The translations under genes were made by a program, and so were the position numbers. Under the pieces are notes generated by a model, which was not told the DNA's origin, did not search any database, and saw nothing but the letters and a program-made list of their open reading frames with translations. Shown one piece after another: positions 1 to 64,000 of a stretch of 64,000 nucleotides of DNA. This DNA is from Mycolicibacterium moriokaense (lineage in GTDB: Bacteria; Actinomycetota; Actinomycetes; Mycobacteriales; Mycobacteriaceae), in the NCBI RefSeq assembly GCF_010726085.1, contig NZ_AP022560.1:6161780-6225779 (forward strand). The letters run 5' to 3'. Positions within the stretch are counted from its first letter, which is position 1, and every line of letters starts with the position of its first letter.

Positions 1-457
1 CGATATCGCCTGCGGTACCGGTGTTGACGACGCCACCGTTGTTGGCGGTGTTGGTGGTCTTGTCACCGAAGGTGATGTCGCCGAAGTCCAGGCTGAAGTT
101 GCCGACGCCCTGCTGCTGGTCCTCGCCCGCCGTGTTGGCGACGTGGGTCTCGGGGCTCATGAAGCGGGTGTCGTTGTGGCTCAGCGTGTCGTTGTTCGAC
201 AGCACCTCGGTCTGGCGCTGCGGCGTGAAGGCGATGCCGTGGGTCTGGGCCACCGCCTGCTGCAGACCGAGGACCGGGTCGCCACCGCCGTGCAGGACCG
301 CGGCGGGTGCCATCGTGGCAGCGACTGCCTGCACCTGGGCCGCACTCACGTTGGAGACGTTGGCCGCGGCCATGGAGCGGCTCGGGTCGGTGATGAACTC
401 CTGGGCCCGCACCGGGTCACGGAAGAGGTCCAGGATCCAGTCGATGATGTTCGTCAT
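1..457 (-). CDS. iniB: IniB-like protein, N-terminal part, cut by window edge
   Basis: Reads leftwards from an ATG whose codon is 457-455 and runs off the window, so about 152 residues are visible. The start is supported by AAAGGA six bases upstream. The first 40 residues (MTNIIDWILDLFRDPVRAQ, then FITDPSRSM) match the N-terminal domain of IniB, the isoniazid- and envelope-stress-induced protein of mycobacteria. Later a GDPVLGLQQAVAQTHG segment also matches the family. After residue 120 the protein passes into Asn/Thr/Gly-rich low complexity, as expected for the repetitive IniB body. The iniR regulator gene lies 2.8 kb away, which supports the call. iniA and iniC would be beyond the left edge. 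Exact function of IniB is unknown; it is thought to be surface or envelope associated. Confidence 0.75.
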   Translation of the reverse strand, partial: MTNIIDWILDLFRDPVRAQEFITDPSRSMAAANVSNVSAAQVQAVAATMAPAAVLHGGGDPVLGLQQAVAQTHGIAFTPQRQTEVLSNNDTLSHNDTRFMSPETHVANTAGEDQQQGVGNFSLDFGDITFGDKTTNTANNGGVVNTGTAGDI

Positions 458-604
458 TTCGCGTCCTTTGGTCGTGTCTGTCGGGGTCTGGTCGCCGGGC
501 TGTCCGGCGAACTGATGACCACGCTATGGACGGCACGGCCCCCGGGAAACGGGGCCGAATCCCCTCGCTCGAGCGGTACGGCTCGGGTTACGACAGTGCC
601 CGCG

Positions 605-634
605 TTAGGGGATTAGGGGATGGTTAGGGGGTAG
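605..634. promoter_or_regulatory. Tandem TTAGGGG repeats upstream of iniB-like gene
   Basis: Three copies of TTAGGGG start at 605, 613 and 624, upstream of the iniB-like start (which reads leftwards from 457). The same heptamer recurs at 1361 and 1376 in the next promoter region. The repeats resemble MalT boxes, which are GGGGA-containing direct repeats. IniR, encoded 2.7 kb away, is a MalT-like regulator, so an IniR-binding role is a reasonable inference but is not shown by the sequence. Confidence 0.5.
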
Positions 635-654
635 CCGTCGAAGGCCGCACAAAG

Positions 655-690
655 CGAAACTGCGCGGCCCCGGTGGGCCGCGCAGCTTTG
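655..690 (-). terminator. Strong hairpin, likely terminator of the 711-1232 gene
   Basis: Perfect 11-bp stem CTGCGCGGCCC (660-670) and GGGCCGCGCAG (675-685) around a 4-base loop. It lies 26 bases beyond the stop codon of the leftward gene and is followed on that strand by a short T-containing stretch (TTTCGCTTTG). The T tract is weak, as is common in mycobacteria. Confidence 0.6.
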
Positions 691-710
691 GTGGTGCTGG
701 GACGAAACGA

Positions 711-1232
711 CTAGAAGATGTCGAATCCTGACGGGTCGGAGTCCATGTCGGCGACCTCGATGACGGTGGCGCCGACATCGCTGCCGGTCGGCAGGTCGAC
801 CTCCGGCAGATCATCGAGCGTGGGCTGGTCGAACTGCAGCCCGCCGTCGTCGGAGCCGACGACGCCCGGTATGCCGGAGTCGCCGAGACCGTCCAGCAGC
901 TGGTCGGGCGCATCGACGTGGTCGACGATCGCCGCATGCCCGTCATCAACAGCCTGAACTGGCACTTGATCGTCGAACGCGTCGAATGCAGCCGTCGCGG
1001 CACCACTCGCCCAGATGTTGTCTGTGACGTTGGTGACGCTCTCGGTGCCTACAGCCGGCACGGCAGCACCCAGCGACTCGGTGACGACCGGGATCAGGTT
1101 GTTGACGTCAGCACTGGTCACGTTGGTGAGGTTGGCGTCGAGGATGGCCTGGTCCGGGTTTTCGGCGTAGCGTGCTGCGGCGTCGGGATCGCGCACGAGA
1201 GACAACACGAAGTCGAGCAACTCGTTGGCCAT
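711..1232 (-). CDS. IniB N-terminal-domain protein (Rv0340-like position and size)
   Basis: Protein of 173 residues. The ATG at 1232 has a good ribosome site (GGGAGGG, 6-7 bases upstream); the frame stays open far upstream but that part overlaps the divergent promoter and the opposite gene, so it was not used. The first 60 residues (MANELLDFVLSLVRDPDAA, then YAENPDQAIL and SADVNNLIPVV) are clearly related to the N-terminus of the neighbouring IniB-like protein. The rest is acidic and rich in Asp and Val, with no signal peptide or membrane segment. In M. tuberculosis a protein of similar size (Rv0340) precedes iniB, so this is probably its counterpart. The molecular role is unknown. It is divergent from the Hsp70-like gene and shares its TTAGGGG-containing control region. 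Confidence 0.7.
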   Translation of the reverse strand: MANELLDFVLSLVRDPDAAARYAENPDQAILDANLTNVTSADVNNLIPVVTESLGAAVPAVGTESVTNVTDNIWASGAATAAFDAFDDQVPVQAVDDGHAAIVDHVDAPDQLLDGLGDSGIPGVVGSDDGGLQFDQPTLDDLPEVDLPTGSDVGATVIEVADMDSDPSGFDIF

Positions 1233-1360
1233 GAAACACCCTCCCTCCCAATTCAGATGTATGCGGCAGTACAGATAGCGAGCCTGATGGCTTGCCAACG
1301 ATGTTAGCGACGGCCGGTGCCGCGGAGATCGGTGTGAAACCCACCTCCGAAGCTGGGGCA

Positions 1361-1400
1361 TTAGGGGGCCCGGCGTTAGGGGTTTCGACGGCATAGGGGG
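1361..1400. promoter_or_regulatory. Second TTAGGGG cluster in divergent promoter
   Basis: TTAGGGG at 1361 and 1376, and a related ATAGGGGG at 1393, lie in the 231-bp region between the leftward IniB-domain gene and the rightward Hsp70-like gene. This matches the cluster at 605-634 in front of the iniB-like gene. A shared regulator is inferred, IniR being the obvious candidate because its gene is the second one downstream. Confidence 0.5.
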
Positions 1401-1463
1401 ATATGCCGTGGATTGGCGTACTGAGCCGCTATCGTGAGGTTCGGCCGAAACGTAGAGGAAAAG

Positions 1464-3269
1464 ATGAGCGACTCTCTCGGGTTGTCGATTGGGATGACCA
1501 ATCTGGTGGCGGCCCGCATGGGCCGGCCCCCAGTCATGCGGCGATCGGTGCTCACCGTGTTCGACGATCGCCCGCCGGAAGTGGGCCTGCCGTCGGAGTT
1601 CGCGGCGGACCCGTCGGTGCCCCAACAGGGCCTGGTCCTGACGGGGTTCGTCGAGCGAGTGGGCGACCCGGTGCCGCTGGTCGCGGCCGACGGTTCGGCG
1701 CACCGCGGAGAACAGGTGCTCGTCGAAGCCCTCGATGCGATGGCACGCACCGTGGGAGGGGGCGCACCCATCGCGATCGCGGTGCCCGCGCATTGGAGCG
1801 CCGCCACCGTGGGCGCGCTGCGCGGTGCATTGCGCGGCAGGACGAGCCTGGCACCCGACGGCGTGATTCCCGCACTGGTCCCGGATTCCGTTGCCGCGCT
1901 GTCTGCACTGCAATCGGCGCCGGGGCTGCCGCCCAGCGGCGTGGTGGTGCTGTGCGATTTCGGCGGCAGCGGCACCAGCATCACGCTGGCCAACGCGGGC
2001 GCCAACTTCGACACCATCGGCGAGACGGTCCGCTATCCCGACTTCTCCGGTGACCAGATCGATCAGGCCCTGCTCAACCATGTACTGACCGGTATCGCGG
2101 AGGCTAACGCCTCCGATCCCGCGAGCACGGCGGCGGTGGGCTCGTTGGCCCGGCTGCGAAACGACTGCCGCGTGGCCAAGGAGCGGCTGTCCGCGGAGAC
2201 AGCGGCAGCCGTGCACGCCGAACTGCCCGGCTTCGCCTCCGATGTCCGCGTGACGCGCACCGAGCTGGAACAGCTGATCGCCGGGCCGCTGAACGGCCTG
2301 CTGGACAAGGTTGAAGAAGCGTTGCAGCGCAACAACGTTGGGATCTCCGACATCTCGGCGGTCGCCACCGTCGGTGGTGGAGCGAACATCCCACTGGTCA
2401 CCCAGCAGCTGTCGACCCGCTTACGCGCGCCCGTCGTCACGACACCGCAAGCGCAGCTGAACGTGGCCGCAGGCGCGGCGGTGCTGGCAGCCAGTGCCGA
2501 CGCGGCGACCGGAATGGCGACCGCTGCCGACGCCCCGACGGGGCTGGCCCCGACCATGGGCTGGGCCGGTGCAGCAGCGGCAGGCGCAGCGGCCGCCGAT
2601 GCGGCTTCCGACTCCCCGGCGTCGTCGACGTTCCGCGCGCTCGCCTGGTCGCAGGACGACGCCCCCGCGGGCGAACCGGTGCCCTATACCGGCGAGGACT
2701 ACACCTTCGACCCGTCGACCACCGGCGCGGCCCGCCCGCCGATGGAGTTCAGCCACGAAGAGGAAGGCTTCACACCAGAACCCGGGCCACTGCCCTGGTA
2801 CAAGCGCCCGACTCTGTTGTTCGGGGCGGCAGCAGCCGCAGTGCTGTTGGCCATCGGCGGCCTCGCGGTCACGTTGACGAGCACGACGGGCAGCACGGGT
2901 CCGGTGACCGAGACGGCGACGACCGTCGAGACCGGTCCCTCGCCCGCGGGTCCACCCGCCACCTCCGAGACCATCACCGTCACGGGGTCCGACGGCCGCC
3001 CGAGCACCACAGTGGTGCCGCCTCCGCCGACGACGACCACCACGGCGACGACGACACCGTCGACCACCTCGAGCACGACGACAACAACGACCACCACCAC
3101 GACAACGACCACCACCACGACAACGACCACACCGACAACGACGACGACACAACCCACGACCACTCAGCCGACCACCACGCAACCCACCACCACCGAAGCC
3201 CCGACGACGACCGAAGAGCCGATCACCACCACAGCCGATGTGGTGATTCCTGACGACGACGGAACGTGA
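1464..3269 (+). CDS. Membrane-anchored Hsp70-like ATPase with poly-Thr tail
   Basis: Protein of 601 residues. ATG at 1464 follows AGAGGAA; an upstream in-frame ATG at 1434 lacks conserved sequence. Residues 1-350 have the Hsp70/actin-fold pattern: phosphate-1 loop LGLSIGMTNL (5-14), phosphate-2 DFGGSGTS (Asp165) and adenosine motif VGGGANIP (from 303), then AAGAAVLAA. No substrate-binding domain follows. Instead there is a linker, one hydrophobic span (about 449-472), and a Thr/Pro-rich tail of about 130 residues, including long pure Thr runs. By the positive-inside pattern the head should be cytoplasmic and the tail should cross the cell wall. It lies 3 bases before iniR, so they are probably co-transcribed. 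A paralogue is at 48084-49832. M. tuberculosis Rv0312 has the same architecture. Function unknown. Confidence 0.85.
   Translation: MSDSLGLSIGMTNLVAARMGRPPVMRRSVLTVFDDRPPEVGLPSEFAADPSVPQQGLVLTGFVERVGDPVPLVAADGSAHRGEQVLVEALDAMARTVGGGAPIAIAVPAHWSAATVGALRGALRGRTSLAPDGVIPALVPDSVAALSALQSAPGLPPSGVVVLCDFGGSGTSITLANAGANFDTIGETVRYPDFSGDQIDQALLNHVLTGIAEANASDPASTAAVGSLARLRNDCRVAKERLSAETAAAVHAELPGFASDVRVTRTELEQLIAGPLNGLLDKVEEALQRNNVGISDISAVATVGGGANIPLVTQQLSTRLRAPVVTTPQAQLNVAAGAAVLAASADAATGMATAADAPTGLAPTMGWAGAAAAGAAAADAASDSPASSTFRALAWSQDDAPAGEPVPYTGEDYTFDPSTTGAARPPMEFSHEEEGFTPEPGPLPWYKRPTLLFGAAAAAVLLAIGGLAVTLTSTTGSTGPVTETATTVETGPSPAGPPATSETITVTGSDGRPSTTVVPPPPTTTTTATTTPSTTSSTTTTTTTTTTTTTTTTTTTPTTTTTQPTTTQPTTTQPTTTEAPTTTEEPITTTADVVIPDDDGT
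3035..3230 (+). repeat. ACN-codon microsatellite encoding poly-Thr
   Basis: Near-continuous ACC/ACG/ACA codons encode the Thr runs of the Hsp70-like protein. Mixed synonymous codons argue for selection on the amino acid rather than recent slippage. The opposite strand reads as an open poly-Val frame, which is a by-product. A matching repeat is at 48175-48330 in the paralogue. Confidence 0.8.
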
Positions 3270-3272
3270 TCC

Positions 3273-5798
3273 ATGCCGAAGCCGGCGCCCGAGCATGCGG
3301 CCGAAATTCCGCCGCCCGCGCGTGACGCCGTCGCGGCGCTGACCGCTGCACCGGGCGACCCGGTGAAGATGCTGGTGTCCGGCGGCATCGGCAGCGGTAA
3401 GAGTTCCGTGCTCGCCGCGGTGCGCGCCGTATTGCGGACCGCGGGTGTGCCGGTGCTGACCCGACCGCCCCGCAGTGGAGACGATCCCAAAGCCGCCGTG
3501 GTGATCGACGACGTGCATCTGCTCGACGACGACGAGCTCGCGCAACTCGTCGACCTGGTCTCCGATCCGGCCTCCACGGTCGTCGTCGCGACCGAACCAC
3601 TCGCACACCGTCCGGCGCTACGTGCCCTGACCACCGCGATCGAACGCGAGAACCCCGTCGTCTCGGTCGGCGCGCTGAGCCCGGCCGACGTCACGCGTAT
3701 CTGCACCGAAACCTTCGACGCCCCACCGACATCCGAGTTCGTCCGGGCACTCATGACGACTACGGCCGGGCTTCCCTTTCTTCTGCAGCCGGCGATCGCC
3801 GCCGCATCCTCCCGCGAAGGGGAAGCACGGGCCGCAGAGGCCGCCGGGTTCGCACTGATGGAGCGACTGCGCCGACTGGAGGAGCCGGTGCTCGACACCG
3901 TGCTTGTGATGTCGCTGAGTCCCGACCTCGGACCGGACGACGTCGCGGCGACGTTGCGGATCGAAGCCCGGAACGCGCAGACGCTGGTGGACAGCGCCCG
4001 CGCCAGCGGACTGCTCGAACCGTCACACAGCCCCACGTTCCTGCTTTCCGTGCACAGCTCCATCGCCCAGATCATCGGCGCGGCAAGGCATCACGACATC
4101 GAGATCGCGCTGCTCGTCTCGCAGATCGAATCATCAACGCTGTCAGCCGATCTCGCTCTGCGGCTGGCCGAACACGGCCTGCGTGACGACCGGCTGGCCA
4201 ACGCGTTGGCGGAGCTCGCAGCCGAGAACCAGGACCGACCCGCAAGGGCGGCGAGGCTCTACCGTGCGGCCACGGATGCAGGGGCGACGAAGTTGAACTC
4301 GCGGCTGGCTGATGCGCTTGCCCTGACCGGTGACTGTACGGCCGCCGGCCGAATCGCCGATGATCTGCTCGGCTCGAACGACCCGGCCGAACGCGCGGCG
4401 GCGGTCCGCATCGCGGCCAGTATCGCCGCGCACGACGGAAGTTCCGCGCAGGCCGCCGACTTGTTCCGTTGGCTCGGCCCCTATCCCGACGCATTCGTGA
4501 GCGCGGCCGGCGCCGTCGTCTCCCTCGCCGTCGGGGACCTGCCGACGGCGCGCGCGGTGCTCAGCGTCGAGAACGCCGGCCCGCCGACGTCGACCTCACG
4601 CGCCGCCCGCAACCTCGCCGAGGGTCTGCTGTTGTCCCTCGAGGTGCCATATCCCGCGGCCGTCGCTCGGCTCGGCCAGGCGATCGTCGCCGACCCCCAG
4701 CCGACCGGGGTGGCGCCCGATACGTCCGCTGCACTCGTCACGCTCGCCGCACTGCACGGCGGCGACCCGGTGCGCGCCCGCAGCGTGATCGGCCGCGCCG
4801 TGCGTGCCGCGCCACACGACGACCCGGAGAGTGTGGCGTTCGTCGCGCGCAGGCACCGACTGCTCCTCGGCTGGGTGAAGATGCTCGACGGCCAACTGCC
4901 GCCGGCAACCGCCGATGTCACGGCCGTGGCCGCCGACGGCCCGCTGCATCGGCGAGATGCGCTGTGGGCGGCGGCGCTGCAGACCGCGATCGCCCGCCGC
5001 AGCGGCGACACCGGTGCGGTGCAGAAGCATTGGTACACGGCGATGGAGGTGCTCGCCGAATATTCGATGGATCTCTTCTCGCTGCTGCCGCTGGGTGAGC
5101 TGTGGGTGGCCGCGGCCCGCATGCGGCAGGTCGACCGACTGCAGCACACCCTCGACGAGGCGTTCGCCCTGCTCGAGTCGCTCGGTAAGCCGCTGCTGTG
5201 GTCGGTGCCGCTGCACTGGGCGGGTGTGCACGCGGGGATCCTGGCCAATTCCCCCGAGGCGGTGGCGCCGCACGGTCAGGCGCTGACCGCAGCGGCCGGC
5301 CAGAGCGCATTCGCCAAGGCGCTGGCACAGGCGGGCCGCACCTGGCTGCGGGTGCTCGCCAATCACGTCGACACCGACGAAGTCAGCGCGGCGGCGCGGA
5401 CGCTGTCGCAGTTCGGCCTCACCTGGGACGCCACCCGGCTGGCCAGTCAGGCCGCACTGCAGACTCCCGACGGACGGGTGTCCGGGGCGATGCTGCAACT
5501 CGCACGCGACCTCAAACAGACCAGTCTGGTTGACGCCGCGCCGGACGTCGACGCGTCCACAGCGGGCGACGCACCTCCGGGTCCCACCCGGCCGGCCTCG
5601 ACGCGACTGTCCGACCGGGAGCGCGAGGTCGCCGAACTGTTGCTCCTCGGCATGCCGTACCGCGACATCGGCACGCAGTTGTTCATTTCGGCAAAGACCG
5701 TCGAGCATCACGTCGCGCGGATTCGCAGACGGTTGGGCGCTGAATCGCGCTCGGAGATGCTGTCAATGCTGCGCGCGATGCTCAGCCCGCGGAACTGA
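3273..5798 (+). CDS. iniR: IniR, STAND-type ATPase regulator with LuxR HTH
   Basis: Protein of 841 residues, ATG 3 bases after the Hsp70-like stop. Walker A GGIGSGKSS is at 37-45 and a Walker B-like AVVIDDVHLLD at about 75-85. A long helical repeat region (about 300-750) of TPR/MalT type follows. A LuxR-type helix-turn-helix ends the protein (TRLSDREREVAELLLLGMPY, then KTVEHHVARIRRRLG). This is the signal-transduction ATPase layout of MalT. Position next to iniB and the iron-sulfur reductase gene identifies it as the Rv0339c orthologue, IniR, reported to activate iniBAC in response to trehalose-linked envelope stress. The TTAGGGG clusters upstream are candidate targets. Intact, with no unusual features. 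Confidence 0.88.
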   Translation: MPKPAPEHAAEIPPPARDAVAALTAAPGDPVKMLVSGGIGSGKSSVLAAVRAVLRTAGVPVLTRPPRSGDDPKAAVVIDDVHLLDDDELAQLVDLVSDPASTVVVATEPLAHRPALRALTTAIERENPVVSVGALSPADVTRICTETFDAPPTSEFVRALMTTTAGLPFLLQPAIAAASSREGEARAAEAAGFALMERLRRLEEPVLDTVLVMSLSPDLGPDDVAATLRIEARNAQTLVDSARASGLLEPSHSPTFLLSVHSSIAQIIGAARHHDIEIALLVSQIESSTLSADLALRLAEHGLRDDRLANALAELAAENQDRPARAARLYRAATDAGATKLNSRLADALALTGDCTAAGRIADDLLGSNDPAERAAAVRIAASIAAHDGSSAQAADLFRWLGPYPDAFVSAAGAVVSLAVGDLPTARAVLSVENAGPPTSTSRAARNLAEGLLLSLEVPYPAAVARLGQAIVADPQPTGVAPDTSAALVTLAALHGGDPVRARSVIGRAVRAAPHDDPESVAFVARRHRLLLGWVKMLDGQLPPATADVTAVAADGPLHRRDALWAAALQTAIARRSGDTGAVQKHWYTAMEVLAEYSMDLFSLLPLGELWVAAARMRQVDRLQHTLDEAFALLESLGKPLLWSVPLHWAGVHAGILANSPEAVAPHGQALTAAAGQSAFAKALAQAGRTWLRVLANHVDTDEVSAAARTLSQFGLTWDATRLASQAALQTPDGRVSGAMLQLARDLKQTSLVDAAPDVDASTAGDAPPGPTRPASTRLSDREREVAELLLLGMPYRDIGTQLFISAKTVEHHVARIRRRLGAESRSEMLSMLRAMLSPRN

Positions 5799-5874
5799 GG
5801 CCTCGGGCCTAGTTAGGTAAGCCTGCGTAGCGCGCTTTCCTGCGAAGGTGCAACTATGAGCAGGCACTGTGCGT

Positions 5875-5919
5875 AAGTTACTGACGGGTAACATAGGCGA
5901 AGTTACCCTTGAGTAACTT
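5875..5919. promoter_or_regulatory. Two tandem GTTAC-N6-GTAAC dyads in a nested palindrome
   Basis: GTTAC-N6-GTAAC occurs at 5877-5892 and again at 5902-5917. The two dyads are themselves arranged as a larger palindrome: outer arms AAGTTACT (5875) and AGTAACTT (5912), inner arms GGGTAAC (5886) and GTTACCC (5902), all perfect. The block ends 18 bases before the iron-sulfur reductase start. Paired dyads of this size are typical of TetR-family operators. No such regulator gene is adjacent, so the protein that binds here is unknown. Confidence 0.6.
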
Positions 5920-5937
5920 GGAACGGGAGGGCGTGCG

Positions 5938-8883
5938 ATGGAAACCCAGATGCTGATCAGGATCGTCGTAGTGGTCCTGATGGTCGCGGTCGTGGGTGTG
6001 TTCGCCCTGAAGCGCGTCCTGTTCCTGACGAACCTCATCCGCTCAGGCGCGAAGACGAGCGTCGAGAACAACCGCAAGGACAACCTCGGCAAGCGCATCA
6101 CCACGCAGATCGAGGAGGTCTTCGGGCAAACCCGACTGCTCCGTTGGTCGATCCCCGGCATCGCCCACTTCTTCACGATGTGGGGCTTCTTCATCCTCGC
6201 CACGGTCTACCTCGAGGCGTTCGGTCAGGTAGTCGACCACGACTTCCACATCCCGTTGATCGGCCGGTGGGACGCCCTCGGCTTCCTGCAGGACTTCTTC
6301 GCCGTCGCGGTGCTGCTCGGCATCATCACGTTCGCGATCATCCGCATCGTCCGCGAGCCCAAGAAGCACGGCCGCGACTCCCGCTTCTACGGCTCCCACA
6401 CCGGCGGCGCCTGGCTGATCCTCTTCATGATCTTCAACGTCATCTGGACCTACGCCCTGGTCCGCGGCGCCGGTGCCAACACCCACGCCCTGCCCTACGG
6501 CAACGGCGCGTTCTTCTCGCAGTTCATGGGCTGGGTGCTGCATCCGCTCGGCGAGACCGCCAACGAGTGGATCGAGACGCTGGCACTGATCGGCCACATC
6601 GCCGTCATGCTGATCTTCCTGCTGATCGTGCTGCACTCCAAGCACCTGCACATCGGTCTGGCGCCGGTCAACGTCACCTTCAAGCGCATGCCCAACGCAC
6701 TGGGACCGCTGCTGCCCGTCGAGTACAACGGCGAGCGCATCGACTTCGAGGATCCCGCCGAGGACGCGATCCTGGGCCGCGGCAAGATCGAGGACTTCAC
6801 CTGGAAGGCCTACCTGGACTTCACGACCTGTACCGAGTGCGGGCGGTGCCAGTCGCAGTGCCCCGCGTGGAACACCGGAAAGCCGCTGTCTCCCAAGCTC
6901 GTGATCATGAACCTGCGCGATCACCTGTTCGCCAAGGCGCCCTACATCCTCGGTGAGAAGGAACGGCCGCTGGAGAACACCCCCGAAGGTGGGCTCGGCG
7001 AAGAACTCCGCGGGGAGAAGCACGACGAGGAACACCACGTGCCCGAGTCGGGCTTCGAGCGCATCCTGGGCTCGGGTCCGGAGCAGGCGACCCGCCCCCT
7101 GGTGGGCACCCTCGAACAGGGTGGCGTCATCGATCCGGACGTGTTGTGGTCGTGCACGACGTGCGGTGCGTGCGTCGAGCAGTGCCCGGTCGACATCGAA
7201 CACATCGACCACATCGTCGACATGCGCCGCTATCAGGTGATGATGGAGTCGGAGTTCCCCGGCGAACTCGGCGTGCTGTTCAAAAACCTTGAGACCAAGG
7301 GCAATCCGTGGGGACAGAACGCCAAGGATCGCACCAACTGGATCGACGAGGTCGAATTCGACGTGCCGGTCTACGGCAAGGACGTCGAGTCGTTCGACGG
7401 CTACGAGTACCTGTTCTGGGTTGGGTGCGCAGGCGCCTACGAGGACCGGGCCAAGAAGACCACCAAGGCCGTCGCCGAACTGCTGGCGACCGCGGGCGTG
7501 AAGTATCTGGTGCTCGGCGAGGGTGAAACCTGTAACGGCGACTCGGCCCGCCGCTCCGGCAACGAGTTCCTCTTCCAGCAGTTGGCCGCCCAGAACGTCG
7601 AGACGCTCAACGAGCTCTTCGAGGGCGTCGAACGCGTGGACCGCAAGATCGTCGTCACCTGCCCGCACTGCTTCAACACGCTGGGCCGGGAGTATCCGCA
7701 AGTGGGCGGCAACTACACCGTGCTGCACCACACCCAGCTGCTGAACCGGCTGATCCGCGACAAGAAGCTGGTGCCGGTGAAGCCCGCGGACGGCGGAATC
7801 GACATCACCTACCACGACCCCTGCTACCTCGGTCGGCACAACAAGGTCTACGAGGCGCCGCGTGAGCTCATCGGCGCATCCGGGGCGAAGCTGACGGAGA
7901 TGCCGCGCCACGCGGACCGCGGCCTGTGCTGCGGCGCCGGCGGCGCGCGGATGTGGATGGAAGAGCACATCGGCAAGCGCGTCAACGTCGAACGCACCGA
8001 AGAGGCGATGGACACCGCGTCGACGATCGCCACCGGCTGCCCGTTCTGCCGCGTGATGATCACCGACGGCGTCGACGACGTCGCAGCGGCCAACGATGTG
8101 CCGAAGGCCGAAGTGATGGACGTGGCGCAGCTGCTGCTGGGCTCGATCGACAAGAGCTCGGTCACGCTGCCCGAGAAGGGAACCGCGGCCAAGGAGGCCG
8201 AGGAGCGCGCCGCGCGCATCGCGGCGTCCGCCCCCACCGAAGAGGCGGCACCGGCCGAGGCCGAGGAGGCCAAACCGGAACCGGCGGCGCCGGCGGCTTC
8301 TGCCGCGCCCGCTGACACGAAGCCCGTGACGGGCCTCGGCATCGCAGGTGGGGCGAAGCGCCCAGGAGCCAAGAAGGCCGCCCCTGCCGCCGCGGCCCCC
8401 ACCGCCGAAGCCCCGGCGAAGGCGGAGCCCGAGGTCAAGGGCCTCGGCATCGCTACGGGCGCCAAGCGTCCGGGTGCGAAAAAGGCGGCAGCCGCACCCG
8501 CAGCCGAGCCGGAAGCCGAGGTCAAGGGTCTCGGCATCGCGGCGGGTGCGCGGCGTCCCGGCGCCAAGAAGGCGGCACCTGCCGCGGCGGCACCGGCGGC
8601 TGCACCCGAGGCCAAGGCCGAACCGGAAGCGCCCGAACCGGAAGCGCCCGCGAAGCCAGAACCCGAGGTCAAGGGCCTCGGCATCGCACCCGGTGCGCGC
8701 CGTCCCGGCGCCAAGAAGGCGGCGCCGACGGCGGCCGCACCGAAGCCCGCGGACTCGGAACCACAGCCTGCCGCGGCCGAACCGGAGCCCGAGCCCGCGG
8801 GTGACAGCAACAGCGAAAAGGCCGCTCCTCCGGTCAAAGGCCTAGGTATCGCCAAGGGTGCCCGGCCGCCTGGCAAACACTGA
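5938..8883 (+). CDS. Membrane heterodisulfide reductase-like Fe-S protein (Rv0338c-type)
   Basis: Protein of 981 residues. ATG 5938 follows GGGAGGG. Residues 5-260 contain several hydrophobic spans resembling a NarI/DsrM cytochrome-b subunit. Two ferredoxin-type 4Fe-4S motifs follow (CTECGRCQSQCP near 298, CTTCGACVEQCP near 406). Then come two CCG domains of HdrB/GlpC type: a first with FWVGCAG and TCPHCFNTLG, and a second with HDPCYLGRHN, GLCCGAGGARM and TGCPFC. This fusion of membrane anchor and Hdr-like subunit is the mycobacterial Rv0338c type, presumed to pass electrons between the quinone pool and an unknown thiol or flavoprotein partner. It is essential in M. tuberculosis as I recall. 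The Ala/Pro-rich C-terminal tail with repeats (from residue 750) is annotated separately. Confidence 0.85.
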   Translation: METQMLIRIVVVVLMVAVVGVFALKRVLFLTNLIRSGAKTSVENNRKDNLGKRITTQIEEVFGQTRLLRWSIPGIAHFFTMWGFFILATVYLEAFGQVVDHDFHIPLIGRWDALGFLQDFFAVAVLLGIITFAIIRIVREPKKHGRDSRFYGSHTGGAWLILFMIFNVIWTYALVRGAGANTHALPYGNGAFFSQFMGWVLHPLGETANEWIETLALIGHIAVMLIFLLIVLHSKHLHIGLAPVNVTFKRMPNALGPLLPVEYNGERIDFEDPAEDAILGRGKIEDFTWKAYLDFTTCTECGRCQSQCPAWNTGKPLSPKLVIMNLRDHLFAKAPYILGEKERPLENTPEGGLGEELRGEKHDEEHHVPESGFERILGSGPEQATRPLVGTLEQGGVIDPDVLWSCTTCGACVEQCPVDIEHIDHIVDMRRYQVMMESEFPGELGVLFKNLETKGNPWGQNAKDRTNWIDEVEFDVPVYGKDVESFDGYEYLFWVGCAGAYEDRAKKTTKAVAELLATAGVKYLVLGEGETCNGDSARRSGNEFLFQQLAAQNVETLNELFEGVERVDRKIVVTCPHCFNTLGREYPQVGGNYTVLHHTQLLNRLIRDKKLVPVKPADGGIDITYHDPCYLGRHNKVYEAPRELIGASGAKLTEMPRHADRGLCCGAGGARMWMEEHIGKRVNVERTEEAMDTASTIATGCPFCRVMITDGVDDVAAANDVPKAEVMDVAQLLLGSIDKSSVTLPEKGTAAKEAEERAARIAASAPTEEAAPAEAEEAKPEPAAPAASAAPADTKPVTGLGIAGGAKRPGAKKAAPAAAAPTAEAPAKAEPEVKGLGIATGAKRPGAKKAAAAPAAEPEAEVKGLGIAAGARRPGAKKAAPAAAAPAAAPEAKAEPEAPEPEAPAKPEPEVKGLGIAPGARRPGAKKAAPTAAAPKPADSEPQPAAAEPEPEPAGDSNSEKAAPPVKGLGIAKGARPPGKH
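8326..8883 (+). repeat. Five-fold GLGIAxGAxRPGAKKA repeat in reductase tail
   Basis: Repeat units begin at about 8326, 8434, 8521, 8668 and 8832, each encoding V(T/K)GLGIAxGA(K/R)RPGAKKA. The last is shortened to GLGIAKGARPPGKH at the stop. Units are separated by Ala/Pro/Glu linkers of varied length. The regular basic motif on an otherwise disordered tail suggests a binding or anchoring segment. Confidence 0.85.
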
Positions 8884-8921
8884 ACCGGGTTTTTCGATAT
8901 TTGCTGGACGGTAATGAGACC

Positions 8922-10196
8922 ATGGTGGGTGTGACGACGCACCACGTGCCCCTGCATAACGCGGGCCATCACCCGCGCCAGCGCACGTTCACGCAGTCAT
9001 CCAAGCTGCAGGACGTTCTCTACGAGATCCGCGGACCGGTACACGAGCACGCGTCGCGACTGGAGGCCGAGGGCCACCGCATCCTCAAGCTGAACATCGG
9101 CAACCCGGCCCCGTTCGGGTTCGAGGCGCCCGACGTCATCATGCGCGACATGATCCAGGCGCTGCCGTATGCGCAGGGTTACTCCGATTCCAAGGGCATC
9201 CAACCCGCCCGGCGCGCGGTCTTCACCCGCTACGAGCTGATCGAGAACTTTCCGAAGTTCGACATCGACGATGTGTACCTCGGCAACGGGGTCTCCGAGC
9301 TGATCACGATGACACTGCAGGCGCTGCTGGACAACGGCGACCAGGTGCTCATCCCGGCGCCGGACTATCCGCTGTGGACCGCGTCGACCTCGCTGGCCGG
9401 CGGCACGCCGGTGCACTACCTGTGCGACGAGACCCAAGGCTGGCAGCCCGACATCGCCGATCTGGAAGCCAAGATCACCGACCGCACCAAGGCGCTGGTG
9501 GTGATCAATCCGAACAACCCGACCGGTGCGGTGTACAGCGCCGAAATCCTCGAGCAGATGGTCGAATTGGCGCGCAAGCATCAACTGCTGCTGCTCGCCG
9601 ACGAGATCTACGACAAGATTCTCTACGACGACGCTCAGCACATCTGCCTGGCCACGCTGGCGCCGGATCTGCTCACGCTGACGTTCAACGGTTTGTCCAA
9701 GGCGTATCGCGTGGCCGGATACCGCTCGGGCTGGCTGGTGATCACCGGCCCCAAGGAACATGCGGCCAGTTTCCTCGAGGGCATCAGCCTGTTGGCCAAC
9801 ATGCGGCTGTGCCCGAATGTGCCTGCGCAGTACGCGATTCAGGTTGCGCTGGGCGGATATCAGAGCATCGAGGACCTGGTGTTGCCTGGCGGACGCCTGC
9901 TCGAACAGCGCGACGTCGCATGGTCGAAGCTCAACGAGATCCCCGGGGTCTCGTGCGTGAAACCCCAAGGCGCGCTTTATGCATTCCCTCGGCTGGACCC
10001 CGAGGTGTACGACATCGTCGACGATGAACAGCTGGTTCTCGACCTGCTGCTGCAGGAGAAGATCCTGGTCACCCAGGGCACCGGCTTCAACTGGCCGACA
10101 CCCGATCATCTGCGCATCGTGACGCTGCCGTGGGCTCGTGATCTGGCCAACGCGATTGAGCGACTGGGCAACTTCCTGGTGAGCTACCGGCAGTAG
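8922..10196 (+). CDS. aspC: PLP-dependent aminotransferase, AspC/AlaA type
   Basis: Protein of 424 residues from the ATG at 8922; a TTG in frame at 8901 would add 7 residues, and neither start has a strong ribosome site. It belongs to fold-type I class I aminotransferases. The Schiff-base lysine is in FNGLSKAYRVAGYRSGW (Lys260). The substrate-binding motifs NIGNPAPFGF, LGNGVSELI, NPNNPTGAVYS and DEIYDKILYDD are all present. The sequence is close to Rv0337c along its whole length as I recall it; annotated there as aspartate aminotransferase but related to alanine transaminase AlaA. It follows the iron-sulfur reductase by 38 bases, an arrangement conserved in mycobacteria. Confidence 0.9.
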   Translation: MVGVTTHHVPLHNAGHHPRQRTFTQSSKLQDVLYEIRGPVHEHASRLEAEGHRILKLNIGNPAPFGFEAPDVIMRDMIQALPYAQGYSDSKGIQPARRAVFTRYELIENFPKFDIDDVYLGNGVSELITMTLQALLDNGDQVLIPAPDYPLWTASTSLAGGTPVHYLCDETQGWQPDIADLEAKITDRTKALVVINPNNPTGAVYSAEILEQMVELARKHQLLLLADEIYDKILYDDAQHICLATLAPDLLTLTFNGLSKAYRVAGYRSGWLVITGPKEHAASFLEGISLLANMRLCPNVPAQYAIQVALGGYQSIEDLVLPGGRLLEQRDVAWSKLNEIPGVSCVKPQGALYAFPRLDPEVYDIVDDEQLVLDLLLQEKILVTQGTGFNWPTPDHLRIVTLPWARDLANAIERLGNFLVSYRQ

Positions 10197-10203
10197 CCGG
10201 GCA

Positions 10204-10229
10204 GGTTTACCACCTACGGCGTCGGGTAA
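10204..10229 (+). promoter_or_regulatory. SigF-type promoter of the CsbD-like operon
   Basis: GGTTT at 10204-10208 and GGGTAA at 10224-10229 are separated by 15 bases. This matches the mycobacterial SigF consensus GTTT-N15-17-GGGTA(T/C) with one change in the last -10 base. It stands about 155 bases before a CsbD-like gene, a classic general-stress regulon member. Part of it also forms an imperfect hairpin with the end of aspC. Confidence 0.6.
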
Positions 10230-10384
10230 CCACTGCCCTGCGGACGGAGCAACCGGTCCGCGATTTCACGGTCGGAATGTATCCATTTCGACTGGATGGA
10301 GCGCAGTCCAAATCAAGAAACATGGCGCGGGTTACTGCGCATACCGCCGCTTCATGCGGCGTCGACCCGCCAGGAAAGGGCCAG

Positions 10385-10942
10385 ATGACTGAGCACAAGA
10401 AGGCCGACGAAGCCCGCAAGGGACTACTCGACTCCGTGAAGGGAAAGGTCAAGGAAGTCGCCGGCGCGGTGACCGGCAACGATTCGTTGACCGCGGAGGG
10501 CCAGCTTGAACAGGCGCAGGCCAAGGAGCGCAAAGAGGCCAACAACGTCGAGGCTGTCGCCGACGCCGAGGCCGCCAAGGCCCGGGAGCAGGCAGCCGAC
10601 GCCAGGGCCGAAAGCGCACAGGCCAGAGCTGCGGTGAACGCGAAAACCGCCGCGGCGGAGAGGTCAGCGCATCACCAGCAGGAAAGCCTGAAGCACGCAG
10701 CGGAGAAGTCCGAGCAGCAGCGGGCTGCCCGCGAGAAGACCCAGGCCGAGCTCGATGCACACGCCAACATCGCACAGGCCAAAGCGGAGGAGCGTGAAGA
10801 CGTCGAGTCCGCTGCTGAAGAAGTGACCGATGCAGTCGATGACCATCTTTCCACGACGCGAGCCGCGTCGACCGCGAAGGCCGAGGCTGACCGCATCAGA
10901 CGGCAAGCTGACCAGATGACCAACCAAGCCGACCTGCCCTGA
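10385..10942 (+). CDS. CsbD-like N-terminus with long Ala/Glu/Lys coiled coil
   Basis: Protein of 185 residues. ATG 10385 follows AGGAAAGGG. Residues 1-45 (KGLLDSVKGKVKEVAGAVTG, then NDSLTAEGQLEQAQAKERKE) carry the CsbD signature: a hydrophilic general-stress motif KGK-KE-aG-tGn-sl-aeGk. The remainder is a highly charged helix rich in Ala, Glu, Lys and Gln with heptad character. It has no signal peptide or membrane span, so it should be cytoplasmic. Followed after 26 bases by another coiled-coil protein, probably in one operon. The upstream SigF-type promoter fits a stationary-phase or desiccation protectant role, but no enzyme activity is indicated. Confidence 0.75.
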   Translation: MTEHKKADEARKGLLDSVKGKVKEVAGAVTGNDSLTAEGQLEQAQAKERKEANNVEAVADAEAAKAREQAADARAESAQARAAVNAKTAAAERSAHHQQESLKHAAEKSEQQRAAREKTQAELDAHANIAQAKAEEREDVESAAEEVTDAVDDHLSTTRAASTAKAEADRIRRQADQMTNQADLP

Positions 10943-10968
10943 GCGCCGGCACACTTACAGGAGTTTGA

Positions 10969-11643
10969 ATGAATATCGTCGAGGCCCCACTGGCCGTCTT
11001 GCGCCTTCAATACCGAATCGCACGATTCCCTCTCGAGTTGATCGAGCAGCATGTCTTCAGCCGCATGGACTCGGAGGCACCCGCGCGCTTGTTTTACGAA
11101 CGGTCGTTCGGCCTGCTTGATTCCACGGTCGGGAATGCGTTGGGCGACAAGGAACTTGCAGATAGAGGCACTGTGCTCGCCCAACGCAGCGATGCGCTCG
11201 GCCGAGCAGCGCGGCTGGATGCGGCCGCCGATCGGGCCCAGCAGCAATCACGCGCCGGCCTGAAGGCCACGAGCAACAAGGCCAGCAAAGAGCAACAGGA
11301 CGCACGCGCCACCGCGCAGGACAAGATCGATGACGCCCGCGCCTCGGCCGATGAGCAGAAGCGCGAGGCGTCGGTGGCGAGCGCCCAGCGCACCGCCGCC
11401 GCGAAGAAGCAGGCCGACGAAGTTGCGGCACAGCGCACCAAGGCGGCGGAAGCGGCAAAGCGCGAGGAGCACGCCAAGATTGGTGCCAACGAGCAGGCGG
11501 CGGCCAAGGCCGCGGCGTCGAAGCTCGAGGATGCGGCCGAGGAGCGCGCAGAGGCCGATGCCAAGCGCGCGCAGGCCGATCAGATCGAGGATCTGGCCGA
11601 CGCCGAGAAGCGCAAGCGCCAGACCTCGCCTCAAGGCGGGTAG
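10969..11643 (+). CDS. Ala-rich coiled-coil protein, often mislabelled IF2-like
   Basis: Protein of 224 residues. ATG 10969 is preceded by CAGGAG. A structured N-terminus of about 75 residues (MNIVEAPLAVLRLQYRIARF, then SFGLLDSTVGNALGD) precedes about 150 residues of Ala/Glu/Lys/Gln helix (KKQADEVAAQRTKAAEAAKR and similar). Databases often label such mycobacterial proteins as IF2-family initiation factors because of compositional similarity to the IF2 N-terminal helix; no GTPase domain is present. It sits directly behind the CsbD-like gene and shares its composition, so the two may act together as stress-induced hydrophilic proteins. Confidence 0.7.
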   Translation: MNIVEAPLAVLRLQYRIARFPLELIEQHVFSRMDSEAPARLFYERSFGLLDSTVGNALGDKELADRGTVLAQRSDALGRAARLDAAADRAQQQSRAGLKATSNKASKEQQDARATAQDKIDDARASADEQKREASVASAQRTAAAKKQADEVAAQRTKAAEAAKREEHAKIGANEQAAAKAAASKLEDAAEERAEADAKRAQADQIEDLADAEKRKRQTSPQGG

Positions 11644-11955
11644 CGCAGGGGCGCCTCGACGAGCACCCGTCACGCTCCACGGCTTCCAGTCTGGATAGGC
11701 CGCTAGTTCCTGTCGACCCTTCGCATACAACTAGGCCGGGGGATGTTGATCATGGCCCAGCAGTCCGCCGGTGGCGGTGGTCGGCGCGCATGCCGAATCG
11801 TTGCCCGAAGTGAGAGCACGTCCAAACACTTCGCGACTAGCCGAACAACGAAGATACGCAACGCGTTTGCCACAGCGAGGCCCGGGTATCACACGGAGGC
11901 GTTCGCTTCCAGCCGAGGGAGTCCGTACCCGTACACCAACAACTCGAGGCGATAA
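11644..11955. other. Intergenic region with SigF promoter, no convincing gene
   Basis: About 310 bases of lower G+C than the flanks. A short frame from 11743 to 11955 could encode 70 residues but has irregular codon use, no recognisable motif, and would span the promoter at 11865; it is not called. The stretch otherwise appears to be the leader of the DUF4383 gene. Confidence 0.6.
11865..11889 (+). promoter_or_regulatory. SigF-type promoter of DUF4383 gene
   Basis: GTTT at 11865-11868, 15-base spacer, GGGTAT at 11884-11889: an exact match to the mycobacterial SigF consensus. Transcription would begin near 11895 and leave a leader of about 60 bases before the DUF4383 coding region. Confidence 0.72.
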
Positions 11956-12447
11956 AACACGACTACAGCTCATCCAGCCCGCACCACCTTCGCGACACCA
12001 GTACAGAAGGCCGCCCTCGTTGTCGGCGTGGTCTTCCTAGCTGTCGGCGTACTCGGCTTCATCCCGGGCATCACGACGAACTACGACCAGCTCAGCTTTG
12101 CGGGCCATCAATCGGAAGCGGCACTGCTCGGGATATTCAACGTGTCGATCCTGCACAACCTGGTGCACTTGGCATTCGGCATCGCAGGCGTTGCCTTGGC
12201 CCGCACCCTCAACGGCGCCCGCATGTTCCTCATCGGCGGCGGCATCGTGTACCTGGTGCTCTTCGTCTACGGGCTCGTGATCGATCACCACAGCGCAGCG
12301 AACTTCGTGCCCGTCAACGATGCCGACAATTGGCTGCATCTCGTGCTTGGCGTCGGGATGGTCGCCCTCGGCGCCGCTCTCGGCCGTACTCGCAGTGACA
12401 GGCCTGTCGGTACAGGTGCGGATCTCGGTCGCCCTGGACCCCGTTGA
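11956..12447 (+). CDS. DUF4383 membrane protein, no canonical start codon
   Basis: Four hydrophobic spans in about 160 residues, with the DUF4383 signatures VVGVVFLAVGVLGFIPGIT, NLVHLAFGIAGV and DNWLHLVLGVGM. The conserved N-terminus (TTTAHPARTTFATPVQKAAL) is in frame from 11956 but begins with AAC ACG where homologues have ATG ACN, and an in-frame TAA sits immediately upstream (11953). The first GTG codons in frame are inside the first membrane span (12022, 12028) and would truncate it. So the real start is lost, non-canonical (ACG at 11959 has GAGG about 10 bases upstream), or a base is miscalled. Role unknown; the promoter suggests a stress-induced inner-membrane protein. Confidence 0.65.
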   Translation, partial: NTTTAHPARTTFATPVQKAALVVGVVFLAVGVLGFIPGITTNYDQLSFAGHQSEAALLGIFNVSILHNLVHLAFGIAGVALARTLNGARMFLIGGGIVYLVLFVYGLVIDHHSAANFVPVNDADNWLHLVLGVGMVALGAALGRTRSDRPVGTGADLGRPGPR

Positions 12448-12462
12448 GCAACCTCTACCCTG

Positions 12463-13725
12463 TTGCGGGTGACGCACTCGCACGCGCATTCGCATTCCCT
12501 GCAGGGCCCAACCCCCTTCGGACCGCTCGTCGCCAAGGTTGTCGTCGGCCTGCTGATCGCCATCGGCGTCGTGACGCTGGCCGGGGCCGCCTGGCTGTGG
12601 CCGAGTAAGCAGAAGGTCGACATCCCGCTGCCGTTCCAGAACGCGGCGGGTGGTGCAGTCACCACCGAGGCGGGCCATGTGGCGTCGACCAGCGCCGCGC
12701 CGTGCGGGTACCAGTCGGTGGGCGCGGTGCTGACCGCCCCTCCGGCGCCCGCGCAGGGCGACCTCAACTGCGTGCAGGCGTTCGTCGCGATCGACTCCGG
12801 GCCGAACGAAGGCGCGAACACGCTGCTGGAGTTCAGCGGCGGAGCCGGGCAGCCCCAGCTCGCGGTCGGTGACCAGATCCGGATAACCCGTCAGGTCGAC
12901 CCGGCCGGCACCACGACGTATTCCTTCTACGACTATGAGCGAGCGTGGCCGTTGATAGGGCTGGCGGTGACGTTCGCCCTGGTGGTCGTCGCAGTGGCCC
13001 GGTGGCGCGGATTGCGGGCGCTGGTCGGCATCGTCGTCGCCTTCGTGGTGCTCGTCGTGTTCATGCTGCCCGCCCTGCGTGACGGCGCCGCGGCCATCCC
13101 CGTCGCGTTGGTGGCGTCGTCGCTGATCCTCTATGCGGTCATCTACCTGGCACACGGCGTGAGCCTGCGCACCAGTGCGGCGCTGCTGGGCACGCTCGCC
13201 TCGTTGTCGTTGGCCGCGCTACTGTCCTGGGCCGCAATCGCGTTGACGCACTTGACCGGTCTCTCCGAAGAGGAGAACAACGCGGTCGAGACGTATTTGG
13301 GCAACGTGTCGATCACCGGCCTGCTGCTGGCCGGATTCATCGTCGGCTCGCTCGGTGTCCTCAACGACGTCACCGTCACCCAGGCGTCGACGGCCTTCGA
13401 GTTGGCTGCGATGGAGGGCGCCTCGCGCCGTGCGGTGTTCGTCGGCGCCATGCGGGTGGGGCGCGACCACATCGCCAGCACCGTCTACACGCTGGTGCTC
13501 GCGTACGCGGGTAGCGCGCTGCCGCTGCTGTTGTTGTTCAGCGTGGCCAACCGGTCGCTTGGCGATGTACTGACCAGCGAGAGCGTGGCCATCGAGATCG
13601 CACGCTCAGCGGTCGGCGGTATCGCGTTGGCGCTGTCGGTACCGTTGACGACTGCGATCGCGGCGATGCTCGCGACGACTAGCGCTCCAACAACCCCAGT
13701 AGATACGCCCCGTATCCGGACTTGA
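12463..13725 (+). CDS. YibE/F-like membrane protein
   Basis: Protein of 420 residues from TTG 12463; the GTG at 12469 is equally likely and no strong ribosome site decides. A His-rich N-terminus (HSHAHSHS) precedes a first membrane span (about 22-46), an extracytoplasmic domain to about 160, then seven or so spans. The YibE/F core is visible in [38 protein letters not shown] and [19 protein letters not shown]. The family is of unknown function, possibly a transporter. The 3' end overlaps the convergent rmlA by 47 bases. Confidence 0.82.
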
Positions 13726-14542
13726 GCAATTCCTTTGCGCGGGTGGCCAACTGGTCGTCGTCGATGAATCCGGCGCGCCAGGCGACTTCCTCGGGGGCAC
13801 CGATCTTCAGGCCCTGTCGGCGTTCGATGGTGCGCACGTAATCGCTGGCGTCCAGCAGCGAGTCGAATGTTCCGGTGTCCAGCCATGCGGTTCCACGGGC
13901 GAGGACCTCGACCGCAAGGCGACCCTGGTTCAGGTACGTCCGGTTGACGTCGGTGATCTCGTATTCTCCTCGGGCCGAGGGCTTTATCGAGCGCGCGATC
14001 TCAATGACGTCGTTGTCGTAGAAGTACAGGCCGGGGACCGCGTAGTGCGACTTCGGAGTTGCGGGCTTCTCCTCCAGGGACAGCGCGATGCCGTCGTCGC
14101 TGAACTCAACCACACCGTAGGCGGATGGATTGGCCACCCAATACGCGAAAATCGCACCACCGTCGATGTTTTGAAACCGCGTCAGGCTGGTGCCCAGGCT
14201 CGGGCCATAGAAGATGTTGTCGCCCAACACCAATGCCGCCGAGTCGTTTCCGATATGGTCGGCACCGATGATGAACGCCTGCGCCAGACCGTCGGGCCGA
14301 TCCTGTACGGCATAGGTGAGGTTGATGCCGAAATGCGAGCCGTCGCCGAGCAATCGGTGGAACGCGGGTGCATCATCACCCGTGGTGATCACCTGGATGT
14401 CGCGGATGCCCGCCATGATGAGCGTGGACAGCGGGTAGTAGATCATCGGCTTGTCGTAGACCGGCACCAGCTGCTTGCTGACCCCCATGGTGATCGGATA
14501 GAGCCGTGTCCCCGATCCGCCTGCGAGAATGATCCCCTTCAT
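13679..14542 (-). CDS. rmlA: Glucose-1-phosphate thymidylyltransferase RmlA
   Basis: Protein of 287 residues, typical family length. It makes dTDP-glucose from dTTP and glucose-1-phosphate, the first step to dTDP-rhamnose, which forms the linker between arabinogalactan and peptidoglycan. The nucleotidyltransferase signature [18 protein letters not shown] and the sugar-binding [18 protein letters not shown] are intact; [29 protein letters not shown] and [14 protein letters not shown] follow. The ATG overlaps the stop of the upstream SnoaL-like gene by one base (TGATG), which implies translational coupling. Orthologue of Rv0334. The C-terminal coding end overlaps the convergent YibE/F gene. Confidence 0.95.
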
Positions 14543-14889
14543 CAGCTCACCAGATCCTTCTCGGTCAGCTCGGTGGCCGCCAGGGCCGACGCGAGGTCGT
14601 CGTGACGGAACACCGACGTGACGTGATCGCGCACGACCCGGAACGCCGACGCTCTGCCGTCCTCCTCCTCGGCGACCACCACGCCGTCGCGCACATACAT
14701 CCGCCCCGGCACGGCGGCCGCGGGCGCCACCGTCTTGGCCCAGTCGCGCAGGGCGGCGTGTCCCTGGCCTGCGCCACCGGCCTCGCCGAACTCGATGTCG
14801 TCGCTGGAGACCTGGATCAGGGTGTCGAGGTCCTGGTCTTTGAGCGCGTCATGCCATGCCAGCACGGTCGCGATCTCCGAAGTGGTCAT
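14542..14889 (-). CDS. SnoaL/NTF2-like small protein
   Basis: Protein of 115 residues from the ATG at 14889 ([20 protein letters not shown]); a longer upstream frame lacks family sequence and overlaps the next gene. The pattern of an N-terminal helix, [29 protein letters not shown] and a C-terminal beta sheet is that of the SnoaL-like/NTF2 fold, which covers polyketide cyclases, dehydratases and many binding proteins. No catalytic residues can be assigned. It is coupled to rmlA by a one-base overlap and lies 35 bases after the isomerase-fold gene. Confidence 0.7.
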
Positions 14890-14924
14890 GGTCGTGAAGG
14901 TACCAACCGGTGTGCAGGCGCCGG

Positions 14925-15677
14925 TCAGAACGGGGTGCGCTCGAGCCACCCGTCCCATACGGCGGAGTCGCCGAAAACCTCGATATCGAGCTCGGCCACC
15001 GGCCGCCTGCGCGCGATCGCGAGCAGCAGATCCCTGGCCGGCCCGCGTAGCGCGACGTCCCCCTTACCGTGCTCATGAGTCCAGGTCAGGCCACCGTCGT
15101 CATGCGCGATAGACCATTCCCCGGTCGGCCCGAGCCCGGCGTCGGTGGCGTGCAGATGCAGCGTGCGGCCGCGCTCCACCGGCGGCGTGGCCATCCGAGC
15201 CCCTTGGAGCACCATGAGCTCGATCCACTCGTTGATGGCGTCGGCCGCCAGCTCCGGCGACAGGTCGTAGTCGGCCCCGAGCGCGAGGGCGGCATCGGCG
15301 CGGTGCACCGCCACGTCGTGCAGAAGCCGGCGTATCCACCATCCCGCGGGCCGCATGCCCGCAGCGGTCCAGACCCGGGCGTCGGAGCCGACCTGTTCGA
15401 CTGCGGCGATCGCCGCACGGGCCCCGCCGTTGAGCCAGTCGATCGCGGCGTCGGGATCGTCCGGCGGCTTGCCGTTGCGTGCTTCGCGCGGGTTGACCGG
15501 TTCGTTGCGGCGCTCGGCGATGATCTGCGCGGCCCATCGCGTGCCCCGTCCGACATGGCGGAACAACTGTTTGAGGGTCCAGTCGGGACAGGTCGGGATC
15601 GGCGTCAAAGGGTCTGCGCCGCGGACCAATTCGCCGAATGCCTGGGTTTGGTCGAGCAGCGCCGCTCGTAAGTCCAC
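14925..15677 (-). CDS. Maleylpyruvate isomerase-fold, mycothiol-dependent family protein
   Basis: Protein of 250 residues. The N-terminal DinB/MDMPI four-helix domain is marked by TCPDWTLKQLFRHVGRGTRW, and the metal-binding histidines by LLHDVAVHRADA. A C-terminal SCP2-like sheet domain follows (RTLHLHATDAGLG, GDVALRGPARDLLLAIA). Such actinobacterial proteins (TIGR03083 type) are related to mycothiol-dependent maleylpyruvate isomerase; the substrate here is not known. It corresponds by position and length to Rv0332. The start codon is a GTG/ATG-like codon at 15677 directly after the P450 stop (4 bases), so it is probably in one transcript with the P450. Confidence 0.8.
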   Translation of the reverse strand: MDLRAALLDQTQAFGELVRGADPLTPIPTCPDWTLKQLFRHVGRGTRWAAQIIAERRNEPVNPREARNGKPPDDPDAAIDWLNGGARAAIAAVEQVGSDARVWTAAGMRPAGWWIRRLLHDVAVHRADAALALGADYDLSPELAADAINEWIELMVLQGARMATPPVERGRTLHLHATDAGLGPTGEWSIAHDDGGLTWTHEHGKGDVALRGPARDLLLAIARRRPVAELDIEVFGDSAVWDGWLERTPF

Positions 15678-15681
15678 ATCA

Positions 15682-17004
15682 CTAACTTACAGCGGTGCGG
15701 GCCTTCCCGAGCGTGATCGGAAGCGACGACCAGCCACGCAACACCCGGGTTTGGCGACGGCTGCCACCACCGGCCAGCCGTGCGTCCGGGAAGCGCTCGA
15801 AGAAGGTACGCAGCCCGACTTCACCTTCGGCACGCGCCAGCGCGGCGCCGAGGCAGAAGTGCCTGCCGCCCGAGAACGAAAGGTGCTTGCCCGCATTCTG
15901 ACGTTCGATGTCGAACCTGTGCGGATCGTCGAAGACCTTGGGATCGCGGTTGGCACCCGCGAGATAGATGATCACGGCCTTGCCGCGCCGCACCGTCACA
16001 CCGGCCACGTCGCTGTCCTTTGTCGCAATACGCGCACTCAGTTGCACCGGCGAGTCCAGCCGCAGAATCTCCTCGACCGCCGTGGGCCACAATTCGGGAC
16101 GGGCCGCCAGGGTCTCGAGATGCTCGGGGGTCTCCAGCAGCATCCGAATTCCGTTGCCCAGCAGGTTGACCGTGGTCTCGAAACCCGCCGCCAGCACCAG
16201 CCCCGCGGTCGCCAACAGCTCCCGCTCCGTGAGGGGACCCCCGTCGGCGTCCTCGGAGGCCAAGATGATCTGGCTCATCAAGTCATCGCCGGGATTGCGG
16301 TGCAACGTTCGAAGGTGGTTCGTCAGCCAGTCGCTGAAGCCCTCGATGCCCCGGTTGACCGTCTGGTACTGCCGCCACGTCAACCCGATGTCGAGGCTCG
16401 GCGCCCCGAGTTCACCGAACTCGAGGATCCGCGGTCGCGCGTCCTCCGGCACGCCGAGGATGTCGCCGATGACCGTGACGGGAAGTTGCGAGCAGTACCG
16501 GTCGACGATGTCGGTGGTGCCGGCGTCGGTGAGCCCCTCGAGAATTTCGTTGGCCGATTCCTGGACGCGGTCGCGCAGTGCGGCGACCGCGCGTGGGGTG
16601 AATACCGACGACACCAGCTTGCGGTAGCGGGTGTGCTGCGGCGGCTCAACCGACAGCATCGAAGGCGGCCGAATCGGGTGCATGAGATCGGACCGCGTGC
16701 GGTCCGCCACCCACTGCGCCGCTTTGGGCAGATTGGATCCGATACCGAAGACCGCGAAATCATCGGAGCGCAACAGGTCGTTGGCGATCTTGTGGTCGAC
16801 GGTGAGATACGCGGCCCGGCACTTGACGATCGGGCCCATCGCCCGCACTTCGTCGATGAATGCGACGGGGTCGGCTCGCACGGCCGGGTCGGCGAGCAGC
16901 CGGCCCTGCGGATCACCCCTACGGGCGAAGAACTTCGAGACTCCGCGAATCAGGCCGTGCAGGGCAAGCCAGTGAATCCGCTGCTTGATCGGGCCTTGAG
17001 TCAT
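15682..17004 (-). CDS. Cytochrome P450 monooxygenase
   Basis: Protein of 440 residues, a soluble class I bacterial P450 without a membrane anchor. Landmarks: I-helix AGFETTVN, ExxR in EEILRLDSP, and the haem loop FSGGRHFCLGAALA with the axial thiolate Cys384. It needs ferredoxin and reductase partners, which are not encoded nearby. Substrate cannot be read from the sequence. It is divergent from a TetR regulator with two strong operators between the two genes, so expression is probably ligand-inducible. The arrangement matches the cyp135A1-Rv0328 region of M. tuberculosis, but I would not assign the CYP family number without alignment. Confidence 0.92.
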   Translation of the reverse strand: MTQGPIKQRIHWLALHGLIRGVSKFFARRGDPQGRLLADPAVRADPVAFIDEVRAMGPIVKCRAAYLTVDHKIANDLLRSDDFAVFGIGSNLPKAAQWVADRTRSDLMHPIRPPSMLSVEPPQHTRYRKLVSSVFTPRAVAALRDRVQESANEILEGLTDAGTTDIVDRYCSQLPVTVIGDILGVPEDARPRILEFGELGAPSLDIGLTWRQYQTVNRGIEGFSDWLTNHLRTLHRNPGDDLMSQIILASEDADGGPLTERELLATAGLVLAAGFETTVNLLGNGIRMLLETPEHLETLAARPELWPTAVEEILRLDSPVQLSARIATKDSDVAGVTVRRGKAVIIYLAGANRDPKVFDDPHRFDIERQNAGKHLSFSGGRHFCLGAALARAEGEVGLRTFFERFPDARLAGGGSRRQTRVLRGWSSLPITLGKARTAVS

Positions 17005-17038
17005 GCCCCTCCCGCCCTGGAACGGTGCTTCCGCGATT

Positions 17039-17058
17039 AACCGAATTGTAATTCGGTT
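17039..17058. promoter_or_regulatory. TetR operator 1
   Basis: Inverted repeat AACCGAATT-N2-AATTCGGTT, perfect 9-base arms, located 35 bases upstream of the P450 start. It shares the CCGAAT...ATTCGG core with operator 2. Confidence 0.75.
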
Positions 17059-17072
17059 ATGGGATCCGAGCT

Positions 17073-17092
17073 TACCGAATTATCATTCGGTA
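17073..17092. promoter_or_regulatory. TetR operator 2, overlapping regulator start
   Basis: Inverted repeat TACCGAAT-N4-ATTCGGTA, perfect 8-base arms, centred 34 bases from operator 1. It reaches the first base of the proposed TetR start, so the regulator should repress its own gene. Confidence 0.75.
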
Positions 17093-17712
17093 TGGCAAGG
17101 AAGCGGATGTCCGCCGAAGAGCGCCGGGTTCGCATCCTCGACGCAGCCGTGGAGGTGTTCGCCGAGCACGGATACACCGCCACGAAGATGGCCGACATCG
17201 CCGCGCGGGCCGGCGTCGTCCCCTCGGTCTTGTACGACCACTTCGGCTCCAAGCGCGAACTGCACATCACGCTTCTGGAGGTGCACTCCGCGCAGTTGCG
17301 CGAGCGCTCGCTGCGCCGCCTCGAAGGAGGCTCGGTCGAGGAGATGGTCCGCGCCAGCATTTCGAGCTACTTCACGTTCATCGAGGAGGATCCGTTCTTC
17401 TGGCGCGTGCTGCACCAGGACATGCATGCCGATCCGGAGATCGCCGCGGCGTGTCGGGAGATCGCCGATCGCGGGACCGCGAGCATCGCCGATCTGATCC
17501 GGTTCGGCGCGGGCGATCGGACGCAGCTGAACGGCATCACCCTCGACGAGGCCGCCTGGATCCTCGCCCGCGCAACACAGTCGGCGGCCGACGGCGTGGC
17601 CAGATGGTGGTACGAGAACCGCGATACACCAAGAGACCTCGTCGTCGAGCTCGTTGTCAGGCTGTTGTGGCAGGGTTTCGAAGGGATGCTCAGACAAGCG
17701 ACGACGGAGTGA
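17092..17712 (+). CDS. TetR-family transcriptional repressor
   Basis: Protein of 206 residues. The N-terminal HTH is clear: RILDAAVEVFAEHGYTATKM, then ADIAARAGVVPSVLYDHFGS with KRELH. The C-terminal ligand domain is helical and typical in length. The start is uncertain. ATG 17092 coincides with the end of operator 2 and has no room for a ribosome site, whereas ATG 17107 (MSAEERR) follows AAGGAAG closely; an ATG at 17059 is also in frame. It is divergent from the P450, which it most likely represses. The 3' end overlaps the convergent ugd by 23 bases. Positional counterpart of Rv0328. Confidence 0.85.
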   Translation: MARKRMSAEERRVRILDAAVEVFAEHGYTATKMADIAARAGVVPSVLYDHFGSKRELHITLLEVHSAQLRERSLRRLEGGSVEEMVRASISSYFTFIEEDPFFWRVLHQDMHADPEIAAACREIADRGTASIADLIRFGAGDRTQLNGITLDEAAWILARATQSAADGVARWWYENRDTPRDLVVELVVRLLWQGFEGMLRQATTE

Positions 17713-19039
17713 CCCGGCGCGGGCTTCTGCCTAGGCAGTACACCCGCCAGCCCGACGTGGACCAGCGGTCGGTATCGAGGCAATTACGGCCGTCGACAAC
17801 GACTTTCGCGCGCACGGTATCGGCGAGATCGTCAGGGTCGAGCTCGACGAACTCGCGCCATTCGGTCAGCACCAGCACCGCGTCGGCGCGCTCGCAGGCC
17901 TCCACCACCGACGTGGAGTAGTTCAGCGTCGGAAACAAACGCTGCGAGTTCTCGATCGCCTGGGGGTCGTAAACGTTGACCGTGGCGCCGTTGAGCTGCA
18001 GCATGCCTGCGACATTGAGCGCCGGCGAGTCGCGCACGTCGTCGGACTCGGGTTTGAACGCCGCGCCGAGAACCGCGATGTTGGCGCCGAGAAGCGAACC
18101 GCCGCAAGCGGTCGTGGCCAACTCCACCATCCGGGTGCGACGGCGCATGTTGATGCTGTCCACCTCGCGCAGGAACGTCAGCGCGTGGTTGGCGCCGAGC
18201 TCGCCGGCGCGGGCCATGAACGCGCGGATGTCCTTCGGCAGGCAGCCGCCGCCGAATCCGAGGCCCGCGTTGAGGAATCGCCGCCCGATGCGTGGGTCGT
18301 GACCCAGCGCGTCGGCGAGCATCGTGACGTCGGCATCGACCGCCTCGCACACCTCCGAGATCGCATTGATGAAGGAGATCTTCGTGGCCAGAAATGCGTT
18401 GGCGGACACCTTGACCAATTCGGCGGTCTGCAGGTCGGTGACGAGGAACGGCACGCCCTCGGCGAGGAGCGGTGCGTAGAGCTCGCGGATGGCCGCTTCC
18501 GCCGTTACCGAATTGCTGGGCACGCCAAGCACGATGCGGTCCGGATGCAGCGTGTCGTGGACGGCGAAGCCCTCGCGCAGGAATTCAGGATTCCACGCCA
18601 CCTCGATATCGATGCCGTCGGCTGCCAACGACCGCGCGCGTTCGCCGAGTTCGACTGCCGTCCCGACCGGGACCGTCGACTTTCCGACGACGACGGCTGA
18701 TCGCGTGAGCAGCGGGACCAACCTGTCGATGACCGCGTGTACGTGGCGGAGGTCAGCCCCGTATTCGCCCTTCTTCTGCGGAGTTCCGACGCCGAGGAAG
18801 TGCACGTCGGCGAATTGGGCGGCGGCGTCGTAGTCGGTGGTGAAGCGCAGACGGCCAGCAGCGATGTTGTCGCTCAACATTTTCCGCAGACCCGGTTCGT
18901 AGAACGGGACGTCGCCGGAGGCGAGCTTGGCGACTTTCCCTGGGTCGATGTCGACACCGATCACGTCGTGCCCGAGTTCGGCCATTCCGGCGGCGTGCGT
19001 CGCACCGAGATAACCCGTGCCGAAGACTGAACATCGCAT
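17690..19039 (-). CDS. udgA: UDP-glucose 6-dehydrogenase
   Basis: Protein of 449 residues. It oxidises UDP-glucose to UDP-glucuronate with two NAD+. Rossmann motif VFGTGYLGATHAAGMAELGH at the N-terminus, dimerisation and catalytic domain with GGGCLPKDIRAFM (nucleophile Cys266), and C-terminal UDP-binding domain with VLGAAFKPESDDVRDSPALN. The start ATG at 19039 has AAGAGGTGG just upstream. Orthologue of Rv0322. UDP-glucuronate feeds capsule or glycolipid sugars; rmlA nearby gives the region a nucleotide-sugar flavour, but they are not in one operon. Confidence 0.93.
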   Translation of the reverse strand: MRCSVFGTGYLGATHAAGMAELGHDVIGVDIDPGKVAKLASGDVPFYEPGLRKMLSDNIAAGRLRFTTDYDAAAQFADVHFLGVGTPQKKGEYGADLRHVHAVIDRLVPLLTRSAVVVGKSTVPVGTAVELGERARSLAADGIDIEVAWNPEFLREGFAVHDTLHPDRIVLGVPSNSVTAEAAIRELYAPLLAEGVPFLVTDLQTAELVKVSANAFLATKISFINAISEVCEAVDADVTMLADALGHDPRIGRRFLNAGLGFGGGCLPKDIRAFMARAGELGANHALTFLREVDSINMRRRTRMVELATTACGGSLLGANIAVLGAAFKPESDDVRDSPALNVAGMLQLNGATVNVYDPQAIENSQRLFPTLNYSTSVVEACERADAVLVLTEWREFVELDPDDLADTVRAKVVVDGRNCLDTDRWSTSGWRVYCLGRSPRRVTPSSLV

Positions 19040-19138
19040 ACCACCTCTTTAGGCAACCGCGATGAGCTGATCGCTACGCGACACTTAGCGGCACACCAAC
19101 GGTGGGTTACGAATGAACGCGGCGGCCTAGAGGTGTTC

Positions 19139-20785
19139 TCAGCCCCCGCTGCAGAAGATCAGGAAGCAGCTACCTCCACCGCCACCACCGCGGCCGAACG
19201 ATCCCGATCCCGGGTATTGCGAACCGGGGTTGTACGGGCTGCGACTCGAGCCGGGCCCGTTTGAGCCCGACCCGGGGCCTGAGCCCCGAGGACCCGAGCC
19301 CAGGGACGGCGACTGCGGCGCCTGCGGAACCTGAGGCTGCTGCGGGGTCTGCGGCAGTTGCGGGGTCTGCGGCAGCTGCGGGGTCTGCGGCAGCTGAGGG
19401 TTCTGCGGGATCTGCGGCTCCTCCTCCGGTTCGTCCTCCCACGGTGGATTCCACTGCGGTGGTTGCCACGGCTTCGGCGGCAGATAGTGCGGCCGCCACG
19501 GCGGATTCCACGGCCGGTAGATCGGCGGCGGGTTGTACACGGGCGGCGGGATGTAGACCGGAGCCGGCGCGGGTGCCGGCGCGGCGGGCGGAGGTGCAGG
19601 CGCCGGGGCGGCCGCGGGTGGCGGCGCAGCCGGCGGCGGGGCCTCGACGTAGACCGTGCGAGGTGGCGCCTGCGGAACCTGCTGCGCCACGGGCACCGGC
19701 GGCTTGATCGTCTCGGCGGCCGGCGGCGGCGCAGGAGGCGGCGCCTCGGCCGGCTTTGCTTCCGGAGTAGGTGCCGGCGCCGGAGCCGCTGGCGCGACTG
19801 TGGGTACGAGGGCGTTCTGGCCAGGGCTGGGCCGCTGGTCGGCCGTCGGGCGGATACTCACAGCCAGCGAAATGACCAGTGCCACAACGCCGACGACGAA
19901 GATAGACGTCAGCGCACTGCCGACGAGCAGGAACGGCTTGCGCTCCCCGGGCAGCTGAAGTTCCGTCTGGGGGTCGTAGTCGTCGAGGGATGCACCATCG
20001 GAGCCGACCGCAGCCAGCTGTGTCTCGGCGCCGGCCAGGCCCGCGAGAGCCGAACCGGCCGTCGGGCCGTCGGGATCCTGCGAGTAGGCAAGGCCGACCG
20101 TGGACGACTCCAGCGCCGGGGCGTTGGCGGCCGCCAGCGCGGCGCCGCGAGCCAGTGCCAGTTCGGGTTCGTCCGGCGCGCTGACCGGGAGGCTGACCAG
20201 ATGCTGTAGGTGTTCCTTCACCGAGGACACGTCGACGCCCGAGCCGACGACGAACATGCCCTGCGGGCGCGCGTCCTGCGCGTCGACGGCGGCGGCCATC
20301 TCGGTCAGGATCCCCATCGCATCCCCGCCGTGCAGGCTGCGGCTGAGCACCTTGACCACCGACCCGTCGTCGGTCTGAACGACCGACAGGGTGGCGGTGT
20401 CGCGGTCGACGAACAACAGCGCGGTCGTGTCGTACCCGACCGCACGACCTGCGGCCTGGGCAAGCTCCGCGGCGGCGTGGCCCGCGGACACCAACATCAC
20501 GTCATCGAGGCTCCTGACCGCCAGGGCGTCGCGCAGTGCGGCGCCCTCGGAGTGCTGACTCCAGGTGATGCCGACGGCCCTCAGGTGATGACCGCCGGCG
20601 GTCGCGCTCTCCTGGGTGCCCAGGATCGCCTCGACGACCTGCTCCGCCGCAGAGTTTGCTGAGCCTTCGTTCGTGGTGACGTCAAACGAATCATGGTCGA
20701 CGGTCACTCCGTCGGCCATCTCCCCCTCGACCAGCACCATGCGGACCGTCGTAGGTGTGGTCGACACACCCAGCACGATGTCCAC
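19139..20785 (-). CDS. DUF7159-type protein: degenerate actin-like head, one span, Pro/Gln-rich tail
   Basis: Protein of 548 residues from the GTG at 20785, chosen because GGAGGGG lies 3-4 bases upstream and VDIVLGVS begins the conserved region. The head (1-275) parallels the Hsp70-like proteins: LGVSTTPTTVRMVLVEG, GYDTTALLFVDRDTATLSV and FVVGSGVD...LARGAALAAA sit where the phosphate-1, phosphate-2 and adenosine motifs should be, but the catalytic Gly/Asp residues are missing. One span (about 282-310) follows, then about 230 residues rich in Pro/Ala and Pro/Gln, with repeated PQTPQLPQ and a Gly-rich end carrying two cysteines (GGSCFLIFCSGG). Function unknown. A paralogue is at 46932-48077. 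Confidence 0.8.
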   Translation of the reverse strand: MDIVLGVSTTPTTVRMVLVEGEMADGVTVDHDSFDVTTNEGSANSAAEQVVEAILGTQESATAGGHHLRAVGITWSQHSEGAALRDALAVRSLDDVMLVSAGHAAAELAQAAGRAVGYDTTALLFVDRDTATLSVVQTDDGSVVKVLSRSLHGGDAMGILTEMAAAVDAQDARPQGMFVVGSGVDVSSVKEHLQHLVSLPVSAPDEPELALARGAALAAANAPALESSTVGLAYSQDPDGPTAGSALAGLAGAETQLAAVGSDGASLDDYDPQTELQLPGERKPFLLVGSALTSIFVVGVVALVISLAVSIRPTADQRPSPGQNALVPTVAPAAPAPAPTPEAKPAEAPPPAPPPAAETIKPPVPVAQQVPQAPPRTVYVEAPPPAAPPPAAAPAPAPPPAAPAPAPAPVYIPPPVYNPPPIYRPWNPPWRPHYLPPKPWQPPQWNPPWEDEPEEEPQIPQNPQLPQTPQLPQTPQLPQTPQQPQVPQAPQSPSLGSGPRGSGPGSGSNGPGSSRSPYNPGSQYPGSGSFGRGGGGGGSCFLIFCSGG

Positions 20786-21029
20786 TAGCCCCTCCAAAAG
20801 TTTGCTACGCTATCTAGTTCGCTGATGGGCCTCGCACTCCGCACCGGCCGACAACTAGTACTTAATCGACTCGCTCAGCATGGGCGTTACTCCCGAACGC
20901 GTTTGCTGCAGCCGATCAAGTCCGGTCCGACATCGGGCAGCTCCGGCGCCCCGACAACGCCGGTACCTCGACCCTACTCGGGTCAACGGCCGAACGCTTC
21001 CGGCCGGTCAAAAACCGCGGCAGCCGAGT

Positions 21030-22358
21030 TCAGTCCAGGCTCGTTGACTCGGTGTCCTCGGCGGCATCGGCCCGCTGCTGCAAGGTAGCGGAACCCCCGA
21101 GGGTCGGCCGGCGCACCGGCTGATGCCCGTGCACACCCTCGGCATAGGCGGTCTCGGCGTGTTGGGTGAAGTCGACGCCAGCCGTCTCATCCTCGGCGCT
21201 GACGCGGAATCCGAGGACGCGATCGATGATCTTGGCCAACGCGAACGACATGGCGAACGCGTAGATGCTGACCACCAGCGCGGCTAACGCCTGCTTGCCG
21301 AGCTGGGCGAGGCCGCCGCCGTAGAACAGGCCCTCCGGGCCTGCGGTCATCACCTCTGCCGCGAGGAATCCGATGAGTAGGACGCCGACGAGTCCGCCGA
21401 CGTAGTGCACGCCGACCACGTCCAGCGAGTCGTCGTAGTTCCAGCGGAACTTCAACCCGACGGCGTATGAGCAGATGACGCCTGCGGCCAGGCCGACGAC
21501 GAATGCGCCGAGGGTGTTGACCGTCCCGCACGACGGTGTGATCGCGACCAGGCCGGCGACCACACCCGATGCGGCGCCGAACGTCGTCGGCTTGCCGTCA
21601 CGGAAGCGCTCGACGGTGATCCAGCCCAGCATGCCCAAACAACCGGCCACCAGGGTGTTGAGAAAAACGGCTGCCGCCGTGCCGTTGGCCGCCAGTGCAG
21701 AGCCGGCGTTGAAACCGAACCAGCCGAACCACAGCAGACCCGCACCGAGCAGAACGAACGGCAGGTTATGCGGGCGCATGGCGTCCTTCTTGAAGCCGAT
21801 GCGCGGACCGAGCACCAGTGCGAGCGCCAATGCCGAAGCGCCGGAGACGATCTCGACCACCAGGCCGCCGGCATAATCCAGCACCCCGAGGTTGGACAGC
21901 CAGCCGTCGGGCCCCCAGACCCAGTGCGCCACGACGGCGTAGACCGCGACGGTCCACACCGGGACGAAGACCACCCACGCCGAGAATCGCGCGCGGTCGG
22001 CGATCGCGCCGCTGACGAGCGCGGCGGTGACGATCGCGAAGGTCAGTTGGAAAGTGGCGAACAGGAGCTCGGGCACCGTGCCGCGCACGGTCGTCGGATC
22101 GATACCGAGCATGCCGAAGTGGGAGAGGTTGCCGATCAGTCCCTTACCGGCGTCCTCGGAGAACGCGACGGTGTAGCCGACCAACAGCCATGCGATCGTG
22201 CAGGCCGGGATCGAGATGAAGCACATCATGATCATGTTGAGCACGCCGGTGGTGCGGACCATGCCGCCGTAGAAGATGGCGAGTCCCGGTGTCATCAGCA
22301 GGACCATCGCGGTGGCGGCCAACAACCAGGCGGTCGCGGCGGGATCGATCTCTGGCAC
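21030..22358 (-). CDS. amt: Ammonium transporter Amt
   Basis: Protein of 442 residues with eleven hydrophobic spans. The GTG at 22358 was chosen because AAAGGAG lies 5-6 bases upstream; a longer frame to 22391 adds no conserved residues. Family landmarks are FYGGMVRTTGVLNMIMMCF, the twin pore histidines in AHWVWGPDGWL and VGVHYVGGLVGV, and LDYAGGLVVEIVSG. A hydrophilic C-tail of about 60 residues resembles PII-interacting tails but no glnK or glnD is adjacent. Nitrogen control is likely given the GlnR-like motifs upstream. Confidence 0.92.
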   Translation of the reverse strand: MPEIDPAATAWLLAATAMVLLMTPGLAIFYGGMVRTTGVLNMIMMCFISIPACTIAWLLVGYTVAFSEDAGKGLIGNLSHFGMLGIDPTTVRGTVPELLFATFQLTFAIVTAALVSGAIADRARFSAWVVFVPVWTVAVYAVVAHWVWGPDGWLSNLGVLDYAGGLVVEIVSGASALALALVLGPRIGFKKDAMRPHNLPFVLLGAGLLWFGWFGFNAGSALAANGTAAAVFLNTLVAGCLGMLGWITVERFRDGKPTTFGAASGVVAGLVAITPSCGTVNTLGAFVVGLAAGVICSYAVGLKFRWNYDDSLDVVGVHYVGGLVGVLLIGFLAAEVMTAGPEGLFYGGGLAQLGKQALAALVVSIYAFAMSFALAKIIDRVLGFRVSAEDETAGVDFTQHAETAYAEGVHGHQPVRRPTLGGSATLQQRADAAEDTESTSLD

Positions 22359-22424
22359 GTCGGCTCCTTTGGCGAAGTTCCGACGAAGCATTTCGACCCC
22401 AGGTTTCAGCCACGCGGCAGCGAT

Positions 22425-22464
22425 GTTTCCGGCATGTTTCGTGTTTCGTCTGGATTACCGAAAC
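22425..22464 (-). promoter_or_regulatory. Possible GlnR-binding region upstream of amt
   Basis: GTTTC occurs at 22425, 22436 and 22443, and GAAAC at 22460. The pair GTTTC-N6-ATTAC (22443-22458), read on the amt strand as GTAAT-N6-GAAAC, is one base from the actinobacterial GlnR half-site GTNAC-N6-GAAAC. Spacing of the other copies does not fit a full double site, so this is tentative. Confidence 0.35.
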
Positions 22465-22570
22465 CTCACGGTCGGCGAAGCTCGTTCACTCTGCGCCCAC
22501 GGCGCAAGAGTCCACCTGAAGAGCGCCGTCAGCGCAGAGTCAACGCGCAGCTGGGAAAGTCAACGCGCGC

Positions 22571-23143
22571 TCAGCTGGACTTGATGAAGTTCAGATACGA
22601 GCGCGAGGGCGTGGGCCCGCGCTGGCCCTGATACTTGGAGCCCGCCTGCGAGCTGCCGTACGGGTGCTCGGCGGGACTGGTCAGCCGCAGCAGGCAGAGC
22701 TGGCCGATCTTCATGCCCGGCCACAGCGTGATCGGCAGGTTCGCGACGTTGGACAGTTCCAGCGTGATGTGCCCGCTGAACCCGGGGTCGATGAAGCCCG
22801 CGGTGGAGTGGGTCAGTAGGCCGAGTCGGCCGAGCGACGACTTGCCTTCGAGCCGGCCCGCGAGGTCGTTGGGCAGCGAGCACCGTTCCAGCGTCGATCC
22901 GAGGACGAACTCGCCGGGATGAAGGACGAAGGGCTCGCCTTCCTTGGGCTCGACCAGCGTCGTGAGGTCGTCCTGACGCAGCGCCGGGTCGATGTGGGTG
23001 TAGCGGGTGTTGTTGAACACCCGGAACAGGTTGTCCAGCCGCACGTCGACGCTCGACGGCTGGATGAGGTTCTCTTCGAACGGGTCGATGCCCAGCCGAC
23101 CGGCGGCGATTTCGGACCTGATGTCGCGATCGGAGAGCAGCAC
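22571..23143 (-). CDS. dcd: dCTP deaminase, bifunctional dCTP deaminase/dUTPase type
   Basis: Protein of 190 residues, GTG start at 23143. It converts dCTP to dUMP, giving the precursor of dTMP and avoiding dUTP. The catalytic core [20 protein letters not shown] with [13 protein letters not shown] and the C-terminal [10 protein letters not shown] match the mycobacterial enzyme (Rv0321), which carries both deaminase and diphosphatase activity. Single-gene unit between amt and the divergent tRNA gene. Confidence 0.94.
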
Positions 23144-23200
23144 GCGACGAGCGTAGCCGCTCGAGTGTTAGCCTTCGTGATCACTGGCTCAGGCCAGCGT

Positions 23201-23271
23201 GCCGGTGTAGTTCAATGGCAGAACATCAGCTTCCCAAGCTGAGAACGCGGGTTCGATTCCCGTCACCGGCT
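23201..23271 (+). tRNA. tRNA-Gly, anticodon CCC
   Basis: Full cloverleaf: acceptor GCCGGTG/CACCGGC, D arm GTTC/GAAC, anticodon stem TCAGC/GCTGA with loop TTCCCAA (anticodon CCC at 23233-23235), 4-base variable loop, and T arm GCGGG/CCCGT with loop TTCGATT. Discriminator base T at 23271 is followed by CC; the CCA end is not fully encoded. Adjacent to dcd, as in M. tuberculosis. Confidence 0.93.
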
Positions 23272-23301
23272 CCGATGCTTCGGGTGACGTTCGGCCCATC
23301 C

Positions 23302-24288
23302 TCAGATGGCCGTGCGGAATCTGTCCCGGTAGGCCTTCGGTGAGACGCCTAGGTGTTCGACGAATGCGCGCCGCAGAGTCTCGGTGCTACCGAATCCCGC
23401 CAGGCCTGCGGACTCGGTCACGGTGCGGCCGGCATCAAGGGCGGCGCGGGCGACGTCGATGCGGACCATCTCCACGTAATCCGCAGGCGTCGTCCCGAGT
23501 TCGGATCGGAACAACCGGGTCAGCTGTCGCGTGCTCAGAGAGGCGCGCGCCGCAAGGGTTTTCACGCTGTGGTCCGCATGCGGCTCGGCCGCGATCGCGT
23601 CGGTGACCGCCCGCAGCGCGGACTGCGGCGGCGGGCTGGCCTCGATCAGCGACGAGAATTGCGACTGGCCGCCGGCGCGCTTGAGATAGACGACCAACCA
23701 GCGAGCCACATCGCGAACGAGGTCAGCGCCGTAGTCCTGTTCGACCAGTGCGAGCGCGAGATCGATGCCCGCTGAGATACCCGCCGACGTGAAGACGTCG
23801 CCGTCCCGGACGAAGATCGCGTCCGGTTCGACGATGATGTCGGGAAAAGCGCGGGTGAACGATCGGATGTTGTGCCAGTGCGTGGTCGCGCGCCGACCAT
23901 TGAGCAGGCCGGCCTGCGCGAGGATGAACGACCCGGTGCAGATGGACCCCAGTCGCCGAGTCCGACCCGCCACCGACTTCACGGCCTCGACGAGTGCCGG
24001 GTCAATCGGCCGCGCCGGAATGTTGTCGCTGCCGGCGACCAGGACGGTGTCAGCGGATTCGATGGACCCGACGCTGTCGGTGACGCCCAGCCGGATTCCG
24101 ATCGATGTGGTCACATCGCGCCCGTCCACCGATGCGATCTTGATTTGATAGTCGCCGCCGAATCGGTTGGCTTCGGCGAAGACCTCGCCCGCCCCTGCGA
24201 CATCGAGCATCGTCACGTCGTCGAAGACGACGATCACCACCACCCGGGCGCGAGCAGTCGCTGCCACCACCGCGTCATTGTGTCGCAT
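23302..24288 (-). CDS. GlxA-family regulator: DJ-1/PfpI domain plus AraC HTH
   Basis: Protein of 328 residues from the ATG at 24288; a TTG at 24309 could add 7 residues. The N-terminal DJ-1/PfpI-like domain has the nucleophile-elbow cysteine in GSICTGSFILAQAGLL (Cys117). The C-terminal domain carries two AraC helix-turn-helix motifs (VKTLAARASLSTRQLTRLFR and TVTESAGLAGFGSTETLRRA). These regulators sense small metabolites with the DJ-1 domain and usually activate a neighbouring catabolic gene. It is divergent from the HD/cupin pair, 87 bases apart, so those two genes are the likely targets. Confidence 0.87.
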   Translation of the reverse strand: MRHNDAVVAATARARVVVIVVFDDVTMLDVAGAGEVFAEANRFGGDYQIKIASVDGRDVTTSIGIRLGVTDSVGSIESADTVLVAGSDNIPARPIDPALVEAVKSVAGRTRRLGSICTGSFILAQAGLLNGRRATTHWHNIRSFTRAFPDIIVEPDAIFVRDGDVFTSAGISAGIDLALALVEQDYGADLVRDVARWLVVYLKRAGGQSQFSSLIEASPPPQSALRAVTDAIAAEPHADHSVKTLAARASLSTRQLTRLFRSELGTTPADYVEMVRIDVARAALDAGRTVTESAGLAGFGSTETLRRAFVEHLGVSPKAYRDRFRTAI

Positions 24289-24375
24289 TCTGTGCGACGA
24301 ACGGCTCAAAGGCCGTATGTGAACGTCCCGCCACCTGCGTTGACTCGATTAGTAGTCCAACTGAGGAGGTAGACC

Positions 24376-25026
24376 ATGGGAACACAGTCGCTGCAATCGA
24401 TCGCCGAGATCACCATCCCCGACACCGCATTGGTGCGCGAGGCGACCGATTTCATTCGCGAGGCCGAAAACGACCTGCTCTTCGACCATTCGCGCAGGGT
24501 GTTTCTGTTCGCCGCGCTGCAGGGTCGCCGCCTTGGCCTGCAACCGGATCTCGAACTGCTCTACGTCGCCGCGATGTTCCACGATTTGGGCCTCACCGAG
24601 CGCTACCGCACGTCGAGCCTGCGCTTCGAGGTCGACGGCGCCAACGCGGCACAGGACTTCCTGCTGCAGCGCGGCGTCGATGCCGCCGACGCGCGAAAGG
24701 TGTGGCTGGGCATCGCATTGCACACCACGCCCGGAGTGCCGCAGTTCCTCGATCCCGAGACCGCCCTGGTCATCGCCGGAGTCGAGACCGACGTGCTCGG
24801 CATCGGTCGCGATGCGCTCTCGCCGGAAGCCGTCGCTGCGGTGACTGCTGCGCACCCACGTCCCGATTTCAAGAACCGCATCCTCGCCGCCTTCAACGAC
24901 GGCATGAAACACCGGCCGGACACCACGTTCGGAACCATGAACGACGACGTGCTGGCCCACTTCGACCCGACGTTCCAGCGAGAGGACTTCGTCGAGCTCA
25001 TCCTGAACAACGCCTGGCCCGAGTAG
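24376..25026 (+). CDS. HD-domain hydrolase resembling cyanamide hydratase
   Basis: Protein of 216 residues. ATG 24376 follows GAGGAGG. The metal-binding HD pattern is His38 (LFDHSRRVFLFA), His69-Asp70 (YVAAMFHDLGLT) and His116 (GIALHTTPG). The arrangement DHSRRVF...FHDLGLT...RFEVDGANAA is that of the cyanamide hydratase-like HD subgroup (Ddi2/Cah), which hydrates nitrile-type substrates, rather than of phosphodiesterases. Substrate is not proven. It is followed after 9 bases by a cupin gene and faces a GlxA regulator. Confidence 0.75.
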   Translation: MGTQSLQSIAEITIPDTALVREATDFIREAENDLLFDHSRRVFLFAALQGRRLGLQPDLELLYVAAMFHDLGLTERYRTSSLRFEVDGANAAQDFLLQRGVDAADARKVWLGIALHTTPGVPQFLDPETALVIAGVETDVLGIGRDALSPEAVAAVTAAHPRPDFKNRILAAFNDGMKHRPDTTFGTMNDDVLAHFDPTFQREDFVELILNNAWPE

Positions 25027-25035
25027 GAGACCCGC

Positions 25036-25578
25036 ATGTCTGTGACAACCGGTGCGCAGTTGAAGGTGGTGCAGCCCGGCGACGGTGACGTCGTCCCCAT
25101 CCCGGGTTTCGGGGCGGTCTTCAAGCTCATCAGCCGAACCACCGGCGGCCTCGTGTCGATCGTCGAGCATCCGTTCCCCGTCGGCACGCTCACCGCGGCG
25201 CATCGTCATACCCGCGAGGACGAGCATTCATACGTGCTTGCGGGCGAGATCGGCTTCCGGTCCGACGACAACGAGGTGGTGCTGGGGCCGGGCGGCTACA
25301 TCACCAAACCGCGCGGCCAGATGCACGCCATGTGGAACGCGGGGACCGAGCCGGGCCGGATCATCGAGGTCATCACTCCCGGAAACGGTTTCGAGAACTA
25401 CTTCCGCGAGCTGGGCGAGCTCCTGATGTCCGAATCAGCTGTCGCGAAACCCGATGCGCCTCTTCATGGCTCGGCCGAGTTCACCGAGCTGGCGAACAAG
25501 TACGGCTTGACCTACGGAACGCCTGACTGGCTCGACGACGTCGCGCGGCGATACGGTTTGGCACCCCCGACGCATTGA
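25036..25578 (+). CDS. Cupin-domain protein
   Basis: Protein of 180 residues; ATG 25036 follows TAGGAGAC. A single cupin barrel: motif 1 AAHRHTREDEHSYVLAGEIG with metal ligands His56, His58 and probably Glu63, and motif 2 PRGQMHAMWNAG with His97. The C-terminal 50 residues are helical. Such cupins are dioxygenases, isomerases or binding proteins; nothing fixes the reaction. It is in an operon with the HD protein and is probably in the same pathway. Confidence 0.8.
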   Translation: MSVTTGAQLKVVQPGDGDVVPIPGFGAVFKLISRTTGGLVSIVEHPFPVGTLTAAHRHTREDEHSYVLAGEIGFRSDDNEVVLGPGGYITKPRGQMHAMWNAGTEPGRIIEVITPGNGFENYFRELGELLMSESAVAKPDAPLHGSAEFTELANKYGLTYGTPDWLDDVARRYGLAPPTH

Positions 25579-25813
25579 CGGTCCAGGACCCAGCTAGCCG
25601 CCGAGCCCGTCTACATCATTTGCACCAGATGCACTCACGAAGATGCATCTTTCACAGGATGTCAAACCCTCGCCCCAGCCGTACCTTTCTCCCTGACCAG
25701 CAACCACGGCGTCCCCAGCACAACGTCTGCGCAACCGCCGCCGAATTGATGTACTGCCTGGTTGAATGAACACACATTGGCGTCAGCCATACAGGGACGG
25801 GGTTATCACCGCC
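25579..25813. other. Intergenic region before kinase gene
   Basis: About 235 bases. It holds a perfect 10-base palindrome AGATGCATCT at 25641-25650 with a second AGATGCA at 25627, which could be an operator. No convincing promoter hexamers or gene are seen. Confidence 0.4.
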
Positions 25814-27654
25814 ATGGATGACACGGTCATCGACAGCGGCGACCCCAACGGCTCAGCATCAGACGGAGACGGTGGCGACGCCACAGAAGACCAACAGCCG
25901 GTCAAGTCCTTCGGACGTTACGGGCTGCTGTCGATGCTCGGCGCGGGCGGCATGGGCCAGGTGTGGCGGGCACGCGACTCGCAGACCAATCGGGTGGTCG
26001 CGCTGAAGGTGTTGCCCGAGAACTCCGCCGACGACGCCGAGTCGCGCGAACGGTTCCGGCGAGAGTGCGAGGCGGTGGCACAGCTGACCGAGCCACACAT
26101 CATCCCGATCCACGATTTCGGCGACGTCGACGGCCAGCTGTTTCTGAACATGCGACTTGTCGACGGTACGGATCTGCGCTCGCTGATCAAACAGGAGGGG
26201 GCGCTGACGCCGGGGCGTGCGGTGGCCATCATCACCCAGGTGGCCGGCGCACTTCAGGCCGCACACGATGTCGGGCTGGTGCACCGCGACGTCAAACCCT
26301 CCAACATCCTGGTGTGCGCCAACGACTTCGCCTATCTGATCGACTTCGGCATCGCCCACGCGTCCGGGGACGCGACGCTGACCAAGGCCGGTGAAACCAT
26401 CGGGACCGCGGCCTATATGGCTCCGGAGGCGATCGGCGCCGCCGTGAAAACCCACTCCCGCGTCGATGTGTACGCGCTGACATGCGTGCTGTACGAGTGC
26501 CTCACCGGCAGGCCACCGTTCAGCAGTGACATGGGCGTGCAGGGTTTGATCGCCCACCACCTGCACACCCCACCGCCGCAACCCAGCGCCAGCGATACCA
26601 ATGTTCCGGTGGCTTCGATGCGGTGATCGCCAAAGGGATGGCGAAGGATCCCGGCGATCGGTATGAGTCCGCTCAGGAGCTGGCCGTGGCGGCCCGCGCT
26701 GCGTTAGGCAATCCGACGGATCCCACCGCCGAAATCGCGATAGCTCGCCGGAGAAAACAAGTTCGCTTGTCGCGCAAGGCGATCGGTGTGACTGCCGCTG
26801 CGGTCGCAGTCGTGGTAGTCGCCGTCGCGGCAGTCATGATCATCGGGCGGCAGTCATCGGACGAGAGCGGCGCCTCTGTCGCCGACGACCAAGGTTACTC
26901 ATCGCAGATTCCGTTGCCGTTCTCAGACGTGCGACTCGCCACCGGGGTAGCGGTGGACCGCGAAGGCAACACGTACGTCACCGACATCGGTACCGATCGG
27001 GTGGTGGTTCTCCCGGCGGGCGGTACTTCGGCGACACCGTTGCCCTTCAGCGGCCTGAAGAACCCCCAAGATGTGGCGGTCGACGCCAAGGGTGACGTCT
27101 ACGTCGCCGACTCGGGTAATGATCGGATCCTGCGGCTGCCTGCGGGCGCGCCCGCGGCGATACCACTGCCGTTCAGTGGTCTCAACGATCCACGCGGGGT
27201 GGGAGTCGGCGCAGCAGGCGACGTATACGTCATCGACCGCGGAAACGATCGCGTGCTTCATCTGGCAGTCGACGCGCCCGCTGCGACACCGCTTCAGTTG
27301 CCCGGTCTCAACGATCCCCGAGGCGTGGCCGTTGACCCGCACGGCGACGTCTTCGTCACCGACGGCTACAACGACCGAGTGCTGAAACTGGAGGTCGGTG
27401 CACCTGCCGCGACCGAGCTACCCATTACCGGCCTCAACGATCCTCACGGGATCGCGGTTGACGCCGACCACAACATCTACATCACCGACCGGGGTAACGC
27501 CGGAGTGCTTCAATTGCGGTCGGGCGCTACCGAGGCGATACCGCTGCCCTTCACGGGCCTCAACGATCCGCAGGGTGTAGCCGTGGACGCATCGGGCGAC
27601 GTGTACGTCACCGATGCCGGCGTCACGCCGGTGGTGAAACTCCGAGTCGACTAG
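25814..27654 (+). pseudogene. PknD-like Ser/Thr kinase with NHL beta-propeller, frameshifted
   Basis: Reconstructed protein of about 613 residues. The kinase domain is complete in its catalytic parts: GAGGMGQVWRA, VALKVL, HRDVKPSNIL, DFGIAH, activation loop TIGTAAYMAPEA. After NVPVA the frame ends at a TGA (26624-26626), while the continuation AVIAKGMAKDPGDRYESAQE is in another frame; restoring one base near 26612-26614 joins them. The second part has a membrane span (residues near 320) and six NHL repeats (GVAVDxxGDVYVTDxGNDRV), an extracytoplasmic six-bladed sensor as in PknD. ATG 25766 is an alternative start. The EmbR-like regulator follows 7 bases after the stop. Either a disrupted gene or a sequencing error. 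Confidence 0.85.
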
Positions 27655-27661
27655 GGGCGTC

Positions 27662-28807
27662 GTGGTCCTGCAGGGTCTGGATTTCGGCGTGCTGGGTCCG
27701 CTACAGGTCACCGTGAACGGCCAGCCGGTCCCATTGGGCACGCCGAAGCAATGCGCGGTGTTGGCGCTGCTGCTGATCAACCGCAACCGTCCGGTCCCGC
27801 GAGACTCGATCATCACCGCGATATGGGACGAGGATTCGCCGGAAGCGGACGCCATCCACAACCTGCACGTCTACATCGCGAACCTGCGTAAGCTCCTCGG
27901 CTCCGGCGGAGTCGACCCGAAGACGGTGCTGGCCAGTGCCAGGCCCGGCTATCAGCTCAACGTGCCCGACGCCTCCTGTGACCTCGGACGGTTCGCCACC
28001 GAGAAGGCCGCCGGCGTGCAAGCGGCCGCCGCTGGTCGGTTCAAGCAAGCCGGCGATCGACTCGCTGCCGCTCTCGCGCAATGGCGCGCTCCCGTACTCG
28101 AGGACCTGCGCGAGTTCCGCTTCGTCGAATCGTTCGCCACGGCACTCATCGAGGACAAGGTGGTGGCCCAAGTGGTGCGCGCGGAGTCCGAAATCGCCTG
28201 CGGCCGTGGCGATTCAGTGATCAGCGAACTCGAAGAACTCGTCGGCGAGCACCCGTATCGAGAACCCCTGTGGGCCCAGCTGATCACTGCGTACTACGTG
28301 GCCGAGCGGCAGACCGAGGCCTTGGACGCCTTCCGCCGGGTGAAATCCGTGTTGTCCGAAGAGCTGGGCGTCGACCCCGGGCCGACGCTGCGCACACTCG
28401 AGCAACGGATCCTGCGCCAGGAGCGGTTGGACGTCCAGCAGATCGCCCAGGACGACGCGTCCGGCATTGTCACCATGCTCACGCAGCACACGATGAGTTT
28501 CACCGCGGCAGGCACGAGCCGCGCGCAGCTGCGTGACGCCGCTGGCCGCTGCTACCCACTGGAGACCGTGACCACGAGCATCGGTCGCCGCGACGACAAC
28601 GGCGTGGTGCTCGACGACCCCAAGGTGAGCCGATACCACGCCACGATCATCGACACCGGCGCCAACTTCGTGATCAACGACCTGCGCTCGGCCAACGGAG
28701 TAAAGGTGGGCGGCCAGCGCATTCGCGGCAGCACGACACTCACCGACGGCGATGTCATCTCCATCGCCGGATACCACTTCACGTTCGAGATCCCGCCTGC
28801 CTCCTGA
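27662..28807 (+). CDS. EmbR-like SARP regulator with FHA domain
   Basis: Protein of 381 residues, GTG start 7 bases after the kinase gene. The layout is OmpR-type winged helix (about 8-100; FGVLGPLQVTVNGQPVPLG, HNLHVYIANLRKLLG), BTAD helical domain (about 105-255; EALDAFRRVKSVLSEELGVD) and C-terminal FHA domain (about 295-375; SIGRRDDN, VSRYHATI, NDLRSANGV). This is the architecture of EmbR, which is phosphorylated by PknH and read through its FHA domain. Pairing with a sensor kinase suggests the same logic: the kinase phosphorylates this activator. The next promoter, 25 bases downstream, carries SARP-type direct repeats. Confidence 0.88.
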   Translation: MVLQGLDFGVLGPLQVTVNGQPVPLGTPKQCAVLALLLINRNRPVPRDSIITAIWDEDSPEADAIHNLHVYIANLRKLLGSGGVDPKTVLASARPGYQLNVPDASCDLGRFATEKAAGVQAAAAGRFKQAGDRLAAALAQWRAPVLEDLREFRFVESFATALIEDKVVAQVVRAESEIACGRGDSVISELEELVGEHPYREPLWAQLITAYYVAERQTEALDAFRRVKSVLSEELGVDPGPTLRTLEQRILRQERLDVQQIAQDDASGIVTMLTQHTMSFTAAGTSRAQLRDAAGRCYPLETVTTSIGRRDDNGVVLDDPKVSRYHATIIDTGANFVINDLRSANGVKVGGQRIRGSTTLTDGDVISIAGYHFTFEIPPAS

Positions 28808-28831
28808 CCGCCCGGCAGCACGCACGCGGCA

Positions 28832-28863
28832 TTGAGGTTCTCTTGAGGACCCGGCTCGATTCT
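28832..28863 (+). promoter_or_regulatory. SARP-type promoter, copy 1
   Basis: TTGAGGT (28832-28838) and TTGAGGA (28843-28849) are heptamers at 11-base period. Eight bases separate the second from GATTCT (28858-28863), a -10-like hexamer. Known SARP targets have heptamers separated by 4 bases with the last one 8 bases from the -10 box, so the geometry matches exactly. The same arrangement occurs at 34969-35000. Confidence 0.7.
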
Positions 28864-28899
28864 TTTCTCGACCAGCCACACCACGTGGCTACGAGAAAA
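28863..28899 (+). promoter_or_regulatory. Leader hairpin abutting ribosome site
   Basis: Outer stem TTTTCTCG (28863-28870) with CGAGAAAA (28892-28899) and inner stem AGCCAC (28874-28879) with GTGGCT (28885-28890). The 3' arm runs into the AAAGGA ribosome site of the following gene. Copy 2 keeps the outer stem but the inner one is weaker. Confidence 0.45.
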
Positions 28900-28909
28900 A
28901 GGAACTCCG

Positions 28910-29317
28910 ATGATCAAGACCCGCTTCGCCACCACCGCAGCACTCTTCACCTTCGGCCTGGCCTCCATGGGCAGCCTCGTCGTCACCATCGCCGCACCGG
29001 CCAACGCCGACGCCGCCCCCAGTGCCACTGTGGACGGCACCGCCATGAGCGGCACCGCCGGCGAGGCCGTCGATGACGCCCGCAAGGTTCCCGAGGAGCT
29101 GGCAGCCACGACCAGGGGCCCCAACGTCGCGCCGGTGTCCACCCCCGGCAGCGCGGCCACGCAGATGCACGTCCTGTTCCCATACAGTGCTGCCCCGCAC
29201 AGCGAGCACAACGGCCAGGGACACAAGGGCTCTAACGAACAACCCCACCCCCGCTTCCCCGATGCCATCGTGCCCGTTCCCGAGCCCATTCACGGCCGTA
29301 GCAACAGCGGGCGCTGA
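28910..29317 (+). CDS. Small secreted protein with PEPIHGR C-terminal motif, copy 1
   Basis: Protein of 135 residues; ATG 28910 follows AAAGGAAC. A signal peptide is clear: MIKTRFATTAALFTFGLASM, hydrophobic core, and probable cleavage after ANADA. The mature part is Ala/Pro/His-rich, without cysteines, and ends VPVPEPIHGRSNSGR. No known domain is recognised. It shares promoter, leader, first residues and C-terminal PEPIHGR motif with the 65-residue protein at 35044. The upstream regulator probably controls it. Role unknown; an exported peptide or envelope protein is plausible. Confidence 0.7.
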   Translation: MIKTRFATTAALFTFGLASMGSLVVTIAAPANADAAPSATVDGTAMSGTAGEAVDDARKVPEELAATTRGPNVAPVSTPGSAATQMHVLFPYSAAPHSEHNGQGHKGSNEQPHPRFPDAIVPVPEPIHGRSNSGR

Positions 29318-29344
29318 CCGAGCGGCGATACGCCACCCACACGT

Positions 29345-30319
29345 CTAACGATCGGTTGCCAGCCAGAGCCGCACCAGGCAGCGCCGCTTCTCGACCTCGT
29401 CTGCGTCAGTGAACGCATTCCGGTTATGGAGCATCGTGGCGTTGTCGGCGAAGAACACATCGCCGGGCTCCATCGTGAAGTCGATCGAGTTCGCCGGCTC
29501 GTTGAGGATCGCGTCGAATGCATCGAGCGCCTCGCGCTGCAGAGTCGTCAGCGGATTGCCCGAAAGATGGTGGCCCAGTTCGATGTGTAAGCGGTTGTAG
29601 CGGATCTGAACGCCTTCTGCAGTGTCGGTGAACACCGCGCCGCGCGACACCGGATCCTCCCCTTCCGCCGTGTCCTTCGACCGATCGAAAAGGAACTCAC
29701 CGTAGAGCACGTCGACGAGATCCGCCCGCGTGGCCAACAGGGTGTTGTAGGCGGTGTGACCGCTGACCATCAGCGACTCCCCACCCGAGACCGCCTTGCG
29801 TAGGCACATCAGCGCGAGGATGTCGGGACGGCTGCCGACGAAGGCGGCCGCCGAGTCGGTGTGGTAGATCATCCCGAGATTCGTCTTCGACCCGCGTGCC
29901 TCCATGAGGGTCGCGCCGGTGTCCTGAACCAGATAGACGCGTTCGCCCGCCCGGTTCTGCGGCAGCGGGCGGCCCAGATGGGTGCCGATGCCCCAATACA
30001 GCATCGAGGCTTCCTCGTCGGTCCAGCCGTCGAACGGCAGTCCGCGCAGCACGATGAACCCGGGGCCGGAGTGCACATGCGTGCTGATGGCGTCGGCCAC
30101 CTCGGCCAGCGCGGGATCGGTGAAGTCGGCTGCCTCGACGGTGTCGATCCGCTTACCGCCTCGTCGCAGGTCAGCCCGGATCCGCAGGAAGGCGTCGGCT
30201 TGGTGCGGCTCGAGCGTGACCAGGTAGGACATGTCGTCGATGGTGGCGCGATCCCATACCTGGGGTCCGGTCATCGGCCGGCGCGTACGGATCCGTTTTG
30301 TCGTCGTCAACGTCTGCAT
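29345..30319 (-). CDS. TauD/TfdA-family Fe(II)/2-oxoglutarate dioxygenase
   Basis: Protein of 324 residues from the ATG at 30319, chosen for AAAGGAG upstream; a longer open frame overlaps the divergent gene. The jelly-roll dioxygenase motif HxD is in IYHTDSAAAFVG, the distal His in NATMLHNRNAFTD, and the 2-oxoglutarate Arg in KRRCLVRLWLATD. It resembles the clavaminate-synthase-like subgroup that hydroxylates free amino acids or related compounds. Substrate unknown. It is divergent from an AbrB-family permease with 130 bases between them, which may be a functional pair. Confidence 0.82.
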   Translation of the reverse strand: MQTLTTTKRIRTRRPMTGPQVWDRATIDDMSYLVTLEPHQADAFLRIRADLRRGGKRIDTVEAADFTDPALAEVADAISTHVHSGPGFIVLRGLPFDGWTDEEASMLYWGIGTHLGRPLPQNRAGERVYLVQDTGATLMEARGSKTNLGMIYHTDSAAAFVGSRPDILALMCLRKAVSGGESLMVSGHTAYNTLLATRADLVDVLYGEFLFDRSKDTAEGEDPVSRGAVFTDTAEGVQIRYNRLHIELGHHLSGNPLTTLQREALDAFDAILNEPANSIDFTMEPGDVFFADNATMLHNRNAFTDADEVEKRRCLVRLWLATDR

Positions 30320-30449
30320 CTGCGGTCTCCTTTCTTGTGTCGCCGTGATGCGTGACCTGAGATTGGCGGCTGATTCTTTGAACTTTCTTGGAACCGTGCG
30401 TCCCGCGGCTTTTAGGAATCGCCAAGAACGAGGTCGCACCCTAGGCGCC

Positions 30450-31466
30450 ATGAACACCATCGAGCTGGTCGCAGTGGCCCTGGCCAGCGGCATCCTGGCC
30501 TGGAGCCTGGCGCGTCACGCACCCAAGGCGGTACGCGTGTCGACCCTGGCAGCCCAGGGTGTGCTCGGGGTGGCGACCGGAATCCTGGTCCGCGAGATCT
30601 CGTCGTCCGCGCTCGACGCGTCGGACTGGGTCGCGGTCCTCGCCGTCGCCGTCGGCACGCTGGCCGTGTGCATCGCCGGCGGCGCGCTGCTGAGCATGCA
30701 CCGCGGCATCAGCCCGCTGACGGGAGCGCTGTCGCTCGTCGCAGGTGGTTCGTCCGGGGTGGTGTCCATCGCCCGTGAACTCGGTGGCGACGATCGCGTC
30801 GTCGCGGCCGTGCAGTATCTACGAGTAGCCCTCATCACCGCGGCCATGCCCTTCGTCGTCGCGGTCGTCTACGGCGGCACCGCCCCCGACACGTCGCCCG
30901 AGGCCGCGACCTCCCCGCCGTTGCTTTTCGGCCTGCCGCTTATCGCGGTGATCGTCATCATCGGCGCGGCTGCCGGCCATGCGGTGCGACTGCCCGGCGC
31001 CGGGCTGCTGGGCCCAATGGCGATCACCATCGCCCTGGAGTTGAGCGGGCTGCTGGCGGGTCTGGACGTCCCGGTCTTGCTGGTCCAGTCAGCGGCTCTG
31101 CTGATCGTGTGGCAGACCGTGTTGGACCTCAATCGTGAATCGATCCGCGCGATACGCCGGATCCTGCCCACGGCGTTGACGTTGATCGTGGTGCTCAACC
31201 TGATCGTGGCCGGCTCCGGTGTGGTGCTGGCCAACGTCGCCGGCCTCAGCCAGCTCGACGGATACCTCGCGACCAGCCCCGGCGGTATCTACGCGGTGCT
31301 CGGCACGACACTCGGCTCCCACTCCGACGTCGCGTTCGTCATGACGTCGCAAGTGGTGCGCATCGTGCTGATGCTGGCCGCTGCGCCCTTTGTCGCAAAG
31401 TTGTTCCTGCGGTTCACACCTCGCAGCGCCGAGGTGAAGCGGCAGCTTGCCACCGCCACCGCCTGA
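30450..31466 (+). CDS. AbrB-family membrane protein (ammonia monooxygenase-like label)
   Basis: Protein of 338 residues from ATG 30450. About nine or ten hydrophobic spans. The AbrB duplication is visible as two similar halves, with GALSLVAGGSSGVVSIAREL in the first and GYLATSPGGIYAVLGTTLGS in the second. The family is often mislabelled ammonia monooxygenase; it is a putative transporter or membrane regulator. Convergent with the glycogen-debranching-like gene, 6 bases apart. Confidence 0.8.
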   Translation: MNTIELVAVALASGILAWSLARHAPKAVRVSTLAAQGVLGVATGILVREISSSALDASDWVAVLAVAVGTLAVCIAGGALLSMHRGISPLTGALSLVAGGSSGVVSIARELGGDDRVVAAVQYLRVALITAAMPFVVAVVYGGTAPDTSPEAATSPPLLFGLPLIAVIVIIGAAAGHAVRLPGAGLLGPMAITIALELSGLLAGLDVPVLLVQSAALLIVWQTVLDLNRESIRAIRRILPTALTLIVVLNLIVAGSGVVLANVAGLSQLDGYLATSPGGIYAVLGTTLGSHSDVAFVMTSQVVRIVLMLAAAPFVAKLFLRFTPRSAEVKRQLATATA

Positions 31467-31472
31467 GTGCTG

Positions 31473-33593
31473 TCAGTCCAACGTCAACGACCACGTATCG
31501 GGCAGACCGGTCACCTTAGCGGACTCGCCTTCTGCGTCGATGCAGACGGTGGTATCGCCGAACGTCAAGTCGGTCAACGTGATCCGACCCCAGTTGCTGG
31601 GCAGACGCGGTGAGACGGTGAGCCGCCGGTTGGGCACGTCCAGCTGTAGTCCCAGGAAGCTGCGCACCAGCAGCAGCGGCGCGGCACTCGCCCACGCCTG
31701 CGGTGAACACGACGTCGGATACGGCAGCGGGGTAGGAAATTGCGTGCGCGGGAAGCCGCAGTACAGCTCGGGCAGCCGACCGCCGAAAGCGGCTGCGGCG
31801 TCGATGATTCCGTTGGCCAGCCGTTCTGCGAGCTCCACCGCGCCCGGTAGGTGCCGGTACCGCAGCAGGCCGGCGACCGCGATCGCGGTGTCATGCGGCC
31901 AGACCGAACCGTTGTGGTAGCTCATCGGGTTGTACGCGCCCATGTCGCTGGCCAGGGTTCGCAGCCCGAAGCCGGTGTCCATCGTCGAGTCGGCGAGGCG
32001 CTCGATGATCGACGTGGCATGTTCGTCGGTGGCGATGCCGGCCCACAGACAGTGCCCCACGTTGCTGGTCAGTGCGTCGACGACCCGCTTCTCGCCGTCG
32101 AGGGCGACGGCGTAGTAGCCGCGGTCAGGCAGCCAGAATCGCTGACTGAACTTGTCGCGGAAGGACTCTGCCTCCTCGCGGAGTCGCCCGGCGGTGGCGG
32201 TGTCGCCGAGACCCTCGGCGAGATCTGCGCGTGCCCGAAGCGCGGCGTAGTGATACGCCTGCACCTCGCACAGCGCGATGGGTGGGTTGGCCAGTCGGCC
32301 GGCCGCATCGTTGATGCCGTCGAAGCTGTCCTTCCAGCCCTGGTTGACCAACCCGCGGTCGGTTGCCCGCCGGTACTCGATGAAGCCGTCGCCGTCCCGG
32401 TCGCCGTACTCGCGCGCCCACCTCAGCGCGGCGTCGGCAGCCGGCAACAGCGCGACGATCTTGTCCTTGGCGGCGCCCCACCGCCAGCTTTCGGCGAGAA
32501 GCATCACGAACAGCGGCGTGGCGTCGACCGAGCCGTAATAGACGTTGCCGCCGAGGACATCACCGCTGTCGGGGCCACGCCTGATCTCGTGCATGATGCG
32601 TCCGGGCTGCTCCTCGGTGATCGGGTCGACGCGTCTGCCCTGCGTCTCGGCCAGCTGCTGCAGCGTGCCCAGCGACAGCGCGACCTCCAAGGGCAACGCC
32701 ATCCACGCCGTGAGGAGACTGTCGCGGCCGAACAACGTCATGAACCACGGCGCACCGGCAGCGACGAACGAGCGTCCCGGCCGACGCTCGTCGTGCATCA
32801 GCAGCGCACCGATATCGCTTTCGGTCTGCCGCAGCACCGCGGTGAGTGCGGGCAGGTCGGTGTCGATATTGGTGGAACTCTTGCGCCACCGCGCGATCTT
32901 GCGACCGGGACCGCTGCGCTCGGGGCGCTGCCCACGCTGAAAGCGCGTGGACAGCTTGCGATTACCCCACGTCGGCTGCGCGACGATCTCGGTCTGCCAC
33001 TGCTGACGGGGTTCGATGACGATGCGCCATGTCAGAGCGCCTGCCGCGACGATGGGGTTACCAGAGGCGGAGACCGTCACGCCGCGGACCGACTCGCTGC
33101 GCTCCCGCAGGACCAATTCACCGTCGATCACGGCGATTTCGGCATTGCTGGCGACAGCCCTGCCCTCCTTGACGGCGAACAGGTCGGCGAAGTCGCCGTC
33201 GACGTGCAGCACCAGGGTGACGACGGTCGACTCGCGGTCGAGGTTGTGCAGGGTGACGATCTCCCGCATACCGTCGGCGACCAAGCGCTCGCGGGTCAAC
33301 AGCAGCGTGCTGTCGGCCCGGCCCGCGCCCGGTGCCCGTCGTGAGACGAACTGTCCGGTGAAGGCTTCCGGCGTCTGCGCGGATAGTGGCTCGGGTGTGA
33401 CGCCGTCGACGGTCAGCTCCCAGCGCGACAGTATCCGCGCATCCCGGAAGAACAGGCCGTGGGAGCGGGCCGGGGTGATGTCCCCGTGCCGGTCGGAGAG
33501 GCAGAATGTGCCGCCCTCGACCAGCGTGACGGTGTCACCCGCCGCCGCATTGGCCGGCTCGCCGGCGTTGAGCACACCCGAGCCAGGGATCAT
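31473..33593 (-). CDS. Glycogen debranching-like (amylo-alpha-1,6-glucosidase family) protein
   Basis: Protein of 706 residues. The ATG at 33593 overlaps the upstream stop as ATGA, which decides the start. N-terminal beta domain (VTLVEGGTFCLSDRHGDITP, HGLFFRDARILSRWELTVDG) of the GDE N-terminal type and a C-terminal (alpha/alpha)6 barrel (WFMTLFGRDSLLTAWMALPL, LVNQGWKDSFDGI, SYHNGSVWPHDTAIAVAGLL) with the acidic residues expected of GH15/GH63-like enzymes. It should hydrolyse an alpha-glucosidic bond in a storage or compatible glucan; trehalose or glucosylglycerate-type substrates are possible. Translationally coupled to a GT4 glycosyltransferase. Confidence 0.85.
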   Translation of the reverse strand: MIPGSGVLNAGEPANAAAGDTVTLVEGGTFCLSDRHGDITPARSHGLFFRDARILSRWELTVDGVTPEPLSAQTPEAFTGQFVSRRAPGAGRADSTLLLTRERLVADGMREIVTLHNLDRESTVVTLVLHVDGDFADLFAVKEGRAVASNAEIAVIDGELVLRERSESVRGVTVSASGNPIVAAGALTWRIVIEPRQQWQTEIVAQPTWGNRKLSTRFQRGQRPERSGPGRKIARWRKSSTNIDTDLPALTAVLRQTESDIGALLMHDERRPGRSFVAAGAPWFMTLFGRDSLLTAWMALPLEVALSLGTLQQLAETQGRRVDPITEEQPGRIMHEIRRGPDSGDVLGGNVYYGSVDATPLFVMLLAESWRWGAAKDKIVALLPAADAALRWAREYGDRDGDGFIEYRRATDRGLVNQGWKDSFDGINDAAGRLANPPIALCEVQAYHYAALRARADLAEGLGDTATAGRLREEAESFRDKFSQRFWLPDRGYYAVALDGEKRVVDALTSNVGHCLWAGIATDEHATSIIERLADSTMDTGFGLRTLASDMGAYNPMSYHNGSVWPHDTAIAVAGLLRYRHLPGAVELAERLANGIIDAAAAFGGRLPELYCGFPRTQFPTPLPYPTSCSPQAWASAAPLLLVRSFLGLQLDVPNRRLTVSPRLPSNWGRITLTDLTFGDTTVCIDAEGESAKVTGLPDTWSLTLD

Positions 33594-34783
33594 GCCGATG
33601 CCTTCGAACGCGTGACGGGTTTCGTGATGGCAGGTGACGCCGGGGCCGTGCGGCGGCGCAGCCACGATGCGGGCCGACGGGCGGCACTGCGGCCGAACAC
33701 CTCGTAGTAGATCTGCTCATATCCCGAGCCGAACTGCGCCACAGTGAAGTTCGACGCGATGTGGTGCCGGCACGCCGCCGGGTCGATGTCGCTGGACTTC
33801 TCGATCGCGGCGGGCAGTTCGTCGGGATGGTCGCAGATGATCCCGGTGACGCCGTCGTTGATCACCTCCGGCACGGCGCCCCCGCGCAACGCGACCACAG
33901 GGGTGCCGCAGGCCATGGCCTCGATCATGACCATGCCGAACGGCTCTTCCCACTGCACCGGGAACAGCACGCAGCGGGCGTTGGCCAGCAGGCGCCGCTT
34001 GCTGGTGGCGTCGGCCTCGCCGAAGACCGTGTCGGAGTCGGTCAGCAGCGGTGCGACGAATTCCTCGAAGTAGGCCTTCTCGGCCGGTTCGTCGCACTTG
34101 CCGGCCAGCACCAGCGGCACGCCGGCACGGTGGGCGGCCTCCAGCGCCAGGTGGGCTCCCTTGTACGGCGCATAGCGGCCGAGGAACAGCGCATAGTCCT
34201 GTTTGTCCTGTTTGAAGGGCCAGTCCTCGATTCGCAGGGCGTTGTGCACCCGGCCGACCCAGTTGAGGTCCGGGGCCAGCTCGCGCTGGCGGTCGCTGAT
34301 CGCGATCAGCCCGGCATCTGTGCCGAGTGCCTGGTAGAAGGGCAGCAGGTCATCGTCGAGTGGGCCGTGCACCGTGACGACGGTGGGCAGGCCGAGGCCG
34401 GCGTAGAGCGCGGCATTGAGGGGTCCGGCCATGGTGTGCTCGTGGACGATATCGACGCCTTCGGTGCTCGCGAGGTCTTCGATCGCCCGGCGCGTCTTCA
34501 GAGCGTGCATGACCTCGGGATATGGCTGGCCGAGGCGGTCGCTCTGGATGTCGTCCCAGACCGGCATGAAGTGGGCGGCGGTGCCGGGTTTACCTGCGCC
34601 GACCAGGGTCACGTGGTGACCTCGGGCGACCAGGGCATCGGCCAGATCAGCGACGACGGCTTCCGTTCCGCCGTATCCCTGCGGCGGCACATCGAAATAC
34701 GGGGGCGCAACAAGGGCGATGCGCAGGGGCTTCAGTTCTGAGTCCTTGACGAATCCGTTCTTGACGTAATCGGTGCCGCTCAC
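33590..34783 (-). CDS. GT4-family glycosyltransferase
   Basis: Protein of 397 residues. The GTG at 34783 has AAGGAG upstream; the frame extends to 34825 but would run into the CIRCE-like region. GT-B fold: N-terminal RIALVAPPYFDVPPQGYGG, acceptor region HEHTMAGPLNAALYA, and C-terminal donor site LFPVQWEEPFGMVMIEAMAC with GTPVVALRGGAVPEVI, including the EPFG-E pair of retaining GT4 enzymes. Donor and acceptor are not evident. Stop overlaps the debranching-like start, so the two enzymes are made together; a synthesis/trimming pair on one glucan is plausible. Confidence 0.88.
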   Translation of the reverse strand: MSGTDYVKNGFVKDSELKPLRIALVAPPYFDVPPQGYGGTEAVVADLADALVARGHHVTLVGAGKPGTAAHFMPVWDDIQSDRLGQPYPEVMHALKTRRAIEDLASTEGVDIVHEHTMAGPLNAALYAGLGLPTVVTVHGPLDDDLLPFYQALGTDAGLIAISDRQRELAPDLNWVGRVHNALRIEDWPFKQDKQDYALFLGRYAPYKGAHLALEAAHRAGVPLVLAGKCDEPAEKAYFEEFVAPLLTDSDTVFGEADATSKRRLLANARCVLFPVQWEEPFGMVMIEAMACGTPVVALRGGAVPEVINDGVTGIICDHPDELPAAIEKSSDIDPAACRHHIASNFTVAQFGSGYEQIYYEVFGRSAARRPASWLRRRTAPASPAITKPVTRSKASA

Positions 34784-34812
34784 AGTCTCTCCTTCCCACC
34801 AAGCAAGCAGCG

Positions 34813-34839
34813 TTAGCACTCTCACCCATCAAGTGCTAA
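34813..34839 (-). promoter_or_regulatory. CIRCE-like element (HrcA operator)
   Basis: TTAGCACTC (34813-34821), 9-base spacer, AAGTGCTAA (34831-34839). The CIRCE consensus is TTAGCACTC-N9-GAGTGCTAA, so 17 of 18 arm bases match. It lies 29 bases before the glycosyltransferase start, the usual place for an HrcA operator. Heat-shock control of the GT4/debranching operon is inferred. Confidence 0.75.
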
Positions 34840-34968
34840 TTATGGCGACGCGACGAAATGCCGCAACCCCGCCCACTGATACGCAAGTGGTTGTCCGACA
34901 GTCGGTTCCGCTCGTCGCCCCCGCAAGCCTGAGGACGGGCCGCCCGTGTCTGCGCCGCGGGCGGCGCA

Positions 34969-35000
34969 TTGAGGTTCTGTTGAGGTCCCGGCTCGATTCT
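34969..35000 (+). promoter_or_regulatory. SARP-type promoter, copy 2
   Basis: TTGAGGT (34969-34975) and TTGAGGT (34980-34986), period 11, then 8 bases to GATTCT (34995-35000). The surrounding DNA from about 34965 to 35050 is nearly identical to 28828-28916, including a partly conserved leader hairpin and ribosome site. Confidence 0.7.
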
Positions 35001-35043
35001 TTCTCAACCAGCCACACCACATGGCCACGAGAAAGGAACCCCG

Positions 35044-35241
35044 ATGATCAAGAACTCCATCGCCACCCTGATCAGCTTCGGCTTGGCCGCCCTCGGCGGG
35101 ATCCCCATCGCCACCACCGCCGCCCTGATCACCTTCGGCCTGGCCGCCCTCAGCGGAATGCCCATCGCCAGCGCCGACGCCGCCCTGAGCGCCACCGTGG
35201 ACGTCCCCGAGCCCATCCACGGCAGGCACGGCGAGCGCTGA
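35044..35241 (+). CDS. Small secreted protein with PEPIHGR motif, copy 2
   Basis: Protein of 65 residues; ATG 35044 follows GAAAGGAAC. It begins MIKN like copy 1 and ends VDVPEPIHGRHGER. The hydrophobic part contains a tandem duplication (ISFGLAALGGIPIATTAAL, then ITFGLAALSGMPIASADAAL), so the signal peptide is doubled in length; cleavage after SADA would leave only about 20 residues ending in the conserved motif. Too short for standard gene finding, but duplicated regulatory DNA and conserved ends support expression. Function unknown. Confidence 0.65.
   Translation: MIKNSIATLISFGLAALGGIPIATTAALITFGLAALSGMPIASADAALSATVDVPEPIHGRHGER
35071..35187 (+). repeat. In-frame 57/60-base tandem duplication
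   Basis: Unit 1 starts at 35071 (ATC AGC TTC GGC) and unit 2 at 35128 (ATC ACC TTC GGC). They encode 19 and 20 residues that differ at only a few positions. The duplication lies wholly inside the signal-peptide region of the small secreted protein. Confidence 0.7.
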
Positions 35242-35265
35242 CCGGACCCCGCTAAACGCCCAACC

Positions 35266-36695
35266 CTACTGGCGCCGGAAGAGGCGGCCGTTGCTGCGGA
35301 ACCAGACAATCCGACCGTCGGGACCGCGCACGAAGTCGGACCGCGTGTGAAGGGGCTTGCCGTCGGGCCCGAGATCGAGGCCGTAGTCGTGACGGTAGAA
35401 GACGAGACCGATTCGGGTGCGGGACTTCTCATCCGGGCGCCCGTCGGTATCGACGGTGAACACAGTGCCGTCGAGCTGACCGTCACCGGCTCGAAGCTCG
35501 ATGATCGTGCGCCCGTGGATTCCCGATACCGCGATGTCGTCGATGACGTAACGCCCGGCGTATGGCGCCAGATCCGCCGTCTCCAGCGGTTGGGGTACGG
35601 CCGGTGTGTTCGAGACTCCGGCGAAACGGCGCAACGCCCAGTCGTCGGCGAAAAGGTCACTGTGCAAATGGGATCCGCCCTGGGAGTTGGTCAGAACGGT
35701 CATGACGAAGTTGCGCTCGGGCACCATCACGAACCCCGAGTGCTGGCCGGCCCAGGACCCGCCGTGCTGGACGATCGTCACGTCCTCCGCGGAAGGCCGC
35801 AGCATCCAGGTCACACCGATGCCGGTAGTTCGACCAGCAGCGTGCCTCCGACGCCTGGATCCGATCGCATGGCCTCCAGCGATTGCGGGCTCAGCAGACG
35901 CGAACCGTCGGCTGCTGTGCCGTCACCGAGGTGAAACCGCGCGTAACGCAACTGATCTCGCGCATCTGACAGCAGTCCACCGGTGGGATTGCAGCTTCGC
36001 GGGAAGCTCCAGAATTTGGTGTCGACCACCGGGTTGCCGTCAACGACGTCGTGCGAAGCCGCGACATTCAATCCGATTACCTGGTCGGCGAAGTAGCGGG
36101 TAGAGCGCAATTGCAGCGGATCGAGGAGCAGGTCCTGCACCGCGGCCTCGTAGGCCATGCCGGTGACGACCTCGATGATCCGCCCGGCCACCACCAAACC
36201 TGCGTTGTTGTAGGCGAACACGGTTCCCGGCACACTCACCTGAGGCAACTGCGTCATCGACGCGACATAACGGGCGATCGCGTCCTCACCGCGACCGAAG
36301 TCCTGGACATCATCACCCATCCAACCCGGAGTGTGATTGAGCAGCTGGCGCACGGTGACGGCCGCGCTGGCGGCACCGTCGGCCACCGAGAAGTCGGGAA
36401 GATAACGGCGCACGGGTGCGTCCAAGTCGACCTTGCCTTGCTCCGCCAACCGCATCAGGACCGTTCCGGTGAACGTCTTGGTGGTGGATCCGATCCGGAA
36501 GATGGTGTCGCCGTCCACCGGGGTCGGATGGTCGATATTGGTGACGCCGTAACCCTTTACGCGTTCCTGGCCCCCGACCCAGACGGCGACCGCGACACCC
36601 GGTATGCCGTGGGCCTTCATACCCGCTTCGATCTTGGCGTCGAGTTCCTCGAACGCCGCATCAAGGTCAGTGGCGGGGTGCTCCGAAAGGACCAT
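35266..36695 (-). pseudogene. Serine beta-lactamase-family hydrolase, frameshifted
   Basis: Reconstructed length about 476 residues from the ATG at 36695. The N-terminal part has the class C beta-lactamase/DD-peptidase-like nucleophile motif SxxK in RIGSTTKTFTG and the YxN motif in VFAYNNAGLVVAGR. The frame ends after TLLVELPAS (stop at 35811-35813). The sequence continues in the next frame as GIGVTWMLRPSAEDV and HGGSWAGQHSGFVMVPE (the HxG motif) and a C-terminal lipocalin-like domain. One base missing in the G run near 35822-35825 explains the break. Probably an esterase or peptidase of unknown substrate. Real disruption and miscall cannot be separated here. Confidence 0.8.
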
Positions 36696-36826
36696 CCGGG
36701 CACGATATAGCGGATCCGTGGTCGTTCCCCAGATTTCGATTCGGCCACGCGATGGACACAAACTGGAATTCGTACGGCCCCGCCTGCGTCGATCGGCCTG
36801 ACACGGCCGTTAAATTCCTGATCACT

Positions 36827-37246
36827 ATGACTAAGGTCTTGCACGTATTGGCCACCGCCTTCGCCGCGCCGACAATCGCCGGCATGGCGATCGCTGCCCC
36901 CGCGCTTGCCGACCCTCCGCTGCTCAATGGCACCTACAGCTCAGCTGACGGGGACCCCTACAACGTCTGGACCTTCGTGACGAAGTGCGGAGCCGCCGGT
37001 TGCACCGGCACGGTTACGAGCAACCAGGGCTGGCAGGTGCCGACGACGCTGTCGGGCGGCCGCTGGATCTTCACCGTCTCGAAGCCGGGCGGGCTCACCT
37101 GCGACGACGGGCACTACGAACCTGCCGTGGTGTCGATGGCGGTCGACCCGACAACGCTGGCCGGCATCCTGTCGTCTGATTCGAACTACGGGTGTGCGGG
37201 CGGCGTCGTGACACAGAGCCCGTTCCAACTGCAGAAGATCAGCTGA
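36827..37246 (+). CDS. Secreted protein of unknown function
   Basis: Protein of 139 residues from ATG 36827 (MTKVLHVLATAFAAPTIAGM). Signal peptide with cleavage predicted after APALA. The mature part is about 105 residues with four cysteines (KCGAAGC, LTCDDGH, NYGCAGG), giving two likely disulfides, and many Thr/Gly/Ser; a beta-sandwich seems likely. The type is common in mycobacteria (signal peptide, GTYSSADGDPYNVWTFVTKC). No functional assignment. Convergent with the following membrane-protein gene, 4 bases apart. Confidence 0.75.
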   Translation: MTKVLHVLATAFAAPTIAGMAIAAPALADPPLLNGTYSSADGDPYNVWTFVTKCGAAGCTGTVTSNQGWQVPTTLSGGRWIFTVSKPGGLTCDDGHYEPAVVSMAVDPTTLAGILSSDSNYGCAGGVVTQSPFQLQKIS

Positions 37247-37250
37247 GCCG

Positions 37251-38078
37251 TCACCCGTCTTGCCCGGACGACCCGGTGACCTTGGCCAGTAGGCCCGATG
37301 CCACACTCCCGGCGACGATCAGAGCGACTCCTACGCCGAAATCGATTGCGCCGGTGACTAATCCCGCAACACCGGTGACGATCACGAAGGTGGGCAGCCA
37401 CTCGACGGCCCCCAGCACCGACGGCAGTTGCGCAGCCTCCCCGTTGGCCCGATCGAATCGGGCCGCGGCGTAGTCGGGGTAGAACTCGCTGAACGAGATT
37501 GCGAAGAAGATCGCGGCCAGCTGCAGGATCCATCCGGTCCAGAAGTTCCCGGCGTCGTGGAGTACGTAGTCCCCGACGAAGCCGACGGCAGCGGCGAACG
37601 TGAAGGCGCCCGCCCAAACAGCCGTGATCACGTTGTTGGTTCGGATGAACAGCGGGCTGTCCCAGTATTCCTGCGGCGTGGTGTCTTTCGCGTATGCGAT
37701 GGTGAACGGCCGACGAACCAGCAGGGTCAGCCAGGCGAAGCAGGCCAGCGAGATGTTGGTCAGCTCCCCCGCCCACACCTCGAGAAACCGGATCACGTTG
37801 TCGTTGGCGAGCAGACCGACCGCGGCCAGTCCGGCGAAGAAGACCAGACCGAACACTTCAAGCGAGTGAACCTTGATGCTCCGGGCCCAGCTGATAAGTA
37901 GAACCACCACCGAGAGGCCGACCGCGGCGAGCACGGCCTGACTGAAATGACCCGGCCCGGACAGGACCGACAACAACGCCCACGGGGCGATGCCGGCGAA
38001 CGGCGATTTGAGGAAGGAATCGATGGCGCCCATGGGTCCACGGCGCGTGGACGGTACTTCGCGGATCTCTTGATTCAT
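37251..38078 (-). CDS. Multi-span membrane protein under PadR control
   Basis: Protein of 275 residues from the ATG at 38078; an in-frame ATG at 38099 would add 7 residues. About seven hydrophobic spans (PWALLSVLSGPGHFSQAVLA, VGLSVVVLLISWA, VFGLVFFAGLAAVGLLA and others). No transporter signature is recognised. The short linkers and aromatic residues (TPQEYWDSPLFIRTN) are conserved-looking. Divergent from a PadR repressor with a consensus PadR operator between, so it is probably induced by a compound that PadR senses. Confidence 0.7.
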   Translation of the reverse strand: MNQEIREVPSTRRGPMGAIDSFLKSPFAGIAPWALLSVLSGPGHFSQAVLAAVGLSVVVLLISWARSIKVHSLEVFGLVFFAGLAAVGLLANDNVIRFLEVWAGELTNISLACFAWLTLLVRRPFTIAYAKDTTPQEYWDSPLFIRTNNVITAVWAGAFTFAAAVGFVGDYVLHDAGNFWTGWILQLAAIFFAISFSEFYPDYAAARFDRANGEAAQLPSVLGAVEWLPTFVIVTGVAGLVTGAIDFGVGVALIVAGSVASGLLAKVTGSSGQDG

Positions 38079-38106
38079 GGCTAGGACCTTCTCTGACATT
38101 CCGTTA

Positions 38107-38146
38107 TTGACATGTGCAGAATGACATGGTGTTGACGACATGTCAA
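38107..38146. promoter_or_regulatory. PadR operator region
   Basis: ATGT-N8-ACAT (38112-38127) is the PadR-family consensus. It lies within a larger symmetry: TTGACATG at 38107, TGACATG at 38122, and CATGTCAA at 38139 as inverted partner of both. It sits midway between the divergent starts. Confidence 0.65.
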
Positions 38147-38168
38147 TGATGGAGGTTATGATCCAGGA

Positions 38169-38708
38169 GTGAGCTTGCGACACGCTGCGCTGGGACTGTT
38201 GGCCGACCAACCCGCTAGCGGTTATGACCTGCTGAAACTCTTTCAACTGTCGATGGACATGGTGTGGCCGGCCACTCAGAGCCAGCTCTACGGTGAGCTC
38301 AACAAGATGGCCGCCGAAGGGCTCATCAAGGTGGCCAACCTCGGGCCGCGGGGGCGCAAGGAGTACGCGATCACCGACGCGGGGCGGGCCGAGTTGCAGC
38401 GCTGGATGCTGTCTCCGCACGAGGACCCGCCGATTCGCAATGCGGCCCTGCTGCGCGTGTTGATGCTCGGGCTCGTCACCAGCGACCAGCAGCGCGAGTA
38501 CATGGAGACGTACCGGGCCACCGCCGAGCGCGACCTCGCGCGCTACGAACAGATCCGCGACTCCCACGAGTGGACCGACAGCGACGACGACTTCTTCGCC
38601 AACGCCGTGCTGGAGAACGGGTTGCGCTGGAGCAAGGCGAAGGCGGAATGGGCCAGCTGGGTCATCGACGCCCTGGACCGCCGGGCGCGCGCGTCGGGCG
38701 CTAGCTGA
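38169..38708 (+). CDS. PadR-family transcriptional regulator
   Basis: Protein of 179 residues. GTG 38169 follows CAGGA. Winged helix at 1-80 (LRHAALGLLADQPASGYDLL, TQSQLYGELNKMAAEGLIKV, GRKEYAITDAGRAELQRWM) and a C-terminal helical dimerisation domain of the longer (Vir-type) PadR class. It likely represses the divergent membrane-protein gene and itself. The 3' end overlaps the convergent DUF427 gene by 8 bases. Confidence 0.88.
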   Translation: MSLRHAALGLLADQPASGYDLLKLFQLSMDMVWPATQSQLYGELNKMAAEGLIKVANLGPRGRKEYAITDAGRAELQRWMLSPHEDPPIRNAALLRVLMLGLVTSDQQREYMETYRATAERDLARYEQIRDSHEWTDSDDDFFANAVLENGLRWSKAKAEWASWVIDALDRRARASGAS

Positions 38709-39399
38709 AGTGGGTGCTGGGCCGGGCCAGCTGCACGCCGTCGACGGTGATGTCGACCTTCTCGTTGTAGAACGCGACCAGATTGGCGATCGGCGCCACC
38801 GCGGGCAGCGGCGTCTCATAGGTCCAGGCGAGATCGGGCACTAGAGCGTCGGCGACGCGCACCGACCAGTACCCCGACGTGACTCCCTTGTAGGGGCACA
38901 GCGTCTGCGTGGTCGACCGCTCGAGGTGTTCGAAAGCCACATCGGTGCGGTCGATGTAGTAGCGCGTGGGCAGCCCGGTTTCGAACAGCAGCACCGGAGT
39001 GTGGGTGTCGGCCAACACCACACCGTCGAGCGCGACCGTGACGTGGCGATGGGACCGCAGCGCGTCCACCCGCGCATACGGATTGCGCGGATGTCCGTAT
39101 ATCGGCTCGTCCTCCTCGAACCAGCTCAGCGTGTCCCAGCGAAACCGCACGAGTCCGGCGAAGGGGCCGTCGTCGAATACCCGGGCCGACGGGAGACTTT
39201 CGCGCAGAACATCGGCGCGGACATCCGACAGCGGAATGTAGTACTGCGGGTAGTACGGCACCTCCCACACGTATCGCGCAGCGATCGTGTCGAAGACCAA
39301 CTGGGTGCCAAGGAAGCCGCGAACTCGCCGCGGCGAAGGTTCGACGCGACCGCGATCCGCCGCTGTCTGGGGGTAGTCCGGCGTCGGCTGTAAGTTCAT
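38701..39399 (-). CDS. DUF427-domain protein
   Basis: Protein of 232 residues from the ATG at 39399 (MNLQPTPDYPQ); the longer frame above it is not conserved. The C-terminal half is DUF427: VTVALDGVVLADTHTPVLLF, TRYYIDRTDVAFEHLE, TLCPYKGVTSGYWSVRVAD and AFYNEKVDITVDGV. The N-terminal half contains a partial second copy (WEVPYYPQYYIPLSDVR), so it is a two-lobe member. The fold is a small beta-tent; no activity is known. Confidence 0.82.
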   Translation of the reverse strand: MNLQPTPDYPQTAADRGRVEPSPRRVRGFLGTQLVFDTIAARYVWEVPYYPQYYIPLSDVRADVLRESLPSARVFDDGPFAGLVRFRWDTLSWFEEDEPIYGHPRNPYARVDALRSHRHVTVALDGVVLADTHTPVLLFETGLPTRYYIDRTDVAFEHLERSTTQTLCPYKGVTSGYWSVRVADALVPDLAWTYETPLPAVAPIANLVAFYNEKVDITVDGVQLARPSTHFS

Positions 39400-39642
39400 C
39401 TCGGTGCCCTTCCCTCGCGTTCGGGATCGGTCGCGGTTCCTCCAGTCTGCACACGGGCCGACATCGGCCACGTCGTCAGCTCGGTATCCGCTTCCCGCAA
39501 CGGCATTCGGCCGACTGTGATGGTCCAATCCCAATCCCGTTTCGTAACGTCTTTTTGATCTTGATTTTCACGAATTTCGGGCTCCCCCTCCGGTAGCGTT
39601 ATGACCGCTTTGCATGCCCCCGCCCTTGACAGGAAGACTTCG
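39400..39642. other. Intergenic region, nothing recognised
   Basis: About 243 bases between divergent genes. It contains an AT-richer stretch around 39545-39575 that could include a promoter for the dispanin-like gene, but no consensus element stands out. Confidence 0.4.
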
Positions 39643-39939
39643 ATGACACAACCACCGCCCCCGCAAGCGGCGCCGAGCTCACACCTGGTGCTGGGCATCC
39701 TGACGACACTGTTCTGCTGTCTTCCGCTCGGCGTCGTCTCGATAGTCAAGGCGGCACAGGTCAACGGCCTCTGGGCGCAGGGCCGCTACGCCGAAGCGCA
39801 AGCGTCTTCGGCCGCCGCCAAGAAGTGGGCGATCTGGAGCGTGGTCGCCACCGTCCTGCTGTACATCGTGATCGGCATCCTGATCGCCACCGGCGTCATC
39901 GCCGCGGACTTCGACACATCGACAACGACGGAATACTGA
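39643..39939 (+). CDS. CD225/dispanin-like two-span membrane protein
   Basis: Protein of 98 residues from ATG 39643, with AGGAAG upstream. A Pro-rich N-terminus (MTQPPPPQAAP) precedes the first span (LVLGILTTLFCCLPLGVVSI), a polar loop with VKAAQVNGLWAQGRYAEAQA, and the second span (AIWSVVATVLLYIVIGILIA). This is the CD225 pattern including the double Cys and the GxxxxA loop. Function in bacteria unknown. Coupled to the next gene through a TGATT overlap. Confidence 0.8.
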   Translation: MTQPPPPQAAPSSHLVLGILTTLFCCLPLGVVSIVKAAQVNGLWAQGRYAEAQASSAAAKKWAIWSVVATVLLYIVIGILIATGVIAADFDTSTTTEY

Positions 39940-40367
39940 TTTCCACACAGCTCCAGCGCAGCATCCCCGGCCGCCTCGGCGACCCACTTCTCGTGGGAGC
40001 CCTGGCGGCCGGTGCGTGTGCGGTGGTCTGGATCGGGGACCCGACCACGCCGGGCGGTTTCCTGCCCGTGTGCCCGACGAAAGCCCTTCTGGGCATTGAC
40101 TGCCCGGGGTGCGGCACACTTCGGATGATCTACTCGCTACTGCACTTCGACTTCCTGGCCGCGCTGCGGTTCAACGCACTCGCCGTCGTCGCAGTGGCAT
40201 TGCTGCTCGTCGCCTACGCCGTATGGGCGTACGGCCGCGTCGTCGGGCGAAAGATCTCGGGCTGGCAGCATCACCGCTGGGCGGCGACGGTGACGATGGT
40301 CGTGGTCACGCTGTGGTTCGTGGTGCGCAATCTGCCGTTCGAGCCGTTCACAGCGTTGCGCGTGTGA
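39939..40367 (+). CDS. DUF2752 membrane protein, probable ATT start
   Basis: About 142 residues if started at the ATT overlapping the previous stop (TGATT, where TGATG would be expected: ATT TCC ACA CAG). No ATG, GTG or TTG is in frame between the previous gene and the first span; a GTG at 39825 exists but would translate the neighbour out of frame. DUF2752 signature GIDCPGCGTLRMIYSLL lies between two spans, followed by two further spans. The Cys pair suggests a metal site. Function unknown; it commonly pairs with CD225-like genes. Confidence 0.72.
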   Translation: MSTQLQRSIPGRLGDPLLVGALAAGACAVVWIGDPTTPGGFLPVCPTKALLGIDCPGCGTLRMIYSLLHFDFLAALRFNALAVVAVALLLVAYAVWAYGRVVGRKISGWQHHRWAATVTMVVVTLWFVVRNLPFEPFTALRV

Positions 40368-40377
40368 CCACCGAAAT

Positions 40378-40734
40378 CTATTGATTCAGAGCATGATCGG
40401 TGCTTCGGATCGCTAGCGCAGTCGGAATCAGCCCGACCGTGGCGAGGTAGAGGTTGTCGGTTCCCCACACGCGGCCGAAACCGTCGGCCACCGAATTCCC
40501 GTCGTCGACCTCGCCCATGCGGCATGTACCCATCACGTGCGCGAACCCGAGATCCATCCACCGCGGCTCCACCCGTGCGCCGTCGGCGAGTTCGATTTGT
40601 GCGCATTTCGGAGCGGTGAGCGCTCCCGAACGCACACAAATCGCCTGGGCGGCCACCGCACAGATCGGACCACTGCCGACGACGACCACGTCCGGACGCA
40701 TCACCGAATTCGCTCCATGCGGTCCTCCCGGCAT
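40378..40734 (-). pseudogene. GMC oxidoreductase remnant with large internal deletion
   Basis: Only the two ends of a GMC-family flavoenzyme remain in one open frame of about 107-118 residues. The N-terminal FAD-binding strand is MRPDVVVVGSGPICAVAAQA. After about 35 residues it jumps to the C-terminal signature MGTCRMGEVDDGNSVADGFG and VWGTDNLYLATVGLIPTALA, which contains the conserved GTCRMG and the last FAD-contact region. Normal members are about 500 residues, so some 380 are missing. The fragment could not bind FAD or substrate properly. Confidence 0.75.
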
Positions 40735-40798
40735 CGCAGTTGGCGAAACCAGACGCCCCAGTCGTATAAGGGTGGCGAACGGACGCTCGTCGGGCAAT

Positions 40799-41578
40799 AT
40801 GTCAGTCGTGCCAGGACTATTGGAGAACAAGGTCGTCATCGTCGCCGGGCTCGGCGGCATCGGGAACGGTCTGGCACGTCGGTATTTCGACGAGGGTGCC
40901 CGGCTGGTCGTCGGCGACCTCGACAACGACACGGTGTCGCGCGTCGTCGCCGAGGTCGACCCGTCGGGACAGCGGTTGGTCGGCGTCTCGCTCGACGGCG
41001 CCGATGAAGAGTCGGTCAGCTCGATCGTCCGGCTGGCGGTCGACACGTTCGGGCGGCTCGACGGTATGCACGTCAACTTCACCAACGCCGCCGACGCGTA
41101 TCTGCCCGGTGGAGTCGTCGAGCTCCCGCTGGAGGCCTTCGACGAGGTGATGCGCGTGAACACGCGAGGCTTCGTGATCTGCGCCAAACACGCGATCCCG
41201 CCGATGATCGAGGCGGGCGGCGGCTCGATCGTGTTCACCGCTTCCATCGACGCCTACAACGGCGCCTCGACCCGCGTCTCCTACGCGATGAGCAAGGCGG
41301 CCGAACTCGCGTTGATGCGCCATATCGCCCGCCGCTACGGCCCGAAGGGCATCCGCGCCAATGCCATTGCCCCAGGCCTTATTTGGCACTACAAGTTCGA
41401 CGACCAGTGGATGCCCGAGGGCGTCGTCGAGCAGACGCGTGCCCGTCAGATGCTCAAGTCCCGCTTCGGGAATCCGAACGACGTCGCGGCATTGGGTGCG
41501 CTGCTGCTCTCCGACGACGGCAGCTTCATCACCGCGCAGACGATCAGCGTCGACGGTGGGGTGACGTTCCGGCCGTAG
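40799..41578 (+). CDS. Short-chain dehydrogenase/reductase
   Basis: Protein of 259 residues from ATG 40799; GTG 40808 is an alternative. Cofactor motif VAGLGGIGNGLARRYFDEGA replaces the usual TGxxxGIG but keeps the glycine spacing; the acidic GDLDND after strand 2 suggests NAD(H). The Asn of NNAG is replaced (NFTNAAD). The catalytic Ser-Tyr-Lys is present as TASIDAYN...VSYAMSKAAELALMR. The C-terminus SFITAQTISVDGGVTF is typical. It is transcribed toward the GntR-led operon but separated by a leftward gene; it may act on the alcohol intermediates of that pathway. Confidence 0.87.
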   Translation: MSVVPGLLENKVVIVAGLGGIGNGLARRYFDEGARLVVGDLDNDTVSRVVAEVDPSGQRLVGVSLDGADEESVSSIVRLAVDTFGRLDGMHVNFTNAADAYLPGGVVELPLEAFDEVMRVNTRGFVICAKHAIPPMIEAGGGSIVFTASIDAYNGASTRVSYAMSKAAELALMRHIARRYGPKGIRANAIAPGLIWHYKFDDQWMPEGVVEQTRARQMLKSRFGNPNDVAALGALLLSDDGSFITAQTISVDGGVTFRP

Positions 41579-41584
41579 TCCAGC

Positions 41585-42259
41585 TCAGCGGTAGTAGTTC
41601 TCGTTGCCGGTGGGGTAGCCACCGCCGGTCGTCGTGACGTGCACGTGGTCGTAGTGGCCGTAGCCGCCGGCTCGTTGACCCCCGTTGGGCGTGTAATAGA
41701 CACCGCGCCAGATGGCGTCCTGCAGGCTGAACCGCGCCGCATTGCGCAACACGTAGTCGACGATCTCGTTGCCGAGCGCGATGCCCTCGGCGCTACCGGG
41801 GTTGGGAATCATCACGTCGAGCGCCAGGCCGTTGGGATGCCAACGCAGCGCGTCCGGGCGAACACCGCCGATGCTGCGAATCTCGGGAAAGGCCTCGGTG
41901 ATGGCACGCGACGCCAGGATGGTCTTGACCTGAAGGCCGCGTTCGGGCGCGAGCCCGACTGGAAGTGTGCGATCGACGGTGCGGTACCGCGACGCCGCGA
42001 TGATGGTGTCGGGACTACCGGAGCTCAGCGAGACCTGGCCGACCAGCGGGGCAGGGAATTGCGCTATGGGCCCCGTAGCCACGATCGCCACGTCTCGCGG
42101 CGCGGCTTGTTCCGCTGGTCCGTCCGCCGCAATCTTGGCTGGCTGACCGTCTCCTCCTACCGCGAACCACAGGGCGGCGGGGCCGAGGATCGAAGCCAGC
42201 ACAAACGGCGACGTCCGTCGCGTTTTGGGTTTTGAGTGCCGACCCACGCAGAGCACCAT
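41585..42259 (-). CDS. Exported protein with zinc-peptidase-like C-terminal domain
   Basis: Protein of 224 residues from the ATG at 42259; a GTG at 42247 (VGRHSKPKTRR) is equally possible because many mycobacterial homologues begin GRHSK. A basic N-terminus, a hydrophobic signal or anchor (FVLASILGPAALWFAVGG), then a domain of about 140 residues ending WHPNGLALDVMIPN and GYGHYDHVHVTT. The H-x6-D and HxHV pattern resembles LAS/ARB_07466-like domains of cell-wall peptidases, so a wall-modifying role is possible. Located head to head with the GntR regulator gene. Confidence 0.68.
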   Translation of the reverse strand: MVLCVGRHSKPKTRRTSPFVLASILGPAALWFAVGGDGQPAKIAADGPAEQAAPRDVAIVATGPIAQFPAPLVGQVSLSSGSPDTIIAASRYRTVDRTLPVGLAPERGLQVKTILASRAITEAFPEIRSIGGVRPDALRWHPNGLALDVMIPNPGSAEGIALGNEIVDYVLRNAARFSLQDAIWRGVYYTPNGGQRAGGYGHYDHVHVTTTGGGYPTGNENYYR

Positions 42260-42399
42260 AACCGCAAATAGGTACAAACACAGCAACGAGCCGACCTGCG
42301 ACGATGTTTCCGCAGGTCACAGGACGAGATAATTTTGTTACCAGTCCGTTATCGGCGGCGAGCGGTCTGGCCGCGCGCGGATACGTAGACAATCGACTC

Positions 42400-43185
42400 G
42401 TGGCAGAGCCGACCATCCAGTTTCGCCGCCTCGCCGAACAGATCGCCGACGAGCTTCGGCGCCGGATTCTTCGCGGTGAGCTGGCCGACGGCAGCATCCT
42501 GCCCAAGGAGGACGAGCTGCTGCTCGAGTTCCCGGTGAGCAAGCCGTCGCTGCGCGAGGCGATGCGCATCCTTGAGGCGGAGGGACTGCTCCGCGTCCGC
42601 CGCGGCAAGCTCGGCGGGGCCGTGGTGCGCAGGCCCAACGCCGCCAACGTCGCCTACACGGTCGGGCTGGTGCTGGGGTCGCAGGAGGTGGGCCTCTCCG
42701 ACGTCGGCAACGCCCTGCTCCAGGTCGAGCCCGCGTGCGCCGGTTTGTGCGCCCAGCGCGCCGACCGCAAGCGCGCTGTGGTTCCGCAGCTGCGACGGCT
42801 GCACGCCGAGGCCGTCGAGGCGGTCGGGGACCTGCTGCTGGTGACCTCGGCGAGCAGGCGGTTCCACGAGTCCCTGGTCTCCCTCTGCGGGAACCAGACC
42901 ATGATCATCCTGGCCGGGGCGCTCGAGATGCTGTGGTCGGCGCACGAGACCAGCTGGTCGAGCCGGGTGACGGACGGCAGCATCGTTCCGCTCGAGGAGC
43001 GGGTCGCCGTGCTCGAGGACCACCTGCAGGTGATCGACGCGATCGACGAAGGGGATGCGCGGCGGGCGTACGACCTGGCGGCCGCGCATCTCGTCGACGC
43101 CCAGCACTATCCCGGGTCGTCGGGCGTCGTCGACCCCGCCTCGCTGCGCAACTGGGCGCACAGCCCGCCGGAAACCGATCGTTGA
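42400..43185 (+). CDS. GntR/FCD-family transcriptional regulator
   Basis: Protein of 261 residues from the GTG at 42400 (VAEPTIQFRRLAEQIADEL); the open frame above it is unconserved. Winged helix LRRRILRGELADGSILPKED, VSKPSLREAMRILEAEGLLR. The C-terminal FCD helical domain contains the metal and ligand histidines (FHESLVSLCGN, LEDHLQVIDAIDEGDARRAY, DAQHYPG). FadR-type regulators of this kind sense organic acids or acyl-CoAs. It is 30 bases upstream of the acyl-CoA ligase and probably controls it. Confidence 0.88.
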   Translation: MAEPTIQFRRLAEQIADELRRRILRGELADGSILPKEDELLLEFPVSKPSLREAMRILEAEGLLRVRRGKLGGAVVRRPNAANVAYTVGLVLGSQEVGLSDVGNALLQVEPACAGLCAQRADRKRAVVPQLRRLHAEAVEAVGDLLLVTSASRRFHESLVSLCGNQTMIILAGALEMLWSAHETSWSSRVTDGSIVPLEERVAVLEDHLQVIDAIDEGDARRAYDLAAAHLVDAQHYPGSSGVVDPASLRNWAHSPPETDR

Positions 43186-43215
43186 CCGCGATCCTCATTT
43201 TCATATGATTTGGTG

Positions 43216-44796
43216 ATGGACGACGCCGGGGTCGCCGTGACGAGCGCCGAAGCGGCGCAATACCGCGCCGCGGGCTGGTGGTCCGACGTCACGCTGTCCG
43301 ACTGCGTGCACCGCAATGCGGTATCGACCCCGGACAAGCCGGCCTACATCGACTTCACCCTTGACTCGGCCGACCATCAGCTGCGCTGGGCCGAATTCGA
43401 CCGCGCCGCCACCAATCTGGCGTGCGATCTGCGCGGCCTCGGTGTCCAACGGGGAGATCGGGTCGCGCTGTGGCACAAGGACAGCGCGGCCATTCACGTC
43501 GCGCTGGTGGCCATCGAGCGATGTGGCGCCGCCGCCGTGGGTCTGGGCGCCCGTGCCGGCGTGCGCGAGGTCGAGCAGATCCTGCGCGCGACCCAGCCCG
43601 CCCTGCTGGTCACCGACCCCGAACGCCACGGACAGGCGGCGGAGGCCTCCGGCGCCTCGCTTCCGGTGGCGGTGCTGGGCACCGAACTCACCGTCGACAC
43701 GGGGCCACGGCATTCGGACATCGGCCTGTCGCCGACCGGGTCCGACGACGTGTTTCTCGTCAACTCCACGTCGGGCACCACGGGTACGCCGAAATGTGTT
43801 GTGCACACCCAGAATCGGTGGCATTACTTCCACCTCAAGGCGGTCGCCAACGGGAAGCTCACGACGGACGACGTCTTTCTGCCCGTCATACCGACGCCCT
43901 TCGGCTTCGGGATCTGGACCTCGCACACCACCCCCATCCACCTCGGTGCGACCACCGTGCGCATCGCGCGTTTCGATCCGGCCGCGACGTGCGCGGCAAT
44001 CGAACGGCACCGTGCGACGGTGTTGTGTTGCGTCAGTACACAATTGGCGATGATCCTCGCGGACCCGGCATCGCGTGACCACGACCTGAGCAGCCTGCGG
44101 GTCGTGTTCACCGGCGGTGAGCCGCTGCCCTACACGCAGGCGGCCCGCTTCGAGGAACTGACCGGCGTCACCATCCTGCAGTTCTACGGTTCCAACGAGA
44201 CCGGCATGTTGAGCGCCACCACTCTCGAGGACTCCCTGGAACGCAGGCTGCGCACCGCGGGGCGGATCGTGCCCGAGATGCAGGTCCGGTTGTTCGACGG
44301 TGACCGCGACGTCACCGACTCCGGACGCGGCCAGCCCGCGTGTCGAGGGCCTGCGCTGTCGCTCGGCTATCTCGGTGGCACCGACCATGACAAGCTGTTC
44401 ACCAAGGACGGCTGGATGCGGATGGGCGACATCTGCGAGCTGGACGAGGACGGCTATCTGACGCTGACCGGCAGGACATCGGACTTCATCCTGCGCGGCG
44501 GGAAGAACATCAGCGCGGTGCAGGTCGAGGAAGCCGTGGCGACACATCCCGCAGTTGCCGTGGCCGCGGCGGTGGCGATGCCCGACCCCGTCTTCGGTGA
44601 GCGGGTCTGCGTTTACGTCGAACTCCGACAGGGCGGCACACTCGATCTGCCGATGCTCGTCGACCATCTACTGGCTCAGGGTGTTTCCAAGGAATTGCTG
44701 CCGGAGCGGCTCGAAGTGCTCGACGAACTACCGCGCTCATCCGGCGGCAAAGTCGCCAAAGGTCAACTTCGCGAACGGATTCGGGAGGGATCATGA
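43216..44796 (+). CDS. Acyl-CoA synthetase / AMP-dependent ligase
   Basis: Protein of 526 residues from ATG 43216. ANL superfamily: P-loop NSTSGTTGTPKCVVHT, acceptor/adenine motif FYGSNETGML, hinge MGDICELDEDGYLTLTGRTS, then DFILRGGKNISAVQVEE, and the catalytic C-terminal Lys in RSSGGKVAKGQL. It activates a carboxylic acid to its CoA thioester; closest in layout to cyclohexanecarboxylate or benzoate/fatty-acid ligases, substrate unknown. A TATGAT hexamer at 43204 close to the start suggests a short leader. The stop overlaps the next gene start (ATGA). Confidence 0.9.
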   Translation: MDDAGVAVTSAEAAQYRAAGWWSDVTLSDCVHRNAVSTPDKPAYIDFTLDSADHQLRWAEFDRAATNLACDLRGLGVQRGDRVALWHKDSAAIHVALVAIERCGAAAVGLGARAGVREVEQILRATQPALLVTDPERHGQAAEASGASLPVAVLGTELTVDTGPRHSDIGLSPTGSDDVFLVNSTSGTTGTPKCVVHTQNRWHYFHLKAVANGKLTTDDVFLPVIPTPFGFGIWTSHTTPIHLGATTVRIARFDPAATCAAIERHRATVLCCVSTQLAMILADPASRDHDLSSLRVVFTGGEPLPYTQAARFEELTGVTILQFYGSNETGMLSATTLEDSLERRLRTAGRIVPEMQVRLFDGDRDVTDSGRGQPACRGPALSLGYLGGTDHDKLFTKDGWMRMGDICELDEDGYLTLTGRTSDFILRGGKNISAVQVEEAVATHPAVAVAAAVAMPDPVFGERVCVYVELRQGGTLDLPMLVDHLLAQGVSKELLPERLEVLDELPRSSGGKVAKGQLRERIREGS

Positions 44797-45566
44797 CCAC
44801 AGAAGAGGCGCGACGAGGCGGTCTGGACGTGTGGGCGCCGTCGAAGACGCCGCCAATCGGTGCCGACCTCACCGACGAGCAACTGATGGCGATCGCGTTC
44901 CGTCACCTCGCCGACATCGGCTTCTCGGAGAACATGGCCGGACACATCACCTGGCAGCCCGACGGGCAGTCCGACATGTTCGTCAACCCGTGGGGGCTGT
45001 GGTGGCAGGAGTTGACCGCATCCGACATCTGCGTGGTCGACGAGGACGCCCACGTGGTCCGCGGCCGCTGGGACGTCACACCCGCGATTCACCTGCACAC
45101 CGAACTGCACCGCATCCGGCCCGACGCACGCGTGGTCATCCACAACCATCCCTACTACGTCAGCCTCGTCGCGGCGCTCGCCGCACTGCCCGAGCTCGTC
45201 CATCAGACCGGATCGCTGTTCCTCGACGACATGTATCTTGTCGAGAACTACGACGGTGAGATCGATGCACCTTGGCGCGCACGAGAACTGGCGCAACAGA
45301 TCGGGTCAGCCAACCTCATCGTCCTCGCGAATCACGGCGTCATCGCCACCGGACGCAACCTGGCCGAGGCCGTCTATCGGGCGGTGTCGATCGAACGGGT
45401 CTGTCGGCTCGCCTACGACGTGATGCTGACCGGACGGACGCCGTCGAAGATGAGCCGCGGCGACATGGTCGGCATGCAGCAGTCGCTGATCGAACGCGCC
45501 GCCGACGTGTACTGGGCCGGCGCCGCCCGCATGACCATCAAGGCACACCCCGACGTCCTGAGCTAG
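44793..45566 (+). CDS. Class II aldolase/adducin-family protein
   Basis: Protein of 257 residues. ATG 44793 follows GGGAGGG and overlaps the ligase stop. The zinc site is IHLHTELHRIRPDARVVIHN with HP (two His pairs) and ANHGVIATG carries the third ligand. The catalytic Glu seems replaced or shifted near FSENMAGHITWQ. The subgroup acts on sugar phosphates or as a decarboxylase/aldolase on modified sugars and aromatic precursors. Probably one step in the same catabolic pathway as the neighbours. Confidence 0.85.
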   Translation: MTTEEARRGGLDVWAPSKTPPIGADLTDEQLMAIAFRHLADIGFSENMAGHITWQPDGQSDMFVNPWGLWWQELTASDICVVDEDAHVVRGRWDVTPAIHLHTELHRIRPDARVVIHNHPYYVSLVAALAALPELVHQTGSLFLDDMYLVENYDGEIDAPWRARELAQQIGSANLIVLANHGVIATGRNLAEAVYRAVSIERVCRLAYDVMLTGRTPSKMSRGDMVGMQQSLIERAADVYWAGAARMTIKAHPDVLS

Positions 45567-45600
45567 TGGCCCACCCGACAACGAGAATCGAGGATTGCCA

Positions 45601-46869
45601 ATGACTTCCATCGATGACATGGCGGCGAATCTCAACTTCACCACGGCGAAGACGGGCGCCGACCGCACCGTGACGTTCCTACCCGAACCCGAACGCGCCG
45701 AACGCAGATACACCGTGATCTCGGTCGACGATCACATCGTCGAACCGCCGGACACCTTCGAAGGCCGTGTGCCCGCCAAGTTCGCCGACCGTGCGCCCCG
45801 GGTGGTCGATACCGATGACGGCGGCCAGACCTGGATGTACGACGGCCATTCGCTGCCCAACGTCGGCTTCAACGCCGTCGTCGGCCGGCCCGTGTCCGAG
45901 TACGGGTTCGAACCCGCCCGTTTCGACGAAATGCGCCGCGGCGCATGGGATATCCATGAACGCGTCAGGGACATGGATCTCAACGGCGTATACGCCTCGC
46001 TGAACTTCCCGTCATTTTTGCCCGGCTTCGCCGGCCAGCGCCTCCAGCAGGTGACCAACGACCGCGACCTGGCGATGGCCTCGGTTCGGGCGTGGAACGA
46101 CTGGCATATCGAGGCGTGGGCGGGTGCCTACCCCGACCGGATCATCCCGTGCCAACTGCCGTGGCTGCTGGATCCCGAGGTGGGCGCGAAGATGATCTAC
46201 GAGAACGCCGAGCGCGGCTTCCACGCCGTGTCGTTCTCCGAGAACCCGGCGATGCTCGGGCTCCCCACGATCCACTCCGGCTACTGGGAGCCGTTCGTGG
46301 CCGCCTGCGCGGACACCGGCACCGTGGTGAACCTGCACATCGGCTCGTCGGGTACGTCACCGTCCACCACGGCGGACGCCCCGCCCGACGTGCAGGGTGT
46401 GCTGTTCTTCGCTTATGCCATCTCCGCGGCCGTCGACTGGCTCTACACCGGGGTGTGCACCCGGCACCCAGACCTCAAGATCTGCCTCTCCGAGGGTGGT
46501 ATCGGGTGGGTGGCGGGCCTGCTCGACCGCCTCGACCACATGCTCAGCTACCACGAGATGTACGGGACGTGGAAGGCTCTCGGTGAAAAGCTCACGCCCG
46601 CCGAGGTTTTCAAGCGGAACTTCTGGTTCTGCGCGGTGGAGGATCAGTCGTCGTTCATCCAGCACGAGCGGATCGGCGCGGACAACATCCTGCTCGAGGC
46701 CGATTACCCGCACTGTGACTCCACCTGGCCGCACACTCAGCAGACGATCCACGAGCAGATCAGCGGACTTCCCGACGATGTCATCAGGAAAGTGACGTGG
46801 GAGAACGCGGCGCGGCTCTATCAGCATCCGGTGCCCGTCGCCGTCCAGGAGGATCCCAACGCCTACTGA
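45601..46869 (+). CDS. Amidohydrolase-2 family (ACMSD-like) metal-dependent hydrolase
   Basis: Protein of 422 residues from ATG 45601, with GAGGA 7 bases upstream. TIM-barrel amidohydrolase: VISVDDHIVEPPDTFEGRVP (first metal ligands, with DxH), NLHIGSSGTSPS (His on strand 5), LEADYPHCDSTWPHT (catalytic Asp). This branch includes decarboxylases such as gamma-resorcylate decarboxylase and many mycobacterial paralogues linked to steroid or aromatic degradation. Last gene of the GntR-led operon. Confidence 0.87.
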   Translation: MTSIDDMAANLNFTTAKTGADRTVTFLPEPERAERRYTVISVDDHIVEPPDTFEGRVPAKFADRAPRVVDTDDGGQTWMYDGHSLPNVGFNAVVGRPVSEYGFEPARFDEMRRGAWDIHERVRDMDLNGVYASLNFPSFLPGFAGQRLQQVTNDRDLAMASVRAWNDWHIEAWAGAYPDRIIPCQLPWLLDPEVGAKMIYENAERGFHAVSFSENPAMLGLPTIHSGYWEPFVAACADTGTVVNLHIGSSGTSPSTTADAPPDVQGVLFFAYAISAAVDWLYTGVCTRHPDLKICLSEGGIGWVAGLLDRLDHMLSYHEMYGTWKALGEKLTPAEVFKRNFWFCAVEDQSSFIQHERIGADNILLEADYPHCDSTWPHTQQTIHEQISGLPDDVIRKVTWENAARLYQHPVPVAVQEDPNAY

Positions 46870-46931
46870 CCGCCTAGCGGTACCCTCACTACCGAGTCAG
46901 TGCCAGATCGGGGCCCAGATCGGGGGTAGCC

Positions 46932-48077
46932 ATGGACCGCGTGCTCGGCGTCTCGATGACGTCCCAAGCCGTGCGGTGGGTGCTCGTCGAGGGCACCACA
47001 GGTGAGGGCGCCACCATCGAACGCGGCACCTTCGACGTGGCCCAGGCAGGCGACCAGGACGAACTCCTCAATGCGCTGTTTACCGACGAGCCCGACTCGC
47101 GGTTGCACGCCATCGGGCTGACCTGGACCAACGAGGCGGAGGGCGCGGCGTCTGAGCTGCTGGAGGCCCTCACCGCACGTCACTACGACAACGTGATCGC
47201 GGTCTCCGAACTCGAGGCGGGCGACGTCCTGGCGTCAGGCATCGCAGGCATCGCGGACTACCAGGACATCGCCGTCTGCATCGTCGAACCCGACTGCGCG
47301 GTCGTCGCCACCGTCGACTCCACCGGATCCAGCGTCGACCGCCTGAGCCGGCCCTCCGACGGTTCCGACGTGGTGGAGCTGCCCAGTTCGGTGATGGCGA
47401 TGCTGGAGCTCGACGACTGGCGTCCCGATGCGATCTTCGTCGTCGGTTCCGCCGACGACCTCGACCTGATCACGACCACCCTCGAAGGGGTGACCGACGC
47501 CCCCGTCTTCTCGGCCGCCGAGGCCGAGCTGGCGCTGGCCCGAGGTGCGGCACTGGCCTCCGCTCGCGCGGTGACGGGCCTGGAGACCTCCGGAGCTCAC
47601 CTGCCGTCGCGAGTCCGGGCGTTGACGGCGGTGGTCGCCGCCGCCGCGGTGACGCTGGTCGTGTCGCTGGCGGCCGCGCTGAGCCAAATCCTCACCCCCG
47701 ACCAGGTCACCGCGCAGCCGCAGGCCGCCGACGCCGATCCGACGGCCGAGGCTCCGCCACCGAGTACGCAGGCCGCGACGAAGGCGTCGAAGCTGACGGC
47801 GTCGCTGCAGGCGGCCCGGCCGGTCGTGGCACAGACCATCGCGGTGGCCATTCCCGCGGCGCCGGAGCCGCCAGCGGCCCCCGCCTACGAGCCGCCTGCC
47901 TTCGAACCCCCCGCATATGCGCCGCCCGCCCCGCCCGCACCGGTCTACGTACCGCCCGCGCCACCGCCGGCGTACGTACCACCTGTGGCTCCCAAGCCGC
48001 GGCTGCGCGATCGGATCATCGAACGCATTCCGATCATCAACCGGTTCCACGAACCGCAGTACCAGTACCCCAACTAG
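46932..48077 (+). CDS. DUF7159-type protein, second copy
   Basis: Protein of 381 residues; ATG 46932 has a GGGGG run 6-7 bases upstream. Head MDRVLGVSMTSQAVRWVLVE, VCIVEPDCAVVATVDSTG and IFVVGSADDLD, ending LARGAALASARAV, matches the 19139-20785 protein. One span (about 230-252), then a shorter Pro/Ala-rich tail with repeated (Y/F)xPPA units (YEPPAFEPPAYAPPAPPAP) and a basic C-terminus. Convergent with the Hsp70-like paralogue, 6 bases apart. Resembles Rv0311 in position. Function unknown. Confidence 0.78.
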   Translation: MDRVLGVSMTSQAVRWVLVEGTTGEGATIERGTFDVAQAGDQDELLNALFTDEPDSRLHAIGLTWTNEAEGAASELLEALTARHYDNVIAVSELEAGDVLASGIAGIADYQDIAVCIVEPDCAVVATVDSTGSSVDRLSRPSDGSDVVELPSSVMAMLELDDWRPDAIFVVGSADDLDLITTTLEGVTDAPVFSAAEAELALARGAALASARAVTGLETSGAHLPSRVRALTAVVAAAAVTLVVSLAAALSQILTPDQVTAQPQAADADPTAEAPPPSTQAATKASKLTASLQAARPVVAQTIAVAIPAAPEPPAAPAYEPPAFEPPAYAPPAPPAPVYVPPAPPPAYVPPVAPKPRLRDRIIERIPIINRFHEPQYQYPN

Positions 48078-48083
48078 TCCGGC

Positions 48084-49832
48084 CTAGGGCACAGTAGGCG
48101 GCTGGAACGGGTTGTTCGGCACCTGAATCGGAATCGGCACCGGCACGAACGGCACCGTGAGGTAGCTCGTCGTCATGGTGGGCGTCGTCGTGGTGGTGGT
48201 CGTGGTCGTCGACGGCGACGTAGTGGTCGTGGTCGTCGTAGTCGTAGTGGTTGTCGTTGTAGTGGTTGTCGTCGTCGTTGTGGTCGGCGGTGTGGTGGTC
48301 GTCGGTTGGGTGGTGGTCACGTACGTCGTGACCGGCTCTTCGACGGTGGGCGGAGGGGGCGCCTCGTGGGTGACGGTGACGGTTTCCGGGGGTGGCGGCG
48401 CGACCGACACCGGCGGTTCGGCCGTGGGCGGCGGTGGTTCGACACTGGGCGGGGACGCCTGGACACTCGGCGGTTGCGCCGGGGTGGGGGTGCTGGGCGG
48501 AACCGGTTGTTTCGTACTGTCAGTAGCGCTGGTCAACGCAATCGCCACTCCGCCGACGGCGACCAACGCGACCGCAGCGGCGAGCCCGAACACCAGCTGG
48601 GGCAACCGCTGCCAGGTCCGGGGCTCCTTCACCGGCCCGGTCGTGGGCAGGTACTGGACCGGTTGCCGCATCGAAATCGCTTCGGCCTCATATGGATTCG
48701 CGCCGGTGTACGGGAGGGGCTCATCGGCGGCGGTGTCGTCCTGCGACCACGCCAGCGCAGTGCCCGTCTGCGTCGGCGGCGCATCGACGGCCGGCGCCGC
48801 GCTGGTGGCGGCCTCGGCAGCTGCGGGAGCGATCCCGGTTTGCGCCTCGGCCGCCGAGCCGTACGCGGCGAACAGCGCAGCACCCGCCGCGGCGTCGAGA
48901 CCCGGCTGAGGTGTGAGCACGATGGGTGCGGGGTGTTGCGAAAGGCGTTGGGTTATTGAGGGAATGCCCGCACCGCCACCAACGACAACCACGGCAGCGA
49001 TATCGGCCCAGCCGATTCTGTTGCGTTCCAACGTATCTTGCAGCGCGGCGAGTACACCGTCGAGCGGTGCCGAGATCAGCGACTCCAACTCAGTTCGCGT
49101 CACCGCCACCGTCGACCGGTGGCCGGGTAGTTCGGCGGTCACTTCGGTGGCCGATTCTGTGGACAGTCGCTCCTTCGCGGTGCGGCATTCCTCTCGCAGC
49201 TGCGCCAGCGACCCCACCGCCGCGGTGGCGGCCGGATCGATACCGCCCGTCGCCGCGATGCCGTTGACGATGTGGGCCAGCAGCGCCTGGTCGATCTGAT
49301 CACCGGAGAACTCGGTGTACCGGGTGGTCTCGTCGATCGGCTCGAACGATCTCCCGGCGTCCGCCAGGGTGATACTCGTCCCGCTGCCGCCGAAATCCAG
49401 GAGCGCGATCACACCCTGGGACGGCAGCCCCGGGTTGGTCTGCAGGGCCGTGAGCGACGCGACCGCATCGCTCACCAACCGTGCCGGCATACCGTTGGGA
49501 ACCAGGGTCGGATCGCTGCGCAGCGCGGTGCGCAGGCTGCGCTGGGTCGCCATGCCCCAGTGGGCGGGCACCGCGATCGCGATCTCGGACGCCGGCTCCG
49601 CGCCGCTCTCATCGACGATGTTGCCCAACGCCTCGACCAGGAGCCGGTCGGCCTGATGCGGCGAACCGTCCGGCGCGATCAACGGAACCGGGTCGCCGAC
49701 GCGCTCGACAAAGCCGTCCAAGACGGAACCGTCGGCGAAGGTCACCACCGAACGGCGTATCACGGGTTGATTGCCGACTCGCGCTGCGACCAAGTTCGTC
49801 GTCCCGATCGACAACCCCAACGGGTCGCTCAT
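48084..49832 (-). CDS. Membrane-anchored Hsp70-like protein with poly-Thr tail (Rv0312-like)
   Basis: Protein of 582 residues from the ATG at 49832. Head: LGLSIGTTNLVAARVG, DFGGSGTSITL (Asp146), VVVGGGAGIPSITQRL and AAGAALFAA. Single span at about 411-435 (LVFGLAAAVALVAVGGVAIA), then Pro- and Thr-rich tail with long Thr runs and a hydrophobic-Pro end (TVPFVPVPIPIQVP). About 50 percent of the head is visibly shared with the 1464-3269 protein, including VGDPVPL and AVPAHW. Synteny with SnoaL-like and L,D-transpeptidase-fold genes identifies it with Rv0312. Probably cytoplasmic ATPase head with wall-spanning tail. Confidence 0.87.
   Translation of the reverse strand: MSDPLGLSIGTTNLVAARVGNQPVIRRSVVTFADGSVLDGFVERVGDPVPLIAPDGSPHQADRLLVEALGNIVDESGAEPASEIAIAVPAHWGMATQRSLRTALRSDPTLVPNGMPARLVSDAVASLTALQTNPGLPSQGVIALLDFGGSGTSITLADAGRSFEPIDETTRYTEFSGDQIDQALLAHIVNGIAATGGIDPAATAAVGSLAQLREECRTAKERLSTESATEVTAELPGHRSTVAVTRTELESLISAPLDGVLAALQDTLERNRIGWADIAAVVVVGGGAGIPSITQRLSQHPAPIVLTPQPGLDAAAGAALFAAYGSAAEAQTGIAPAAAEAATSAAPAVDAPPTQTGTALAWSQDDTAADEPLPYTGANPYEAEAISMRQPVQYLPTTGPVKEPRTWQRLPQLVFGLAAAVALVAVGGVAIALTSATDSTKQPVPPSTPTPAQPPSVQASPPSVEPPPPTAEPPVSVAPPPPETVTVTHEAPPPPTVEEPVTTYVTTTQPTTTTPPTTTTTTTTTTTTTTTTTTTTTTSPSTTTTTTTTTPTMTTSYLTVPFVPVPIPIQVPNNPFQPPTVP
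48175..48330 (-). repeat. Poly-Thr microsatellite of the second Hsp70-like gene
   Basis: ACN codons in near-continuous series on the minus strand (seen as GTN on plus). Parallel to 3035-3230. Confidence 0.75.
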
Positions 49833-50017
49833 AACGGACCACACCCTAGCGGTCCGACCTGCTGATACTCGTTAGACACTCCGTGCCAACGGCGTTCCAC
49901 CATCACGGTTTTGGGCCGCTGCGAACAGCGCAGAATCCGCTAGGAATTCGCTGTGACGAAGACGTCCCCCCACGACCACCCGGAATCTCGGTGCGCCGCG
50001 GTAGCCGGTGTGCTGCA

Positions 50018-50485
50018 ATGGCGGCCATGGGTGACATCGACGACATCAAGCAAGTCAAGTACCGCTACCTTCGCGCGCTCGACACCAAGGACTGGGACGA
50101 GTTCGCCGACACGCTCACCGAGGATGTGGTGGGCCGATACGGCGAATCGATCGGTGAGGAGCACCACTTCACCAATCGCGATGAGCTGGTCGGCTTCATG
50201 CGCACCTCGCTCGGCCCGGAGATCATCACCGAGCATCGCGTCACCCACCCGGAGATCACCGTGGACGGCGATGAGGCGAAGGCGACCTGGTATCTGCAGG
50301 ACCGTGTGATCGCACCGGATTTCAATTTCATGCTGATCGGTGCGGGCTTCTACCACGATCGGTACCGGCGCACCGCCAACGGCTGGCGCATCAGCGAGAC
50401 CGGTTACGACCGAACCTACGACGCGTCGATGTCCACCGAGAATCTCAACTTCAAGGTGAAAGCGGGTCGGGCGATCAAACTTTGA
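50018..50485 (+). CDS. SnoaL-like (bile-acid dehydratase-type fold) protein
   Basis: Protein of 155 residues from ATG 50018 (MAAMGDIDDIKQVKYRYLRA); ATG 50027 is also possible. SnoaL/scytalone dehydratase fold: LDTKDWDEFADTLTEDVVGR, EIITEHRVTHPEITVDGDEA, WYLQDRVIAPDFNF and YHDRYRRTANGWRISETGYD. The Tyr/Asp/His residues of the dehydratase pocket are partly present. Positional match to Rv0310c. Substrate unknown. Convergent with the following gene, 3 bases apart. Confidence 0.8.
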   Translation: MAAMGDIDDIKQVKYRYLRALDTKDWDEFADTLTEDVVGRYGESIGEEHHFTNRDELVGFMRTSLGPEIITEHRVTHPEITVDGDEAKATWYLQDRVIAPDFNFMLIGAGFYHDRYRRTANGWRISETGYDRTYDASMSTENLNFKVKAGRAIKL

Positions 50486-50488
50486 GAT

Positions 50489-51142
50489 TCACTTCGAGAT
50501 CGCGATGAGTGCGCCCGGCTGAAGCCACCGCATGATCTCGACGAGCTTGGCGTCGTCGATGGCGACGCACCCCGCGGTCGGTCCGCCGTCGGTGGCGTGC
50601 AGGAAGAAGGCGCCGCCGTTGCCGGGGATGCGGGCCTTGTTGACGCCCATCACGACCGCGTGCACGTACTGCGGGATGTCGAGATTCTCGGTGCCGCTGG
50701 CCGGGTCGGTGTTGAACGGACACTGCGACTTCTCGCACACCTGCATGGTGTTGTAGGTCGGGCTCTTCATATCGCCGTCCCACCAGTGATTGGGGCCGAC
50801 CTGCACATAGGGCAGACCACCGCCGGGGTTGGGTGCCGTCCCGAATGCGAAGTCGAGAGTGAACACGCCCATCGGCGTCTTCATCTGGCCGTCATGGGTC
50901 TCCGGGGCCATGCCCGCGGCCCCGATGAACGCGGGAATACCTACCGCGACGGGGTGCCAGCCGGTGGCGTTGCGTTGATAGACATCCATCTTGGCGTTCG
51001 AACCGCCCACGCCCACAACCGATATGACCTGGGTGGCATTGCCGACGGAATGCGCGAACCACGGCGTCACCTGGGCCACGCTGACAGGTGCCGCGCCGAG
51101 CGACATCAGTGCCACACAAAGCAGGACAAGGAGCCGGCGCAC
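50489..51142 (-). CDS. Secreted L,D-transpeptidase-fold protein (Rv0309-like)
   Basis: Protein of 217 residues. Signal peptide MRRLLVLLCVALMSLGAAPV, cleavage near SVA-QV. The YkuD-type catalytic motif is at the C-terminal end: FFLHATDGGPTAGCVAIDDA, with His and the nucleophile Cys in T-x-G-C-V/I. MKTPMGVFTLDFAFG is also typical (TPxGxF). It lacks the Ig-like domains of the Ldt enzymes, so a role in peptidoglycan crosslink or wall protein modification is likely but unproved. Orthologue of Rv0309 by position and size. Confidence 0.85.
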   Translation of the reverse strand: MRRLLVLLCVALMSLGAAPVSVAQVTPWFAHSVGNATQVISVVGVGGSNAKMDVYQRNATGWHPVAVGIPAFIGAAGMAPETHDGQMKTPMGVFTLDFAFGTAPNPGGGLPYVQVGPNHWWDGDMKSPTYNTMQVCEKSQCPFNTDPASGTENLDIPQYVHAVVMGVNKARIPGNGGAFFLHATDGGPTAGCVAIDDAKLVEIMRWLQPGALIAISK

Positions 51143-51192
51143 CCGTACATGCTAGGTCGTGGCCGGGCCCCCATTGAGGAGGCCACGCGGCG

Positions 51193-51768
51193 TCACGCAC
51201 GGTCCGTCGGCATCGGGTAGGCCATGGCCACCAAACGGTAACGGCGGCCATCGGGATCGGTTTCGTCGTGATACCGCGCTGCGAGCGTCGCCAACTCCTT
51301 TGCGAACTCGGCCCGGTCCTCGGGTGAACGGAAGCGAATCGTCCTGTCGATCGACAGAGTCACCGGTCGGTTGTTCTTCGAACGCGCCGCACTCCACATT
51401 TCGCCGACCTCGCGTACGGCACGCGCCGACAGCGCGATGAGATAGCTCGCCGACAGGCGGCCCTCGCAGCGGCTCGGATCGGTGGCCACCCGCCCGAGGG
51501 CGCTCGGGGACACCACGTAGGAGGCCGCCGTCGCAACGAGGAGGCGCTCCTTGAGCCCACCCCATCGGCGCTCGCCCACGCCCATAACCAGGTGATGGTC
51601 TTCGAGTGCACGCAGGTGGTAGTTGACCTTCTGCCGGGAGATCCCCAGGCGCGACGCGAGGGCGGCCGCCGAAGCCGGTTCGGTCAGTTCGGCGAGCAGT
51701 CGGTTGCGGATCGGATCGAGGACACTGACCGCCGCGGCCGGATCGGTGATCACCTCGACGTCGAGCAT
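51193..51768 (-). CDS. ArsR-like winged-helix regulator
   Basis: Protein of 191 residues from the ATG at 51768 (MLDVEVITDPAAAVSVLDPI). Helix-turn-helix in RNRLLAELTEPASAAALASR, LGISRQKVNYHLRALEDHHL. The C-terminal 100 residues resemble the Polyketide_cyc/AHSA1-linked or lipid-responsive ArsR type (YRLVAMAYPMP). The perfect operator palindrome lies 17 bases upstream of its start and also in front of the divergent PAP2/diacylglycerol kinase-like gene, so it very likely controls both. Confidence 0.82.
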   Translation of the reverse strand: MLDVEVITDPAAAVSVLDPIRNRLLAELTEPASAAALASRLGISRQKVNYHLRALEDHHLVMGVGERRWGGLKERLLVATAASYVVSPSALGRVATDPSRCEGRLSASYLIALSARAVREVGEMWSAARSKNNRPVTLSIDRTIRFRSPEDRAEFAKELATLAARYHDETDPDGRRYRLVAMAYPMPTDRA

Positions 51769-51784
51769 GAGGTGATCGTGTCCC

Positions 51785-51804
51785 TTGACAAAATAATTTG
51801 TCAA
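51785..51804. promoter_or_regulatory. Operator palindrome for ArsR-like regulator
   Basis: TTGACAAA-N4-TTTGTCAA, perfect 8-base arms, AT-rich in a G+C-rich setting, centred in the 58-base gap between divergent starts. TTGACA could also be a -35 box for the rightward gene, so binding would block the polymerase. Confidence 0.75.
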
Positions 51805-51826
51805 TGCAGTGGGAAGATTAAGCGGC

Positions 51827-53317
51827 ATGGCCATCCTGCCCATTCGTCGGCATCGCGGTATCCGCCAGATCGGAGAGGGCCTCGGGACGCTCGACCGCGA
51901 GGTGTTCGACGCCATCGCCGACTCACCGAGTCCCCTGCTCGATGCCGTCATGCCGCGGCTGACCCGCGCTGCCGACCATTCGAAGCTGTGGTTCGCCATC
52001 GCCGCTGGGTTGGCGGCGTTCGGCGGCCCGTCGGCGCGGCGCGGCACGATGCGCGGCCTGGTCAGTCTGGGAGTGACCAGCCTGCTCACCAACCAGGTGG
52101 CCAAGCGGATATGGAAGCGACCACGACCCAACCGCTTCTCGGTGCCGTTGGCCCGGCAGACCCGGCGGACGCCCACCTCGAACTCGCTGCCGTCGGGTCA
52201 TTCCGCGAGCGGGGCCGCCTTCGCCGTCGGCGTCGGGTTGGAGAGTCCCCCGCTGGGGTTGGGCCTGGCGCTGTTGGCGGGTCTGGTCGGGATGTCGCGC
52301 ATCGCCACCGGGGCGCACTATCCGGGCGACGTGCTCGCGGGATTCGGCATCGGTGCCGGCGTCGCCGTGCTCAGCTCACGGATCGTCCCGCCGGTGGTGC
52401 CGACGCGGTTGCCGACCGCCGACCCACTGGTCGTCGACGCGCCGGAACGCCACGACGGTGCCGGTGTGATCCTCGTCGTCAACCCGGCGTCCGGGGGCGG
52501 GACAGGGGCCGATGTCATCGAACAGGTACGAGAGGCGTTGCCGCACACCGAGATTGTGGAACTGGATGAGGGTGACGACGTCGAGAAGGTGTTACGCACG
52601 GCCGCCGAGAAAGCTGAGGTGCTGGCGGTCGGCGGCGGCGACGGGACGGTGGCATGCGCGGCGGGTATCGCCGTCGAGGCGGGCGTCCCGCTGGCGGTCT
52701 TCCCGGGCGGCACGTTCAACCACTTCGCCAAGGACATCGGCTGCGAGACGGTGGCGAAGACGATCGAGTCGATCAAGAAGGGCGACGTGTCGTGTGTCGA
52801 TATCGCGTGCCTCAACGAAACCAACATGGTGATCAACACCGCGAGCATCGGCGCCTACCCGATGTTCGTCCAGACGCGGGAGAAGTTGGAGCACAAGATC
52901 GGTAAGCCGCTGGCGGGCATCTACGCGATGTTCCACACGCTGCGCCACGGCGAACCGGTGCGCATCCGCTACGACAACAAGTCGCTGCAGACGTCATTGT
53001 TCTTCCTCGGCAATTCCGTTTATCTGCCTTCGGGATTCGCGCCGTCGCGGCGGGACCGGATGGATGACGGCCTGCTGGACGTCCGGATTCTCGAGACGGG
53101 TCGCCGGATGGCCCGGATGCGGATCCTGGTGGCGCTGGCATTGGGAAGGTTGACGCGCAGCCCGCTGTACCACGAGATGCGCGTTCCGGAGTTCTCGTTC
53201 ACCGCCCTCGACGGCCCGACGATGCTGGCTCACGACGGTGAGCTCGGGGACGAGGTCACCGAAGCCACGTTCAGCGTGCAGTATCGAGCGCTTGCGGTGT
53301 ATCGGCCGCTGCCGTGA
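51827..53317 (+). CDS. PAP2 phosphatase fused to diacylglycerol/sphingosine kinase-like domain
   Basis: Protein of 496 residues from ATG 51827; GTG 51809 is an alternative. N-terminal PAP2 with the three motifs KRPRPNRFS-like (KRIWKRPRPNRF), PSGHSASGAAFA and SRIATGAHYPGDVLAG. From about residue 205 a diacylglycerol kinase catalytic domain: VILVVNPASGGGTGADV, VLAVGGGDGTVACAAG, PLAVFPGGTFNHFAKDIG. The PAP2 half could dephosphorylate what the kinase half phosphorylates, or serve bactoprenyl/lipid recycling. The PAP2 part corresponds to Rv0308. Convergent overlap of 47 bases with the next gene. Confidence 0.87.
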   Translation: MAILPIRRHRGIRQIGEGLGTLDREVFDAIADSPSPLLDAVMPRLTRAADHSKLWFAIAAGLAAFGGPSARRGTMRGLVSLGVTSLLTNQVAKRIWKRPRPNRFSVPLARQTRRTPTSNSLPSGHSASGAAFAVGVGLESPPLGLGLALLAGLVGMSRIATGAHYPGDVLAGFGIGAGVAVLSSRIVPPVVPTRLPTADPLVVDAPERHDGAGVILVVNPASGGGTGADVIEQVREALPHTEIVELDEGDDVEKVLRTAAEKAEVLAVGGGDGTVACAAGIAVEAGVPLAVFPGGTFNHFAKDIGCETVAKTIESIKKGDVSCVDIACLNETNMVINTASIGAYPMFVQTREKLEHKIGKPLAGIYAMFHTLRHGEPVRIRYDNKSLQTSLFFLGNSVYLPSGFAPSRRDRMDDGLLDVRILETGRRMARMRILVALALGRLTRSPLYHEMRVPEFSFTALDGPTMLAHDGELGDEVTEATFSVQYRALAVYRPLP

Positions 53318-53942
53318 CCGGGGGCCGCGGCGGCAGGATCAGTAGGCAGCACACGAAAAAGGCGTAACCCAAAGCCCATCCGGCGATGACGTCGGAGGGA
53401 TGGTGCACGTTGAGCACGACGCGACCGATCCCGATGAAGACGACGATCAACGCGCCCAGAGCGACCAGCCACCCCCTCAGCGGCGGCCGGACGAAGGGCC
53501 AGATGATCGTCATCAACGCGAGCACGGCGACCAGCACGCCGAGCGCGTGCCCTGACGGAAACGACATCGACTGCGCGTGCACCAGCGCCGTCGCGGGCCT
53601 GGGTCGGCCGACGATGTACTTCGCGAGCTCGATCAGCGGTCCCGACAACCCCGCGGTGAGCGCCAGGAACCCGGCCAGCCGCAGATTGCGGCGCCACAAC
53701 GCCACCACGACTATGACGAGTCCGACCAGTCGGAAGGCGGCCGGTCCCAGCACGGTGCAGAAGACGTCCCAGCCGGTAACCCAACCTGGATGTATGACGC
53801 CGTAGTCATGCGCGAGGTCCAGCGCCGCCGAGTCCATGGCGGTCAACCACTTCCACTGCGACACATAGGCGATCCACATCAACACATAGACACCGAGTGC
53901 CGCCACCGCGGTCCCGATGAGCCAACGTGTCCTGGATGCCAT
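53271..53942 (-). CDS. PAP2-family membrane phosphatase
   Basis: Protein of 223 residues with six hydrophobic spans. PAP2 motifs: KYIVGRPRPATALV (KxxxxxxRP), SMSFPSGHALGVLVA (PSGH) and GRVVLNVHHPSDVIAGW (SRxxxxxHxxxD). The active site would face the outer side. Substrate is probably undecaprenyl or phosphatidyl phosphate. The 3' end overlaps the PAP2-kinase gene by 47 bases on the opposite strand, so two PAP2 genes lie tail to tail. Confidence 0.88.
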   Translation of the reverse strand: MASRTRWLIGTAVAALGVYVLMWIAYVSQWKWLTAMDSAALDLAHDYGVIHPGWVTGWDVFCTVLGPAAFRLVGLVIVVVALWRRNLRLAGFLALTAGLSGPLIELAKYIVGRPRPATALVHAQSMSFPSGHALGVLVAVLALMTIIWPFVRPPLRGWLVALGALIVVFIGIGRVVLNVHHPSDVIAGWALGYAFFVCCLLILPPRPPVTAAADTPQALDTAR

Positions 53943-54044
53943 ATGAATAGCTCTACCAGCCGTCGCCGCTGACCGTCAGGGTGACTGAGCTTGCCACCGA
54001 AGTTCCACCCTCGACACCCGCCACAGCTGGGCTACATTGCCTGT

Positions 54045-54527
54045 ATGGCGGTGTTCCTGCGCAAGCTCCTGCGCATCGGCGGGCTGCCCGACGAACTGCG
54101 CACCGACGTCGAGGCCGAAGGCATCATCTACCTCGCCGAGTACGTGCCCGTGACGCGGCGGTTCAGCGGCAGGATCCCGGGCAAGCGCGCACACGGCAAC
54201 GTGGCGAGCTACGTGGGTTCGTTGGTGCTGACCAATCAACGGGTACTCGCCACCCTGTCGACGGTGCCCAAGCTGGCCGGTCGCACCATCGATCAACGTT
54301 GGGACGCAGAGCAATCCGGCGCGGCGACGGCCGATTTGGCTGAAAGCGGCCTGCACATCGAGGTCAATATCAATGCCGTGGACACTCGATTCGATGGTCA
54401 GCTCTCATTGCAGTACAAGACGGCGATTCCGTCCGAGGTGCTGACGCGCGTCCCGCGACGGTCGCTTGCCTTCGATGTCCCGCCCGAGTATGTGTTCCGC
54501 GCGGTCGGAGTGCCCTACGACCCATAA
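54045..54527 (+). CDS. Conserved hypothetical protein, PH-like
   Basis: Protein of 160 residues from ATG 54045 (MAVFLRKLLRIGGLPDELRT). A mostly beta protein: EGIIYLAEYVPVTRRFSGRI, SLVLTNQRVLATLSTVP, LHIEVNINAVDTRFDGQLSL. The LTNQRVL turn is common in bacterial PH-like domains (bPH). No signal peptide or membrane span. Function unknown; single-gene unit. Confidence 0.68.
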   Translation: MAVFLRKLLRIGGLPDELRTDVEAEGIIYLAEYVPVTRRFSGRIPGKRAHGNVASYVGSLVLTNQRVLATLSTVPKLAGRTIDQRWDAEQSGAATADLAESGLHIEVNINAVDTRFDGQLSLQYKTAIPSEVLTRVPRRSLAFDVPPEYVFRAVGVPYDP

Positions 54528-54700
54528 GGGCCGCGATACGCATACTTCTACCTCGAGCGGGTATCGTCGGCCCGAAACCGCAGCTCAACCCGGTCCGTGG
54601 AAGAACCGCCCACTCGGGATATGTTGCTTGCGATGAGTCAAAAGGTTGCGGGATGTGCACCGTGCCTGTTCCGTGGTTCGACGATGCGGAAGGACCCTGA

Positions 54701-56074
54701 GTGACAGAACCGAGACGAGACAACCTGCTCATCGTGCACTGGCACGACCTCGGCCGGTATCTCGGCGTATACGGACACGACGACGTCTCCAGCCCGCGGC
54801 TCGACCAGCTTGCCGCCGAGGGCATCCTGTTCACCCATGCACACGCCACCGCACCGCTGTGCTCGCCGTCGCGCGGCTCTCTGTTCACGGGGCGATACCC
54901 GCAGAGCAACGGCCTGGTGGGGTTGGCGCACCACGGCTGGGAGTACCGGGCAGGCACCCGCACCCTCCCCCACCTGCTGTCCGAATCCGGCTGGTACACC
55001 GCACTATTCGGGATGCAGCACGAGACGTCTTATCCGCCGAAGCTGGGGTTCGACGAGTTCGACGTGTCGAACTCCTATTGCGAATACGTCGTCGAACAGG
55101 CCACGGGGTGGCTGACCGATCCGCCGTCGCAGCCGTTCCTGCTCACCGCCGGATTCTTCGAGACCCACCGTCCGTATCCGCGCGAACGCTACGAACCCGC
55201 CGACGCCTTCGGTGTGACGGTCCCCGACTACCTGCCCGACACCCCCGACATCCGGCAGGACCTCGCCGAGTTCTACGGCGCCATCTCGGTCGCCGACGCC
55301 GCCGTCGGCCGACTGCTGGACACCCTCGCGCAGACCGGGCTCGACCGCACCACCTGGGTGGTCTTCATGACCGATCACGGGCCGGCGTTGCCCCGCGCGA
55401 AGTCCACGCTCTATGACGCAGGCACGGGGATCGCGATGATCGTGCGCCCGCCGCGGGCCCTGTCGACCGCGCCGCGTGTCTACGACGAGCTGTTCAGCGG
55501 GGTGGACCTGGTGCCCACGCTGCTCGACCTTCTCGGTGTCGACATCCCCGCGGACGTCGAGGGCATCTCGCACGCCGACAACCTGCGTGGTGCGCAGACC
55601 GTGCCGGCTCGCACCGAGGTCTACACCATGAAGACGTACCACGACTCGTTCGACCCGATCCGCGCCGTGCGCACCAAGGAATACAGCTACATCGAGAACT
55701 ACGCCGCACGGCCACTTCTCGACCTGCCCTGGGACATCGCCGAAAGCGCGCCGGGTCAGGTTGTTGCGCCACTCGCCCAGGCGCTCCGTCCCGAACGCGA
55801 ACTCTACGACCTCACCGAGGACCCCACCGAGTCCCGCAACCTGCTCGCCTCAGAGACCTCCGACAAGGCTGAGGCCATCGCCAAGGACCTCGCCCTGCTG
55901 CTCCACGACTGGCGGCAGCAGACGAACGACGTCATCCCGTCGGACTTCGCAGGCACTCGGATCGCGGAGCGCTACACCGAAACTTATTTGCGTATTCACG
56001 GGCTTTCACTCACCAGCCGCTCGGCCATCGCGTCCGAACGTGGCATCGAGGACGCGCCGATTTCCGGACAATAG
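54701..56074 (+). CDS. Type I sulfatase
   Basis: Protein of 457 residues; GTG 54701 has GAAGGA 7 bases upstream. The formylglycine signature LCSPSRGSLFTGRYP (Cys converted to formylglycine by FGE) is intact. Metal and sulfate ligands are HWHDLGRYLG, FMTDHGPALPRAK and an Asp/His set typical of heparan/arylsulfatases. No signal peptide, so it should act in the cytoplasm. Positional orthologue of Rv0296c. Sits 66 bases before stf0 and in the same direction as the sulfate activation genes. Confidence 0.9.
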   Translation: MTEPRRDNLLIVHWHDLGRYLGVYGHDDVSSPRLDQLAAEGILFTHAHATAPLCSPSRGSLFTGRYPQSNGLVGLAHHGWEYRAGTRTLPHLLSESGWYTALFGMQHETSYPPKLGFDEFDVSNSYCEYVVEQATGWLTDPPSQPFLLTAGFFETHRPYPRERYEPADAFGVTVPDYLPDTPDIRQDLAEFYGAISVADAAVGRLLDTLAQTGLDRTTWVVFMTDHGPALPRAKSTLYDAGTGIAMIVRPPRALSTAPRVYDELFSGVDLVPTLLDLLGVDIPADVEGISHADNLRGAQTVPARTEVYTMKTYHDSFDPIRAVRTKEYSYIENYAARPLLDLPWDIAESAPGQVVAPLAQALRPERELYDLTEDPTESRNLLASETSDKAEAIAKDLALLLHDWRQQTNDVIPSDFAGTRIAERYTETYLRIHGLSLTSRSAIASERGIEDAPISGQ

Positions 56075-56140
56075 TTTTCGTCACGGTGATTGTTATGGCC
56101 TGGTGTGCCAGGCATTTTGAAGGCAGTTAGGCTCACGCGC

Positions 56141-56944
56141 ATGCCAGCCCATCCGACTGCCTATCTCGTGCTCGCGTCGCAACGAAGCGGCAGCACGCTG
56201 TTGGTCGAATCGCTGCGGGCGACCGGTGTGGCGGGTGAGCCGCAGGAGTTCTTTCAGTACCTTCCGACCACCAGTCAGTCGCCCCAGCCGCGGCAGTGGT
56301 TCGAGGGCGTCGAGGACGAGTCGATCCTGCGACTGCTCGATCCGCTGGACGAAGGCAAGCCGGATCTCGCACCCCCGGAGATCTGGCGGGACTACATCCG
56401 GACGGTCGGCCGCACCCCCAACGGAGTCTGGGGCGGCAAGCTGATGTGGAACCAGACCCCGCTGCTGTTGCAGCGGGCCGCGGGACTGCCGGACCGGTCG
56501 GGTGAGGGCCTGCTGTCCGCGATCCGCGACGTCATCGGCAGCGATCCGGTTCTCATCCACGTCTACCGCCCAGACGTTGTCTCCCAGGCAGTTTCGTTCT
56601 GGCGGGCGGTGCAGACCCGGGTCTGGCGTGGGCGGCCCGACCCGACTCGCGACTCGCGTGCCGAATATCACGCAGGTGCCATCGCGCACGTGATCAAGAT
56701 GCTGCGCGCACAGGAGGAGGGCTGGCGCAACTGGTTCGCCGAGGAGAACGTCAAGCCGATGGAGATCTCCTATCCGGTGTTGTGGCGCAACCTCACTCAG
56801 ATCGTCGGCGACACACTCGACGCGATCGGGCAGGACCGACGATTGGCGCCCGCACCCGTGCTGGAACGCCAGGCCGATCAGCGCTCCGACGAATGGGTGG
56901 ACCGGTACCGCGCTGACGCGGAGCGCGAGGGCCTGCCGACATGA
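56141..56944 (+). CDS. stf0: Stf0 trehalose 2-sulfotransferase
   Basis: Protein of 267 residues from ATG 56141, the length of Stf0 and Rv0295c. PAPS 5'-phosphosulfate loop [20 protein letters not shown], followed by [12 protein letters not shown], which carries the trehalose-contact Glu, and [20 protein letters not shown] for the 3'-phosphate. Stf0 transfers sulfate to the 2-position of trehalose, the first step in sulfolipid-type glycolipids. Stop overlaps the cysD start (ATGA), so PAPS supply and use are translationally linked. Confidence 0.9.
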
Positions 56945-57852
56945 CGCTCGACACGCTGCATGTCGACGAGCTACGGATACTCGAGGCCGAGGCGGTGCAC
57001 ATCATCCGCGAGGTCGTCGCGGAACTCGAGCGCCCGGTGCTGCTCTTCTCGGCGGGCAAGGACTCGATTGTGCTGCTGCGGTTGGCGGAGAAGGCGTTTC
57101 GGCCCAGTCCGCTGCCCTTCCCGGTCATGCACGTCGACACCGGGCACAACTTCGACGAGGTCATCGAGTTCAGGGACCGTCGCGTCACGGGTGCCGGTCA
57201 CAAGCTGATCGTCGCGTCGGTGCAGGAGTCCATCGACAGCGGCCGGGTGCCCGATCCAGGTCCCGGCGCGTCCAGGAACCGGCAGCAGACCCGAACGCTG
57301 CTGGATGCGCTGGAGGCGGGCGGCTTCGACGCGGCGTTCGGCGGTGCCCGCCGCGATGAGGAGCGGGCCAGGGCCAAGGAGCGGATCCTGAGCTTTCGCG
57401 ACGAGTTCGGGCAGTGGGATCCACGTGCGCAACGACCGGAGCCGTGGTCGCTCTACAACGGCCGGATCAAGAAGGGCGAACAGGTCCGGGTGTTCCCCCT
57501 CAGCAACTGGACTGAGCTGGACGTGTGGCGCTACATCGAGCTGGAATCGCTTGAGCTGCCTTCGATCTACTTCGCTCACCAGCGTGAGGTGTTCGAGCGT
57601 GACGGAATTCTGTTGGCGGTGTCGGAGTATGCCCAGCCCGCCGACGGTGAGACCGCGTCGACGGAGTGGGTGCGCTATCGCACCGTAGGCGACCTGACCA
57701 TCACCGGCGCCGTGCGATCGCGGGCGACGGACATCGCGGGCGTCATCGCCGAGATCTCCGCGGCCACGGTGTCCGAGCGCGGCGAGACGCGTGCCGACGA
57801 CCGCACCTCCGCCGCCGCCATGGAGGACCGCAAGCGCGAGGGCTACTTCTGA
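56941..57852 (+). CDS. cysD: Sulfate adenylyltransferase subunit 2, CysD
   Basis: Protein of 303 residues. PP-loop [20 protein letters not shown], then [36 protein letters not shown] and [20 protein letters not shown]. With CysN it forms APS from ATP and sulfate. Intact and at normal length. Operon with stf0 upstream and cysNC 28 bases downstream. Confidence 0.94.
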
Positions 57853-57880
57853 TGGGGCGCGCGACGCGACGGGAGACCGC

Positions 57881-59737
57881 ATGACCCGCCAGCTCCTGAG
57901 GATCACCACCGCCGGATCGGTAGACGATGGCAAGAGCACGCTGATCGGCCGGCTCCTGCACGACACCGACAGTCTTCCCCGATCATCTCGAGGCGGTGAC
58001 CGACGAGGAGGGTGTGGCGGACCTGGCGGCACTGTCCGACGGGTTGCGCGCCGAACGCGAGCAGGGCATCACGATCGACGTGGCGTATCGCTTCTTCTCC
58101 ACCGATGCGCGCAGCTACATCCTCGCCGACACGCCTGGACACGAGCGGTATACCCGCAACATGTTCACCGGCGCCTCGAACGCGCACGCCGCGATCCTTC
58201 TCGTGGACGCCCGCGCCGGCGTGCTGAGGCAGACGAACCGGCATGCCCGGATCGCGAAGCTGTTGGGCATCAAGCATTTCGTCGCGGCGGTCAACAAGAT
58301 CGACCTGGTCAACTTCGACGAGGGCCGGTTCGACGAAGTCGTCGGCCAGATTCGGCAAATCGCCGCGCGTCTGGGTGAAATAGACATCACGGTCATCCCC
58401 ATCGCAGCCAAGCACGGTGACAACGTCGTGCACCGCTCCGAACGCACGCCCTGGTACGACGGACCGACGCTGCTGGAATACCTCGAGGGCATCGAACTCT
58501 CCGCACCGCAGCCGGAGCCGGAGAAACTGCGGTTGCCCGTCCAGTGGGTGTCACGGCCCACCCCGGAACAGCGCAGGCGCTACACCGGCCGGCTCTCCGC
58601 CGGTACGCTGAAGGTCGGCGATGCAGTCGTCAGCCTGCCTGCGGGCACCCGTTCGACGGTCACCCTCGTCGACACCCTCGATGAGGAGCGCACGACCGCC
58701 GTCGCACCGTTGTCGGTGTCGATCGAGCTGGCCGACGACATCGACGTCGGTCGTGGCGACGTGTTCGTCAGCGGTGCCGAGGGCGCCTCTCTCCCTGTGC
58801 TCGCACGTGAGCTCGACGCGACGGTGTGCTGGTTCCTGGACAGCCCGTTGCGCGCAGGTGACCGGCTCGCTCTCAAGCAGGGCACCCGCACGGTGCGCGC
58901 CACTGTGCAGGCCCTGCATTCACGACTGGACCCGGAAACGCTCGACGAACTCGACAACCCGGTCGAGCTGGTACTCAACGACATCGGCGAGGTCACGCTG
59001 CGTACGAGTTCGGTCGTCGTGGCCGACTCCTACACCGACAACCGCGACAGCGGTGCATTCATCCTGATCGACGAGACCACCAATGAGACCGTCGGCGCAG
59101 GCACCATCATCGAACCGCGAGAAGTCAAGCCGGGTGTGCAGACCCGCAACGACATCCGTTGGCATCCTTCGTCGTTGGACCGTGGCCACCGCTGGAAGGC
59201 CACCGGTCAGCGGGGCGCCACCATCTGGTTCACGGGTCTGCCTGCGTCAGGCAAATCGACGATCGCGGTCGCGGTGGAGCGGGCGTTGGTCGAGGCCGGC
59301 GACGTGGCCTACCTTCTCGACGGTGACAACATCCGGCACGGGCTGTCGGATGACCTCGGATTCTCACCGGGCGATCGTGCCGAGAACATCCGCCGCGTCG
59401 GTCACCTCACCCGGCTTTTCGCCGATGCGGGCGTGGTGGCATTGGCATCGCTGGTGTCACCGTTGAAGTCGGACCGCGAGATCGCTCGTGCGCTCAACGA
59501 CGCCGCGAAGCTTCCCTTCATCGAGGTGTATGTGGCGACGCCGGTCGAGGAGTGCGCCAAACGCGACCGGGGCTCTATGCGCGAGCCCGCGCCGGTGAAC
59601 TGAAGGGACTCACCGGATTCGACGCACCGTACGAGGCGCCGGAATCCCCCGATCTCGTGTTGGACACGACAGGCGCCGACATCGACGGGCTGGTCAAGCA
59701 GGTCGTCGACCTGTTGAACCGCAAACGCGAACTCTAA
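57881..59737 (+). pseudogene. cysNC: CysNC (sulfate adenylyltransferase large subunit/APS kinase), two frame breaks
   Basis: Full extent about 618 residues. ATG 57881 follows GGGAG. GTPase motifs GSVDDGKSTLIGRLLHDTDS (before break 1), then after it DGLRAEREQGITIDVAYRFF, DTPGHERYTRNMF, NKIDLV; APS kinase P-loop FTGLPASGKSTIAVAVE and [16 protein letters not shown]. Break 1 lies in the C run 57974-57980 (SLP then DHLEAVTDEEG in the next frame). Break 2 is at the GACCGGGG near 59565-59572: the frame ends in EPAPVN while [20 protein letters not shown] continues in another frame. Bifunctional enzyme making PAPS; both halves are otherwise conserved, which points to sequence errors. Confidence 0.88.
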
Positions 59738-60495
59738 CCCACCTGGGCGACAACGAATATCCTGCGGAACGGAAAGAACGTCGTGCCGTCCGGTCGCACC
59801 GGATAGTCCTGGTCGAGCATCGGGATCAGCTCGTCTCGAAACTGTTGCCACTGCTCGTCGTTCAGTCGGCTCCGCACCGGTCGCAGCGCGGTCCCGCTGA
59901 TCCAGCCCAGCACCGGATTCTCGCCGGTGAGCGCGTGGATGTACGTCGTCTCCCACGCGTCGACTCGGCACCCGGCGTCTGCGAGCAGCGCCGCGTAGCC
60001 GACCGGGGAATCGACCTGACCTTCACGGAACGGGAAGTCCCGCAACGGCTCTGCCCACCGTTCCTGACGAGCCAGGGTGCGCACCGCTTCGTGCGACGGG
60101 GCATCGAAGTTTCCGGGAACCTGCATCGCGATCCACGATCCCGACGAGAGCTGGCCTGCCCATCGGACCAGGAGATCGGCGTGTCCGGGCACCCACTGCA
60201 GTACGGCATTGGTCACCACGACGTCGGTGTCGGGCCGCGGTTCCCAGGTCCGCACATCGCCGACCTGAGCGTCGACACCCCGCTCGCGCGCCGCCTCCAC
60301 CATTTCCGGGGAGCTGTCCCAGGCCTCGATGACCGCGTCCGGCCAGCGTTGCGCAAGAGTGCGGGTGAGATTGCCCGGACCGCATCCAAGATCGACGACG
60401 CGCCGCGGCGATTGGGCCCCTATCCGCGATAACAGGTCGTAGAACGGTCTCCCCCGGTGGTCGGCGAACGTCAGATAGACATCGGGATTCCACAT
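59734..60495 (-). CDS. tam: Trans-aconitate 2-methyltransferase-like SAM enzyme
   Basis: Protein of 253 residues from the ATG at 60495 ([20 protein letters not shown]). SAM motif [18 protein letters not shown], motif post-[25 protein letters not shown] and the C-terminal [20 protein letters not shown] with [14 protein letters not shown] typical of Tam. The enzyme methylates trans-aconitate, a by-product that inhibits aconitase. Orthologue of Rv0294. Stop overlaps the cysNC end by 4 bases. Confidence 0.9.
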
Positions 60496-60533
60496 TCCGT
60501 CAGTCTGACACTCGGCGCGACTACCATGCGGAT

Positions 60534-61729
60534 GTGACCAGTTCGGACACCACTCCGGTCGATCCGCCCATCCCCGTTCCCGATGTTCCCGGAGCCGACG
60601 CGACCGCGCGCGGCCTACCTCGTCGCATCGATCTGACGGTTTGCCAGCGGCTGATCGTGGACGCCTCGGCGGCGGCCGATATCGCCCTGCGCACCGCGAT
60701 CTCCTCGCTGATCGCGGCGACAATGGTCCCGACACTGGTCGGCGGGCTGCGCGGCAGCCGGGCACGCGCCGAACAAGATCAACTCCGGTTCTACGCCGAT
60801 CTGGCCGCCGCGAAGGATCCCGCGCTGTCGTTTCCGGCTCCGACGTCCGTGCCTCGGGTCGCGTCGCGTACCGCGAACCCGATCGCCGAGTGGATCGCCA
60901 AGGGCAACGTGCAGAACATCCGGTTCGACAGCAGCTTCGAGGCCGTCAACCCGGCGCTACGTGAGCAGTGCCGGGGCTTCACCCGCAACAACGTGGTGCA
61001 CGCCCAGCACTGGCGGCACGACGACGGTCCGCATCCGACGCTCTGTGTGATCCACGGCTTCATGGGCTCGCCGTATCTGTTCAATGGCTTGTTCTTCTCC
61101 TGCCGTGGTTCTACCGCTCCGGATACGACGTGCTGCTGTACACGATGCCGTTCCACGGCAGCCGCGCCGAAAAGGGTTCGCCGTTCAGCGGTTACGGCTT
61201 CTTCGCACACGGTTTCTCCGGCTTCGCCGAAGCGATGGCGCAGGCCGTGCACGATTTCCGCTCGATCATCGACTATCTGGAGTTCACCGGGGTCGACCGG
61301 ATCGCGCTGACCGGAATGTCGTTGGGCGGATACACCTCGGCGCTGATCGCCAGCGTCGACGACCGGATCCAGGCGGTGATTCCGAACGTCCCCGTCGTCA
61401 CACCCGACCAGACCGTCGACGAGTGGTTCCCGGCCAACAAGGTCGTCGAGTTGCGAAGTCGGCTGTCACACACCGATTCCGAGCTCACCAAAGCGGCGAC
61501 GCTGTACTCCTCGCCGCTGAACTACCAGCCGCTGGTGCCCAAGGACCGACGGTTGATCATCACCGGCCTCGGCGACCGGCTCGCTCCTCCGGAGCAAGCC
61601 GAAATGCTGTGGGAGCACTGGGATCGCTGCGCGTTCCACTGGTTCCCGGGCAACCACATCCTGCATGTCAGCCAGCCCGACTATCTACGCAGGATGACCC
61701 GCTTCATGCGCGACTTCATGTTCGACTGA
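60534..61729 (+). pseudogene. Alpha/beta hydrolase (Rv0293c-like), frameshifted
   Basis: Reconstructed length about 398 residues from the GTG at 60534, 38 bases from the divergent tam start. First frame gives a helical N-terminus and PTLCVIHGFMGSPYLFNGLF. The second frame gives LPWFYRSGYDVLLYTMPFHG, then IALTGMSLGGYTSALIAS (nucleophile Ser in GxSxG), RRLIITGLGDRLAPPEQ (acid) and FPGNHILHVSQPDY (His). The break is a missing C in the run at 61097-61101. Catalytic triad complete if repaired. Role unknown; conserved next to ESX-3 in mycobacteria. Confidence 0.85.
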
Positions 61730-62609
61730 CGAGCGCCCACCGACCGGCCAGCCGCCCGGCTCCAAAAGGCCAGGCGGTAGCGGGACGCCCGGGATGGCCA
61801 GCCGGTCCGTCGATCGAGGCGCCAGCGCGCTGAGCAACGGCCGCTGTATGCCTCGCTGAGGCACGAGTCCGGCCACCGGTACCCGCGCACCGCCTCGGCC
61901 GTCCGGAACGCACAGAGCGCGTACTTCTGGATGTGCTGAGGTGCCGCTGGTCGACTGCCGACCACGTTTCGGTCGGCTGCGTCCATACTTCGGCGAGCCG
62001 CCCGCGCAGCCCGTCGTCGATGGGAATCGCGTACGCCGAGAGATATCCGCTGTCCCCGCGCATCCCCCGCCACGTCTCGCGGTCGCCGTCGGCAAGTAGC
62101 TTCGGGGCATCGTCGACGAGGACATTTCGCGAAGATGGTCGGCGAGCCGACGACCGACGATCTCGGCGGTGTCCAGTAGAGAGTTCAGCCGACCGGGCAC
62201 GCAGCGCGGTCAGGTTGCCGACAGCATTGAGCGTCAGGCTGATCCACGTCCCACTGGCACTGCCGTCATCGAGGTTGGTCACGCGAACCTTCTCACACCG
62301 GACACCGAAGCGTTCCACGTAACCGGCCACCATCGGCAGCGACAACCCGACGCCAGCCGGATCGTCGATGCGCAGAACGACGGTGACGGAGCCGGATGGC
62401 TGCACTTCGCGCTTGGAATGATTGCGGCGAAACACCGACAGCCGTCGCGCGATCATGGTCGTCACAAACAGCCCACGCCACCAAGCGAATACGATCACGA
62501 TAACGGCGATCGCGATGCCGAGGATCCACCAGTCGAGGTCGGACTGCCACGGGTAGGCCAGCGCGGCAAGAACGACGGCTACGAATGCCAACGCCAATCG
62601 GATGGTCAC
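61716..62609 (-). pseudogene. eccE3: ESX-3 component EccE3, several frame breaks
   Basis: Begins with GTG at 62609, overlapping the mycP3 stop as GTGA. The N-terminus has two membrane spans (IRLALAFVAVVLAALAYP, WWILGIAIAVIVIVFAWW), then the EccE periplasmic domain (VVLRIDDPAGVGLSLPMVAG, FGVRCEKVRVTNLDD). At least three breaks are visible: near 62180 (SAEL to LLDTAEIVGRRLADHL), near 62128 (back to VLVDDAPKLLADGDRETW) and around 61930-61970 (loss of the C-terminal frame; AGLVPQRGIQRPLLSALAP is in another frame). EccE sits at the edge of the type VII secretion complex. Assignment as ESX-3 is from synteny with tam and the hydrolase. Confidence 0.8.
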
Positions 62610-63983
62610 GATGCCTCCGTCTTTCGTCTGTGGGTCGCGACCGCCGCCGTGATGGCAGCGATCAAAGCCAGCACACCCGTGCCGATGAACGCGATCGTGC
62701 GCGGCGTGTGATCCGGCGGTGTTGGTTGCGGTGGCGCCGCGATCGGTTTGGGTTCCGGATCACCGCCGGCGTCGCTCGCGGCGCTGACGTCCCACGTCAA
62801 CGACGCCACCGGGTCGACAAGGCCGGCGCCGGTCAGGTTGGACGGTGCGCGGGCGGATCCCTGCGCACCGGCCGTCAGCCGGTCGACCACCTCCGCGGCC
62901 GTCAGCTCCGGGAATCGGCTGCGCACCAACGCCGCGACGCCGGAGACGTACGCCGCAGCGAAACTCGCGCTGTTGAGCGGGAAGAGGTCCCCTGCGTCGG
63001 GCAACGCGTTCGCGAGGCCCCGCCGTCGGCGTTGCCGACCGAGGTGATGTTCTCGCCCGGCGCAGCGATACCGACCCAGGGCCCGGCCGCCGTGAACGCG
63101 GACGGTCCGCCAAGGAATTGAGAGCCGACCGACCGACAGCACGTACGGCTGCCACCACGACGGGATCGAAATGTCTCACCCCCGCCCAGTTGCGTGGATC
63201 ATCGGGTCGGCTCGGGTCCGACAGCGGATTCGACGGGCATGCCGAGCCCGGGTTCAGGCCCGTCTGGTTGTTTCCGGCCGCCGCGATGATGACGGCGTCC
63301 TTCTGCACGGCCGCGTATCGCAGGGCCGCGCCGAGCTCGGTCTGGTCGACGGCCTTGTTGGCGGGCAGGCAGGTCACCGCCGAGATGTTGATGATGCGGG
63401 CGCCGAGGTCGACCGCGCGAACGATCGCCCTGGCGAGGGTCGCGACATCGAGCGCGACGCGCGCGGTCGACTGATCCGCTCCCGGGGTGCGGGGCCCGAA
63501 CCGCGCCGACGTCGAACGGATCGACAGGATCCGTGCGCCCGGTGCGACACCGGAGAAGCCGTCCGCGCCAGGCTGTCCGGCGATCAGGCCGGCGACCAGC
63601 GTGCCGTGTCCGTCGCAGTCCGAGAGTCCGTCCGTTGCCTCGACAGAAGTCACCGCCCGGGTCGACGTTCGGCAGGCGGGTCCCGCCGCACACCGGTGTC
63701 GATCACCGCAACGAGTTGACCGTCACCACGGCTGTACCGCCACGCGGCCGCGAGGTTGAGCATGGCCTGGTTCGGTTCGTCCGCACCCGTTTCGGTTCCG
63801 GGCAGCACACCGGTCACGACGCAGGGACTGCGTTGCGTCATCGGCTGGACGGGTCCGGCGGCTCCCGACGGCGGCACCGCCGCGGGGTCCACCTGTGGCG
63901 GTGTGATCGCCCCTGCCGGGGCAACTCATCGCCGCAACGACCAGCGGCACCGCGAAGAACGTCCGCAGTTTCGCGTGCCTCAC
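62606..63983 (-). pseudogene. mycP3: ESX-3 mycosin protease MycP3, several frame breaks
   Basis: Starts with GTG at 63983 with GAGG upstream: MRHAKLRTFFAVPLVVAAMS is a signal peptide. The subtilisin triad is recognisable in pieces: AVIDTGVRR (Asp), SDCDGHGTLVAGLIAG (His), AAGNNQTG (oxyanion Asn) and LNSASFAAAYVSGVAAL (Ser). It ends with a transmembrane helix AFIGTGVLALIAAITAAV and basic tail. Frame changes are seen near 63915, 63680, 63652, 63130 and 63015. MycP3 anchors and stabilises the ESX-3 complex, which serves iron and zinc uptake and is essential in many mycobacteria, so five independent lesions are unlikely in a living cell. Confidence 0.85.
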
Positions 63984-64000
63984 CGATGCCTCATCGATTC

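What the first reader, a model, noticed from the sequence alone, without database searches (positions are those of the whole stretch)
28832..35000. Duplicated SARP-type promoter with exact 11-bp and 8-bp geometry
TTGAGGT-N4-TTGAGG(A/T)-N8-GATTCT occurs twice, at 28832 and 34969, in nearly identical flanking DNA. Heptamers at one helical turn and 8 bases to the -10 hexamer are the hallmark of SARP activation. The SARP/FHA gene lies directly before copy 1. This gives a predicted, testable regulon motif for an uncharacterised kinase-regulator system.
Basis: partly seen in the sequence, partly recalled or inferred. Interest (0 to 1): 0.8.

Follow-up and report, generated by a model that had tools for sequence, protein, structure and literature searches.

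The report
SARP promoter box controlling secreted-protein genes
A mycobacterial gene regulator of the EmbR type seems to switch on small secreted-protein genes through a precisely spaced double DNA repeat, and the same repeat turns up with the same regulator in related species, which predicts its target genes.

Summary
TTGAGGT-N4-TTGAGGW-N8-GATTCT lies at 28832 and 34969, and TTGAGG-N5-TTGAGG is exact nowhere else in the 6.2-Mb genome. The geometry is the published SARP one. The gene before copy 1 encodes an EmbR-type SARP-FHA protein.

Comparison supports the regulon reading. Of 198 genomes of the genus, a relaxed box is in 12 of 12 with an ortholog (73% identity or more) and 4 of 186 without; reversed control 0. 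Of 36 boxes in ortholog genomes, 19 lie more than 10 kb from the regulator gene or on another contig. Boxes precede small orphan, secreted-looking proteins and, in some species, an amino-acid permease. Paralogous EmbR-type regulators go with a related box at the same geometry (57 sites, control 1).

Qualifications: it is an EmbR relative, not a new kind. The kinase gene is split between two frames here, and copy 2 precedes a 65-aa remnant.

Extra: after the -10 lies a covarying stem whose 5' arm should occur only in read-through RNA, where folding predicts it masks the Shine-Dalgarno. This resembles phage T4 gene e and is inference. Binding and transcription are untested.

The parts
25766..26626 (+). 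Ser/Thr kinase domain ORF (PknD-like), C-lobe cut off by a change of frame
   Evidence: Pfam Pkinase 6.5e-46, profile 4-201 of 263; one frame with the NHL part in 12 of 13 ortholog loci, two frames here
26623..27654 (+). Rest of the kinase gene: end of kinase domain, membrane-segment-like stretch (by eye) and NHL beta-propeller
   Evidence: Pfam NHL 6.8e-33; translation
27662..28807 (+). EmbR-type SARP regulator: winged helix, BTAD, FHA
   Evidence: Pfam Trans_reg_C, BTAD, FHA; best solved relative EmbR 2fez, then AfsR
28830..28851 (+). SARP box copy 1 (two 11-bp direct repeats; hexamers at 28832 and 28843)
28858..28863 (+). -10 hexamer GATTCT of copy 1, 8 bp after the second heptamer
   Evidence: conserved in relatives
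28864..28898 (+). Leader stem-loop of copy 1 (outer arms 28864-28870 and 28892-28898, inner arms 28874-28879 and 28885-28890), just before the SD 28899-28904
   Evidence: folding; arm covariation over 28 leaders; SD opening 4.06 against 1.17 kcal/mol
28910..29317 (+). Predicted target gene 1: 135-aa protein with a signal-peptide-like N terminus, orphan family
   Evidence: ORF; 53 homologs at E<=1e-3, no Pfam
34967..34988 (+). SARP box copy 2 (hexamers at 34969 and 34980)
34995..35000 (+). -10 hexamer GATTCT of copy 2
35001..35033 (+). Leader stem-loop of copy 2, weaker than copy 1
   Evidence: folding -8.1 against -17.9 kcal/mol
35044..35241 (+). Predicted target gene 2: 65-aa remnant, doubled signal-like region, lacks the conserved core, keeps the last residues
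   Evidence: ORF against family alignment

Best explanation
The SARP-FHA protein (27662-28807) binds the two 11-bp direct repeats side by side, over the -35 region, and recruits RNA polymerase to a weak -10 (GATTCT), as AfsR does at the afsS promoter. It thereby activates genes for small, probably exported proteins of unknown function and, in some relatives, an amino-acid permease. By analogy with PknH and EmbR, the PknD-like kinase encoded just upstream would control it through the FHA domain. In this genome the kinase gene is split between two frames, so that input may be lost, altered or supplied by another kinase, or the split may be a sequencing error. Shown here: motif, geometry, conservation, co-occurrence with the ortholog, conserved gene order. 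Inferred: binding, activation, phosphorylation control.
For: Geometry equals the published SARP rule. EmbR-type protein 24 nt upstream. Ortholog clade 14 of 14 rows in one group, support 100/100. A repeat pair lies within 3 kb of the regulator gene in 13 of 13 ortholog loci, in 12 of them with a -10. Exact pattern: 9 of 12 genomes with ortholog against 2 of 186 without; relaxed: 12 of 12 against 4 of 186, reversed control 0; among the 100 genomes with any EmbR-family protein, 12 of 12 against 4 of 88. 19 of 36 boxes lie away from the regulator gene. Gap 5 is 19 against 0-4 for ten other gaps that are not multiples of three. Paralogs with another recognition helix go with another half-site at the same spacing.
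Against: No binding or transcription data. Shared ancestry inflates the co-occurrence P values, and the relaxed pattern was built partly from close relatives of the same genomes. Two genomes (G086, G108) have an exact box without an ortholog, and 4 of 186 have a relaxed one. The residues that read bases in AfsR are not conserved (T88 to V, R92 to N). L011 keeps the repeats but lacks the -10. The kinase gene is split here.
Confidence: 0.8

Rival explanations
1. Another winged-helix regulator, for example an OmpR/PhoP-type response regulator or one of the three other EmbR-family proteins of this genome, binds the repeats; the adjacent SARP is only a neighbour.
For: PhoP of M. tuberculosis also reads 7-bp direct repeats with a 4-bp spacer (PMC4832192, abstract start in the listing). 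Three further EmbR-family genes are in the genome.
Against: The box follows this ortholog and not the EmbR family in general (12 of 12 against 4 of 88). The paralogs go with a different half-site. The 8-bp distance to the -10 is the SARP position.
Confidence: 0.12
2. The repeats are a leftover of duplicating a promoter-gene unit and have no regulatory role.
For: The two window copies are one duplicated unit; one gene is a remnant; M. barrassiae (L011) lost the -10.
Against: In relatives the same box precedes at least three unrelated kinds of gene. In the 19 places found with only two -10 letters fixed, free positions are conserved too: T at position 3 in 18 of 19, C at position 5 in 16 of 19.
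Confidence: 0.05
3. On the leader: the inverted repeat after the -10 is a DNA operator for a second protein rather than an RNA stem that insulates the gene from read-through.
For: The 5' outer arm starts right after the -10, so much of it should not be in SARP-initiated RNA. The arms resemble inverted SARP half-sites (CTCAA / GAGAA; by eye).
Against: Arms change together while keeping pairing, e.g. TTCTTC/GAAGAA in L015 and TCTCCTC/GAGGAGA in L021. Matched outer arms pair better than swapped arms in all 5000 permutations. A protein site would keep its letters. SD masking is stronger than in 144 control ORFs.
Confidence: 0.3

Closest known systems
EmbR (Rv1267c) with PknH of Mycobacterium tuberculosis
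   Same: Same three domains; best solved relative, aligned over residues 4-378. Gene next to a Ser/Thr kinase gene.
   Different: Here the kinase gene has an NHL propeller and lies upstream. The recognition helix differs. This clade goes with a TTGAGG pair; EmbR-type loci with a TTGAGR-NYCAAGG pair.
AfsR and the afsS promoter (Streptomyces)
   Same: Two 11-bp repeats overlapping the -35, 3' repeat 8 bp from a weak -10; with the -10 at -12 (my assumption) TTGAGG sits at -38 to -33 like TTCAGC (PMC10936776, passages and one section).
   Different: FHA instead of NOD/TPR; half-site letters and base-reading residues differ.
PimR heptamer operators (SARP-LAL)
   Same: Heptamers with 4-bp spacers, 22-bp boxes (PMC5930380, passages).
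   Different: Other heptamer (CGGCAAG); the main PimR operator does not overlap the -35.
Phage T4 gene e leader
   Same: Promoter sits in the DNA for the 5' strand of a stem that masks the start region of longer transcripts (PMC3014915, passages).
   Different: Here only predicted from folding and covariation; TSS not mapped; in copy 1 the core SD lies just outside the stem.

Membership tests
SARP regulators | OmpR-type winged helix followed by BTAD | tested here: met
   Trans_reg_C 2.4e-12 and BTAD 2e-43, both above cut-off; AfsR structure found by sequence
SARP regulators | Direct repeats 11 or 22 bp apart, 3' repeat 8 bp from the -10 | tested here: met
   against the rule in PMC10936776; gap spectrum
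SARP regulators | DNA-contact residues of AfsR | tested here: inconclusive
   By my numbering on the alignment: W74, R94, K95 kept; T88 to V, S91 to A, R92 to N. EmbR also has N at 92
SARP regulators | Binds the repeats and activates transcription | not testable with these tools
   Needs experiment
EmbR-type SARP-FHA | C-terminal FHA domain after BTAD | tested here: met
   FHA 7.9e-18; EmbR 2fez aligned over 4-378, E 7.6e-149
EmbR-type SARP-FHA | Partner Ser/Thr kinase that phosphorylates it | not testable with these tools
   Kinase gene adjacent in 13 of 13 ortholog loci but in two frames here; phosphorylation untested
T4 gene e-like insulated leader | SD masked in read-through RNA and free in RNA from the near promoter | tested here: inconclusive
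   Predicted SD opening 5.87 against 1.84 kcal/mol, 36 of 41 sites; difference 4.03 against 1.23 in 144 control ORFs; TSS assumed

The most novel reading that the evidence does not exclude
Mycobacterial EmbR-family SARP-FHA proteins share one promoter code: two half-sites 11 bp apart and a -10 at a fixed distance, with half-site letters that follow the recognition helix, so that each paralog has its own set of small secreted-protein genes. In the clade studied here the promoter is also set inside an anti-Shine-Dalgarno hairpin, so the gene is translated only from regulator-initiated transcripts and not from read-through.
Probability: 0.35. Interest if true: 0.75.

Novelty: new variant of a known kind. 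Interest (0 to 1): 0.6.

Why it matters
If right, it gives a defined DNA target for a clade of kinase-linked SARP regulators and, through the paralog box, a candidate target code for EmbR-type proteins in general, so that regulons could be predicted from sequence. It ties these regulators to families of small secreted proteins of unknown function. The leader stem would be a chromosomal case of a promoter that itself guards against translation of read-through RNA.

Tried and rejected
Considered and rejected: (1) chance repeat, by genome-wide uniqueness and reversed controls; (2) mere duplication, since in relatives the box precedes unrelated genes; (3) an intrinsic terminator in the leader: the stem is followed by purines, not a T run (no terminator scan was run); (4) a larger regulon in this genome: the relaxed box finds only the two sites.

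Led nowhere: Rfam shows only one tRNA in the window. Pfam (up to E 0.1) and NCBIfam show no family for the 135-aa protein. Its AlphaFold2 model is poor (mean pLDDT 52.4, pTM 0.14, 17 sequences), so no fold search was made. Papers: EmbR as a word start also matches embryo, so searches were noisy and partly so; PMC9480834 and PMC12013269, listed, were not opened. That no EmbR consensus is in print is therefore not established.

Weak points of my tests: the relaxed pattern was built from sites in loci that include close relatives of the same genomes, while the exact pattern came from the window alone. The 29 sites were selected by repeat and -10 matches, so their invariance is partly built in. 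One of the 36 boxes (G062, 9956) has a poor -10. In one search all gaps together give 118 places against 105 for the reversed pattern; the excess is at gap 5. One search used 41 sites, not all independent; one (L019, reverse strand) has no convincing target and one (L141) is of the paralog type. (28 distinct leaders) does not correct for relatedness. The 144 control ORFs are mechanical ORFs. One search used the cut-off listing, so 18 of 57 boxes within 6 kb and 25 of 57 within 20 kb are lower bounds; one typed entry (for G172) was a placeholder not in the listing, without effect.
Full report
What is there. In the whole genome (one contig of 6,225,779 bases; the window is its last 64 kb) the exact pair TTGAGG-N5-TTGAGG occurs only at these two places. 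With one mismatch there are 10 places against 14 for the reversed pattern, so those are background. From 4 nt before the box to the start codon, 75 of 85 aligned columns are identical, and similarity continues into the signal-peptide-like codons: a duplicated promoter with the start of its gene. Copy 1 precedes a 135-aa protein (28910-29317) with a signal-peptide-like N terminus (judged by eye). Copy 2 precedes a 65-aa remnant (35044-35241) with a doubled signal-like region and without the conserved core.

The regulator. 27662-28807 has winged-helix, BTAD and FHA domains above the Pfam cut-offs. Its best solved relative is EmbR (2fez), then AfsR. In a tree of 81 sequences it and 13 orthologs form one group with support 100/100. 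Among the 80 loci kept (of 186 found), identities are 73-93% in that group and at most 66% outside. All 13 ortholog loci have the kinase-NHL gene directly upstream. In 12 of 13 kinase and propeller are in one frame; in the window they are in two, and in L011 the frame changes elsewhere. Whether this is a mutation or a sequencing error cannot be told here.

The geometry. PMC10936776 (passages and one section seen) states that SARP promoters have direct repeats 11 or 22 bp apart, the 3' repeat 8 bp from the -10, and puts the afs box at -40 to -19 with the -35 element TTCAGC at -38 to -33. If the -10 here is at -12 to -7 (my assumption), TTGAGG also falls at -38 to -33. In 29 sites the repeat unit is close to C-R-TTGAGG-N-Y-C, twice, though those sites were selected for the repeats and the -10. 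Less selected are the 19 places, where only A and T of the -10 were fixed: T at position 3 in 18 of 19, C at position 5 in 16 of 19, T at the second spacer base in 17 of 19. In the 12 ortholog genomes exact hexamer pairs number 19 at gap 5, against 3, 1, 1, 0, 2, 4, 1, 0, 3, 1 at gaps 1, 2, 4, 7, 8, 10, 11, 13, 14, 16. Gaps that are multiples of three have 10-23 each, which I read as codon periodicity. The total, 118, is not far above the reversed pattern, 105.

Co-occurrence. Of 198 genomes of the genus, 12 have an ortholog (73% or more); the next listed matches are 63% or less. The exact pattern is in 11 of 198 genomes, 19 places, reversed control 1 place: 9 of 12 with an ortholog, 2 of 186 without. 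The relaxed pattern is in 16 of 198: 12 of 12 with, 4 of 186 without, reversed control 0. 36 of its 41 places are in ortholog genomes; 17 of those are within 10 kb of the regulator gene, 19 farther or on another contig (positions). Within the 100 genomes that have any EmbR-family protein at E<=1e-110 it is 12 of 12 against 4 of 88. The P values ignore shared ancestry. In 13 of 13 ortholog loci a repeat pair lies within 3 kb of the regulator gene; L011 lacks the -10.

Targets. Downstream are: the family of the window protein (53 homologs at E<=1e-3, no Pfam domain), with P96, H100, G102, G104, K106, G107 and N109 among the invariant residues of 17 aligned members; a second exported-looking family, e.g. 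in L144, L158, L159; and an amino-acid permease (AA_permease_2, 5.2e-51) in L012, L018 and L019. The function of the small proteins is unknown; the model of the first is mostly low-confidence.

Paralogs. Of 67 EmbR-type loci (L024-L090), 16 carry a related box at up to 3 mismatches, 20 sites, several just after the regulator gene and before short secreted-looking proteins; the reversed control gives 1 site. In 51 of 67 none was found, so this part is incomplete. In 198 genomes the box TTGAGRATCCNYCAAGG-N9-GARGCT (up to 2 mismatches) is in 35 genomes, 57 sites, reversed control 1; 34 of the 35 have an EmbR-family protein, against 100 of 198 overall, and at least 18 of 57 sites are within 6 kb of one. 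The recognition helix of the two groups differs.

The leader. From just after the -10 to just before the SD lies a stem-loop. Over 28 distinct leaders matched outer arms pair better than swapped ones (0 of 5000 permutations as good), inner arms too (13 of 5000 as good). If transcription starts about 7 nt after the -10, much of the 5' outer arm exists only in read-through RNA. Predicted SD opening energy is 5.87 kcal/mol with it and 1.84 without (36 of 41 sites higher by more than 0.2); giving each gene the upstream 38 nt of another site lowers it to 4.58 (30 rounds, maximum 5.12). In 144 control ORFs from the same kind of loci the difference is 1.23, against 4.03 for the 41. This resembles phage T4 gene e, where transcripts from nearby late promoters lack the 5' part of a masking stem (PMC3014915, passages). 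In copy 1 the core SD lies just outside the stem, so the effect may be partial.

Novelty. SARP promoters and EmbR-type regulators are known kinds. In the held library I saw no paper that defines this box or an EmbR consensus (searches; in the EmbR paper PMC9239209 the words motif, consensus and ChIP do not occur in the main text), but several searches were noisy and subscription papers are missing. What seems new is the box, its co-inheritance with one regulator clade, the paralog variant and the leader stem.

Verdict. The finding is confirmed and its reading supported at about 0.8 for the regulator-box pairing. The kinase link is weaker in this genome. The leader mechanism is a bold, testable inference.

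Noticed in passing
25766-27654: Kinase and NHL parts are in two frames here but in one frame in 12 of 13 ortholog loci; L011 (M. barrassiae) has a frame change elsewhere in the gene.
   Followed up: partly
L011:11171-11215: In M. barrassiae the box beside the regulator keeps both repeats but the -10 and the leader stem are missing, as if deleted between two GGCT copies.
   Followed up: no
L043:11153, L060:11210, L064:11170: At EmbR-type boxes an inverted repeat (GGTTCGGCCC / GGGCCGAACC in L043 and L060) encloses the -10, so its 5' arm is upstream of any transcript start.
   Followed up: partly
L092, L098 (genomes G086, G108): Exact TTGAGG-N5-TTGAGG box with GATCGT as -10 before a very short basic ORF, in two genomes without the ortholog.
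   Followed up: no
L020:5412, 8034, 12216, 12885: Four boxes around one SARP gene in M. moriokaense, some before short or shifted frames: the target genes seem to duplicate and decay often.
   Followed up: no
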